Origin: Utricularia gibba
Lineage: Eukaryota > Streptophyta > Magnoliopsida > Lamiales > Lentibulariaceae
Direction of reading: 5' to 3'
NCBI GenBank assembly: GCA_002189035.1
Contig: NEEC01000009.1
Coordinates: forward strand, 310,001-374,000
DNA length: 64,000 bases
The translations under genes and the position numbers were made by a program. This document shows, piece by piece, positions 1-64,000 of this stretch; within the stretch, counting starts at the first letter, position 1; every line of letters starts with the position of its first letter. The notes beneath the pieces are model-generated. The model was not told where the DNA came from and did no database searches. It was given only the letters and a program-made list of their open reading frames with translations.

Positions 1-1028
1 CTCTGCATTTTGAAAACAAATTGGCAAAAAAATACTGCAGTTATCCAGCATTAAATGCGCTGGGCAGTTGACAACCGCCCAGCGCTATTTATGCCCCCCT
101 GCGCACACTAAAGGCGCCTGACATTGAACACTTTTCAAAACACCTTCATTAATTGCGCAGCAGCACCGCGAAAACAGATGGGTTGACAACCTCTCCACAA
201 CAACGTCGCGATGGTAGGAACCTTTGCCTTTAGCGTTAAAAATACTTCGTTTCGGCCGTCGAGTAAGACGTCTGTTGTTTTCCGTAGATGTTGACGTGTG
301 AGAAACTGCGTGCCCGCTTCTCAATTCCCGACGGTTACGCGATGCGGTATAAACAACCAGGTGAAACGTCCGACACCAAACCGCCATCCAGAGTCGGAGG
401 ATCGGGTTTCGCCATCAGCATCGAGCACTTTCGGTGTGGATTGTGACTGCCCCCGCCCCCTTTCTTGGTGCAGATACTTGATGCACTCCACATCCCACTC
501 TCCCACCTCACACCACGTTCTGTGGCGCACATACTCGCATTTGTGCAAATCTGTGAAGAGGAGGATATACCCCCGGAAATACGTGTCTTCTTTGCGGTTT
601 TGTTTGTATGCAACGTAAGGGGAGTCCGCACTACTCGCTTCATGGAAAACTTGGTGTGGTTCTGGTTACAGACGTGAGAAGCACATATGATGATTGGTGG
701 ACTAGTTTTGTATGGGTATGCCCACCCACCACTCTAGATTGGCCAACAACGTTGACAGTGTCAGAGAATGTTGGACACCCATCAGGTAATCACAAACAAT
801 TACTTCGAATATTCTAACGTCGTCTGCAATAGTACTCATGCTTTTTGTTGTTATGGTCGTTGTAGACATCGAGGTATTGCCAAAACGTGCAGCAAGGAAG
901 TTTGTAAATTTTTTGTCTTACAGAACAAAGTCACTAAAGGACGTGTTGCCCCCCTTTGTCAATGCCCCTAGGACACAGCATCTGTGGTGTGGAACCCCTC
1001 GACACCGTAGACAACGTGAGATTAGGAA
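1..1028. other. No gene recognised; moderate-GC left flank of FCP1-like remnant
   Basis: This stretch is less AT-rich than the intergenic DNA further right and holds only short overlapping reading frames with no family I recognise. It runs directly into the FCP1-like phosphatase remnant, so it may be the degraded upstream part of that gene or of a transposon carrying it. I see no terminal repeats inside the window. The left boundary lies outside it. Confidence 0.4.
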
Positions 1029-1640
1029 TTAAGATCCTGAGAAGGTGACCCATGAAGAGGATGCAGATGTGCAGCCAGAAGTCAGGGGCAACACGGATGA
1101 GTGCCAACACCGATCTCGACACATGACGATGGGTGTGGTGCTACCACTGCAAAGTATATTGAAGTGGAGAGACTGTATGTAGAGAATCTTGAACTTTTGG
1201 CTTGCATGGTATGAACAAACATGGTCATATAGTGGAGTGTCAAGTAATAACGCAGCCCCACCATGTAAGTTGTTAATATTTGACGTGAATGGCGTAACTG
1301 CGGACATTGTGTATCCTCGCGAAGTTAGGTGGGGAGCGCCGAAGCCAGATGCCGTCATATACGGGCGAAATGGTAATATGGTGTATTTCATATGCATTTA
1401 ATATCCGGTGCATGTGTCAGAACTATTTGTTGTGGTTGTAGTGTATCTTCGACCAGGTGCACGTGAGTTGATACAGTTTTGCATGGAACACTTTGACGTC
1501 GCCATTTGGTCTTCCAGAGGACAGTAAGATTGACCAGTTAGTAGGTAATGGTATCTGCACGGTGCTGACCTTTCCTTTTTCTGACAAGATGCAAGGGATG
1601 TGTGGCTATAAAAGGCCATCTCCAATACCCTTCACGTGTA
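1029..1640 (+). pseudogene. FCP1/NLI-interacting-factor-like HAD phosphatase remnant
   Basis: Around 1270-1385 the frame reads KLLIFDVNG followed by ADIVYPREV, the D-x-N/D-G start of plant FCP1-like HAD phosphatase domains (family knowledge: Asp-dependent CTD-type phosphatases). A probable intron of about 60 bp (GT near 1381, TTGTAG ending near 1440) leads to a second exon reading RPGARELIQFCMEHFD and IWSSRG at about 1452-1530, which is also typical of the family. A stop follows at once (about 1528), and later exons are not recognisable here. Upstream, 1029-1190 reads acidic and low-complexity, as N-termini of this family often do. The segment 1305-1560 is about 90% identical by eye to the reverse strand of 37200-37465 inside a PIF/Harbinger element. 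It is either the decayed donor family member or another captured copy. No intact reading frame remains. Confidence 0.7.
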
Positions 1641-1817
1641 GTGGTGTGTTGTGAACGTGGAGAAGAGTTGATGAAATTTTGTGTGAGAGCATGAAGGAGA
1701 GGATCTGCTGCTACATAGAAGTTCTAACTTCTACTGATAGTTTCATATTGTAAATCATTAATCTGTTTAACACTTGGAGTATTGTACTCTTGGTGAAAAC
1801 TCATATTAAATTTCATT
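1641..1817. other. Short spacer, nothing recognised
   Basis: AT-rich spacer between the phosphatase remnant and the plastid-derived insert. No supported feature was seen. Confidence 0.4.
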
Positions 1818-1953
1818 GCCATTCGCCAGGGCGATTCTGAAATCGCGGAAGTTTTGTTTGATCAAGCCGCTCAGTATTGGAAACAGGCTATCACACTTAC
1901 TCCTGGTAATTATATTGAAGCACACAATTGGTTGAAGATCACGAGACGTTTCT
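1818..1953 (+). pseudogene. ycf3: Plastid ycf3 exon fragment in nuclear DNA (NUPT)
   Basis: One frame reads [19 protein letters not shown] and continues to [16 protein letters not shown]. This is the C-terminal TPR part of Ycf3, a plastid-encoded photosystem I assembly factor. Only about 45 codons of the last exon are present, and neighbouring plastid sequence is not visible on either side. Several substitutions (for example Trp to Leu and Gln to His against the usual plastid protein, from memory) show it is an old, non-functional nuclear copy. The surrounding nuclear-type genes exclude a plastid contig. Confidence 0.85.
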
Positions 1954-3207
1954 TGGAGTTTTTAAGTTCAAGAGGTTTCCCAGTTTTTTAGGTTTTACTT
2001 AGTAAATCTTGCTCTTGTTTTTATTTTATAATTTCCATATTTCCAACACTTTTATCACAACTTGAATCTAAAACTTGTTATGGCTTCGTGGAAACTCAAA
2101 GCTTTACAAACTGATAGCAATTGAGACATACACACCATGATATACTCTTATGTTTCAGGTAAAACACCACAGGAAGTTTCCATTGCCGGGCTAAATGCAG
2201 AGATGATGCCTCTGACAGAAAAGTTCCTGCTATTCATCTACAGAGGCTCCTGTTCTTCTTCCCCCTCCATCAGGCTCTGATTTAAGCAGGTAATGATCAT
2301 TTCATCAAGTTTCCATTGCCTAACTCCGGAGTGAATCCCCGCGAAGGTTACAACCACCCCTCTGCACCAACATTATTGGTAACACGGCAGTATTGAAGGA
2401 CGCTGGCATTTGCGACTCAAACGACGTGGAAACCCTTGTACTAACTGATAGAGGCCAATCTCTTGTCAACCCTCATATTGGGTCCCCCAAGTCAATGAAG
2501 AGGATTTCAAGATATGAACTTTCTCGCTTTTCGTCATCGCCATTGTAGAGTCCGTTCGCCGGATTTTCCTAGATTTTGAACATCGTGATTGTGTGGCATT
2601 ACATGTTATTTTGTTGATGAATAGTTTTGTAGAAATTCTACTCGTTGATCTCCTCGTTGACTTCACGGCAATCCGGCAGTGGTGCCAGCTGTGAGACCGT
2701 GAACAATTTTTTGTCTGCGTATGTGCGTCAGCTGAAAATCAAAATAAAAAAAAAAAAAAACAAGAGCTTTCATCCTCATCAAGTTTCTGCGTATGTCTAC
2801 GTTGGGCATGGAGTTCATCAATGATGGGTGGAGGTACCCATCGCCGTTCGCTGTCAGGTTGCCACAAAAAACATATACATTTTTTTAATATGGAAATGAG
2901 AATTACACGCAACAGTGATTCTCGGCTTATTGGCAGATGGATGACTCTGCCATGAAAGCAGCTTCCTTGTTGGCGCATATAACTCATCTGGGTTTCCTCA
3001 AAATGATGGGCGTGTGTTGCTTGTGGAATCCATGTGCAGCACACGCGACTGCTCCGGCGACCACGCGAAAGCGGTAAGCTGGTGCCGATTTAACTCCTTT
3101 GGCCCCTTCATAAAATCAAGTTTTTAAGGTCTCATCATCACTGTGGCGGTCTTCATTTTTTCTTCCTCCAGAGCTGTTAGCGTCTAAATTATTGTCCAAG
3201 TTGAAGA
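1954..3207. other. Intergenic / 5' flank of MFS gene
   Basis: About 1.25 kb with no recognisable coding region. Parts at 2160-2480 have gene-like composition and splice-like junctions (an AG before 2160) but match no family I know. They could be untranslated exons or a decayed gene. An A-run lies near 2745-2760. The last few hundred bases should include the promoter and 5' UTR of the transporter at 3208. Confidence 0.4.
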
Positions 3208-5934
3208 ATGAAGGAGCTAAGGCCACTTTTTCACCTTCTGCTTGCACTCTGTACTCACTGGGTTGCCGAGGAGATGACGGTTTCTGTGCTTGTTGATGTT
3301 ACAACTAACGCTCTGTGTCCAGGAAAAAATACTTGCCCTGAAGCCATCTACCTTAACGGCGTACAACAAACGGTAACCTTTTTGGTCTGGGTAAAAAGGA
3401 CTTCAGCTTTACACTTTTGTTTCTGTAACAAGAAAAAAAAAAAAAAGAAACTCCCAAATGAAGGCTTTCATTGGTTGGGCAAGTTGATGATGTTTTTAGG
3501 CAGAGTTATGTTCATCTTTCCACGGATAGCGTTTTAGATCCAGCAAATCCTGGGATATGGATGCAAATCCATTGAAAATGGCCTCAAAACTTGGAAAGAA
3601 AACCGTTTTGGTTACCATTAAACTTTTTTCTCGCTTTCAGGTTGTTGGGGTTTTCAAGATGGTAGTCCTTCCACTCCTTGGTCAACTTGCAGATGAATAT
3701 GGCCGTAAACCTTTGCTTCTCTTGACTATCTCAACGTCGATTGCACCATTCAGTAGGCCCAGAATCATTTTTATTCTCCATCAAACATATTTTCTTTCAT
3801 GTCTAAACCATCATCATCTTTTTCAGCTGTTCTCGCCTTCAGTCAATCAAGAAGATCTGTTTATGCTTACTATGTCATCAGAACCATTTGTAATGTGCTA
3901 AGCCAAGGGAGCATCTTCACAATTTCCATCGCTTATGCTGTAAGGATGTTCCTTATCATCTGATGCACTCGGCCAAATCCTTCTATTTGACTGAATTTGC
4001 ACTATCCAAAGGCGGACATTGTGGATGACAGTAGGAGGGCAGCAGTGTTCGCTTGGATAACGGGCCTTTTGTCTGTATCGCATGTGCTAGGAAACATGGT
4101 TGCTCGATTTCTCCAGTCACAATATATCTTTGAGGCATGCTCTTATTCGATATCCCGACTCTTCTATTTGTGATTTTTTTTTTCTGGCTAGTGATAATGA
4201 TGTGACATGAATTCCATTCCCAGGTTTCATTAGCTCTTTTGATATTTGGCCCGGTGTACGCATCAATGTTTCTTAAAGAAACTGTCGTACGAACTATAGA
4301 GCCAGACCAGGAATTACCGATCATGAAAAAGGTTTGTAAGGTTGCTAGACAACGATATTGCTCAATGAAGAATGCTGCAGATATTGTCACCAGAAGGTAA
4401 TTGTAGGCCTCGTGAGTTCAGAAATACTGCGTTCAGTATTTTTAACTGATGCTTGATTTCTTCACAGCTCAACTCTCAAGTCCATTTGCCTGGTTTCTTT
4501 CTTCTATGACCTGGGGATGTCTGCTATCAACAGCGTCTTGTTGGTATAACTCGTTTTCAAAGCTTCCATCTCTTATTGCTACTTTTGAATTTGAATCATA
4601 GATACTACTGTTTTGTCATTCAGACCATGCTGACTTGTGTAACATTTCTTCATAAACTCACAGTACTACTTGAAATCAGTTTTTGGTTTCAACAAAAACC
4701 AGCTCTCAGAACTTAACATGATGGTAGGAATAGGCTCAATTTTTTCTCAGGTACAATACCTCATTCTGTCCTCTTTACTCTTCCTATTGAGCGTCCTCAG
4801 TGCTGTTTTTTATGTCTCTTGCCTCGAATATAAGTACACTGTCTAATCATCCTCCCCCTAAATCCTATTTTAACCATTTTCTCTTGCAGCTGATGTTGCT
4901 TCCTGTACTCAGTCCTGTCGTTGGAGTGAAAGTCATTCTCTGGATATCTTTGCTCGCATCAATAGCAACTGTACGTTTTGTAAGATGAAAACTGAATACG
5001 AGATTTCACATATGTTAGTAATTCTAACCTTCCCAAACTGCTCTTGTTCCAGGGACTGCTATATGGTTTTGCTTGGTCATCTTGGGTTCGTGCCCTTCTT
5101 TCCCCTCCCGTTAGCTCTTAAAACAACATCACATTCGATCTTATCATACTTAGTTACCGCTGCTAGTATCTTTCTGTACATTTATCAGATTCCCATCCAG
5201 TGTGAAATCTTGCATTTGTGCCTTTCACAGGTTCCCTACTTGGGTGCTTCCTTCGGTGTCATCTATGTCCTCGTGAAGCCTTCTGTTCGTCATTTCCCTT
5301 AAAAAGCTATGCTTTTTTTTGGCTGCCACAGGAGCAAATTGTTATCATTTTAATGTCTGTGTTTCTTTGCATTTCCTACAGACTTATGCAGTGATATCCA
5401 TGGGATCAAACTCAGCTGATCAGGTTGGTCTTTCTCATCACTTTGAAAACCTCTGCAGAAGGCCAGTCTACTAACTCTCGGATTCTTTCTCCTCTTCCAA
5501 CTAAGGGAAAAGCACAGGGCTTTGTCGCCGGCATCCAAGCTATTGGCAGCCTGCTTTCCCCACTCGCAATGAGCCCACTAACCAGTGAGTCTCCCCTAAA
5601 CCATGGCCTAAGAAGCTCTTTCCCATTTCCAAGGGAAATTTTCTTCTTGTTCTGAACTCTTGTTCTTCTTCAACTCAGCATGGTTTCTGTCAAGCAACCC
5701 CCCTTTCAACTGCAAAGGCTTCAGCATCATCTTGGCATCTCTTGCAATGGTAATCACATGGACAGCAGCCCCTCACCACTTTGGTTGCACCCTGCTGTGT
5801 ATCTCATTGGAGAATGCCCTTCTCAGGTGGTTTCCTTGTGCTTCACCACGACGTTAAACGTCGAAAACCCATTGGAAAAGAGTCCACAAGATGATGTGCG
5901 AGATGTGGAAGCGCCACTCTTGTCTCAAGGATGA
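3208..5934 (+). CDS. MFS transporter, HIAT1/tetracycline-resistance-like family
   Basis: Predicted 438-aa, multi-pass membrane transporter of the plant family related to animal hippocampus-abundant-transcript proteins. The substrate is unknown. Coding exons: 3208-3372, 3641-3752, 3827-3939, 4012-4134, 4224-4396, 4468-4543, 4664-4750, 4890-4970, 5053-5085, 5231-5284, 5382-5423, 5506-5584, 5679-5749 and 5827-5934 (stop TGA). All phases join cleanly. The N-terminus reads [16 protein letters not shown]. The MFS motif A ([11 protein letters not shown]) lies at residues 69-79, just after the second membrane segment. The C-terminus is charged and ends in APLLSQG, like relatives. The start is the first ATG before the conserved N-terminal helix. 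The fourth intron uses a GC donor (4135-4136) instead of GT. No stop or frameshift was seen, so the gene appears intact. Introns are short (about 70-270 bp). Confidence 0.9.
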
Positions 5935-6197
5935 TGAAGAGAAGGCATTTTGTAGAGTTCAGAAGCCCCTTGGGGGCGTTGGTTCCAGTTGTGCATATGG
6001 CGTAATGGAACTTGCAAATAACAGAGCATGTAAAAAGGTCTAATGTTGTGGGAAATAGAAAATGGAGCTTTATAACTGATAATCCATAACTTCCGGTCGG
6101 CTAAGATCCGAACCGGTCGACCCGACCCAATCCGATACGATACGATATTCGAAGCAGCACCTAGATTGTTCATCCGCTAGCTCATGGCACCAACGCC

Positions 6198-8132
6198 ATG
6201 AGAACTCTACTCTCTTCTCCGGTGTCCACTGCTGTGTACGCTGTTACTCCCGCGCCGCCGGGATATGGGCGTCAGAAGCATACGCTGCCGCCAGCTCTCT
6301 TCGTCTCCGGAAAGATATTGACGCAGCCTTGCAATCTCCTAACTTCCGCCTTCAGCTCAATTACTGCGAAAGCAGAGTCCGCTTCGGTTTCTGCTTGTTT
6401 CGAATCCACTTCCTCTTCGGATAGCAGGCATTGGGTGGTTGTGGTGGAGCACCCATCGCCAGAGCTGCGTACGAAATCGCAAATTATTGATCATTACGTT
6501 AGCATACTTGAACGCATTTTGGGGAGGTGGGGATTCAGGAATTGTTTATGAGTCTTATTTTCGCCTGTTGTTATTGCTGCGAGTTTTCATATACTGCGCT
6601 GCTCGTGCAGTCAGAGGGATGCTCAAAGATGTATGTATCATGCCTCCTGTGATACGCATTTTGGTTTCTGTTGTGAAATTGATGAAGAAACCAGAATAAA
6701 GCTGGCAGGTACGTTCTCACTTCACCATTGGCATTATGCTTTCTTTTGTACTGTTTATACAAGATTATCAAAACTGGAACTTTTTGCCCCTCGATATTAT
6801 TCTAAAGGCGTTGGTGCCCTGAAATTCGAGGGAAACATATGTGCGACAACAGTTGTTATAGAATAAGTCCACTTCCGCAGGTGTACCAGGGGTTCTATCT
6901 GTTAAACCTGATCCTGATGTTGAATCTGAACAGAAAGACTACATTTCTCTGAATCATGAGGAGAACAATGAAACTATTTCCTTAAATGGAGTCTCATTCT
7001 TGTTTCCCAAAGGATCTAGCAAAACATGGATGGTGAGAATGGAAAGGCCATCAATTGGAGCCATCCGAAAGGCTCAGGTGGTTGACTACTATGTCCAAGT
7101 CTTGATGAGAGTACTGAGGAAGTGAGTGCCAAGATGGAATGGTTAAGCATTTCCCTGACTCAGAATATCCTTGTTTACTGACTTTGTCTTTCTTAACAGT
7201 GAAAAAGATGCCCAAATGTGTATTTATCACGTTTCCTGGGAATCCGTCTTTGGTTTCTGCTGCGAACTGGATCTTGAAAGCGCTGAACAGTTGACTGGTC
7301 TGATTCTCGTGTTAAATCATAATCCATTTTAATGGCCGCTTCCTCACAAGGAAATGTGTCCTGCAGCTATGCCTGGCGTTCTGTCTGTGAAGCCAGATGA
7401 TAACTTCTGGTCGCATGCTAAAGATTATGGAGGTATCCCATCTCTATTTTCTTCAGTTTAAGCTTTCTGTCATGTTAACACAGGAAATCTTTGTATCTGA
7501 ACAGTCGCAGGTTCAACTTCCCAAGGTGTTTCAGGATCAAGTTTAACAAGCGAGATTAGAACGAAGAAGCTGTTTGTTACTGGCATGTTATATGCACCCT
7601 TATTTTCGTTGTGATCCTGATGGAAATAACAGCAAGTCATGGACGGAATTGCCATGAATTTCTGCAGGTCTCTCCTTTTACACATCTGAGAAAACCTTAC
7701 GTGCCGCGTTTGAAGGTTTTGGCGAAATTGCTGAGGGTATGGACAAGATCTTAAAAACCATGCTATTTCTGGAATACACCATTTTAGTCTTAAAAACCCT
7801 CTGATGCTCACAGTCAAGATAATAATGGACAAGATCTCCAAGAGGTCAAAAGGGTATGGGTTTGTGGAATACACCACAGAGGAGGCTGCAATGACTGCTC
7901 TCAGAGAAATGAACGGAAAGGTATCATCATCTATCTGTGTTCCATTTTTCAGATTTTTGGATGTGCTTTTCACCTCCATTTTTCTGCCACAACTCTTCAA
8001 AATCCTTAATACATGCGAGCGTATTCTGTGCATCAGATCATCAATGGCTGGATGATAACAGTTGACGCTGCCAAGACGAACCCACCGAAGTACACCAGGA
8101 CCCAGCCAACAAGATCCTCCTTTTCATCATAG
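6198..8132 (+). CDS. ORRM1: ORRM1-like organelle RNA-editing factor (two RIP/MORF-like domains plus RRM)
   Basis: Predicted 393-aa chloroplast protein. Exons: 6198-6526, 6611-6708, 6881-7121, 7200-7297, 7367-7432, 7505-7582, 7668-7736, 7814-7920 and 8037-8132; phases join throughout. Residues 1-60 are Ser/Ala/Thr-rich, like a plastid transit peptide. Two RIP/MORF-type boxes follow: HWVVVVEHP (78-86) to GVLSVKPDP, and TWMVRMERP (191-199) to GVLSVKPDD. Each carries the FGFCCE core. A C-terminal RRM has RNP2 LFVTGL (300-305) and RNP1 KGYGFVEY (339-346). This order matches ORRM1, which in Arabidopsis and maize is needed for C-to-U editing of many plastid transcripts (established knowledge). The sixth intron has a GC donor at 7583-7584. 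The gene starts 263 bp after the MFS stop, on the same strand, and appears intact. Confidence 0.92.
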
Positions 8133-9879
8133 AAGAGACACAGTTGCTTGGTGGACATCTTTCCCTTTGTTTGAAAAGGCGAAAGGGGCCTGAATATTGG
8201 TGGCAAAGTAGTTGTGTATGACTTTGGTTTGATATTTACAAAATAACGGAATTGGTAATAACGTTTATAAAATAATTGTGATATATACACAAATATATGT
8301 ATAGTCGAGTTGCAATAGACTTCAGTTCTTAATTATCTAGTATGATTTTTTTAATATTATTTCAAAAATTTTCAATAAACATAAACATGACATAATAATC
8401 ATTTTTTGCACATTTAATGGAAATGCACAAATATTGTCAATTATGATTTTTATTTTATATATTATTTTTAAATTTCCTAAAATCTCAAACAAAATTTAAT
8501 AATGCATAGTATTGAGTATAAAAAATTTTATTTAATATAATGCATACACGATAGAAATTATTTGTTATCATATTTTTAATATCATTTCCAAATATTCAAT
8601 CAACTAAAAGGATGAATTTCATTGGATAACATATTTCTTATTTATAAAGAAACATGATATCAAAAAGGTTTTTGCATTTATATATAATCTTACATAAAGT
8701 TCTATCAAGTATAATTTCATAAATATAAAAAAATCATAGGATATTTTTATAAAATAGAGCATTAAATTGATGAGGTAGTCTAGGTATAGATTTAGATTGA
8801 CCAAGACAAAACATTAATGAGGTTTTGAAATGATTGTGATTTATCTAACAAAAAATATCTACATATTTAAATCATAGGAATTAGAGTACCCCATGATATA
8901 TCTACGAATAATAAATGTAAATATTAAACTTTGATTGGCCTGACTATCAACATATAGGCTATTCACATTTTGTATAAGTTTCCACTATACTTGGGAGGTT
9001 TTGAGTTTCAAAAGGATATCTGCATGATGATCAATTATTCTTAAATGCATGTGTCAATAAATCTTCTACATCAAAATGACGAGAAGCACAAGGTGCATGA
9101 GTTCAAACTTGTTGTGATGCTTCTGAGTTCTTGTCTAGATACATTGTCAAGATCATAATGCTTGTTATGTTGTACAACCATGTCTAAGTGTGGATTGACA
9201 ATCAATTAGAGAATTTTATTGTAGATCATTCCGTCTTAATTTAAAGGAGAGAAGGATCCATATAATAGATATTACATTTCAATATTCCTTATTACATAGT
9301 ATGGTTTTGGTTATGGTTCATAATTTTAATTTTTAGTTCATTTCAAAAATATAATGAATGAATGAGATGTTACATATGATTTTTTTTATAAAACTTAAGT
9401 AGTATGAATTATGTAATATTTTTTTTGTTGTGTTCTATACAAAATTTAGATAGATACATCTTATCTTATAGGATTGCATTATTTCTTATCAATTTAATAT
9501 ATATTTTAACATGCTATACAAATTCCAATCAATGCATAACAATTAGTAAACAAAATAAAATCACATTCAATGAATTTCGTAATTATCTATTTAAATAATT
9601 ATTTTTTTATAAATAAACATAATATTATATATTTATAGAAAACTATATAGTACATTCAACTAATAAATAGATTATAGTGTGTGAAATCTTTAATATTTTT
9701 TCATGTTTGTGTTTATTGAATTTTAAATGAATTCAATAAATTATTAAATTATAATCAAATATAGTATTTTTGTACACAATTTTTGAATTATTTGAAATCT
9801 AATATTTTTTATGTAATATATTTTTAAGAAATATAAATTCAACTTTAAATATTTTAATTTATATAAATAATAATAATAA
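8133..9879. other. AT-rich intergenic DNA, 3' flank of ORRM1-like gene
   Basis: The first 150 bp probably hold the 3' UTR. The rest is strongly AT-rich with only short accidental reading frames. I recognise no gene. It borders the left LTR of the decayed copia element. Confidence 0.5.
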
Positions 9880-10149
9880 AAGATTGAGATAAAAAACATT
9901 CAAATTGAAAACATGTTTTTTTCCATCAAATTTTAATTTTCTATTTATTGAAAAGTAAAAAAAATACATTATATTATTGAAATATCCATTTATATAAAAA
10001 TAATTATTTAATAATTCATAATAATATATAATACAATTCTACATGTCATTCTTATCATCCTATTTACCAATCCAATAATTATCTCATTAACATTTTAATG
10101 GTTTAATCAGAGCTTTTGTTTGTTGTTTTTCACTTTTTACAAAAATTAG

Positions 10150-10530
10150 TAGTGTAACATTCTTGTTTTTCATGTAGTTTTTTATGACATAAAATTTAAT
10201 CATAATATGTTTTATTCTTACAAAAAGTGCATGATTTTTTCATTGGCAATTGTTGTCTGATTGTCCACATAGAATATCATTGGATCCTTTTGTTCAAAAC
10301 CTAATTCCAATAAGATTGCCTTATGTAAATCATATGATTAGCAACGAGCATGCAAAAATGTATTCTAATTCCACTATGATATGTGCCACTACAAAATACT
10401 AATGAGATAATCGTTAAGATGATAAAGATATTCTGTTATACTCTTTGAATCTTCACATTGATTGCAATTGTCGTCTGAATATATTCCCAAGATACATTTC
10501 TAGTTTTATCTTCTAAATATGCATAGAAAA
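10150..10530 (-). pseudogene. copia RNase H remnant
   Basis: Reverse-strand frames read GTYHSGIRIHFCMLVANHMI, then QSYWN-VLNKRIQ, then TIRQQLPMKKSCTFCKNKTY. This matches the end of copia RNase H, where TEAEY, a CDNQSAI-like block and a NPVFHxRTKH-like block normally lie, after one frameshift. Stops and shifts make it non-functional. Confidence 0.55.
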
Positions 10531-11639
10531 TCCCCATGTGAGTAGTTTTATTTAAATAGTGAACGACCAATTTTGGTATTGTTTGATTTGTTGCTTTTGA
10601 CTTTAATATTTATTTTGATAGAATATTCATTGTTAGATAGTTTGATAAACGTAAAATTTTGTTTCATTGCTAAAAAATTGAATTCCATATCAAATAAACT
10701 TATAAAACCTAATTCTAAATCCAACACATCAAATGTGAGTATATATAGTGAAATTAGGATCAAACACAAATAGTTTACTGTTTGTTGTATGAAGTTTAAC
10801 ACAGTCTATTTTCTTAAGATAGAATATTAAATTAAAACTGCAACTAACATATTGTGAATGTCAAGATAAATATGAATCAAGACAAGTTGAGAAAATGTTG
10901 AAATTTTTTTTACAGATATGTAAATTCAAAATTTAAAAATAAAAAAAGTAGAAATATAATGAACTTTTCGTGTATATTTTTTTCACTATGAAATTCGTGT
11001 TCTGATTTTTATGTATCTTACAATAAATTTTAATGTTATTATGACATTATAATATAAATATTATTTCTTTTGTCAATCATAACTATATCACATATTTTAA
11101 AATTCATCGTATATATTCTATTTTCTTTCAAAAATCATTGACTACAACTTTTTAAAGAGTATCTTCTTTATCATTTAATGTTATATCATATTTTTCAATT
11201 ATTTGTCATATATCTTTTTTCAAACATACAATTAAATACACTAAACCCAAGAAAATATATGCAAAAATGGCAATTAATATAATTAAACTAATATAAGAAA
11301 AATCTATAATTTTTATTATACACTTTTTTAAACAATTTATCATTTAAAGTATAGTACTTGTTTTTATCAAACACCACATTTCTTTATAACCTTCTACTTA
11401 GCATCACTATATCCCACAAATATTCATACTTTTTTCTATTTTCATCAAACTTATGTCGTTTTTCTTCAAGTACATTAACAAAACATGTCATGGAAGATTT
11501 TAAATGAGCACAATATCTATGCTTTCTAAATGACAAGTCATACGCATTTTTACCATTTACAATTCTAGATGAAAGTCTGTTTAGAATATATAATATAGTA
11601 GTATTAGTTTATACTAAAAATAAGTAATTAAGTTTTATT

Positions 11640-11900
11640 TCAAATAAAATACATCTAATCATATTCAAAACTATTTTATTTTTCCTTCCACAAATCTCAT
11701 TTTACCTAGGAGTATGCACAGTTGTAAAATGATATAAAATTCTTGATTTATTATAGAAGATTCACAAGATATTGGAAGTATATCCCCCTCCAATATCTGA
11801 TCTCAAGCATTTCAATTTGAATTTATTTTTTTTCTCCAATATATTCTTTTTTTAACATACTCATATGTTTGGTAATTTGATTTCGGATGTATATCCAATA
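11640..11900 (-). pseudogene. copia integrase remnant
   Basis: The reverse strand near 11715-11645 reads HTPR-stop-NEICGRKNKIV. This aligns with the TPQQNGVAERKNR motif of copia integrases, with a Gln codon changed to TAA. Flanking frames towards 11900 are too broken to assign residue by residue. Catalytic Asp and Glu positions could not be confirmed. Confidence 0.55.
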
Positions 11901-12199
11901 ATATTGAGAATAATAATCAATAAGTAAGAAGCCTTTTCTATCTTCAAGTGAAATCTTATAAAATGAGTCCATAAATTTGTGTACAAGTTTCAACTTATAT
12001 TATGATCAATTGGCATTCAACATAAATTAAAGCTTAGTTTATTTTCTTCTCTTGGATGTCCCATATCATTTTCGTTAAAATTTTACGTCTCTTAAGTCCT
12101 TTGTATTTTTTTCTCAATATTTGTAGACTTTGAGTTCCATAATATGAAAACATTCTGTGGCATAGATAGGCTTATTGAAAGTATTCAAAATGTAGTCAT

Positions 12200-13753
12200 T
12201 TGACTTGATTTCTTAATTTTATATAAGTTATTGGTTATTAATTACACTTTTTCTATAAGTTTGTCTTTTAAATATATTATATCATAAAACTATTTTTCAT
12301 ATTTAAAATTATATTGTTGTTTATAAAGTTGTCTAAGGTTAATAAGATTTTAAATTATATTAGAGAAAAGTCACATTATAAATTGAAAACAACAATTCAT
12401 AAACAATTATGAGTATAGTTTCTTTTTTTACAATTTTAACATTATCTCTTGTACACTCAATTATATTAAAAATTTGTGAAATACATCACTTGGTGTTTTT
12501 AGTTTTTAAAATACATCATTTTGGGTTGAGTTGGTAAAATATATTATTTTGAATATTTGATTTACAAAATATATCTTTCACATATTATTTTTGTTTAATA
12601 AATGTAATTAACGACAAGAAATGTATGAACACTTCGACAACCATTTTTTTTAATGATATACCATGCAGAGTACTTAAACAATATCACGTAGATTCTACAT
12701 TTTACTTCGATTAAATAACCCTTTGATTAAGTAGCTAGAAATGTATGGACATAACATGTGCATGACTAATTCAAAGATACATAGGTGGCTGAATATTAAA
12801 TGATGTCTACATTTCTCTTTCATTAAATTGACTTCTTCTTCATTTCTACACATCTCGTCTATATTCTATAATTAGTTTACTACAAGAAGTTTTTACACAT
12901 AATCACCATGTTGAAGGTTTCCATCTATGTATTCTCTGGGAGAAATATCCTAAGATATCAATATTCCAATTCTGTTATATATGATCTTAAGGCTATAAAG
13001 GTGGTTCTAATGAAACCTAAAATTTTACTGGAATAATTTACTGGGATTTTACAGTGTTAAGTAATTATAGTTGTAGATTTTCATGTTTTTCGTATGAAAG
13101 TCAAATTTTACGATGTCAATATTCACGACTTCAATTTCTTCTTGATTTCAAATGAATCCAAGTAGCAATATGTCTTTAATCAATTGAACTCACAATATGA
13201 TGTAGACTTGTACATCCTAAACAATAACATGGGTCAGGCTGTTTCCTTTAATTATGTCGGTGTTTACAATATTCCTAAAATATGATTTTATATTGATTTT
13301 TCATACATTAAAACTATAAATTTTGTATAATCTAAATATAAATATTAATTTTTTAATGAATGATAGTTTGGATACTTATAATATAATTATATAATATTTT
13401 ACTAATACACATAATTCATTAGATCATAGTTAAGTTATCACTATATTAGCATATATCATGTTAATATTGATTATAGTATTTATTTTTTTATTTAATAATA
13501 AATAACTTAAAATATTTAGATAATTGATTTTAAAAACTAATTTGATCAGGTGGGATAGGTGTTGTAGTCAAGATCTCTTCACCAGTTGTTCAATCACAAA
13601 TTATTATCATTGTCAATTATAAAATTAATTTGCATAAATAAAGAATATTTTTGATGAAAAATTATAATTATTAAAATAAAATTTGAAAAATGATTTAAGA
13701 ATTATCACTAGAAAGGCGCAAAAAATGATCAGGTGAGATAGGCGTCAAAAATT
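12200..13753. other. AT-rich interior of copia remnant, nothing recognised
   Basis: Very AT-rich sequence with only short chance frames. A direct repeat of about 20 bp (TGATCAGGTG, then one variable base, then GATAGG) occurs at 13542 and 13727. No gene is supported. Confidence 0.4.
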
Positions 13754-15063
13754 TGTTGCGTGTCGTTTCCTCAACAAATTTTAAATATTTAAAATGTAGG
13801 ACACTAGAAAGCGTAGTACGAGTATCGATCATAGGGAGTTGTTTTTCGTGAAAAGTGTTTTGTAAGAAACTTCTACAAAATGTCATGGTTTTGTAAAAGA
13901 GAGTTTTTAAGATGCAGAAATGAAAGTTAAAACCTAAGTGATGGGCCTTGACTACGGGACACAGTTCCTGGGAATAAGACTCTATCTCCTTCCTTTGTCC
14001 ATCCTTGCCTCGGTTTTCACTGATTTCTTCCGAATAGCTGGTTATAAGAGCAAGGAATAGCCTACTCTCCCTTAAACTCTAATTGACAAGGAGGCATGGG
14101 AATAGCCTCATGTGATTCCCCTTGGACGACTAGGAAGATAAGAGGATTATCTTCGATTTCCTTCAAAACCGAATTGCATGCGTGTGCCCAACTGTTGCCA
14201 ATGGCCAATGGCATGTTCGAGGTCATAACTTGTCCAGTGTCGCGGTACCTAGACCACAAACAATCTGCTACTTCCCTCGAACCGGCAGGGTTGGAGTTGG
14301 TGCTCTTCACCTTGATCTTCACCAAAATCCGCGAGGAGTGGCCTGCTACTCATGGACCTTGACTAAGAATCGTTACAGAAAGACTGCAACAAGACGCGTG
14401 GAAGTATGCGGAATCCGAATTGAATTCAGTGAAGAACCGAGTGTATTGCTCAAGACTTGGAAGGAAACTTCATCTACTTCCCAGAAACTAAAAATTTTTA
14501 GCCCGAAAGGGCCATTGAAACAGGAACGAAAAGAAACTAAGTGTTCTTCCTCCTTGAGAGGAGGAAGAACTCAAAAATTCTAAGTACAAAGAAATTGTTC
14601 CAAAAAAGTCCGGAACTAATTGCTCCAAGTGGTTTTTATATGACTTCCCACGTGCATTAACTCCTTTGGGTCCCCTTCTCATCATTCCTTCTGTCTTGCG
14701 TGCACCACCAGACTTTCTTTGCGTGCAAGTTTGCGCTCAATCATTGCTGCAAATTCTGATATGCCGTAAGTCAGGGGCCTTGACTAGTGTCAGTTTTCCG
14801 CTCACAATCATTCCAACTCCCGTACAAGGCACGAAAACTCAAAGTCTGACCACCTGCAATACTCCTGCAACACTCTATGACAGTTTCCTAACATGTCTCG
14901 GTCAAAGTGTGAGAAAAAAGATATAAAATATACACAAAATGGGAAAATAGGAATTTTCTAGTAAAAATCAAATAATTAATAATAAGATTCCTAATTTGGG
15001 CGACTTCATACATAATTAACACATAATAATACCTAATAATTAACTAGAAAATGACACTTAACA
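13754..15063 (+). repeat. LTR-like repeat, copy 1 (about 1.31 kb)
   Basis: Starts TGTTGCGTG and ends CTTAACA. It matches a second copy at 30872-32169 over its whole length, with scattered substitutions and small indels (high identity by eye). The TG...CA ends and length fit an LTR of a retrotransposon. Unlike the other copy, the flanking 5 bp (AAATT and TAGTC) do not match, so this may be a truncated element or a rearranged solo LTR. Reading frames inside it (for example 14062-14362) are within the repeat and have no recognisable product. Confidence 0.75.
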
Positions 15064-17000
15064 TAGTCACATAAACTTAAAACATTTAGCAAACGAAAAG
15101 AAAGTAAGGATTGTTCTGATTCCTATCTATTATTGTTCACGGCCCGGAATAGTAGTGTTGAATTGAGTCTTGATAGTGTTCTTCATGAGAATCTTCATGC
15201 TCTTCTTTTCTAGTTCAGTGTCTGTGGTGTTCTTGGAGGAGCCCCCAATGTATTGCTACTCTTCGCTACTCCCCTCTTAGGATCTCTCTCATCCAAAAAG
15301 ATTTCTCCTCCTTTACTACATTGCATTGTTTCTGACACCAGTATTGTTCTTGACTTGAACTTGCAGATTGCAATCAACATAACAGTGCTCTTTGTCTCCT
15401 TTCGGATGTTGTGCCCTTTAACTGAATCCACACATCCCTCAGTCGGATTTTACTACCACTCCTCCGGTTGAACTTAGTTAAATATCAGTAACAAAATATG
15501 AACTAAATCAAAAGATTTAGTCCACTTTTCAACATAAACATGAAATTAACATAAACAACATATAAAATATAAAAAATCATATAAAACTAACCTAAACTAC
15601 AATAAAACATAATAATTTTATATTATAAAATACAAAGAAAATGTGTATCATCATAATATTCTTCTTTTCTTATAAGATGACTCAATGGGATGACAATGCA
15701 TTACAAAGTCATAAATACATGCAATTTTTTTATGAAATGGATGACATGCCTAGCTATGTGAAAATGTTTTGATATTATCAAACTCCAACTAAAAAAGATT
15801 ATGAGTGTTGGGAGATTTACGAATCCATAAAAAATCAGTATATATAATATGCTTTATTGAGAAATTTGTATTACAAAATATGTTGAGTTTTGGTTAATTA
15901 TTTTTTTAAAATATATATATTAATTAAAAGAATATTAAAATATAATTCTTAAAAATTATATACAAGTGATATAATATTTTTTACATTTTTTTGTTTATAT
16001 TATGTAACAATGATAATCATCAAATATTATATTATTTATAATTATGAAAAAAGTTAAGAATTGTTATATTTAGTGCTATATAAAAATTTAAGAAATATGA
16101 TTATGAACAGAAAATGTACATTCATTTAATTAATTAATCAACATTTTTATTTTGCACCTAATACATACATTCATTTGATATAATCAATTATATACTAGAT
16201 ATTTTATTAAATTTTAACGTTTAAGTTTACTAAAAGAATTTGTAAAATTACGAAAAACCAAAAAATGTGGGTTTGCATGTGAAATTAAGCAACACTTTAG
16301 AGTCTTTGGATGCTGTATATCATCTAAATCGCATCCTAAAGTTTTTGGGATGCTACTTGTATGCAGGGTTCACGAGTAGTGCTTATGGTGACAACCAACG
16401 TCTAAGACTGATTGGTAACATACATAAAAAATTAATGTAAAATGAAAAAAATATATTAATTATAAATAAAATTAATATTTAATTTTCATATTAATTAAGA
16501 ATATTTATAAATTTATATTATATTTATATAAGTTTTATTTTATGTTTTAAAGTGAAATTATAATTTAATGTTGAATTAGTGGTATTTTCCAAAGTTAAAC
16601 TAAAAATATGGTATTCGATTAATATCTTTCTAATATCACTTGTACAATACAAATTTTGCTCATTATTTCGCATATGATTTGTGGGTCTAATATCTAGGAA
16701 CTAGGCTTCCTCCATATTTTTGCTAGTTGAAAAGGCAAATTCATACTCCTCAATATGAAAAAAAAAAAAAGTATTTTCCGTTAGCCTTCAAACATGAAAA
16801 AAACCCTTAATTTTCCATTTCCCTGCCGTGATCTGTTATTCTGTCCATTCTTTCTACTTTTAACTAGACACACTTGTTATGAGTGCTCATTTTTCTTTAC
16901 ACCAGTCACACAGTGTTTGGCTTCCATCAACATAATCTAGTCTTGTGATTTTGCTTCCTACAAATACATCCTCGTATGACATTCCAACAAACCTCTAATT
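15064..17000. other. AT-rich repeat DNA, nothing recognised
   Basis: The first 420 bp (to about 15480) are less AT-rich, contain a 72-codon frame on each strand, and could be internal sequence of the element that owns the preceding LTR. The remainder is AT-rich with no gene I can support. Confidence 0.35.
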
Positions 17001-17164
17001 TGTCATTGGTTTTGCCACAATGTTTGCAGCATGCTTCAACAGTAGATTTCTATTTCTATTTCTGAGTATTTATTTGTGGAGCCTGTTTGGATTTGTCCTC
17101 ATATTGTTGGTTCTGATTTTTGTTGATGAATTCAAAATTACTTGCCTTGCTACTATTCCCTCTC

Positions 17165-17780
17165 TCATAGATATTCTTTTATTTTATGCTTATAGTTTAG
17201 TAATGAAATCCAAAAATGACATTTCCTCGACTCTCTCGTGATAATCAATAGCATCTTTCTTACAACATCCACTACCTGCATTTCACATATTTTTGCTTTA
17301 AACTTCATAGTCAGCCTCATATTAGCTTTCTCTATTAGTTTAGCAACACATGGGTGGCCTAATGCTCGAATTGTCTTCAAAAGTTTTTTTTTTTTTTCGT
17401 TTATAATATTCTCGTATTGTATTTGTTTTCAACATTAGATTCCTTTCAAAATCTTTAAGTTTACTCCTGCACATGATCTTTCTCAACTTTTCTTCTCCTT
17501 GGTACATTTCTTTGAGCTTAATCCAAATCTGAAAAGGTGACTCAGATATAGCAATTTTTCAAACATTTTATCAGAGAATCATTGATGTAGTGCTATCATG
17601 GTTGCGTATTTTTCTTGTTGATGTCTTTCATATGCTTTCATTGTGTCATCAAAAGGTTTTTCTCTTTAGATGAAGCTCCTTACGTTCCTTAACTTTAGAT
17701 GTATTCTCATCTTGATTTCCATCCAAAATAATTCAATCCATCATTCGCCACTTTGTCTTGTGTTTCCTTCACATATCATC
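17165..17780 (-). pseudogene. copia gag remnant
   Basis: On the reverse strand, 17560-17430 reads a broken IWIKLKEMYQGEEKLRK, then KLKDFERNLMLK. This is the W-x-L-x-x-x-Y-x-G block of copia gag (UBN2-type) proteins. It follows the primer-binding-site-like sequence at about 17800, as expected for gag. Several stops interrupt it. Confidence 0.5.
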
Positions 17781-18665
17781 TTGAATCTCCTACTCTGATA
17801 CTACGAAAAATATTGAGATAAAAACATCAAGATTGAAAAACATAGTTTTTTTCAAGAGTCGGTTGCCTTGCACACAAATCCCTAGGCATGCCTTTTTCTT
17901 TTTATACAAGGATTAAGACAAAACACATTATATTATTGAGGTATCTATTTGTTTAGAATTTATTACTTAATAATTTGTAAAAAAACATAACACAAAAATT
18001 TACATGCCATTCTTCTCATGTTCTTCATCAGTGTGACGACCATCTCCTTCAAATAATAATTTACAAACTAATATTATTTTGTGAATCATTTACAAACTAA
18101 AGTTATTTTAGTTTTGTGTTTCCACATACAAATTAGTACTGCATCTGTACTACACACAGATGGAAAGCTAAATTTGTACAGATTGGCCTGTTTAAAAACC
18201 TTTTTTTAATAATTTTTTCCCATTCAGGAATATTTTCATATTAACTTTCTTGGAATTAATTGTACTAGCATATGATTTTCCAGTACAGTTTCCCTTTGTT
18301 TCTGGTACTGCATTCCAAAAAGCAAAAGGTAGGCATCTCCGTCACGTGCAGCTTTTTATTTAATTATAATATGCTTGATTGTTTAGTTTAATTAATACAT
18401 TTATATTTAGACATCTTGATTATGAAAACGCGTATGTGATAACAGTTTTAATAAAAATGATATTATTATTTTTTTATAAAATATTAAAATATTGAAGAAT
18501 ATAGATATAATTTTTAATAGTGTATTTTAGGCTCTCGGAATTATTGAGCAAATATGATACCTTGGATTTTATGATGCCCTTTTGGTGTAGAAAATAATGG
18601 AAAAACATTTTTATTTTGGCATTTAATTTTAATTTTGAAAGTTGTCAAAATTCCCTCGTCCTCGT

Positions 18666-18671
18666 TATAAA
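18666..18671 (+). promoter_or_regulatory. Possible TATA box of CCH-like gene
   Basis: TATAAA lies 61 bp upstream of the ATG at 18727 in a locally GC-richer patch, at a sensible distance for a short 5' UTR. Position and sequence only; no transcript evidence. Confidence 0.4.
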
Positions 18672-18726
18672 TGCGCGTCATCTTTCGGTTGTGAATTACC
18701 ATACGTTAGTTTTTGCAACGACCGCC

Positions 18727-19796
18727 ATGTCGCAGGTGGGATTTCTTCGTTTCTTTTGATTTTGGGCTTTCTTCTTCGGGCGAAATGCCTTTGCTCCTTT
18801 GATTCGTATATGTTTTTGTGGCTATGTGCCTCTTTGATCGTATTGCTTCCCTCGTTTTGCTTTAGATTAAAAAATGCGTCTTGTTTCAGATGGAAGGCTG
18901 TGTTTGCTAGATTTTTGGTAGAATTTATTGTCGTATCCTTCCAAAAAGGACTAAATCACTGCGCACAAGTCTTAGAGGGAGGAAGTTAACCTAATCGGGC
19001 AAAGAATAATAAATTAGAGTAGACGTGTCACGTGTAAGATTGATAAAACTGTTCATTTGTTCAGACTGTGGAACTCAAGGTTCGCATGTCATGCCAAGGC
19101 TGTGCAGGAGCTGTGAGACGGGTCCTTGACAAATTGGAAGGTGTGCCGCTTTTTCTTTTGAAAACTCCGCTTTTGATATTAGTTGATCTTTCCACTTGTA
19201 AACATGATGTTTTTTGCTTCATTGCTGCTGGTTTTCTGCGCATTCAGTGCGTCTCAGGCATCTATGTTGCATTGTGTTCAGCCCTAGGATAGAGTAGGGG
19301 ACGATGATACTACTCTCAGATTAATTAGAGTACATGCTTAAGAGTGATTCCGAAAACATGAAAGCTTCGCCTTGTTTGTATTCGTATCTTGAGATGATAT
19401 TATGGCACAGGCGTTGAATCATTTGATATCGACATGGAGAAGCAGAAGGTGACTGTAAAAGGCCGTGTTCCACCAGACACCGTTTTTAATGCGGTTTCGA
19501 AATCGGGGAAAAAGACTTTCTTCTGGGAAGAAGCGAAGGAAGAAGTGAAGGAAGAAGCGAAGGAAGAAGTGAAGGAAGAAGTGAAGGAAGAAGTGAAGGA
19601 AGAAGCGAAGGAAGAAGCGAAGCAAGACGTGAAGGAAGAGGTGAAGGAAGAAGCGAAGGAAGAAGCGAAGCAAGACGTGAAGGAAGAAGCGAAGCAAGAA
19701 GTGAAGGAAGAAGTGAAGGAAGAAGCGAAGCGAGACGTGAAGGAAGAAGTGAAGGAAGAAGCGAAGGAAGAAGAAAAGGCGCCACCCTCCATCTAA
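18727..19796 (+). CDS. CCH: CCH/ATX1-like copper chaperone with long KEE(A/V) repeat tail
   Basis: Predicted 156-aa protein from exons 18727-18735 (only MSQ), 19065-19140 and 19411-19796. Residues 4-70 form a heavy-metal-associated domain with the Cu(I)-binding motif M-S-C-Q-G-C at 11-16 and the [15 protein letters not shown] strand pattern typical of plant CCH. CCH is a cytosolic or phloem-mobile copper chaperone that delivers copper to P-type ATPases (established for the family). From about residue 72, a tail of roughly 80 residues is almost pure KEEA/KEEV units, with KQD, KQE and KRD variants, ending in KAPPSI. Plant CCH proteins do carry a charged C-terminal extension, but this one is exceptionally regular. 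It should form a single charged helix. The start is the ATG before the conserved intron position. The gene appears intact. Confidence 0.92.
19525..19780 (+). repeat. Coding minisatellite, about 12-bp units
   Basis: About twenty near-identical 12-bp units (GAAGNNGAAGGAA-like, with GCG/GTG alternation) encode the KEE(A/V) tail. The regularity leaves all three antisense frames open (19400-19911), giving Ser/Phe/Leu-rich shadow frames that are not real genes. Confidence 0.9.
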
Positions 19797-19972
19797 ACTG
19801 AAGTGCTGCTTGATTTGCACAACTCCCATATAATGCTGTTGTATTATCAATTGTGTAATGTGTGTTTATGCCTGTGCGGGTGGCCTTATAAATAAGCTGC
19901 AGGCAATCCATTTGATCTCAATGCAGTGTAATCTGCGTATGCATATTCCCCAAGTCATGGCTTGTGGCAATG

Positions 19973-19978
19973 AATAAA
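19973..19978 (+). promoter_or_regulatory. Polyadenylation signal of CCH-like gene
   Basis: AATAAA lies about 177 bp downstream of the stop codon, in a plausible 3' UTR position. Sequence evidence only. Confidence 0.5.
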
Positions 19979-20215
19979 GTATCTCATATGAATTGCTTCA
20001 TTTTGTTGAATGATAGCACATGCACGAGCCCAAGTCGCAAGTCCCATTTCATGATGAGTCATGATGAGTCGTCAAGCCCAAATCCATGAGAATGCAGGAG
20101 ACAGAGACAAACAGTTGGCTCGAGAAACTGAGATGTAGGAGACACAACGTGTGATCAGACACGAAAGATCAATGGTGTAATAAATATCGATTGCCTTGTA
20201 CTCTAAACACTGATG

Positions 20216-20243
20216 GCTTCGTTGTAGGGCTTCCATCCTCAAA
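20216..20243 (+). repeat. 28-bp inverted repeat, left arm
   Basis: Begins GCTTCGTTGTAGGGC and is perfectly complementary to 20952-20979. The loop is 708 bp. See the right arm. Confidence 0.85.
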
Positions 20244-20951
20244 CACTGATGGAAAAATGCAGTAGTTTTTCTCTCTTTTCACACATTTAAGTATCCTAAT
20301 CTACGATCCACGAGTGATGGCTTCACAAGGAGACCAAATTGAAAGATGAGAGATATGGTGTGGACTGTGGACTAGGCATAGTGGAAAGAGCAATCTGTTC
20401 AGGACGACGAAGAAGGAGCCACACACGGTCCCATCACCCCTGTGCCTCCGCTTTCAACTTTAATGTTGATGTGACTGTGACAGAGATACTCCAAGATGCC
20501 AATCCCGCACCCCAACCCGCTATCTTTTTCTCTTAGCTTACGACAAAACCCGATCCTCATAATTTGGATGATCCTCCCTATCCGCACTCCATAGCTTACA
20601 CCCATTTATGATAGGAAGCCATGGTGTGCCCGTGCAGCGTAAGGGAGGAAGAAATCCTTGGCATTCCATCGAACACGTAGGCGTCTACCTGGGGGTTCTA
20701 GGAAGAGGGAGTCGGTAGCGTCCCCACATGATCGGGTTGCTGCTGGAAAGTGGGAATGTGTGGTTGTCCTTCACATACATCTCTATACTTTTGTTGATGG
20801 TTTTGGCGCGATTCACCACATCCCTCGAACTTGGGTTCTGAACACAACTGCAGCTTCCTCTATGCTCACCGGCAACAGACGGAAGGGAACCATCCTCTAT
20901 TCTCTCCGGCGGCTTTGAGGAAGCGAACCATCCTCCATTCTCGCCGACAGC

Positions 20952-20979
20952 TTTGAGGATGGAAGCCCTACAACGAAGC
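20952..20979 (-). repeat. 28-bp inverted repeat, right arm
   Basis: Perfect inverted copy of 20216-20243. The inner flank at 20885-20960 also holds a partial tandem repeat (CCGGCGGCTTTGAGGAAGC and GCCGACAGCTTTGAGGATG). No target duplication was recognised at the outer edges. Confidence 0.85.
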
Positions 20980-21426
20980 AAAAGTCCTTTTCTTTAATTA
21001 AAAAAACTAGGCATGGGCGCACTCCTGGAGTGATGCCCACGTGCTTAAATTATGCACTGTGTGCTGCAACGACTACTGGGTTCCTCATAAATGCAATTGC
21101 ATGGGCAAGGTGTTGACACTGTGATCAAAGGGATCTTAACCTTTTTTACAACAAAACATGTCGAAAAGTGATCCTTTCATAGGAGGAAAATAAAACAAAA
21201 CGACGGTTCACTTGTCGATTCACGATACAAGGCTTGGTTTTCTTTTTCCTGGTCACTATTTTTTTGTTGGCAAACTGAAAATTGAAAATGGACGAAAAGA
21301 CAAGTAGAGGGTAGCCTCTATAAGTAGGTGGTGCCTCTTCATGGCGGTACTGCATGTTTCGGTAGTTGTCCTTCTCTCATTGCAGGGGTAGTTGCCATCA
21401 GGCGTTTGGAAAGAAGTAGAGAAGGG

Positions 21427-24400
21427 ATGTCTGCCGTCGAGCTTGCGGCGGAGTCCTCCGGCCGCCGATCTATAAGCCACATAATCGGGTTGTCGCCGGT
21501 TCTGTGCGTGTCGGGGAGGGATGTGTTTGAGAGCAGCTGGAGAACAGATCACAGCAACCATGAGTATGGTGAGCTCGTGTTGGCTGCCGTGGAGCGGCTC
21601 GGCTACTCCGGAAGATTCGAACCAGGGCGGGAGGCCGAAGTCCTCCCCAACCGAGTTCCAGCGACGCTGGAGGTCATGGAAAACGTGACAACCAAACATG
21701 AAGACGATGATGGGAGGCTCCTCAGGACGCTGAGGAACAGAGCTCAAAGGTAATTGCATGTTGCTTACAAAAAACAAAAAAATACCATTTTTGTTTTCAA
21801 GTGGATTTTTTTATTATAATTCATGTTACCTTTTGTTGCTGTGATTGAAGGGTGGGAATCGAGATACCCAAAGTGGAGATTCGCTATGAACATTTATCAG
21901 TGGAAGGGGATGCATACGTGGGAACGAGGGCACTTCCGACGCTCTTGAATTTCACCTTAAACGCGCTAGAGGTAACGACCATCGTCTTCTCACACCACAA
22001 CTTCGGGGTTGGCTTCTTTCATGAAGTTTGGATCGTAAAACCGACAAATTTTTACCTTGTCGGAGTGCTGTTTCTGACAGGGGCTGCTTGAGAAGCTCAG
22101 GATTCTCCCCTTGAAGAAGAAATCGATTAAAATTCTGGACGATGTCAGTGGGATCATAAAGCCTTCCAGGTTGGTAAATGCATTGTGAAGTAAAAAAATG
22201 TTTCCAAGAAACAATATTTTATTCATTTATTTTTATTTTAAGGTTGACACTGCTTCTCGGACCGCCTGGAGCTGGGAAATCTGTGTTCCTCAAGGCACTT
22301 GCAGGGAGACTGGAAAATGATCTCAGGGTGTGTGCTTTAGCTCCCTAACGATGCTATTTTCACGTCACTAAATCAAAGTATTCATCTTTTTTGTTTGTTT
22401 CATCGTTCATGTCAGCCAAGCGGGAGGGTCACCTACTGTGGCCATGAACTCTTGGAGTTCATTCCTCAAAAGACTTGCTCTTATATAAGTCAACATGATC
22501 TTCATCATGGGGAGATGACTGTTAGAGAGACGTTGAACTTTGCACAGCAGTGCTTAGGAGCCGGAATTCGATTCAGAATCATTGAGGAATTATTGAGAAA
22601 AGAGAAGGAGATGGGGATCGACCCTGACCCTGAGATTGATGCCTTTCTGAGGACCACATCTGCACCTGGCCAGGAATTTACTCTAATAACAGATCACATT
22701 CTTAAAGTACGTATTCCCATGCCTTATTTATCAGAATGTTATCAGAAGAAATGCATTGATTTGAAACTGTTCGGGGTTATCAGCATCTTGGACTTGAAAC
22801 ATGTGGTGATATTCTCGTCGGAGACGAGATGAGAAGAGGTATCTCCGGTGGACAGAAAAAGCGTCTCACAACTGGTTAGTGAACAAACTGGATGACTGAT
22901 TGCTTTCCAATGGTATGGATTTTTATACCTTTTTGAACTTTTTGGTGGCTTAGGTGAAATGTTGGTTGGGTCTGCCAATGTTTTTTGTATGGATGATATC
23001 TCAACTGGTCTCGATAGTTCAACGGCATTTCAAATTCTCAAGTACATAAAGCAGGTGGTTCATATCATGGATTTGACAATCATCATATCTCTTCTACAGC
23101 CTGCTTCTGAAATCTTTGAGCTTTTTGATGATATTATCCTGCTTTCTGAAGGACAAGTTGTCTATCATGGTCCTCGTGAAAATATCCTTGGATTTTTTGA
23201 AAGCGTTGGATTCAAGTGCCCTAAGAAGAAGGGGGTAACTGATTTTTTGCAGGAAGTAACTTCAGTAAAAGATCAAAAGCAGTACTGGTACAAAAAAGAT
23301 ACACCTTACAATTATGTATCTGTTGCCGATTTTGTGAAATTTTTTGAGTCTTCAAATGATGGGAAAGTGCTGCATGATGAACTTGCTGTGGCTTATGATA
23401 AACGCAATGCTCATCCTGCTGCTTTGGCCACTAAAAAGTATGGGATATCCAATTGGGAGTTGTTCAAGGTGTGCTTGTCAAGGGAGTTTCTCTTGATGAA
23501 ACGCAATGTCTTCTTCTATATTTTTAAGATGTTTCAGGTAATAGTGATGTCCATATTCACATCATCAGTTTTCTTTCGAAGTACGATGAAAACTGGAGAA
23601 TTGACAGATGGTGGGAAATTCTATGGTGCCTTGTTCTACAGCATCATGACGTTGATGTTCAATGGAACCTCAGAAATGGCAATGATAATTTTCAGACTTC
23701 CAGTCTTCATCAAACAGAAAAATGCATTATTTTTCCCAGCTTGGGCATTTTCAATACCTATATTCATTTTTAGGATTCCTATTTCTTTTATAGAAACATT
23801 CATATGGATGGCTCTTACATATTACACAATCGGATTTGCTCCTGATGCTAGCAGGTGTGCGTCATTGCATTTTTAAAACATGTCTTCCAATATTTTACTA
23901 TGTTTTCTCACTTGGTTGTTGTCTTTCTTATCAGATTCTTTCGCCAGTTTTTGGCGTTCTTTAGCCTACACCAAATGTCTCTATCACTATTCGGATTTCT
24001 TGCTGCACTTGGCTCAAGAATTGCTGTAGCATTTCCACTATCCACTTTCATCTTGCTACTGATATATGTTCTTGGTGGTTTTATTATATCAAAAGGTTAC
24101 ATGATGCGTTCTGTTTCCTGATAAGTTTGTTTTATGCAACATCAACATTTATCATACTCATATTCCATCATTTTCTCTTTTTGTATATTTTCAGACGACA
24201 TTTATCCATGGATGATTTGGGCTTACTATCTTTCTCCAATGGCCTATGCTCAGAATGCAATCTCCGTTAATGAATTTCTAGACAAAAGATGGAGCAATGT
24301 ACGGTTATTATTCCTTTTTTTGGCATCTTATAGTCATTAAACAGAACTTGCATTCTCTAAAACTTAATTATTCATTCATTAGCCAAATTCCAGTCGAAAG

Positions 24401-27283
24401 TTCTCTGGATCTACTGTTGGAGAGGCTCTGCTAAGAATGAGAGGCATGTTTACTGAGGAATACATGTATTGGGTTTGTGTTGGAGCACTCTTTGGATTTT
24501 CCATTCTCTTCAACATCGGCTTTATCTTGAAATTGACCTACATAAAGCGTAAGTTCTCTAGCTATCATCTCTTTGTACAAAATTTTATTACCTCTTACAC
24601 AAATATGTGCAGCTTTTGGAGATAAAAGGTCAACAAACATACTCAAGCATGAAAAAAAATCCACAATGAAATGTCATACAGCTACGAAGAAGGGAATGAT
24701 GCTTCCGTTTACTCCCTTGTCTTTAACATTTAACCATGTGAACTACTATGTTGATATGCCTTCAGTAAGTCATCACATCCATTTGAAGCTGATACAGTCT
24801 TAATGATAGTGTGTTAATATATATTGGCTTCTTCTAGGAAATGAAGAAGAATGGGATAAAAGAAAATCGGTTGCAACTGTTGAGCAATGTGAGTGGAGCA
24901 TTTAGGCCAGGAATTTTGACGATGTTAGCAGGTGTTAGTGGTGCAGGGAAGACTACATTGATGGATGTTTTAGCAGGAAGAAAAACTAGTGGTTACATTG
25001 AAGGCATTGTGAATATTTCTGGTTATCCGAAAAATCAATCCACTTTTGCTAAAATAAGTAGCTATTGTGAACAGACGGATATCCACTCCCCTAATGTTAC
25101 CGTTTATGAGGCAATCATCTTTTCTGCATGGCTACGGCTTTCGCCTAAAGTAAGCAGGAGAACACGATTGGTAGGTCTTACTCATATAGAAACTATGGCA
25201 TTTTAGCTACTCATCTTCTGAAATTTTCTTAATGTTTTAAGATGTTTGTGGAGGAAGTGATGGAGTTGATTGAGTTGCAACCATTGAGGAATTGTCTGGT
25301 TGGACTTCCAGGAATTGATGGTTTGTCAACAGAACAGAGAAAAAGGCTAACCATAGCTATAGAACTTGTAGCTAATCCCTCAATAATCTTCATGGATGAG
25401 CCCACATCAGGACTTGATGCTAGAGCTGCTGCAATCATCATGCGAACTATTCGTAACACAGTTGACACAGGGCGAACTGTTGTTTGCACAATTCACCAAC
25501 CAAATATTAATATATTTGAAGCATTTGATGAGGTTGTTAACAAAAACTTGATTCTCATTGTGGTTTTTGGATTTTAAATCTTTGTTGTGTTGCAGCTAAT
25601 GTTGATGAAGAGAGGACAACTTATATATGCAGGACCTCTAGGCCGTGATTCTTGCCATATGATAGATTACTTTCAAGTGAGTATTTCTACCTAATATCAC
25701 AAAAACTTGCATATTTCTGTTGTAATTATAAGAATGTGAGGAACAATCATAGGTTCAAGCATGCTCAATCTATTATTTAGTAGCTTATAATATGAAATTG
25801 TGATGCAGTCAATTCCAGGAATTCCTAAGATTGAAAATGAAGTCAATCCCTCTACATGGATGCTCAACATTTGCACACCAACCATGGAAGAACTGCTACA
25901 AATTGATTTTGCTGAGATTTATGCCAATTCTGATCTATATAGGTGATAAAAAGCCCTTAAAACACATGCAATAATTTCCTTTTCTTACATTTTGTGTTCT
26001 CTTAAATTCAAGTATGAGTTTCTTATTTTACAGGAAGAATCAAGAATTAATTAAGCAACTGAGCAGCCCCGCACCTGGATCACAAGATCTCCATTTTCTC
26101 ACTAAATATTCCCAACCATTTTTTTCTCAATTTGGAGCTTGCTTTTGGAAACAACACTTTTCTTATTGGAGAAATCCGCATTACAATGTTATGCGGCTCT
26201 TAATGACAACTATCAGTGGCATTATTTTTGGTATCATATTCTGGAAAAAGGGAAGCAAGATGTATGTTTTTTTGAGTATTTTACCAATTTTAGAAGTGGT
26301 TCATCTTTGGATTTGGCATAGATGTCATGGTGAATTTAGCAAAGTGATTTTCATGGCTTGTATGCCAATGCTAAAGATGAATCATTTATCTACATCTTTT
26401 TTAATCATATGAGAAATGATTGTGCAGAGATAAGTTACAAGATCTCATGGACCTGGTTGGAGCCATGTATGCTATCAATTTCCTTGGAGGGATGTATACT
26501 TATGCAGTTCTCTCAATAGTTGATATAGAAAGAACTGTTTTTTACCGTGAAAATGCAGCTGGAATGTACTCAGCCTTACCATATGCATTTGCTCAGGTAA
26601 AAGCACTTTCTCATTATTTTGTATACATTTAAGTCCATGACTATTGTCTCATCTTTTGATATATCCCTCTTCTCAACACAGGTTGCCATTGAGACCATTC
26701 ACATAAGTGTGCAAGCATTTATATACAGTGTTATCCTTTTCCTGATGATGGGATTCGAACTGCAACCTTACAAATTCCTTTGGTTCTACTTTTACCTATT
26801 AATGTGCTTCATGTACTTCACAGCATATGGAATGATGCTTATATCACTTACACCAAATTGCAACATTGCTGTCCTAATCATGACATTCATGCTAAGTTGG
26901 TGGAATCTCTTCTCTGGCTTTCTTATACCAAGATCGGTAAGATGAAGTTGGTAGCATTATCAATTTTCAATAACTTAAGCATATGATTCATTTCCTTCTC
27001 ACTTGTTTTGTAGCAAATCCCAATATGGTGGAGATGGTACTATTGGGCTTCTCCAACATCATGGACAATTTATGGCCTCATCACATCTCAAATAGGTGAC
27101 TTTAGCAATGCAATTGAGATTCCAGGATATGGGAGAGTTCCTTTGAAATATTTTCTACAATTTTACTTTGGATTTGAATCCAAATTCTTACCAATTGTAG
27201 CGATAGTTAACTTTGCATGGGTTCTTTTCTTTTGTCTAGTTTTTGCATTGGGTATTAAGTTCCTCAATTTTCAAAAGAGATGA
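21427..27283 (+). CDS. Full-size PDR-type ABC transporter (ABCG subfamily)
   Basis: Predicted 1414-aa plasma-membrane exporter, (NBD-TMD)x2. Coding exons: 21427-21749, 21851-21971, 22081-22169, 22243-22327, 22416-22706, 22784-22874, 22954-23854, 23935-24095, 24195-24298, 24383-24548, 24613-24764, 24838-25170, 25242-25532, 25596-25676, 25809-25942, 26034-26261, 26428-26596, 26682-26936 and 27014-27283; phases close. NBD1: Walker A GPPGAGKS (about 183-190), signature ISGGQKKR (about 322), Walker [13 protein letters not shown]2: Walker A GVSGAGKT (860-867), LSTEQRKR signature (about 968), Walker [10 protein letters not shown] (990-998) and TIHQP H-loop. Hydrophobic segments at about 480-690 and 1140-1400 form the two membrane domains. 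Such transporters export terpenoids, hormones or other lipophilic compounds; the substrate here is unknown. Odd point: the NBD1 catalytic Glu position is Asp (codon 22995-22997). The N-terminus before the first NBD is divergent from typical PDR proteins. Confidence 0.93.
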
Positions 27284-27342
27284 GTTTTTGCGACTTGTGA
27301 ACTGTAAATTTATATTGCTATTACTATATGTGTTTCTCTTAC

Positions 27343-27348
27343 AATAAA
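27343..27348 (+). promoter_or_regulatory. Polyadenylation signal of ABC transporter gene
   Basis: AATAAA 60 bp after the stop codon, in a normal 3' UTR position. Confidence 0.5.
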
Positions 27349-27359
27349 AAATGTGATAT

Positions 27360-29849
27360 AACTAATCAAATGAAGAAGAGTACATGAATTATGCATGCTT
27401 TGAGATGAGACCCTTGTTGCACTCTTCCAACTTCTTCATCCTCATCATCTCATTTTGATTCAACACTTGTAGTTACACTATAACCATGTTGAAACATGTA
27501 GAATAAATCATACCTAGTTTCATGACTAATTTAGTTAAATGTCGGTATCATAAATTTTTTTTTGTTAAAATATCTGTTGTTTTAATATTATTATCAAGCT
27601 ATTTTTGTTTACTAATTTTTTTTCGTAAAAATATCTGCGTTTTTTTATATATATTATTTGTTATAAAAATACCTGTTGTTTAGTAAAATCTATTTATTTT
27701 ACTTTATTTGATGTTTTTGCAAATTATTTTTTATTTTTCAATTTGCATCTAGTTAATTATAATGTACTAGATATTAAATATATTTTCATTAAATAATTTT
27801 TTAAATATAAATGTATTTATATTTCATAAATCCATAAATTCAATTGTACATTATAGATATTAATTTTAGAATTTTAGTAATCTTGGTTAATTAGATACTA
27901 AGAAAGAAAAAATAATTATGTACTAAATTAAAAATTAAAAAAAATTGAAATAAAATTACATCATGTCTTTCCAATAGTGTAAGAGTTGGATAGTTTTCTT
28001 AATATGATCTTTTAAGATCAAAAAACTTGTCAATTATCTCCTACTATTTATTATTACACAAATATATATATTGTTTCTTATTTTTTATTAGAATACTTAT
28101 GTTATTGTTATTTCAAATAACGTAATTATAGTTTTATTATTTTTCGTAAGATTGTTATAATTAAATATATATGTAGTTTTTTTAAAAAATTGAAAGACTT
28201 TAATTGAAAATAAATTTTAAACATTTTCAATTTAATTTTATTAATAAACCTGTAATTTATTAATGCAAATGTATTTGAAAAAATATTTCGAAATTTTATA
28301 ACATCTCCAAAGTTACCCAATTAATTTTATAACATTTACAAATTTGTGATATATTAGATTAACATTGAATTAGTTAAATAGCCTACTTCAAAAAATTCAT
28401 TGTCTATATAGCCTATTTGATAAATATTGATCAAATAGTATTCTTTTGTATTTTTTGTGCTAAAAAGCTATATTTTTTATATATTATATTTAATATAATA
28501 AAAGTAACTCATCTTTATTTATAAAACATTGAAATATAAACATATATATCGATATAATTGTTATTTAGATTTTATGTTCTTATTTAATAAACAATTAGAG
28601 TTATAGAGGTACCTAAATAATACCTATATAAATAAGAACATAAAATTGAAATATCAATTATATTTATATATGCTTATATTTCAATTTTTTGTAACTAAAA
28701 ATTAGCTTTTTTATTATATTAAATATGATATACAAAAAGTAATATTTCTTAATCAAAAAATATACATAAGAAGATTATTTGATCAATGTTCATTTATAAT
28801 TTTTATTTAAATTAAAATCAGTAATTCGTTTTTGTATATTTAATTCATAAGAATTTATATTATACATTTTATATATCTTTTGTTTGTTTATTAATGAGCA
28901 TGCATGTAAAAAAAATACTAATGTTAAATTCTAACATTCAAAAATAATTTCAAAAAACTATGAAATAAATATTCTGAATAATATGAGAATAAATAAAAAA
29001 TTATCTTTTAATATTATGATTTATGCATTAACTAAAAGATTGATGCAACATGAAAACATAAATCTGAAAATACAATTATTTATTTAAAGTGAACACACTT
29101 CACTTTGAAATCAAGATTATACACATAATTTTATCTTTTACTTTGTGGAAGCAAGTTCCAAACAAGTCTATTAACCAATGATTTTGATTTGCTTTCTTGT
29201 TATATTGGTTGGGATATATCCATTGATGAGCAGGATTCTTGTAATAATTGAGGATGTGAAATTGAATACCTTGGAGCTATATATGCTGAATTTTCATTTG
29301 GATTCCAAGAGTTTTCTTCATACGACGAGTGTCTTAACCATAAACTTGAAGCAATGGTCAATTGTGGAGACAAACAATTTGAATCTCTTCTTAATGGTGG
29401 CTCTAGTGTAGAAGAGACATCAAGTCATTTATCTAGTGTGGATATAGTGAAGCTAGCATCAATAGAATTTGGATCTTCCCTTGTTTGTTGTTGATGATGA
29501 TGTCTTACTCTTCTTTGAAAATCAATTGTGCCATTTAGTCATGTTTTTTGGATTGGTCTTGTTTTCTTTGCTCTACATTGTGATGGATCAACCAATAGCT
29601 GAAAAGGTCCTAGTCCCCATTTCTGCTCATCTCGAACATGATGAACCTAACTACAATATGTATTAACAAGATAATGAGATCGATAGTAGTCACTTATTTA
29701 TCTTTTGGATTCACTCGAAATTGATGACAAGCCTACAAAAAAATGATAATTAGTTGTGAAATCGTAATATTGTAATATATATATATATATTTCATTTTAG
29801 TTTACCTTTTGAGCAATACTTTATCCCATCTCTTGTCTTGAATGTGATT
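27360..29849. other. AT-rich intergenic DNA
   Basis: Strongly AT-rich with no recognisable gene. Small GC-richer islands (29180-29670) contain short frames of 65-77 codons that match nothing I know. They may be the far C-terminal part of the MULE gene or another decayed repeat. A short (AT)n run lies near 29767-29780. Confidence 0.45.
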
Positions 29850-30008
29850 TACACCTCTTGCTCAAAGGAATTGTACACAATACAATTGAGTTGAGGTAGT
29901 AATCTGGGATGGTGAAAAACGCTTATAGAGCTTATAAGGTGCTAAGAGTCCTGATTCTCGATCACTTATTAAACATACTCCTTACCTACCATGTATTACA
30001 TATATATC
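29850..30008 (-). pseudogene. MULE transposase, C-terminal-side fragment
   Basis: On the reverse strand, 29985-29950 reads GVCLISDRESGLL, the ICLISDRHxGI block that follows the catalytic region of Mutator-like transposases. The other side of the same gene lies at 39758-40230. Joining 39758 to 30008 directly keeps one frame (...MKQL-DIYVIHG...GVCLISDR), apart from one stop. This shows the two PIF/Harbinger elements between them were inserted later. Further downstream the sequence is too decayed to follow. Confidence 0.75.
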
Positions 30009-30624
30009 TAATGGTACATTTGGTTGTTAGTTTCAAAGTGGTTATAGGTGAATTAACAAAAGATACCCTTGTTTGGTATGTTGTTATATATTTAACTAGT
30101 TTTTAAACCCAAACCCACATAAAACCTTTCATAAACCTAATTTGTGGGTATTTCTTAAACCCACTAATTAGATGGGTTTTAAAAATACCCATTCAAGTTT
30201 TGACAATTTTGCTCTTTTAGTATTCAAAAATTGAAAAGTTGAAATGAATGACTGTAGTAGGCATCTTGTGGAAGACTCACGACAACCCTCATTATGCATG
30301 GCCTATTGAAAGATTTGATGGAGTGAACATATAGTTAATTGATTTGTGGAATCCCTAAACACGTCGAAAATTGAGGTAAGCATACGTGCGGTAGTCTCAT
30401 TTTTTCGATTCAGCATTCTTGACCTAATAATTTCATATTGGATGAAAAACCGATTGCATTTAGTTGTTATCAGCATCAATGACATTGTTTTGATGAGAAA
30501 GTCATTATTTTAATTTCAAATTATATTTTTAATTACAATGCAGATATGTCACGTGAACAAGAGTTGGTTTTCTTATAAATCTCAAGTTTGGTTATAGTGG
30601 AATAGATCTTCATTATGTATTTAA

Positions 30625-33172
30625 TATCAATACGAGATGATGTTCCATCTATATGTCGTGGATACTCTATGTTGCATCGAATACCGAAGCAAATATCAAA
30701 CATGAGTGATGTAATCATTGATTACAACAACACTACATTAGAAGAATTGAGAATGAGAAAGCATGTTTTTGGGAGATTATGTTAAATGTTGAAGAATTTT
30801 GCTCAATTATGAAGCTCTAAATATGTATCTATAAGTGAAATGGTTGCTTCTTTTCTCGTTATCTTGGCACATGTTGCGTGTTGTTTCTTCAACAAATTTT
30901 AAATATTTATAAAACGTAAAACACAAAAAGCGTAGTACAAGTATCGATCTCAAAGAGTTGTTTTTCGTGAAAAGTGTTTGTAAGAAACTTTCAAAAAATG
31001 TCACGGTTTTGCAAAAGGGGGTTTTTGAGATGCAGAAATAAAAGTTGCAACCTAAGTGATGTGCCTTAACTACGGGGCGCAGTTCTCGGGAATGAAATTC
31101 CATCTCCTTCCTTTGTCCGTCCTTACCTCGGTTTTTACTGATTTCTTCCGAATAGCTGGTTATAGGAGCAGGGAATTGCCTACTCTCCCTTACACTCTGA
31201 TTGACAAGAAGGCACAGAAATAGCCTCATGTGGTTCCCCCTTGGACGATTAGGAAGACAAGAGGATTGCCTTCGATTACCTTCAAAACCGAATGGTGCGT
31301 GTGTGCCCAGATGTTGCCAATGGTCAGTGGTAGGTCCGAGGTCACAACCTGTCCACTGTCGTGGTACTTAGGCCACAAGCAATCCGCTACTTCCCTCGAA
31401 CCGGTATGGTTGGAGTTGGTGCTCTTCACCTTGATCTTCACCAAAATCCGCGAGGAGTGGCCTGCTACTCATGGAGCTTGACTAGGAGTCGTTACAGAAA
31501 GACTGCAACAAGACGCGTGGAAGTATGCATAATCTGAAATGAATTCAACGAAGAATCGTGTATTGTTCAAGAATTGGAAGGAAACTTCATTTTCTCCCAG
31601 AAACTAAAGGTTTTTAGCCACAAAGAACCATCAAAACAGAAACGAAAATGGAAGTTAAGTGTTCTTCCTCATTGAGGGGAGGAAGAACTCAAAAGTTCTA
31701 AGTCTAGAAACAAAGGTTCAAAAGTCTAGCGTTCAAAAGTCCAAAACTAAGTGCTCTAATTGGCTTTTATATCACTCCCCACGTTCATTATCTTCTTTGG
31801 GTCCCCTTCGCATCATTCCTTCTGTCTTGTGTGCAAGTTAGCGCCCAATTATTGCTGTTGATTCTGATATGCCGTAAGTCATGAGCCTTGACCAGTGTCA
31901 GTCTTCCGCCAACAATTGTTCCAAGTCGTGTACAAGACACGAAAAGTTAGAGTCTGACCTCTTGTAATACTTCTACAACACTCTACGACAGTCTCCTGAC
32001 ATGTCTCGGTCAAAGAGCACGAAAAAAGACAGAAAAAATATATAAATAGGAAAATAGGATTTTTCTAAGGAAATACAATTACTTATCAATATAATTCCTA
32101 ATTGGACGACTTAGCACTAAATTAATATATAATAATACCTAATAATTAACTAGAATATGATACTTAACAGCACATCATTACAAGCAACGTATACAAAAGT
32201 GCAATTATAAGAGATCGACTCAGATAATTAGCAAGAATTTTCATAAGGTACTTTCAATAGTTCTAAATTTTCATGATAAATTTCTGGTGAAGCCACAGTC
32301 ATATAATGAAAATGTGCCACATGCCCTTAAGTATTTTTCAATATGTGCATTGATTGCATTGTTATGTTGTTATATTTTTATAATATTAATATTGAAACAT
32401 GAAATATACAGAACTCTTTGGGAGCTTTAGATGATATGTGTATCAATGTCAGAGTTGACATGAAGGATAAGGTGAGGTACATGACTAGAAAGAGTACTAT
32501 CTCAACAAATGTTTTAGGAGTTGTGATGCCAAGTTAAATTTCATATACGCTCTTAGCGGTTTGGAAGGATCTGCTGTAGATAGTCGAGTGCTTCGTGATG
32601 CTCTAACAAGAGAAAATGGATTACGGGTGTGCAAAGGTGAGGTTTAACATTATCATATAGTAGTAATGCTCAATTCTTAACCGTATTGTACAACACTTTG
32701 CTTTTTAGGGAATTACTTCTTATGTGACAACAGTTATACCAACAGTGAAGGTTTTTTAACACCTTATCACAATATTCGTTATCATTTGAAGGAGTTTCGT
32801 GCAGGAAATCAAGCCCCTCAGAATGCAAAAGAATTATTTAATATGAGACATGCAAAGGTGCGGAATGTTATTGAGCGAGCTTGGGCTGTATTGAAAATGC
32901 GTTGGGGTATTTTACGAGATCCTTCATTCTACCCCATTAAGACTCAAAATCACATCATTCTGACATGCATTTTTCTGCATAACTTCATACGAATGGAAAT
33001 GACATATGACCCAATAGAAGCAAAAATCCCATGGGATTACAACAGCAGTGAAGGTAATGAAGAAAATAATCATGAGAATCTATTTATTTACGAGATTGAG
33101 TCATCACAAGCATGGACAAATTGGAGGGATGATATTGCAAACAATATGTGGAATTCATATATGAGAATTTAA
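30625..33172 (+). pseudogene. PIF/Harbinger DDE transposase (element 1)
   Basis: The N-terminal part at about 30625-30871 reads ...MLHRIPKQ, then EELRMRKHVFGRL and EMVASFLVILA. It stops at the solo LTR and resumes at 32170 with HHYKQR and KNFHKVL. After an intron (about 32350-32409), LGALDD carries the first Asp. After one missing base, GSAVDSRVLRDA carries the second Asp. After a second intron (32637-32708), NVIERAWAVLKMRWGI carries the Glu, then CIFLHNFIRMEM and a natural end at 33172. DDE residues are therefore visible. In-frame stops near 30780-30820, the 1-bp loss near 32523 and the LTR insertion make it a pseudogene. The last exon (32709-33172) is open and well preserved. Confidence 0.88.
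30872..32169 (+). repeat. Solo LTR (copy 2) with 5-bp target duplication
   Basis: Begins TGTTGCGTG and ends CTTAACA, matching the repeat at 13754-15063. It is flanked by GCACA at 30867-30871 and GCACA at 32170-32174. The interrupted sequence is the transposase of PIF element 1. Removing the LTR and one GCACA restores the frame at ...VILA-HHYKQR. No internal retrotransposon sequence is present, so this is a solo LTR left by recombination. Confidence 0.92.
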
Positions 33173-33364
33173 ATATGAAAATGATGTTTTTTATATTATT
33201 TCATAGACAATGATTACATATTTCATTATGATATTGATTATTAAAAAATGACATGAATACTTATAACCAAAAGATCTTTCCATGAACAAACATCAAAATA
33301 GTTCAAGTCAGCATGTTTAAATAAAAGAAGTGCTCAAGAGGGATCACAACTCACATGCAATGCT

Positions 33365-33950
33365 TTAACATCCACCAAATAATTCATAGCAAATGTTTTG
33401 AATCATTTCTACACGAGCTTCCTCATCCAAAGTGAGGAATACCTGCGTCTTGCCCGGAGATGTGAAAATGTTCTCACAAATTTTGGTTAATTGAGAAACT
33501 GACATCTGAATAGGCATACTTCGAATGCATCGAGTAACTTCACGTCGCTACTCTTGCACTACTATTTCAGCACCTCCCAATTTAGATTCAGCTGCTTCAA
33601 TGGCAACAACTATTCTCTCAGCAAAAGCTTTTAACTTCACCATAAAATCTGAGTTTTCTATCAACCTTTTTCCTTTTCTTGTTGCTTTTGCTATGAGAAT
33701 TGACATTTGGTGATGCGATTTCATCAAAAAATGTAGTAGAGTCTGTTGTGGCTGTGGTGAAAGCATCATTTCTCCCATGATCATGTGATGGTAATGATAC
33801 AAATATTTCTGAGGGTATAGAAGCTTGTTGTGTAGCATCATGAAATCCAGCAGCTGCTTTCCCAGTTGTACAATCCTTGTCAAAAATTTCAAACCAAACA
33901 TCAAATTCAGGCCAAGTCTTGTTCCTCACCCCATTTGCCTTTAAATATGA
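33365..33950 (-). pseudogene. PIF/Harbinger ORF1, Myb/SANT-like protein (element 1)
   Basis: The reverse strand from a probable splice acceptor at about 33951 reads SYLKANGVRNKTW, then EIFDKDCTTGKAA. This is the end of the Myb/SANT-like domain found in plant PIF ORF1 proteins (usual core IFGKDRATG). A Lys-rich stretch (NKKRKKVDRK) could be a nuclear signal. After a frameshift the frame continues FAERIVVAIEAAESKLGG, a stop, and a C-terminal helix ending YELFGGC with stop at 33365-33367. ORF1 proteins bind DNA and assist the transposase (family knowledge). The N-terminal exon was not found. Confidence 0.8.
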
Positions 33951-34009
33951 CTGCCACAAATGAATATACAAATGATGTAATGATATGTATAAATAATAAG
34001 AGGCACACA

Positions 34010-34110
34010 TGCATGACGTACAAGTGGCGCACATGCAAGAGGACACATGGTGTACTTGCAACAGGACATGTGGCACACATGCGAGATGACACATGTCACG
34101 CACTTAGTGG
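34010..34110. repeat. Short minisatellite
   Basis: Two imperfect units of about 45 bp containing GGCRCACATGC and GACACATG (starts about 34026 and 34069), with degenerate partial units around them. Confidence 0.6.
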
Positions 34111-34295
34111 TTGTCACTTGGATACATTTGATTGGCTAGGTTGGTATAAAGTAAAACAAGTTAAAACTAAAGAGTAAAGTACTTAAAGCTTGAATCCTCA
34201 CAATCACCTCTCCTTATTTTGAGTTTCGTCCCAAACTTGATTAAAGTCATCTATGCCAACTTTGGGAACTCCGTAAGTATTTGAGATTCAACTTC

Positions 34296-34715
34296 CTAGG
34301 TAGCCTCTTCTGTACTGTGATTAGACCATTGAACTTTCACCATAGGAATCACCTTAGTCCTCAATTTCCTTTCTTGTCTATCAAGTATCTTGATTGGTGT
34401 TTCTATGTAGGATAGTTGATCATCAACAACAATATAGTCAAGAATCACCTTATGTTGGTCGGTATCCAAACATTTGCGTAGCTGAGAAACATGGAAAACA
34501 TTGTGTATTTTGGCATACTCTTCAGGTAATCTTAGCATATATGCCATTGATCCAATTCTTTTCTCGATCTGGTATGGAGCAATATATCTTGGAGCAAATT
34601 TATTTGGTCTTTTGATCCGAGATACTACTTTCATTAGAGTAACCTTGAGATATACAAAGTCTCCAACCATATACTTGTGTAGTACCCTATAAAACAAATA
34701 TTCAAAAATACACAA
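34296..34715 (-). pseudogene. Ty3/gypsy integrase C-terminal fragment
   Basis: The reverse-strand frame reads VGDFVYLKVTLMK, KFAPRYIAPYQIEKRIG, AYMLRLPEEYAKIHNVFHVSQLRK, the classic C-terminal (GPY/F-like) domain of plant Ty3/gypsy integrases. The rest of pol and any LTRs are absent nearby. It lies within the right part of PIF element 1, so it is a later insert or captured scrap. Confidence 0.85.
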
Positions 34716-34739
34716 TAATTATTTAAACTATTCAAAATG

Positions 34740-35035
34740 AATTGCATGCATGCATCCCTCATAATGATGACCTTGACTTGTTCTCCTAGTTGTAGCAATA
34801 CATCAATACATGTTACAATGATGAATCATCCATCAAATCACCATGTTACAATGATGAATCATCATGATTCTCAAATCCACACATCAAATCAGCATTTTAC
34901 ACCAATGATTCATCTTGAATCCACACATCAAATCACTGATGGAAATCATACATATGTCACAATGATGAAAATCAAGTACATACCTGATTCATCAAGTCAT
35001 GCATCAAATCACGCATCGAATCATCAAGATTGAAA
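34740..35035. repeat. Degenerate tandem repeat (CATCAAATCA-type units)
   Basis: Repeated blocks such as CACACATCAAATCA and ACAATGATGAATCATC recur with irregular spacing across 34795-35030. No coding potential is credited to the frame running through it. Confidence 0.6.
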
Positions 35036-35857
35036 AGTTGTTTGGAGGAATTTATACTGATCGTGAATTCCCAATTAGGAGCAAACCCTAGACATCTCAA
35101 TTTAATGTAGTCAAAGTAAAAATAATGGATAATAATTCATTTAATTCATAAAGTTATTTTGGAAATTTAAATATAAACTATCTAATACCCAAATATCAAT
35201 ATCATTTAACCAAACAAATTGAATTGGTTAATATTAATACAGTAAACAAACAACATTTTAGTTTAACCCATCTACACCCAAATAAATTATACCCAAATTA
35301 TCTAAACTCAATTAATACATTTCCATCCAATCAAATGCACCCTAAGGGCGCGTTTGGTTGCTGGATTTGGTCTAAACCCAAATTTAGTTTATTTGGATTT
35401 AGGTAACCCGGTTTTATGGGTTTAGGGGGTGTAAATCGTGTTTGGTTGATGGGTTTTGCATTATTTGGGTTTAAATGAACCCATGTTTGGTAGGTGGGTA
35501 TAAAATTGGGTTTATGAATAATTTTCATGGGAATTTACCAATATAGCTTTCCTCAACAATAAACTATTCCTCTTTATTATCGTTTGTTTTCCTCTTCGTC
35601 CACCGACTTTCACACCCGGTTGTCGCGGTGCTGCCGGTCGACGAGATCTCCCAATTTCACAAGTAAGTGAGAGTGAAGAGTCCTGGGTTAAGTCCAGATT
35701 GTATACTCCCTTCGTTGCGTAGAGTTTCTCATTTGAAATCAATTGAATTTTGAGTAAATTTTACGGTTTACTTGTTGTAAGTGTTCGGTGTAGGTGTTTT
35801 GTTCTTGCTGTTTGCTTTCCTCCAGCACAGATTGCAGGTATGCACAGCCCAATCGTG

Positions 35858-36345
35858 ATGGAAGACTCTCACAAAAAAACGAAACGCGCCTAGAAGCCAG
35901 ATGAGGAGAAAGACTTGTTGCACGCTTTGAAGCAGATAGTGAAAGAAGCCTAGAAAATTAAGAATGGTTTTAGGAGTGGGTATCACCGAGCGTTGGAGAC
36001 AGAGTTCTTGAAACTGCACCCTACAACCGACATCCGTGCACACCCGCATATATCTAGCAAGGTGCATACCTGGAAAAAAGACTATTACCTCCTTGTAGAT
36101 TTTTTATCAAGGTCGGGCACTGGTTTCAATGAGCTGACTTACACCGTAGATGCAGACGAGGATGTTTGGAAGGAGTTTGATAAGATACGTATGCCCTATT
36201 CTCACTGTGTTATATTCGGTGCTTACCGTGTTCTTATGTTAGCATGCACCCAGGCTGCGCGTCCTAAGACACAAATCGTGGCCGTATTATATGGAGTGGT
36301 AGGAAATATTTGGAAAGGATCGGGCTACAGGAGATAGAACGATGA
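35858..36345 (+). pseudogene. PIF/Harbinger ORF1, Myb/SANT-like protein (element 2)
   Basis: From ATG 35858 the frame reads MEDSHKKTKRA-stop-KPDEEKDLLHALKQIVKEA-stop-K, then NGFRSGYHRALETEFLKLHP and SKVHTWKKDYYLLVDFLSRSG, a Myb/SANT-like (trihelix-type) DNA-binding domain. Near 36308 a second frame carries IFGKDRATGDRTMS, the conserved end of this domain, so there is a frameshift between about 36180 and 36300. Two early TAG codons and the shift make it a pseudogene. Downstream sequence is taken over by the captured phosphatase fragment on the opposite strand. Confidence 0.8.
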
Positions 36346-36639
36346 GCTATGTAGCCGCGTATGAACAAGAGTGGTGCTTCGTTGTTGAGCACTCTTCCAC
36401 AAACGTGGTGCTGCAACTACCGCCACGTTCAGTGCGATACTATCAAGTAGTGATGGACTAGCACCGCGTTGGTGTTGCATATTACGAAGCACCACGTCTA
36501 GACGCAAGGTTTCAAATCCAGTGATGGCACTGGATGTTACAACATGCGGTGCCACAGCGATCAGTGGCCGATCAAAAACTAAAAAGGTCAGCATACGATA
36601 GTTCACGCAAGATCCATGCAATTTCAAAGGTGCATCATC

Positions 36640-37470
36640 GATTACACAAGAGTCTTGTAATGCCTCCACAATGGATGTTGCTCGTCCATTGGACGTTGAC
36701 TTACCCGATGGCGATCGACGTGCGTGGGCACATTCATGTTGTCAATGAGAGCTTCCAGGAACGACCTAATATCTCCCCCTCGAACCAGAGAACAATCACT
36801 GACCGCGGTATACTTGAAGGTGGTTGGGAATATGGCATTTTCGGGCTGTCCAATGAAAGTAAACAATCATCGGATGCAAGATGGTGGAGAATGAATGCGA
36901 TCAAAAACTCACCGGATTGTGTAGTGACTTGTACGACGCATCATCGATGCAAAGCATATTAAAACGGTGATATTTGCCCTTATACTCGGTGATACATGAT
37001 TCAAAAGCTTAAGCTTAACCATGTTGTTCTTGTTGTCGTGCACCGGATAGCCTGTGTGCACACACCTGGATCCATTCCATTGAAAGACGAGCTTGCTGGC
37101 TGTTGCAGGCCCTAGTAACCACTGAACCACATCGTGCAATTGTTCACTGCCACATGTTGTCAGAAAAAAAAAAAATGAATGCGGACCCCCTTGCTTGTAA
37201 GATGGTCAATCTTACGGTCCTCTTGAAGACCATATGGCGATGTCAAAGTGTTCCATGCAAAACTGTATCAACTCACATGCACCAGGTCAAAGATACACTA
37301 CAACCACAAGAAATAGTACTGACACATGCCCCAAATATTTAATGCGAGTCAAATACACCGCATTACCATTTCGCCCGTAGATGACGGCATCCAACTTCGG
37401 TGCTCCCCACCTAACTTCATGAGGATACACAATGTCCGCAAGTAATTTGGCTGGGTTTTACATCAAGGTC
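36640..37470 (-). pseudogene. FCP1-like HAD phosphatase fragment captured inside PIF element 2
   Basis: Reading right to left: ADIVYPHEVRWGAPK (about 37450-37405), an intron, then GACELIQFCMEHFDIAIWSSRG (about 37285-37215). Another intron follows, then VQWLLGPATASKLVFQWNGSRC (about 37135-37070), HTGYPVHDNKNNMVKL, then a CIDDASYKSLHNP-like block in a shifted frame (about 36955-36910). Last come AIFPTTFKYTAVSDCSL and GGDIRSFLEALIDN (about 36840-36745). This is the ordered core of plant FCP1/NLI-like phosphatases, including the LLFCWxxxxC and DDSPYK regions. Introns are retained, so the capture was from DNA, not from mRNA. Frameshifts and stops are present. A related copy lies at 1290-1560. Confidence 0.82.
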
Positions 37471-37479
37471 TAGCTCTTG

Positions 37480-38358
37480 TGTCACTCAAGAGAGCCCATA
37501 GGTTTAAACCCAGGTTAAAAACGCTTAAAAACAGAGTAAGAGTGTGCGAAAATAGAATATGCGTGCGCAGGAACAGTAAATGGCATATTAAGCTCAAAAG
37601 AAAATGTGAAAAGCTTCAACAGAAACATGTTTATAAACTAAGGCAAGGTCTACAACGAGTTTCCCGTTCACATCAAGTTACCGAAAAGCAGCAGAAACCA
37701 TAGAAACGAAAATAGTAACAATAACAGGTTTTCGTAGAAATGAAAGTGGAAGAAATGTGCAAATAAAAGTTACAGGATGCTTCTGTGGGCTGGAGATCTG
37801 CTAGAAATCAAAGTTCTGGCCGAAAAGGTGGTGTAGACACGCAGATCTGGGGATCATCGGAGACTTTCGCCGGAGAAACGACGCTCTCCTTGCTCCCACT
37901 TGCTCCTGTTTGCTCTCTCTGTGCACTCTACGTGTACAGTGTACTCTTTTTCTTCTCTCCCTTCCTTTTCCCTTTTGCAGCTCAAAAGTAAGGGTAGCTT
38001 CATCTTTTACTCAAGCTTCTAAAAGGGAGATCTCTGCTCCATATCTTATCTCTTCATAAGGGCAGCTACTTTCGGCGGAAAGTGGATTTTGCACAGCTTT
38101 TCTGTCCCTTCTGACTTGTCAACATGGAAAGTGCGCTGCTACAGTACTAGCTCTTACCTTGGTAAGACTTAAAACAAAGACTAGACGAAATATTAGAGTT
38201 TTCGGCTCAATTGTTGCCAATTGAGTCTGTTTTCACAATAAACACATTTTAACAGTCTAAATACGCAAAAGAAGACAATTTAGCACATTAAACAACATTT
38301 AACCCTACAAAACACACTTAAAAACATATACAAAACCACAATAAAAACGGTGTTATCA
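37480..38358. repeat. LTR-like insert within PIF element 2
   Basis: Moderate-complexity sequence ending GTGTTATCA, which abuts the transposase exon exactly after its HLKEW codons (38359). On the minus strand it starts TGATAACACC, as an LTR would. A matching left end and target duplication (expected CCACT) were not found, so the left boundary is uncertain. Some adjacent transposase sequence may have been deleted. Confidence 0.45.
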
Positions 38359-39321
38359 CCACTCCTTCAAGTGGTAACGGACTCCACGGTATGGTGCCAA
38401 AAAGCCCTCCCTATTGGCGTATCCATTGTCACATAGGTAATATGTTCCTGTGTTATCACGTATAGATGGTGCATAAAATCATTGGAGTCACATCCGCACG
38501 GGCTAAACAAGTGAATACCTGGGCATACACGGAAGCCGTCGGATCGTGAGTGTACATCGTTTAACACCCGACTATCTACAGCAGACCCCACCCACCCAGC
38601 AAACACATATATAAATTTCATTTGTTCATCACATACACCCAACACGTTGGTGGATATCATCCCTTTCCGATTTCTATACCTTGCAGCATTACATTTGTTA
38701 ACTCGTATACTGATGTATGTACCATCTATGGCCCCAACACAACCTTGCAAATGCATAATCAATTTTAGGATACACATTGGTAAAAAGAAGCATGAAAGAT
38801 GTGTCAACCTGGAAGTATTTAAACTTTCCTTCTAATGCACGTTTTGCAGCAACTACTGGGGTCTCTAATAGCACCTCATAGAGGCAAAGCACCGCATGCA
38901 ACACCTTTTGGAAGCACCGAGTCATAGTCTCGGTGCTCCTCCCATAGACATGCTTCTGCAGCCGCATTTTTTTATGATGACCTAATATTCCTAAAAATAT
39001 GCAAACCATCTCCGGAACCGTTACATATTTTCCAGTATTTAAGTTAGAACGATTTTCTAATAGGCTACACAAAATACCCAAGGCATCTCGGTTGATTCTC
39101 AAATTCTCAATGGATGTGTTATTCACATCACTCACCAACCTATTAATATACTCAACTTGTCTAGGAATCTTGTGTGTAAGTGAATACCTGCATCTCACCC
39201 TATATCCCCTACGATATTTCTTCCAATGTAAGTATACTAACACATTCATCTGCACCAAGTATTCGGCCAAAACTACTGCTGCCGCACTCAAGATGACATG
39301 ACCCTCCGTGAAAAAATTCAT
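38359..39321 (-). pseudogene. PIF/Harbinger DDE transposase (element 2), C-terminus lost
   Basis: Reverse strand from 39321: MNFFTEGHVIL, then HKIPRQVEYINRLVSDV and GKYVTVPEMVCIFLGILGHHKK, then RCFQKVLHAVLCLYE (the N-terminal helix-turn-helix region). After an intron, CVGAIDGTYISIRV carries the first catalytic Asp and GSAVDSRVLNDV the second. A later exon in another frame gives YLCDNGYANREGFLAPYRG and HLKEW, ending at 38359. The NVIER-type block with the catalytic Glu is missing because the LTR-like insert follows. The long first exon (38820-39321) is open. The order and motifs match DDE_Tnp_4 transposases. Confidence 0.88.
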
Positions 39322-39757
39322 GTCTCCTCAACAGTCGCAAAAATCGAGCAAAATAAATCCACACACACAGCACCACGGATTCTGAAATTGGAAATTCACA
39401 AATAAAAACCCACTATTCGGTGCTGCCGTGGTTGGCCTCTCGCGGTGTTACCGTGGACCAACCCATCAAGAACAGAAAGCATACTTACCACCGGCAAATC
39501 ACGAATGTAGATTTGAGTTGTAGATCTGCGTTCAAATATAGTTCACGCGAGGGCAAAAGTGGAAGTGCCGAGCTGGGTTTAGCTAAACCGACCCCCCCCC
39601 CTCGGGTTTAGCTAAACCCAGCTTCACAGGTTCCCGCTCAGTTTATGGTCAACAGGTGGGTTTATTTTTACCCACCATAAACCTACGAACCAAACGTGGA
39701 TTTATGTCTAAAACCACGCCGCAACCCATCTAAACCCAACAACCAAACGCGCCCTAG

Positions 39758-40230
39758 TTGTTTCATTAAAAATGCCCAATCTTCCTCTCCTTCACTTGGT
39801 ACAAAAGCATATGCGATTGGGTATACACAATTATTAGCATTGATTGTAGCAGTGGACAATAACTTGTAATTATAACGATCATATAAATGCATAATATCAA
39901 TGCATAATACTGGTCTACAATGAGAGAAAGCATCAATAGTAAATCCAAATACCCATAATACTTTGCAAAATATATAATTTTCATTCTCGTCTACCCCAGC
40001 GTAATCCCATATCACTATCGTTCTAGGATTTGTTCGACAATGTTCCTCTAGATAACTTGGAAGTTTAGATAATGAGTCTTCTCATGTTCCATATTGTAGC
40101 TCATATGCTTTATATAAACTTGACCAACCTTGTCAATATGGAATATCATACCTCCCCAATATTCTTTTGCTATTGCAATAACATCCTTTGCTAACAAAAA
40201 AAAAATTTTGAGCACTATCATTGATAACAT
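39758..40230 (-). pseudogene. MULE transposase, central fragment
   Basis: The reverse-strand frame starting near 40015 reads FGFTIDAFSHCRPVLCIDIMH, LYDRYNYKLLSTATINANN, PIAYAFVPSEGEEDWAFLMKQL. This is the conserved core of plant Mutator-like transposases, where the D of CIDxxH is the first catalytic Asp. Further upstream, 40230-40060 reads VIAIAKEYWGGMI, a plausible N-terminal-side block. The frame is cut at 39757 by PIF element 2 and resumes at 30008 on the other side of both PIF elements. Confidence 0.85.
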
Positions 40231-41869
40231 AAAATTTTTTATATTTTATAATAATAAAATTATGAATTTTTAATTATGTTTTAAGTATTTCTTTTATGAT
40301 TTTTAATATTTTTCCAAAATTTAGGGAATAATATGTTTTTGCATGTTAGTGGGCCAAATCTTTTGATTTAGCCTACTCTATGTTCTAACCAATTTTTGAG
40401 TCCAGCAACATGGCCTTGAAATCAGGGGAGCAAAAGAAGGATCTTGTTGAGCAGTTATTTACCCGAAGGCACATCATCAAAAAAGGAGACAATGATGCAA
40501 CTTTCGCTATAGTAGATTACAAGTCAAAGGTAAGAACAATACATTTGTCAAAAAACGTACTTAAATTGGAAAAGGTGAGAAGACGATATTTTGGAGGAGA
40601 GAGAATCACAAGAGAGAAGCAAAGAAGACAAACAAAAAAGGCTTCTTTGGGAGGCTTCAACAACAAACAATAAGGAGGAAGAAGACGTTTTTTTTCCAAA
40701 CGAAAAATCTCTAATGTGACTGATGTGAAGAACAAGATCGAAACCTAGTTGAGTGCTAATGTTTCGGGCTATGAACAGTAGTAGATGGAAAATAGATCAT
40801 TTTACTTTGTGCTTAGGTTGCTCAATATTTCGTTTTGTTGATTGTTTGTTTTACAATATCTTTAATATTCTCTCTAGTTTATAATTATGAAATCTTATTT
40901 TTGTTACCAAATATGATTGGTTAGATTTTAGGGATACCTTAAGGTGTAAAGGATAATGTGCTTTAGGGTTTGCTAGTTAGTCCACAATCTTGTGCATTCG
41001 TTTCTACATTCTACGGGTAGATCTAAGGAGGGGGAGGGGGGGGGGGGGGGAGCAAACACCATTGCAACTTAAATACTTAATTTAGAGGTAGATCAAAAAA
41101 TCAAGATGTGGGTAATAGGTAGTAGTCCTTGATAAAACTAGTAGCACTAGGTAGACTTAGTTTTATGTATTTTCCATGCAAGTAAACTTAAGTGTGAAAC
41201 GATTGATGTCATTAAGAAATTTCTTAGATTATTTGGAGTATGAAAATAAATAAATTATAGATTAGATGAGGAACTTGAATACCACATCACTTGAACTACC
41301 TTGAGTCATCATAGTGTTATTTGTACACAAAATTAGTACTTGTCACTTTTTACCTTGCATACCACAATTAGTCTGACCTTGGACTAAAAGCAATGTTTAT
41401 TCTGAAATTTGCATCTTAAGAAAAATATATAGAAACCATTAGCTCCTTGTGATTGATCCCAAAATTCTACTATGAAATTTATGTTTAATTTGTATTTTTT
41501 GAGGATTAGGACTTATAAATTTATTTAATATAAAATTTTATTTTATTACAACAATATTGACATTTCCGTTTTATCACCCATGCATAATAAGCCTTTTAAG
41601 GCAATATGAACATCTAGGCGCCCCAAAAAACCTACTTGAGCATCAGGTTTCCAAGCACTACACTGTCCTCTTGAGCATCAAGATAAGAAGGAGGCAACAT
41701 GTTCTCCAATACTACAATAATATTAAAGACACCTTATGTCTCACTTATTCTAATCTGATAGCAATGACAAGGTTTAAGTATCATGAGAAGTGAGAAAAGA
41801 TCATTTATGAGGATTTACAATATGCTTTTAAGTTTCTTAATTACATTAGTTACTAAATATTGAACTTTG
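40231..41869. other. Intergenic repeat-rich DNA
   Basis: No recognised gene. An 87-codon Lys/Arg-rich plus-strand frame at 40410-40673 matches no family I know. A long G run (about 16-20 G with one A) lies at 41031-41050. Sequence towards 41870 leads into a copia fragment. Confidence 0.4.
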
Positions 41870-42300
41870 GACTGGTTCATTAGAATGTAGCCCAATAGTT
41901 GTTGAGATATTAGAAACGCATTGGTGAGGCTGATCTTTGTGATGAAGGAACCATGTATGTTGATTCTTGTGTTCATGTTGACTTAAATCTAGTTGAGGAG
42001 TCAGAGATCAAAAGTTTTTATAATTGGACTTGTTATCATACTAATTGGGGCAAGTGTAATATTGATGTACTCACTTTAAAAGAATGTGGCACTCTCCTTC
42101 AATAAGTCGAATATATGGCTCTTACGAAGATAGGAAAGGAAGTATTGTGACTAAACAAGTTTTTAAAGGAGCTTGATCGACACAATCAAAAGATAAAGAT
42201 GCTATAACACAAACAAAGTGCAATTGCACTAAGTAAAAATGTTCTTTATCATTCTAGGACAATACATTGATGTTCAATATCATATAATTAGAGATATGTT
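41870..42300 (+). pseudogene. copia RNase H fragment
   Basis: Near 42110 the frame reads VEYMALTKIGKEVL, then LNKFLKELDRHNQK, and near 42215 QSAIALSKNVLYHSRT. These are the TEAEYMA, DNQSAI and NPVFHxRTKH blocks of copia RNase H. A piece at 41870-41920 (NVAQ-stop-LLRY-stop-KRIG) fits the preceding VKWILRYLKGT block. Stops are frequent. Confidence 0.75.
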
Positions 42301-42354
42301 ATAATAGGTGAAGATGAATCTATAGAAAATAGGGATAAATAATAATGTAGGGAA

Positions 42355-42975
42355 TGTTAGGTTTCTTGTAGATATCGTATGTCCTCAGTGCAGCGGAATT
42401 TAAAATTTTTTTAGAAATCTAAACTACAGATTTTGAAATACGGTATACATCAGATAAGGTGATTTTGAAAATACCTTTCAGTGCGCTCTATTGTTCACCA
42501 ACCACCAATAGTAGGCGGCCTCTATGGTATCCACATGTAAAGCACTCCGTCGATAACCTTCTCAAGGCCACAGAATGCTGGTCTATCTTCTCAGTTGCTA
42601 GTCGAGAAAATCGCCCCTTGCAGATGAATCTTAGTGAGAATGAAGATATGAAAATCTTTGCAAATGAAATCTTTCTTATTATCTTATATAGATATTTGGT
42701 AACATATCTAATCAAATCTGTGTAAAAATCTTATCTTGTGAAGATACATATGTTCCAAATCTTATCTATATTAGATCTTATATAGTGAGTGACCTTTTAA
42801 CTTGAACCTAAATGCTTGAAAAATTTCACATTATGATCACATTATAATTTCTACAATATATAAATCAAGAATGAGATTTTATCGATGATATAAATTTGAT
42901 TACAATTCAAAGTAAATATAAAAATGTAAGATTTTACAATAAGTTGATTGTTTTTAGTATACATATATCACCAGG
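42355..42975 (+). repeat. copia LTR (shorter copy)
   Basis: Starts TGTTAGG shortly after the RNase H fragment and shares several blocks with 52805-54196: TACGGTATACATCAG, CTCCGTCGATAACCTTCTC and the 3' part TTAACTTGAAC. The middle third present in the other copy is absent here. Its position after RNase H fits a 3' LTR. Confidence 0.65.
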
Positions 42976-45700
42976 GGATATTGTGAGAAAACGTGTAGCG
43001 TCATCTCAATATCAACTATTGATGAAGAGAGCATGACTTGCTAAGAAGTACTAATCAAACTAAGCACATCTAACCTAGAGGAGTGATTGTAGAGAAAAAC
43101 GTGAAGTACTTACAGTTTTTGTTGTAGGATAGACATGTTTAATGAATCTTGATAAAGTTAGTGATAGTTACCGAAAATGTGGGGTGTTACTAAGATAAAA
43201 TAGGAGAGTCACTATAGTTTTGGAGGTAATAAAAACAAAGGAAATTTTATCTATGCTTTGTGAAAAGCAACTACTACGGTAGCATTATGCATTAGTTGTT
43301 GCACATGATGTGAGTTGTGGTTTTATGGAGTTGTGGTTTTATGGAGTTGTATCTCTTGTTCTTATACTATGAAACTACATAGTGAATTTTCATAATTTAG
43401 ACAATAATCCAAATTCAGGAGGTTTCTCATATTTTACATTTTATTTTTCCAAAGTTCAATGTTTTTCTTTGCATAGAAGTTGACTTATGCTTGCAAAGCA
43501 ACTTTGACCACGTTTGTTAGGTGGATATCAATTAAAATTATTTAGATTATTATGGTTTAATCAATCCCATGAATAATGGTTTAATGAGAAGCATGTATTT
43601 GGTAGATAGATTGCAATTATATGAGATTAGTAATTTGATATATTTGTTAGAAATGTCTATAAATGGGTATTTCTTACTAAATGTTAAAAATTATCTAATA
43701 TAACCTCACTATATTTAACATACTATGAGAATGTCCTCACATAGCCCTATACAAAAACAGTAATTCATTGATTGGGGATTTCAAAACCCTATTTTGCGTT
43801 GTTTCCAACATATCAAAATAATGCTATGAAGTGAATAATAGAGAAGTGTCTTCAAAACCAAACTAAAAGGCATAGATCCATAACAAATTACGAAATATCA
43901 TACAAGTACTTTGTAATACTCCCATAGATGATGCTCAACAATCTTGTTTGAGCACTCCTTTTTTAAAACTATGAACATCATAGCACTTTGTTAATAATTC
44001 TACAAAGGCCTCAAGTTTCTAGATACTAAGAAAGAGAGAAGCAACTTGACCTTCTACAACACTCTATCTTCTTGAGCACTATAGCAACAATAGAGAGCAT
44101 TCAGGTGCTATAACAGCACTTCGTGAATCCATTTCAAGTCCTTACTTTACTACAAGACATTTTTCAACTCTAATGTTTTGGTGTGTTTGCAACTTCTTCT
44201 TGCTTCAGCTTTAATGCTTACTCTTATTTTCTTTATACAAAAAAAGAACATGCATATAAGACATAAAAAACAAAGGCTTCATATTATAGATTTCTTTATA
44301 TTCTCTCTTGTTTTCTTGAAATCAACAAGGATGTATCTTCACAAGTACCTCTATCACTTAGCTATACACATAAAGTCTCAATCAACACCTAGTCTTATAA
44401 TAAAACATATTTTTGAGTGTTTAGCGATAGAAAAAGAACTCATATTTTGATACAAAACTCATGTTTTATTATGTATTTCTATGTTTTTGTGACTAGTATC
44501 GCAGTTGCGTCTTTAATTCCTAGTTAGGACTAAATCATAGATCTAATCCCAACTTTGGTTCTAATAATTCCCTTGAGCAATACAACATATGTCAGCAATC
44601 CATCCAAAGGAGTCATATATGAACAGTGAAGTAACAAAAGATGAGATCCAAGGCTGAAAAGGATACAAAATCCATGAAGAGGAGAAATGAAGATTTTGGA
44701 TACAAAAGGAGACAAGATGAAAAGAGAAAGAAGATCTCCACTGCTTGGAAGAACAAACACGTACTTTAGGGGAAGGGATTTCTGGAGAGAAAAACTGGCA
44801 AAAACACACAAAAGAATGAGGAAGACGATTCTTTGAAGATTTCTTCTGCTATTGAAAAATACTATTCCTAACTGAGAATAATTTTTAGTTTTCTTGTGTG
44901 AACAATTTACTGTTTATGCTTTATTATGCATCTTTTATTATTATTTAACTTTGAAACTAGAATGACGCTTAAGGTATGTCATGAAAGCATTTTATTTTCC
45001 CTTATCATAAGTAGCTAAAACACCTAGTAGTGCCTTGGGATAAAATAGTTAACAAGTTTGTTGTTCACTAAACCATATTAATCAAATATCACATTATTTC
45101 CTTACAAATAAGGATAGATCATGGAGGGGAAGTAGTAAAGTTCACTAGAATGGTTCTAATTAGAGGTAGACAAAAAATTAGGTAAAACAAAGGTTTGGAT
45201 AGACTTAAGCATTTGCTTGTTATGCGAATGATATATGATTTAAGTGGGATAATTGTAGTGATTTGCATGTTAACCTTAGGAGTCTCAAGACATCACTTAT
45301 ATCATCTTAGATACAACCAAGTTAAGCAGTTTATTGCTTTTTCTATATTGTATTTTATCGTAAATTTGCCTTAGTCCTAGTTTAGACTAAATCTATCAAT
45401 GTGACACTGATTACATGCATTGATAATCATATGACAAGCACCTGCACTTCATATTCAACTCTAATCACTATGTTCATAATTGTATTATGTTTAAATATGT
45501 AGTAGATTTATAAATTTTATTTGATAAAAGAATTTACAATATTAATGATATTGCTAAATTTTTTGTTTATCATTTTATCAACTTAGATATAAACTTCTAA
45601 GATAACATACATGTGATCTATAGTAAAAAAAAACATAAATGTAGAAATACAGTAGATCAAATATTATTTAAAATCATTTAAAAACCATCAAATTCCAAAC
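42976..45700. other. AT-rich repeat DNA, nothing recognised
   Basis: No gene is supported. A tandem 18-bp repeat (GTGGTTTTATGGAGTT) occurs at about 43315-43350. A 90-codon frame at 44178 and two overlapping reverse frames at 44530-44811 match no known family and lie in low-complexity sequence. Confidence 0.4.
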
Positions 45701-48087
45701 AGGCATTTTCGGGGAGTAGCTTGCTTCCCATTACTCAATAGGGAAATCTCTTGCACAACACTAAAGGAGCCATTGAAAGGTGACTAAAATATCAGAAACA
45801 ACGATTACCGAGCTAATGATAGAGGCAAGAACACTATCCGGCCAAGTGAACTTCCTCAAGCTGGAAATAATCAAAATGAAGACAGACATACAGAAAGATG
45901 ACTGATCACTATCCAAAATAGGCTTAGCCTCTTCCTCGTTTCTCATCCTAATCTCTGTCAATAATATTGCCTTAGCCCTGTCATACCATATAAACTAAAG
46001 GAGTTCGTCATTTATTGACGGATTTTTCTGGATTTGGACGAAAAAGAAATTCGAAATGACTGCTCACAACCATTTTTTGAATTTCTTTTTTTCTTATGAA
46101 ATACAACAACGACGTGTTGATAGCTCTCTTCTGCCCGTAGAAGTTGACATCAAGCTATTGCTCTTTTATTTGCACCGACCGGAAGGTTCGAAGACCTCTC
46201 CCTATCGCCGGAGCTTTGAAGAACTCGATCGAAAGGGAGAGGAACCAATTGAATCCCTCTTCCTATCGGTCGCATTTTTCTAGTTTGCATTTTTTCCCCC
46301 GAACATTCGAGAATGCAGCAGCATGCATGCTATGGATGTGGGAGCATCAACTCCGTTCCTATGGGCTTTTGTGTTGGAAGTATGCTCAAAAGCCATGTAA
46401 TTTAGCATCCCATAATTGTTGTTCTCTCTTTTACGGCAATGTCCAGAATTATATGTTTGGAGAATGTATTTTTAAGTTGTTAAAAGTATTCGATAGATTC
46501 TCCTGTAACATGTATATTCGAATGGTTCACAGTTTGAATACTTTGATTGGGCATCATAGTTGGCTTAACTGTCACCTCTGTTTATTTTACTGTGTTGATA
46601 AAGTGTTTATCAAGATACAGTAGGCAATGAGTCGAATGTTGCTTGACATGAGATGTCAGAATAAACATGTGGGGGCTCATGAGATGAGCTGGCCGAACAT
46701 GTGACGCTGAATAACATATGCATGATATTTTACATATGTCAACACAATGTTATTCAGATTGCTTTATGGAAATCCTTCGACTTGAGGTTTCATTGTGTCT
46801 TATATATTATTGTCTTAGATTTGTTACTATTTAGGCTTGTTGAAATATACAAGTCAGCGATAGTAATGGTCTAAGTTGATAGTATATGAAGATCTTTGAA
46901 TAACCAAGATGGGATTCGTTACTCCGGGTAAACGGAGATGAGACTTCAGATTTCCTGATTGTTTCGTCGGGTAAATTCCTGGCCAGGTTGTCGAGATGTT
47001 GGAATGAGATTCCAAGTTCTCGTTTTTCCTTCGAAACATGTGTTCAGGAGAATGTTGATGATCTAGATTAAATGGAATTTGGCTATCCATGATTCCATTC
47101 TAGATCGAAATCTTCAATGAAGGGATATTCATAAGAATAGCAATCGAGGTTCTTCATTGAATATCGTATTCAGTTTTAATCGGGTAAATACAATATGCTA
47201 TGCTAGACATCCCTTGTATTTTATGAGAAACACGATATCTTGGGACAATATCGTTGTTAGAGAAATGAGATTTCTCACCTCTCATTGTCGATTAAAAATG
47301 AACCTAGTAAGTCACACACACAAAGATTAGAAGTTGTCCGAAACGCTTGTGATTCGGGTTTTGGTAGACTCTAGCATGTCTTTAAATTTGGATCACATGT
47401 TGGTTAAACATTTGGTTATATGGGCTCAGGCCCATATAGATAACCAAGGCCCAAATAATATGGGCTGACGATTTGGGCCGATAGGCCCAACCCCATATTC
47501 TTTAAGCCCAAGCCCATATTTATTAGCCACATTGAAAAGCATGTCGCATTAAAATGCGTGCCAATTCTTGGCTATGAATAGGAGGCAGTTGGCTTATTTC
47601 CTAAGGTTTTTGAGTTCTTTCGGGAAGAGGTATTCAAGCTCCGAAAGAGGAAAAGCACTTTAGGAAGAAACGAGACCGGTGAATAGCGATACGAAGAAGA
47701 GAACTCGACTCTGGTTTCGAGTTTGGTAATTTTTCTCCGCTTATTCCACGTGTTTCTTCTGTATTGATAGTCAGTTCAAATATGAGATATTAGTATTGGC
47801 TTTACTGTGTTTTCCCAATATGCCGATTCAAGAGTTGAATCAAGTCTTGGTGCAAATATGAGATATTGGCAACAGATGAATGTTTATTACATGAGATGGT
47901 TTAAACATATTTTGGGCAAAATGTATGTGATACATTTGTTGGTTTCACCTAGTTGGATTTATTTCTAGTTCGTGTGGACGAGCTAGAGGCATCGTTGCTT
48001 TGGTACTACAAGCGATATGAGATATCGCTGGTTACGAAAAGGGAAAATTTTTGTTTTTCCCACCTTCCGCTGCGCGTAACCCAACAT
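45701..48087. other. Unassigned moderate-complexity stretch
   Basis: Less AT-rich than its surroundings. A 66-codon reverse frame (45761-45961) has one hydrophobic segment, and plus-strand frames at 46056-46623 are unrecognised. 47400-47530 has several GGCCCA/TGGGCC motifs in both orientations. The 46850-47950 part resembles LTR sequence in style (palindromic GGCCCATAT blocks), but I found no partner copy. No gene call is made. Confidence 0.35.
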
Positions 48088-48231
48088 TTTGAGGAGCGGG
48101 AGAAATTGTTGGAATTCTATGAAAGAGTCTCGGGAACCAGGATGCATGCCAGTTTCATGCGACCAGGTGGAGTGGCACAAGATTTGCCTCTTGGCTTATG
48201 TCGAGATATTGATTCCTTCACACAACAATTT
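48088..48231 (+). pseudogene. nad7: Mitochondrial nad7 fragment in nuclear DNA (NUMT)
   Basis: The frame reads [16 protein letters not shown], then [19 protein letters not shown] and [12 protein letters not shown]. This is an internal block of NADH dehydrogenase subunit 7, encoded in plant mitochondria. Only about 48 codons are present. Sequence on both sides is unrelated to nad7, although the open frame 47953-48264 runs through it by chance. It is a nuclear relic, not a functional gene. Confidence 0.88.
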
Positions 48232-49658
48232 TCTCACTCATGCTTTCATGGGAACAAGGAATAAGCGGTCTCATCTGCTGTTGCCGATCTGATCTTTTCT
48301 TTCCTGCATGTAGACGAGACTAAGAAGACTTTATCTTCCGCGGTTAGATCTATACATAATCTTTTTGGAATACCTGTCGCAAGGTAAACAGGAGTTGGAG
48401 GCTCAAGATAAATGATACCGGCGCAAGGTAAGTCAATTCTTTAGTTTATGGTAGGATCCCGAGTGCCATCGATTTCTCTACCGGAGATGCGGAGTGCTCT
48501 AGGAGTGTCCACCAGTAAATCAGGTGATGAGAAGACAGTCATGATATATTTCGAATATGTATAAACAGTTGTAAAAACTAGTGTAAATAATAGACTCGAA
48601 TCCAATTTCTTATGAACTATGAGTCCGTTCTGCAATTTGAAGCTATGTTCATATTATGTAAAATTGAATCAATTTTAAGATTATGTGAAAGTAGTTAGTT
48701 TGAGATTATAAAACTATTTTATGGTGTAATATAAAATTATATTATAAAAAAAAATATATTATAAATTTTAATATATTAAATTACATAAGTTAATATTATG
48801 ATATAAATGTATTTTTAAAATAGATAAAAAAAATTTATAGTATAATTTTTTCAATTAATCTCTTATTTAATATTTGAAATAGAAATTTAAAAAATTCAAC
48901 AATTTTTTAAATTAATCATAAAATATGAATCTCTTATTTTACAATTAAATATTATAATTTTTAAAAATTAAACAGAATTACTTCAAAGAAAATTCAACTT
49001 AAAGAACATGCCCTATATTACCTAAATTCAAATTGATTTTTTTTTTATCAAGAGTGAATTTAGATCTATTATTCTTATTTTTATGTAAATAATGTTAATA
49101 AATTAAGTATATAATATAATATTATATATACGTATAAATGCATATGTTATTTAAAATTAATAATACAAATTTGTCATCCAATAAAAAAACAATTAAGATT
49201 TAAATTGTTAATATTTAGAATATAATGCAAAAATAGAAAAAATTTAATCCATTCGTATCCAAAATCAAACTAAATCTCATTAAAAATCGAAATCAATTAA
49301 TCTACCAAATTTGAATAGAAATCAATTACCGAAATATTTAATCGAGTTCGATTCCAAGTTTATATTAACCCAATCCACTAACATCCCTCCACAAACATAA
49401 ATTAAATGATGCCGATGTTGGACCACCACAGCCATTGAGTTCATAGTTCAAGAGCATATACATAACATCCAGTTTGCATAAAGGATACGATGGTTCACAA
49501 AAAATGAGACTTTATTTCCACCAATGATGTGTGTATCTTACAACTCGAGAAGAGTAAATGTTTATAGAATAAATAAGATGTGACTTGAAAAGAAAATAAA
49601 ACAATGATCAAGACCTGTAGCACTGCGCAGACCACCAGATGATGAAGCAGCCCAAAAC
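48232..49658. other. Intergenic DNA, partly AT-rich
   Basis: 48232-48640 is moderate-complexity sequence of unknown origin that may belong with the nad7 insert. 48640-49400 is very AT-rich. 49440-49658 probably contains the 3' UTR of the reverse-strand helicase-like gene, with AATAAA on the minus strand near 49510. Confidence 0.4.
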
Positions 49659-51686
49659 TTACTCACTAGGAGCTGAAGGAGAATCACAGAAAACAACTGT
49701 TTGATGGCATCTAAGGACGGATTGGCGTATTGCTTTGATTCCCCTAAAGAAAGATTTATTGCATGGGACTTCCGTACCATCAACAACCTGGAAAATAACG
49801 CAATGGGTTAGCTGGAAAACACATCCCGTATTACCAGTGAGAGAAGGTATGAAGGAAGATGATAAAATATATCAAAATCGTTAAGAGTTACCATCAAGAA
49901 AATCTGAGATATGTCAACAGCGTCTACTCGGAGAAGCTCCATTAAGCTCTCAGGTGTGCTGACGAGAAACTCTGGTTCAACTTCCCTTAAACTGCCACAT
50001 TCAACTATATAATGTAAGAAAACTATGGGTCGTTAGGCCACCTTACTAATGCCTATTAAACCTTACTAAATAAAAGTCCTGCAAACTCGTTTGGTTCATA
50101 AGAAATTTTAGAAGTGTTGGTTCAAAGGTTGAGAGCACTAAGATTTAGAATTTTTTTTCTTTACGCCCCCTCAAATTTTTAAAAGTTAAAACCAGTATTT
50201 CTTACATTTCTTCTGCCTTAATATTTAGAAACCTGTATTAATGCTTTACGCAGAAAATGCCCAAAACAAACAAACATCAGCAAATGGCAGGGGGCTGACC
50301 TATGAATTTGATGATCAAGTGAAGCTCCAGAATGCAAAATCAATGTCTCTATCCCAGCCACCTTGAGAGGCTGGCAAATCTTGTGCGCCTGATTAAATCA
50401 AAAAACCAAAAGGTTATTCTTCGAAATTTAAAAATTTTTCCAAATGAATTTCACAAGGATTAAAACATAAGACTTTTATTCCCAAAAACCAACCTTTTCA
50501 ACCTTTTCTCGTGATGGCACTAGATATAGAAGAAATGGGCTATTGAAAGATATGCCCTGCTTCTCTTTCATTGAAATGGTTTCAGCAGCAGCAGAAAGAA
50601 CCCATGCAATTTTCCCCGTGATATCAGCTGTAGTAAATTCCAATACATCTACACCGCTGTTGTGACAATTCCAAAAATCCAGTCCCCATACGTTTGCAAA
50701 CAACGGTAGGCAGCAGTCAGAACTAAGGATTCCATTTTTCTGCAAGTCGTGCTGAATATAGTCGAGACATAATGTCAAAAACTTCGTTGGACCAGACATA
50801 TTCCTCTCAGGGTCATGGTCATTACAAGAAATATTAGAATCATCCCGTATAATGATCTGTCGGGTTGATCTCCCTATATTTACAGCAATCTCTGGGCCCA
50901 ACAAACCAATATACATTGTCAATAATTCCAAGTTCCCCTTTTCTGCTTTCACAACCTGAAAAGTACCAATGCAGCATGCTTAGGCTCTTTTTGTTGAAAA
51001 AACAAGAAAGAAACACGCAAGGCAATAACTTTGGAGAGAATGAAAACGAGAGAATCCGAAAGACATAGATTGTGATAATCACATCAAATTAAACGGATCC
51101 TAGTAGAAAAAAAAAAGGTACCGTTTTGAGCATCAAAGTAGCCTCTTTAGAACCTTGATTCTGATTGCGTGTCTCTGCCTCTTCAGGAACAAGAGTACCC
51201 TTTCTTGAACTGACAACGTTGCGGTTCATGGAACTCTTTAGACGTCTTTTCCTTTTACCTAATCGACGTGTTTTCAGCTGTATATCACTGTAAATTCTGT
51301 GCCCTGAGCATGAACAGGCAACCAGAATTAATAAAGACCAAGAAAAGAAATCAAGACATCTAAGTAAGTTCGAGAAAACATTGGCCCAATCACCAAAACT
51401 TAATCAAAGCAAGATTTTCAGTCACATTGCCACCTAGCACCAAAAAGACCACATCACATTGGATTGAACAATCGGATTTAGGCACCCAAAAGGATAGCGA
51501 TTCCAAACACAAAGATTGGAGAGTAAGAGATTATACAAATGTGGTAGATTATCGATTGAGAAAAAACTTCCAGCAATACGAAAAAAACACTTCCTCCGCA
51601 GGGAAACATGAAAAATAACCTGCAAAAAACGACCTTTTTCCGGTCCCACAGGTGCGAAGAAAACGATGTGTGAAGCAGCCGCCCAT
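49659..51686 (-). CDS. Helicase-like (DEAD-box-related) protein, short form
   Basis: Predicted 342 aa from exons (minus strand) 51620-51686, 51122-51303, 50494-50955, 50300-50388, 49892-49991 and 49659-49787; phases join. A basic stretch (TRRLGKRKRRLKSS) near residues 35-50 looks like a nuclear signal. Then GPTKFLTLCLDYIQ, WVLSAAAETI, SPFLLYLVPSREKVEKAHKIC (motif Ia-like, with VPSREK in place of TPTREL) and PEFLVSTPESLMELL (motif Ib-like, cf. TPGR). It resembles plant proteins annotated as degenerate P-loop/DEAD-box helicases. No Walker A or DEAD motif is visible; the DEAD-equivalent reads MVVDGTE. The C-terminal helicase half is missing: the frame stops at 49659 just after a GTAAGT that could be a splice donor, so a longer isoform is possible, but I see no downstream exons. 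The chosen ATG is the first in the exon-1 frame. Confidence 0.65.
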
Positions 51687-51759
51687 GAAACCCTCCTTTA
51701 TTTCACCCAACGTTGGTGGCGCAGCCTCGTATCTCTCCGTGCTGCAGTTGATCACCAGG

Positions 51760-52157
51760 AGTTGATGGCGGTTTTGTAATCAGTTGGGAGGACCACGTTC
51801 CTAGAGTTTTATGGACTGGTGATGGCTATCGGCTAGGTTATGTTGTTCATGGGCCTAATGCGCTGGGCCTCAACGATCTTAAAGCTTTTAGACTGAGCCG
51901 ATTCTTAGCTTTTGTTGATCCCGGGCGTAGCCGTCCACTTGGGCCTCGGAATGTCAAATTGGGCCAATCTCCCGTCGCATTCGAACCAACCAAAATATTA
52001 AATTGGATTAAATTCATATACTCCTTTTTTATTATGTTCAAAAATAATAAAAGAATAAATCTTTTTATAAATAAAACATTTTCATTTCACTTACAATTTC
52101 TTAAACATATTTCATCGATATTTTTTTTCTATTTTTACAGTTAATTAAAAAATGACC
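51760..52157. other. Spacer between helicase-like gene and PIF element 3
   Basis: Contains the presumed promoter of the reverse-strand gene and several TGGGCC/GGGCCT motifs at 51840-51970. No gene recognised. Confidence 0.45.
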
Positions 52158-52804
52158 TAAGGGTGTGTTCGATTAATAGTATTAAGTGGGATATTGAAAA
52201 TTGATTTCATGTAATTAATATTTTTACATTTTAGAATTATTTGAGGTCGATTTTTTATTTTTTTATTTCAATTTTTTTATATTTTTAGATAAACTTTATA
52301 TCTTTCGTATTACTTTAATATTTTTAAAGTAAAAGTGTGTTTTATGATTTTAATTATTATTTTAACCTACTTTAGAAGAGATTCTAGCTTATCTTTATAT
52401 GGGCAAAGATTTAGTCTATTCAAATGAACATTTGGTCAAAGATTATCAAATAAAATAAAATTTATATCTTATCTTAAAAGATTTACATCTTATTCTAAGA
52501 GATTCAAACATAAGATTTGATACAAACTCATCAAATAATCCCAATAAATCAATAATATTATAAAAAGACCAGAGGCCAGAGATCAGAGTCTTAGAATCAA
52601 TCTAGGAGCCTAAAGTCAAGTCTTGCACATTTGGATTCATTTCATATTGTTTTTCATCAATTTTTATGTGTTAGAGTTGAGCATGTGCATATGAGCACTT
52701 GTAGCTAAGGATTTGCGTTGAAGACTTGCTTGCACAAGTCATGCGCATGTGACAATTTTATCATGTTCTTCAACATTTAATTTGAGGTTTGATTCTGTTT
52801 TGAA

Positions 52805-54196
52805 GAAACCCCAAACATAGATCTTGGAATACGGTATACATCAGACGAAGGGATGTTCAAAATACCTTTCAAATGACTCCGTTGTTCACCAACCGCCAAT
52901 AGCAGACGGCCTCTATGGTATCCACACGTGGAGCACTCCGTCGATAACCTTCTCAAGCCTCTTGAATGTTGGTCAAATTTCTCAGGTGCTAGTAGAGAAA
53001 AACGCCTCCTGGCGGATCAGTCTCAAAAAGCACGAAGACCTTGGAGCAGATCTCAAGATCTAAATATTTTTTATAGATATTTTTGTGACATATCAAATCA
53101 TATCTATATGAGATCTTTTATTTTGAGTTTAATCAATATTAATCTCAAAATAGCTCTCTATTTAATTTACCCAATTTATCAATTACATCTCATGTAATTG
53201 TGTCATTCTATTTTATATCGATGAATGACTCCACTATTGTGTGTGACCTTATAAGTTTCTTCGATCAAGGCCATAATAATGGATTTATTAATTAACTCTT
53301 AATTAATCAAATCCATCATTATCGATCATGAGTGATATCTAGCAACATATCATCATCCCCAAGATTAAAGAATAATTAGGTGAACTGATTTAGCATTTCC
53401 ATGACCAGACACCATGCAATGAACAGCTTTCATCATACTTATATCTCATTCGATACCAGAACATGGGTGTGTGTCTTTCTGATGTCTTGAACTTATAATT
53501 GCATTCAATCACTAACACTCAATGACCTACTCAAACAATTCGAGTGTCATTACCCTGGGCCCAAGACTTACTGTTAGGCTTTGATGCAATTACTTCAGAT
53601 ATAATCTCATAGCTAACATGAGTGATGAATCCTTTATTGATCAATCAACTATCTTCAATCTTAAGAAGTCACATTCCTACTCATTCATACTAGGCAAGCC
53701 ATGGTTACGCTCCCATTAGTAATGAGCGAAAATGTGAGTTTAAGATCAAGATAACTTTGTTGATCTCAAGTCTAAGCTTACTTGCACGGCTGTCATATTC
53801 AAGATCTTGCTACTGACACTTGGTTAGCTTCCCATAGTAGCATCTCAAAGATGAGTCATCCAGTGAATCGATTCTTTAATCAACACCCACATATAGGTTC
53901 TAGTAATCTCATTACATCAATTGTGAGAACCATTACCTAAACAGTTTAGGGAACTCAATGTGTGCTAGCTTATCCGTATTTGTGATATCCTCATTTCACA
54001 AATACTCTAGCCAATGAGTTTTTAACTTGAACATAAATGCTTGTAGAATCTTACATTATGATCATCATAATTTCTGTAACATATAGATCAAGTAAAGGAT
54101 TTTATCAATGATATGGATTTTATCACAATTCAAAGAAAATATCAAAAGATAAGATTTGTCAATGAGTTGATTGTCTCTAGAATACATACACTAACA
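52805..54196 (+). repeat. copia-type LTR repeat (longer copy)
   Basis: Shares ordered blocks with 42355-42975 (TACGGTATACATCAG, CTCCGTCGATAACCTTCTC, TTAACTTGAACATAAATGC) and ends ACATACACTAACA. The middle region (about 53090-54010) is absent from the shorter copy. The first 40-70 bp of the LTR seem missing at the left. No adjacent copia coding sequence was found. Confidence 0.65.
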
Positions 54197-54739
54197 ATAA
54201 AAAATATGTCACATATGAATTAGTAAAAAATAAGTATACCATTTTGATTTTATTTAAACACAATAATAGAATTATTAAAATTTAAAATATTACTTATTTT
54301 TTATATAAAGATTTGATATAATCAAAGTTTAAAAATTAATTTATTTTATAACTTTAACTATTTTACAAATGCATAAATATAAATATAGATAAATCTTAAA
54401 CATGATACCAAATTCATGTATTTTACCAATAAAATGAGTCTGACACAGATTTATTGTTTCATTAGATATTAAATTTCTCCTAACTAACGTGTTTATCATT
54501 TATATGTGTTTATTTTTATTTGACCATTGGATTTATTAGATATAATCATTTTCCAAGTATAGGTCATTTTACCTACCATTAGCCACATAATTCCCACATT
54601 GTAATGGGATTACGGGAAAAAAAAAAGAAATTGGTGATATTGCTTTTTAAATCATCTATCATTATACAATTATGTATTATGCAATTAGCTTTGCGTTTGT
54701 ATAATTGACATAGAGAACTATGAAGATATACTATGCTTG

Positions 54740-55300
54740 ATAGGATCCCAAGACAAATTGGATAGTTAAGAGGCCTTGTGAATGATATTCGAGGAGTAAC
54801 ACATGATAATTTGAGGTTACGTTTAGATACATTTAGAAAATTCTACACCATTTTTGAACAACGTAGTAGGTTACACTATGGCAAGTATGTTACAATTTCA
54901 TAAATGGTTCTAAACTTTCTTAGCATTCTCGTACATCATAGAAAAATGAGAGAGCAAAAATTGCACTTTTATCGATTATGTATACTATACAAAAATATTT
55001 TCATGTTGTGATCCATGCAGTTCTTTGACTAAATCATGTACTATTGCTAAAACCTCATGTGATTGTTGGTTTAAGTACATTCAAATATTTTAAGGTATTT
55101 ACTTTTTGGATAAAGTATTATTTCATTGTTCATTATGTTAATAATTCAATGATTATTGATATAAAGATTGTCATGGATATATAAATGTCAAAGTTAAGGA
55201 GAGAGATTGTGCTCAATATAGAACTTGGAAGGGCACAATATCAACCAATGTATTAGACGTGTACGATGAAAGTATGAAATTTATGATGCTGACAATTAAG
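54740..55300 (+). pseudogene. PIF/Harbinger transposase fragment (element 3)
   Basis: Reads RIPRQIG-stop-LRGLVNDIRG, then RSRLHYGKYVTIS-stop-MVLNFLSILVHHRKMREQK. After a decayed gap, KGTISTNVLDVYDESMKFMM follows at about 55228-55290. These align with the IPRQ, GKYVT, HHxKMRxQK and STNVLGVCDE blocks of elements 1 and 2. The catalytic core is largely missing and stops are present. Confidence 0.8.
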
Positions 55301-55479
55301 TCATGATGATGTTATTTAGTCATGATCAAGAAATAATGAACTTCTGCCAAATCATTCAACAATGTTGAATAAACCTATATTATTTGAAAAGGGGTAATAT
55401 TTGTGCAAAGTAATATTACAGTAGCTTTCAAAATTGCATATATATTATGATCAACAATGTTGTCCAAACAACTGAGCAC

Positions 55480-55725
55480 TAGATCAATTTTTTAGGTCTT
55501 TCATTTTCTAAGTTTACAAATAGATCTACTTCCGCTAGAGTCGTGAGATGGATCAACATTATTGACAAATGAATTATCAATGAAAGAATGTTCTTATAAA
55601 ATATATGAACCTGGTCATATTTTTTGTGGTGACTCCTCTTCATCAAACTCAGTTTCTTTATTTACTCCAAATGCTCTTTCTCTAGTAGCACGATGTGTGC
55701 CAAAAATTTCACCTCAATTCTCATA
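55480..55725 (-). pseudogene. ORF1 fragment of PIF element 3 (C-terminal side)
   Basis: The reverse strand reads THRATRERAFGVNKETEFDEEE, in the position after the IFGKDRATG motif of ORF1 proteins. It ends where the gypsy LTR region begins. The N-terminal part lies at 62200-62480. Confidence 0.5.
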
Positions 55726-58700
55726 TAATTGATACGACCCTCCAATCAACAAGTGATTGGCAAACCAGATCTTGATTCAAAAGAAACGATCCTTCAAGAA
55801 AAAGAAGTTGGCCCTCAAGGATTAAAAATCCTTGCAACCCAAACTATGAAATGGTACCACACTCATAAAATCAATGAAGGGATTGGGAGTGATAAACCAC
55901 ACACTAGACATCACAAACAAAGCTTGATAAATTTAAAGTTCTACAAGAACTCAAAGAAGTAGCATTGCTCTCAAAAGTCATTACAATCAAAGTTGTCTTA
56001 AACAAGAGTAAGGCTAATCCTATATAGATGAAGGATTGAGCCTCCTCAAAAGAAAAGTAGTAATAATGTACTTTAGAGTGGTGGGCCTCCTCTACTCAAG
56101 TTGTTCCACTTTGAGAAGGTTGAATTTTATGCGAAACACCTTATGAATTTGTTGATTGGCCCATAGCCCCTTAAGCACCTCTTGATTCATTCTTACTCTT
56201 GATCTAGTGTTTGGTCCAAGTGAAATCAATGAAGGTTTATTGATCTTCTGTCCTTTATCTTCATTGTGATCATCTGTAATATCCATGATCTCATCATCCT
56301 CCCCTTTTTTTAGCATATTCATCCTTGAATCATCACCATCTACATCACAAGGAATCAAGTCAGCAATATTGAATGTGGCGTGGACCGAAAACTCACCTGG
56401 AAGATCAATCTTCTAAGCATTGTCATTGATTTTCTCAATGACTTGAAAGGGCCCATCTCCTCTTGGTGAAAACTTTGAAATCCTTCCTTTCGAAAATGTA
56501 CCCAAACCCAATCTCCTAGTTGAAGAATAACTTTCTTCCTATATTTATTTGCCTTGGCTGCATACTGCTTGTTTTTTGCTTCTATTTGATTTCGAACTTT
56601 CTCATGTAGCGTTCTGATAGCATATGCTCTCTTAACACCATCAAAACTATGAAATTCATCATATGGCAAGGGCAACAAATCTACAGGAGCACGAGGATTA
56701 AAACCATACATAATTTCAAAAAGAGAACAACGAGTAGAAGAATGTACCGCTCTATTGTATGCAAACTCAACATGAGGTAAGCAATCTTCCAATATTCTAA
56801 TGTTCTTTTTTATAATGGCACGAAGTAAAGTAACTAGGGTTTGGTTTGTTACCTTGGTTTGTCCATTAGTTTGGGAATGACAAGTGATAGAGAAAAGAAG
56901 CTTTATTCCCAACTTACTCCAAAGTGTGCACTAAAAGTGGCTGAAAAACTTTGTGTCACGATCACTTACAATGGTAAGTGGCATATAATGAAGCCTAACA
57001 ATCTCCCTAAAGAATAAATCGGCAATATGCGAAGTATCATCAATTTTGTGACAAGAGATAAAATGCGTCATCTTGGAGAATCTATCCATGACTACAAATA
57101 TTAAATCTTTTCCCCTTTGAGTCATTGGTAATCCTAAAACAAAATCCATAGAAAGGTCAATCCAAGGGTAAAGAGGGGTAGGAAGAGGAGTGTACAATTT
57201 TTGAAAAGTTGATTTTAATTTGGCCTTTTTGCACACCAAACATCCTTCACATATCCTTTCCACATCTCTTCTCATATGTGGTCAATAGAAATGATGTTGA
57301 AGCATGTCCAATGTTTTGGTAACCCCAAAATGTTCCATTAGACCACTACCATGAACTTCTTTCACAAAAAACTCACGAATTAAACATTGAAAAATGCATA
57401 ACTTGTTCTTCTTAAAAAGGAAATCATCTTGCCTATGGAAGTTTTCATAAGGTTTATGCTCACATGAAATATAAATATCCTTAAAATTATGATCAACACC
57501 ATAAAATTCTTTTATTGTCGACAATTCAAGAATTTGAGCATCAAGAGTAGCTAAAATTGTGTACCTTTGTGTCAACATATCTATAATAATGTTCTCCTTA
57601 CCTTTCTTATATTTGATAACATAAGAAAAGGTATCAATGAACTTCACCCGTCTAGCATGTCTTCCATTGAGATTTCTTTGACTCCTGACATGCTTCAAGC
57701 TTTCGTGGTCTGTATGGATAACAAATTCCTTGTGCCAAAGATAATGTTTCCAAGTTTCAAGTGCTCTTACCAGTGAGTACAACTCCTTATTAGAAGTTGG
57801 GCAATTAAGTGTAACTCCACCCAACTTTTCACTAAAATAGGCAATATGTCGACCTCCTTGCATGAGAACAACACCTATTCCAACTCCAAAAGCAACACAT
57901 TCAATTTCAAATGTGTTAGAGAAATCAGGTAATACAACTAAAGGAGATGAGCTAAGCTTATCCTTGAGTGTCTTGAAAGCAAGCTCTTGCGATTCTCCTC
58001 ACTCAAATTTGAACATTTTTCTTCACAACCTCGTTCAAAGGTGCAACCATTGTGCTGAAATCCTTGACAAAATGATGATAGAAGCTAGTCTATCCATGGA
58101 AACTGCACACTTCTCCAACTGTGGTAGGAGTTGGTTATTACCTAATTGCTTTCACTTTTTCTTCATCTACTAAAATTCCTGCATCACTTACAATATAGTC
58201 AAGAAAAGAGATTTTTTTTGTGCAAAAGTCGTACTTCTTGATATTAGCATACAAACACTCTTTTCTCAAGACAAACAACACCTCACGTAAATGACATGTA
58301 TGTTCATCCAATGTCTTATTATACACAATAATATCATCAAAGTAAACAACAACAAATCTACCAAGAAAGAAACACAATACATGAGGTTACATGATTCATT
58401 AACCTCATGAAAGTACTAGATGCATTAGTCAATCCAAAAGGCATGACCAATCATTCATATAAACCAAACTTAGTTTTGAAAGTAGTTTTCCATTCATTCC
58501 CCTTTCTCATCCTAATTTGATGATATCCACTATACAAATCAATCTTAGAGAAAATGCATGATCCATGTAATTCATCTAACATATCATCAAGCCTAGATAT
58601 AGGATGACTGTACTTAACCATTATTTGATTGATGGCTCGACCATCAGTGCGCATTCTCCATGTTCCATCATGTTTTGGCACTAATAATACTGAAACTGAG

Positions 58701-61700
58701 CATGGACTCACACTTCCCTCATCAACCCCTTAGCCATGAGTTTTTCCACTTGGCGTTAGATCTCTTTGATTTCTTCTGGGTTGGCCCTATAAGAAGCTCG
58801 GTTTGGGATTTGAGCACCAGGAACAAAGTAAATTTGATGTTCTATTCCTTGGTATGGTGATAATCTAGGCAATTCTTCAGGAAAAAAAAACATCATTGAA
58901 TTCCTACAAAACAAGTTTAATACAAGTAGGAAGATACTCTTGTGGGTTAGAGTTATGTGAAAAAAGGTAACAAAATCAAAATAAAGAGATTTCTGGCATG
59001 TAATACTCTTTTCACATCATTCATCGTAGCAGCAAGTCACTCCATTTCTTTTTTTCTCACAACTCCTTCATTCACCCCTTTATTTTCACTCTTTTTTTTT
59101 TTTTATGTTCTCTTCCTCTCTAGGGATATCTCTTTTTTCTCTCCAATCTCTCATCCCTCAACTCACCAAAAGATTTGATAGCAGCAGCAATCTTGCATTG
59201 ATCTTCGTATGCTTCCTTTGAAGATAAAGGCACCAATGTGATTGATTTTTCTTTCATGGAAAAAGGAATACTTATTAGTATAGCCATCATGAATCACCTT
59301 CCTATCGTATTGTCAAGGCCTTATCAAGAGTATGTGTCCTGCATGCATAGGTACTACATCACAAAGAACCTCATCCTGATACTTTCCAATTTGGAAAGTA
59401 ACAAGAACTTTTTTATTGATCTTTACTTCACTCTCTTCGTTCAACCATTGAAGCCTGTAGGGATTTGGATGTTTGAGAGTAGGAAGTTGGAGTTTATCCA
59501 CTATGAAAGTATTAGCAACATTTGTGCAATTGCCTCCATCGATTATTAGACTGCAAACCTTTTCATACACAAAGCAACGTGTATGGAATAACTTCTCTCA
59601 TTGTTCCTCCATTGGCTTAGCATCCATCATTAAAGTCTTTCGTGTTACCAAACTTTCACCTATGACAGGTTGTTGTTCCCCATCATTTATCTCATCTACT
59701 TCACTTCCACTTTCACTCTCAACTTCGGATTCAATATCTCCAGAATCCCTTAGAATCATGGTTCTCTTGTTTGGACATTTTGAAGCAATATAACTATGGC
59801 CAAGACATTTGAAACACTTGATATTTTGTGTTTGTTCAAAAGACTTGAATCGCCTTTCTTGGTTTCGAGCATTTGAAGTACCCTCTTTCACCGGTCCCAA
59901 CTTGGTTGATTTCTCAAATGAAGGGTAATGTGGTTTCCTGTCTTTACTTCCGACAACATTCCATGAAGTAGAAGCTTTTGGGTGTTTTCTATGGTATCCC
60001 TTAGACTTTCGTTGCTTTTCAATCTTGATAGCAACATGTAACATGTCTTCAATCTTCACATAATGCTGCAACTCGAACACTTAAGAGATTTCATTGTTTA
60101 AACCATAGACAAATCTTGTCATTGTAGCTTCTCTATCCTCTATTAAATTGGCCCGAATCATCAATACTTCCATTTCTTGCCAATACTCGTCCACGGTTCT
60201 ACTGCCTTGGGTGAGTTTCTGCAAGTTTTGGTGTAGATCTTTTTGGTAGTGGCTGGGAATGAACATTTTTCTCATAATCCTCTTCATTTCAGCCCAAGTA
60301 CGAATTGGTTCTTCATCATTTCGTTTTCTGTTGAGTACTATTTTGTCCCACCAAGTTATGGCGTAGTATGTAAACTCAAGAACAACAAGCTTAATCTTCT
60401 TAGCTTCAAAATAGTTTGTAGCAATCAAACACGTGCTCCACACGAGTCTCCCACTCCAAGTAAGCATTTGGATCGTTTTTCCTTTGAAAAGGAGTGATTT
60501 TCATCTTAATGCTATCAAATCCTTTGTATTCACGTGTGTGTTCACCCTTGATCTTTCGTCATATCTTGCATAACTATTTGACCTCAAATTTTTTTGATAT
60601 CTTCGTACCATATCATCACCACCAGATGAATCATACTCATCATGATTTTTTTTTTTAATTTCTCCTTCGTTCACCATGCCTAGCCTCTTCCGAGTATTCA
60701 TCTAGTTGTAAATTCCTTCTGTCATAGTGTTTTGGAACTCTGGTCCTATCATGGGAGACACTAACCTCTTTTTGTTTTTTTATATTCTTAAGAGATTCAT
60801 CATGTTCCTCTAGTTTGATGGATTTGCTCCATGCATCTCTGCAATATCTTAAACTCAATTTGCATTGCATTGAGTAAGAAACAAACATCCATAGCATCTG
60901 ATTCTTGTGCAAGGTTGTTAGAGGTCGACATCCTACTACAAGAAAATAGCGTAGATAAAAAGAAGGAAAGAGAACAAGCAAAGAAAAGATAGAAGAAAGA
61001 AAAAGATAATTTCCAAACATCAAGTTCTCTTGAACTTTAAGACTCAATAAACCTTATTTGATCAATCTAAGTGTGGTTTAAAGAGATAAGGGTGGCTAGG
61101 GTAATGATTCAAACAATTTAAATGAGGAATATAGGACTTGGTGATGGTAAAAGTAATTAAGATTAAGTAAGAGTATTAATGAAAGGATAATATGAAACTT
61201 GTTGTGATTAGCACAAAAGAAGTAGGTCGACAATTGAAAAGATTTAAAATAGAATATAAGTGTGACAATAGACAAAGATGTATAATATTAACTTTTCTTT
61301 TGTTTAATAAGTAGAAGATTCAATAGATTCAAGTGGCTAATTTTTTTTTTACTTTTTTTTTGTTTTGGAAGTATAAAATTCAATGAATTCAAGTTGTTAA
61401 CCTTCTTTCTCCCTTCAACACGTTTTTTGTTCTTTTTGCAGCAATCCAGAAGAATAGAATGGAACAATCAAAGATAAGTAACCTCTCTTGGTTTTTTTTT
61501 TAAGAAGTAGAGATAACATAAGTAAATCAAAATGGATTTGGATTTTTTTTTTTTGTTTTTTTTCTTTAGAACCAAACAACAACGAGAAAAAGAAGTTGGC
61601 CTTCAAGGATTGAAAATCCCTACAACCCAAACTATGAAATAGTATCACACTCACAAAATCAAAGAAGGGATTAGAAGTGATAAACCACACACTGGACACC

Positions 61701-61960
61701 ATAAGTAAGGCTTGATAAGTCTAAAGTTCCACAAGAACTCAAAGAATGAGCATTGCTCTTAAAAGTCATTACAATCAAAATTGTCTTAAACAAGAGTGAG
61801 ACCCTTCTATCAAAGAATTGTTCCTTAAAGGATTGGACCTCCTCAAAAGAATTGGACCTCCTCAAAAAAATTGTCTTAAACCACACACTGTCTTAAAGGA
61901 TTGGACCTCCTCAAAAGAAAAGTAATAATAATGTACTTTAGAGTGATGAGACTCCTCTAC
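55726..61960 (-). mobile_element. Ty3/gypsy retrotransposon
   Basis: LTR-like blocks at about 55790-56085 and 61580-61955 share long stretches (for example AAAGAAGTTGGCC, TGATAAACCACACACT and GTAATAATGTACTTTAGAGTG) and bracket a minus-strand gag-pol. The right copy contains an extra tandem duplication of a GGACCTCCTCAAAA block. Order gag, protease, RT, RNase H, integrase identifies Ty3/gypsy. Exact LTR ends and the target duplication could not be fixed. Confidence 0.8.
56092..60931 (-). pseudogene. gag-pol of the Ty3/gypsy element
   Basis: Gag starts at ATG 60931 (MSTSNNLAQESDAMD); the gag core (ITWWDKIV, then QKLTQGSRTVDEYWQEME) is at 60467-60081. A zinc knuckle at about 59816-59770 reads CFKCLGHSYIASKC, with Tyr where His is expected. 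The protease-like IIDGGNCTN is near 59543. RT blocks ([27 protein letters not shown], then VVYFDDIIVY) lie at 58711-58140. RNase H (YFSEKL, then HTDHESLKH) starts at 57863. The integrase zinc-finger region and core ([24 protein letters not shown], then SQTNGQTKVTNQT) lie at 57290-56700, with a C-terminal part to 56092. Frameshifts and stops separate these segments, so it is inactive. Confidence 0.9.
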
Positions 61961-62165
61961 TCAAATTGTTCCACTTTGAGAAGATTAAATTTTATGTCAA
62001 ACACCTAATAGATTTGTTGATTGACTTATAACCCTTTAAACACCTTTTGATTCATTTTTGCTTTTGATCTAGTGATTGGGTCAAGTGAGATTATTAGAGG
62101 TTTATTAATCTTCTATCATTTATCTTTATTATGACCATCTATAACATCCATGATATCATCAGTAA
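61960..62165 (-). pseudogene. Second copy of the gypsy pol 3' end
   Basis: Beyond the right-hand LTR, sequence matching 56092-56340 (the last codons of pol) continues in the same order and strand. The arrangement is therefore pol end, LTR, gag-pol, LTR, as in tandem elements sharing one LTR. Confidence 0.75.
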
Positions 62166-62199
62166 TGGTAACAATTTACCTTCCAACTTCTTGTATTTA

Positions 62200-62480
62200 T
62201 CCTTGCAATATTTATCTTTTTCATTTCAAGATTAAAGCTATTCTCCAATTTACATAAAAAGTGATATAATACATCTTAGGTTTATGCCACTTTGATTTTT
62301 CAAATGTATAGGGAAGTTCTAAGATTGTAGTTGGGCAAATGTGCTTTCAATAATATCTTCAGATGTGAAGTATAGTCAATATTCCAACTATTCTCAAATC
62401 TCCCTGTATCAACCACATATTGTTTGAGAATCATTAGAAATATTTGATCTTACTTCATTGATCATATGCAATTTCCCCTC
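62200..62480 (-). pseudogene. ORF1 fragment of PIF element 3 (N-terminal side)
   Basis: The reverse strand at about 62430-62330 reads VDTGRFENSWNIDYTSHL and KILLKAHLPNYNLRTSLYI. This aligns with NGFRSGYHRALETEFLKLHP and following residues of ORF1 in element 2, a Myb/SANT-like domain. It is separated from its C-terminal side (55480-55725) by the gypsy element. A stop follows. Confidence 0.55.
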
Positions 62481-62827
62481 TTTGTTTTCATAGTTTCCTC
62501 AGATATTGGAACAATAAAACGATGAAAACAATAAAATAAATAAAGCAAGATGATTAAAAAAGCAAAGTTGGAAAAATAGAGTACTACAAACACCCAAATG
62601 CAATGAAGAGTTAAAAAGAAACGTAGGATTTTTATATTTTATTTAAACAGCAATATGGATATAAATATCTTTTCCTAAAAATAAAACTTCTAAAACTTAT
62701 TTAATATAATACCTCTAATTCATTAACTAAATACATCTCATCCCATCTACAAATCCCTATCCCATTTACATATGCCTATTTAAATATTTTCTAGTATATT
62801 CAAATTCCATAACCAAACACACCCTAA

Positions 62828-63670
62828 TGGATCATGAGTTTCCAGTCTAAAAGCCAATGAACTGCTGCAAGTAAATGAAATGTATGAAAAATCGCATGTT
62901 GGTAGTGCCAAGTCTCTTCCAGAAAACTGTACTGAACGAAAAGCTGATGGAAGAAAAACAAAGACAGCTGATTTACTACATAGAAGAACCATGCGGGCTG
63001 GGATTGATTCACTCATATGGAAAACTCTACGGTTGAACAAAATAAACCCAAGTTCCCAATTCACACAGCTTGTCAGCAGATGATTTCACCACTACAAATA
63101 CTTGGGAGTCCCTGAAAGAGAGAAGAAAGCCCTTGATTCAAAAGTGCACAAGCATGATCTACAATATCACAGAAAGAATATTTTCATGGGACGCATATCA
63201 AGAGGATTATTATTGCATGGTAGGAACGCTCATGATGGCTTAGAGATATGCACAGGAAGCAGGGGAGAGCAAGCTTCTACAAGACTACTGCTTTCCGCAA
63301 GTGTTGTGATGGTGGGGTGTTAAGTTTACACCCCAAAGATACCCGACTTTAGTCCTACTAATGTGATTTGTTTGCGTCCATTTAACTTACTGCAACAAGC
63401 ATATGGATGAATGTAGCGGTTGCAGCAGCAAGAGAAATGGATCACATAAATCAACTAAAGAAAAAATAGAATCTTATGGTTGCTTCATTTATGGGCAAAA
63501 TTACTTAACGGTCGTTTTGGCAACTTTAGGCTCGCATTGTAATTCATGATATGAGAGCAAGGAGACAAGAGCGGCTCTAAATGCAACTGTGAATCGAACC
63601 AAATAGTGTACCATAATGCACAACTCTTAGGGAATGAAAGGCAGACGCATCTGAAAAGTACCTTTTTCTG
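62828..63670. other. Spacer and presumed 3' UTR of the proline-rich gene
   Basis: No gene recognised. The part nearest 63670 should be 3' UTR of the reverse-strand gene. Frames of 62-94 codons on both strands at 62780-63083 have no known relatives. Confidence 0.4.
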
Positions 63671-64000
63671 TTAACTTTGAGGAGGATTCGGTGGAGGTGG
63701 CATTCCAGGCCTTGGTTGCCCAAATCCTTGCATCTGTCCCCTGGACCTGGAGGCGGCATACCTGGCCTCGGCGGCTGCTGACCTGGTGGAGGACCTCCAG
63801 GCATTCCCGGCCTTGGAGGTCCACCAGGTGGTGGTGGCCCGCGCATCATCTGTGGAGGTGGCATCATGGGTGGCCTTTGTCCAAACTGCGGGGGTGGAGC
63901 AAATCCAGCAGGTGGCGGACCCCCAGGTCTGAACTGCGGCGGAGGTGGCATCGGCATTCCAGGCCTCGGTGGAAAAGCACCAGGCGGTGGTGCCATCTGC
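63671..64000 (-). CDS. Pro/Gly/Met-rich C-terminus of a probable splicing protein (partial)
   Basis: The reverse strand enters from the window edge reading APPPGAFPPRPGMPMPPPP, QFGQRPPMMPPPQMMRGPPP and GGPPRPGMPGGPPPGQQPP. Such tails occur in plant spliceosomal proteins (SF3B4/SAP49-like, SmB, U1-C); I favour SF3B4-like but cannot exclude the others without the N-terminus. Near 63737 the frame is lost: one frame runs on as GDRCKDLG, while another gives QMQGFGQPRPGMPPPPNPPQS and a stop at 63671-63673, clearly the true end. A run of four G (minus strand, 63738-63741) where five would keep frame explains this: one base missing, in the plant or in the assembly. Confidence 0.55.
   Translation of the reverse strand, partial: ADGTTAWCFSTEAWNADATSAAVQTWGSATCWICSTPAVWTKATHDATSTDDARATTTWWTSKAGNAWRSSTRSAAAEARYAASRSRGQMQGFGQPRPGMPPPPNPPQS

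Follow-up and report, generated by a model that had tools for sequence, protein, structure and literature searches.

Our analysis of 64,000 nucleotides of Utricularia gibba DNA (stretch G000:C505:310001-374000, in what follows ‘the window’) indicates that the PIF/Harbinger element at positions 35346-39754 is very probably a defunct member of a plant PIF/Harbinger lineage in which a third gene, T28-HAD, has long been resident. The lineage would thus possess three genes, that is, ORF1 (Myb/SANT), a DDE transposase and a fusion of about 480 amino acids in which a host-derived HAD half would have been joined to T28, otherwise known from LTR retrotransposons; since that event, T28-HAD would have been inherited along with the transposase under purifying selection.

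The window copy holds ORF1, a transposase and the intron-split exons of an FCP1/NLI-type HAD gene, and its features are as follows.

35343-35345, no strand: left target-site trinucleotide TAA (right counterpart, 39755-39757, is TAG)
35346-35368, plus strand: left terminal inverted repeat GGGCGCGTTTGGTTGCTGGATTT, 92% complementarity with the right arm
35855-36359, plus strand: ORF1 (Myb/SANT-like, PF12776) remnant with in-frame stops, ended by a 712-bp deletion
36642-36842, minus strand: phosphatase exon E (last), HAD C-terminus, 83% identity to relatives
36913-37145, minus strand: phosphatase exon D (motifs III and IV), one frameshift, from alignment to relatives
37218-37298, minus strand: phosphatase exon C (motif II, IWSSR), one in-frame TGA, from alignment to relatives
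37368-37445, minus strand: phosphatase exon B remnant, the junction cutting off motif I (DVNG), from alignment to relatives
37440-38359, no strand: LTR-like interspersed repeat of 0.92 kb in place of ~2.2 kb of element sequence, with copies elsewhere
38359-39327, minus strand: transposase remnant (DDE_Tnp_4, PF13359), first catalytic part at 38556-38729
39732-39754, minus strand: right terminal inverted repeat, complementary to the left arm

An earlier sequence-only reading had taken this segment for a PIF/Harbinger element with terminal inverted repeats (TIRs) at 35346 and 39754, ORF1 and a transposase, and this identification holds. The TIRs (~23-24 bp; arms 35345-35368 and 39732-39755) are 92% complementary, the target duplication (TAA/TAG) is of the TWA type with one mismatch, and the transposase matches PF13359 in a profile search (E=8.8e-8, compared with E=1.7e-14 for relative L012). 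ORF1 matches PF12776 with E=2.9e-4 and 22.2 bits, that is, just below the cut-off of 23.6, and corresponding ORF1 pieces are present at the equivalent site in relatives of the element. The ordered minus-strand exons of an FCP1/NLI-type HAD phosphatase and the retained introns were likewise correctly recognised: when aligned to relatives, the exons match at 80-93% and run in the order B-C-D-E, separated by introns of ~70 bp. Taken singly, the phosphatase exons of the window copy give no Pfam match; the joined exons of relatives match PF03031 (NIF; E=5.3e-10, 39.6 bits vs a cut-off of 21.8).

Beyond that reading, the window element is a dead deletion derivative of its family. The 712-bp deletion (36355-36359) shows 5-bp microhomology, while the ~2.2 kb lost at 37444 comprise the T28 exon, the linker and the end of the transposase, so that the gene is longer in relatives and begins there with a T28 exon; what is left of the phosphatase lacks motif I and carries the TGA in exon C and the frameshift in exon D. 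The repeat at 37440-38359 has other copies on contigs C3, C304 and C317 and two on C413, and we call it LTR-like because the two C413 copies lie in the same orientation 8.3 kb apart, as LTRs would. Pieces of this repeat also occur inside another copy of the element (L024). A gypsy-type polyprotein-like frame, recognised by eye only, adjoins the element at 34296-34718 on the minus strand.

A DNA search of the genome with the element as query yielded at least 15 relatives in which three segments keep their order: the left one (query 1-1014), the one with the phosphatase (1010-2099) and the one with the transposase (3011-4411). Family copies are mostly 83-92% identical to the window element at the DNA level, full copies measure 6.5-7.6 kb, and nine relatives exhibit perfect 3-bp target duplications (TAA, TTA, TAT, ATA), seven of which are TAA or TTA. 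The scenario that the earlier reading had set against capture, in which a host phosphatase stood in place and PIF pieces were later inserted on either side, is ruled out and retains a negligible probability; nothing in its favour came to light, and it fails since at least nine independent insertions with clean 3-bp target duplications each hold the whole unit. Of the proposed capture, the part that stands is the intron-bearing FCP1/NLI-type gene inside the TIRs of an element that keeps ORF1 and transposase; the event was neither recent nor made by this copy, because at least 15 relatives carry the phosphatase at the equivalent place.

In full copies the gene encodes a protein of ~480 amino acids in which Transposase_28 (T28; PF04195) is fused to the HAD phosphatase-like part, the exons following one another as T28, a linker whose end carries HAD motif I, and then those for motif II, motifs III-IV and the C-terminus. 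Relatives match PF04195 with 33.7 and 32.3 bits (cut-off 26.2), and all four introns of the gene are matched in position among the window's family, L049 and L051. Motif I reads DVNG in nearly all element copies, with Asn replacing the second Asp, and thus departs from the DxDx(T/V) form with its two Asp residues. This Asn leads us to class the HAD part as FCP1/NLI-like by sequence rather than as a proven phosphatase, and makes catalysis uncertain; the host genes likewise have DLNG/DVNG. A solved-structure search returned only a weak match to UBLCP1 (3shq, 7.8e-4), and the AlphaFold2 model of T28, built from 4 sequences, has a mean pLDDT of 36, too low to be of use. No fully intact T28-HAD gene was shown among the sampled copies, most of which carry disablements.

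The association extends well beyond the window's family. When 211 exon matches to the phosphatase query were grouped into 89 loci (34-93% identity), T28 was found directly upstream on the same strand at no fewer than 52 of them, and at no fewer than 39 a Harbinger transposase preceded the gene by 0.5-5.4 kb in the same orientation (at 2 it lay on the opposite strand). This linkage is strand-specific and greatly exceeds the chance expectation of ~0.003-0.004 per locus. Since only the best candidates were scored, these counts are lower bounds; at about half of the phosphatase loci a transposase was not detected. The divergent copies L051, L052 and L053 resemble the window's family by only ~41-42% identity in HAD, 55-58% in T28 and 66% in the transposase piece, and exhibit the same layout, in which transposase and T28-HAD follow one another in one direction and ORF1 is convergent. 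L052 has perfect 24-bp TIRs (GGCCTCGTTTGTTAGGTGGGTTTA) that lie ~7.1 kb apart and are flanked by TTA/TAA. Across the same family pairs ORF1 is 26-60% identical and hence not better conserved than T28-HAD. The HAD and transposase trees have their deep splits in common (support 95-100; distance correlation 0.93, n=17), while inside the window's family the two do not correlate (r about 0). Shared inheritance is thus shown at the family level only; short, star-like alignments may explain the missing correlation within the family, though recombination between its copies may also have contributed.

These data also bear on the proposal that T28-HAD forms a gene family of its own, mobile or belonging to the host, which elements of several kinds carry and which repeatedly lands next to Harbinger transposases. 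We consider this unlikely. Phosphatase loci with no detected transposase do exist, L049 and L057 among them, and T28 occurs in Retand retrotransposons (PMC11963269); yet order, strand and spacing are constant in 39 loci as against two exceptions, the deep splits of the two trees agree, and L049 nests, with support of 92 in the host-rooted tree, among transposase-bearing copies. L057 also groups with such copies in that tree, so that for these loci loss of the transposase and independent mobility are both possible, and some T28-HAD classes may live without Harbinger ends. In L049 (C402:1727800-1734600) the reading frame is open in the T28, linker, D and E exons, and exon C contains two TGA codons; an upstream transposase was not found there, and minisatellite-like repeats lie downstream.

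As to the origin of the HAD half, the nearest host genes (L042, L048) are FCP1-like, ~37% identical to the element HAD, and have DLNG/DVNG as motif I. In the comparison with host FCP1-like genes that had been suggested at the outset, three HAD introns match those of both host genes in position and phase, and two further host introns are absent from the elements. These three introns argue for an old DNA-level capture of intron-bearing host DNA; most likely, as judged from sequence comparison, the HAD half was taken long ago, introns included, from a host FCP1-like gene. The phosphatase gene is older than the divergence of subfamilies whose HAD parts differ at ~60% of their residues. T28 was not found near L042 or L048. 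The T28 of Retand retrotransposons runs antisense; DNA binding is predicted for it and its origin is obscure, with no similarity found outside transposable elements or to other known ones (PMC11963269). A Retand origin of the T28-HAD unit was considered and is unsupported: a locus devoid of transposase (L057, L059) was examined on both sides, and lends it no support because the gag end, not the 3' end, of the upstream gypsy element faces T28. The unit was not found in the antisense position between a gypsy pol and 3' LTR that characterizes the Retand accessory ORF, and no pol lies next to T28-HAD in L051 or L052.

The T28-HAD gene evolves under purifying selection. Within the family, dN/dS is 0.40 for T28, 0.41 for HAD (0.39-0.44 when one copy at a time is left out) and 0.34 for the transposase, values which were obtained with stop codons masked and frameshifted parts skipped, and which mix selection before insertion with decay after it. 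Between families, pS is saturated at ~0.8 and pN is 0.28-0.44. Ordinary transduplication, with host phosphatase exons as passive cargo whose copy number reflects hitch-hiking amplification, would account for the disablements in most sampled copies and for introns at host positions, and intron-bearing exons transduplicated into PIF elements are on record (PMC2528002). It is nonetheless quite improbable, more so than an independent gene family, given that the in-frame value for HAD contrasts with 0.69 and 1.08 in the two shifted frames, that the HAD motifs are retained at 40% identity, that even the closest host genes are so distant, and that the association is kept in diverged families with perfect TIRs. 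Hence, with selection having kept the gene through deep divergence, T28-HAD looks to be a functioning component of the transposon, not cargo stolen recently.

The long-term constraint on both the T28 and the HAD halves argues for a role in the life of the element. It is then tempting to speculate, although we would put this as a tentative proposal, that the T28-HAD protein reaches DNA or chromatin by way of its T28 half, and that the HAD half might there bind or dephosphorylate a nuclear phosphoprotein and so favour expression or transposition of the element; candidate targets would be the RNA polymerase II CTD, the transposase or ORF1. The Asn in motif I leaves room for a binding or weak-enzyme role. 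With the same reserve, one may conceive of a functional third protein that manipulates host nuclear phosphorylation (e.g., of the RNA polymerase II CTD) or the transposase, T28 being an accessory module that Retand, of Class I, and Harbinger, of Class II, would have in common.

That DNA transposons, PIF included, can carry accessory genes and transduplicated sequence is already known (PMC2528002, PMC8903248). The suggestion that gene capture is less familiar in PIF/Harbinger elements was thus too strong, considering the transduplicated exons and introns of grapevine PIF elements (PMC2528002) and the Pack-PIF elements of maize and rice (PMC8903248). The present lineage resembles Pifvine, Ping/Pong and PIF in its TIRs, 3-bp TWA duplications, Myb/SANT ORF1 and DDE_Tnp_4 transposase, and differs from them in a stable third gene, T28-HAD, common to deeply diverged families. 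Pifvine-3 likewise contains extra exons and introns, its inserts having been described as high-identity transduplications (PMC2528002). Pack-TYPE elements such as Pack-PIF also enclose coding DNA related to host genes between PIF TIRs (PMC8903248); they are, however, non-autonomous by definition, whereas the family described here keeps its own transposase and ORF1. HarbingerS, with a SET methyltransferase, and the TET/JBP-carrying PHISTA are again Harbinger elements that encode a further enzyme, one that acts on host regulation (PMC12730594), but they come from oomycetes and fungi and carry enzymes for chromatin or DNA modification, with neither a phosphatase nor T28. The ULP1-carrying MULE (KI-MULE) and CACTA elements show that a host-type enzyme gene can recur in plant DNA transposons (PMC2528002), with another enzyme and in another superfamily. 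The Ty3/gypsy element Retand has PF04195 in common with T28-HAD, in its antisense TRP28 ORF, and a transcription unit separate from the main genes (PMC11963269); unlike the present lineage it belongs to Class I, no phosphatase is reported in it, and T28 lies antisense between pol and the 3' LTR. Finally, the plant FCP1-like DLNG/DVNG phosphatases, represented by L042 and L048, share the HAD motifs and three intron positions with phase, and differ in their limited identity, their two further introns and their surroundings, in which T28 was not found. In the literature searched, which lay outside subscription journals and Repbase, we found neither a phosphatase/FCP1 gene nor a conserved T28-phosphatase third gene in a Harbinger element.

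Genes within plant DNA transposons have mostly been regarded as cargo that is carried passively and decays. In the present lineage an enzyme-like gene of host origin appears to be a lasting part of a cut-and-paste transposon, conserved at least as well as ORF1. That T28 is present in a Class II lineage, as the fusion partner of a phosphatase-like domain, provides a handle on both its function and its origin, and suggests an accessory module common to unrelated elements. Care is also called for in annotation, where a T28-HAD gene will be labelled a host gene or a ‘gypsy-type’ protein. Of the 129 genome-wide T28 matches, more than half have no phosphatase detected nearby, and many cover profile positions 5-67 only; these may be another class, perhaps of the Retand type.

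Another Harbinger-type DDE transposase (PF13359), ~63% like that of the divergent family and with no phosphatase detected near it, is found in the window at 32486-32983 on the plus strand. At the left edge of the window, positions 1-1591 hold a partial, inverted second copy of the window's family (L025; 84% to L009), which runs past the edge and includes T28 (417-611) and the HAD motif I exon (1258-1398). The window's family forms a local cluster on contig C505, where a span of ~280 kb (70-350 kb) contains at least five of its copies.
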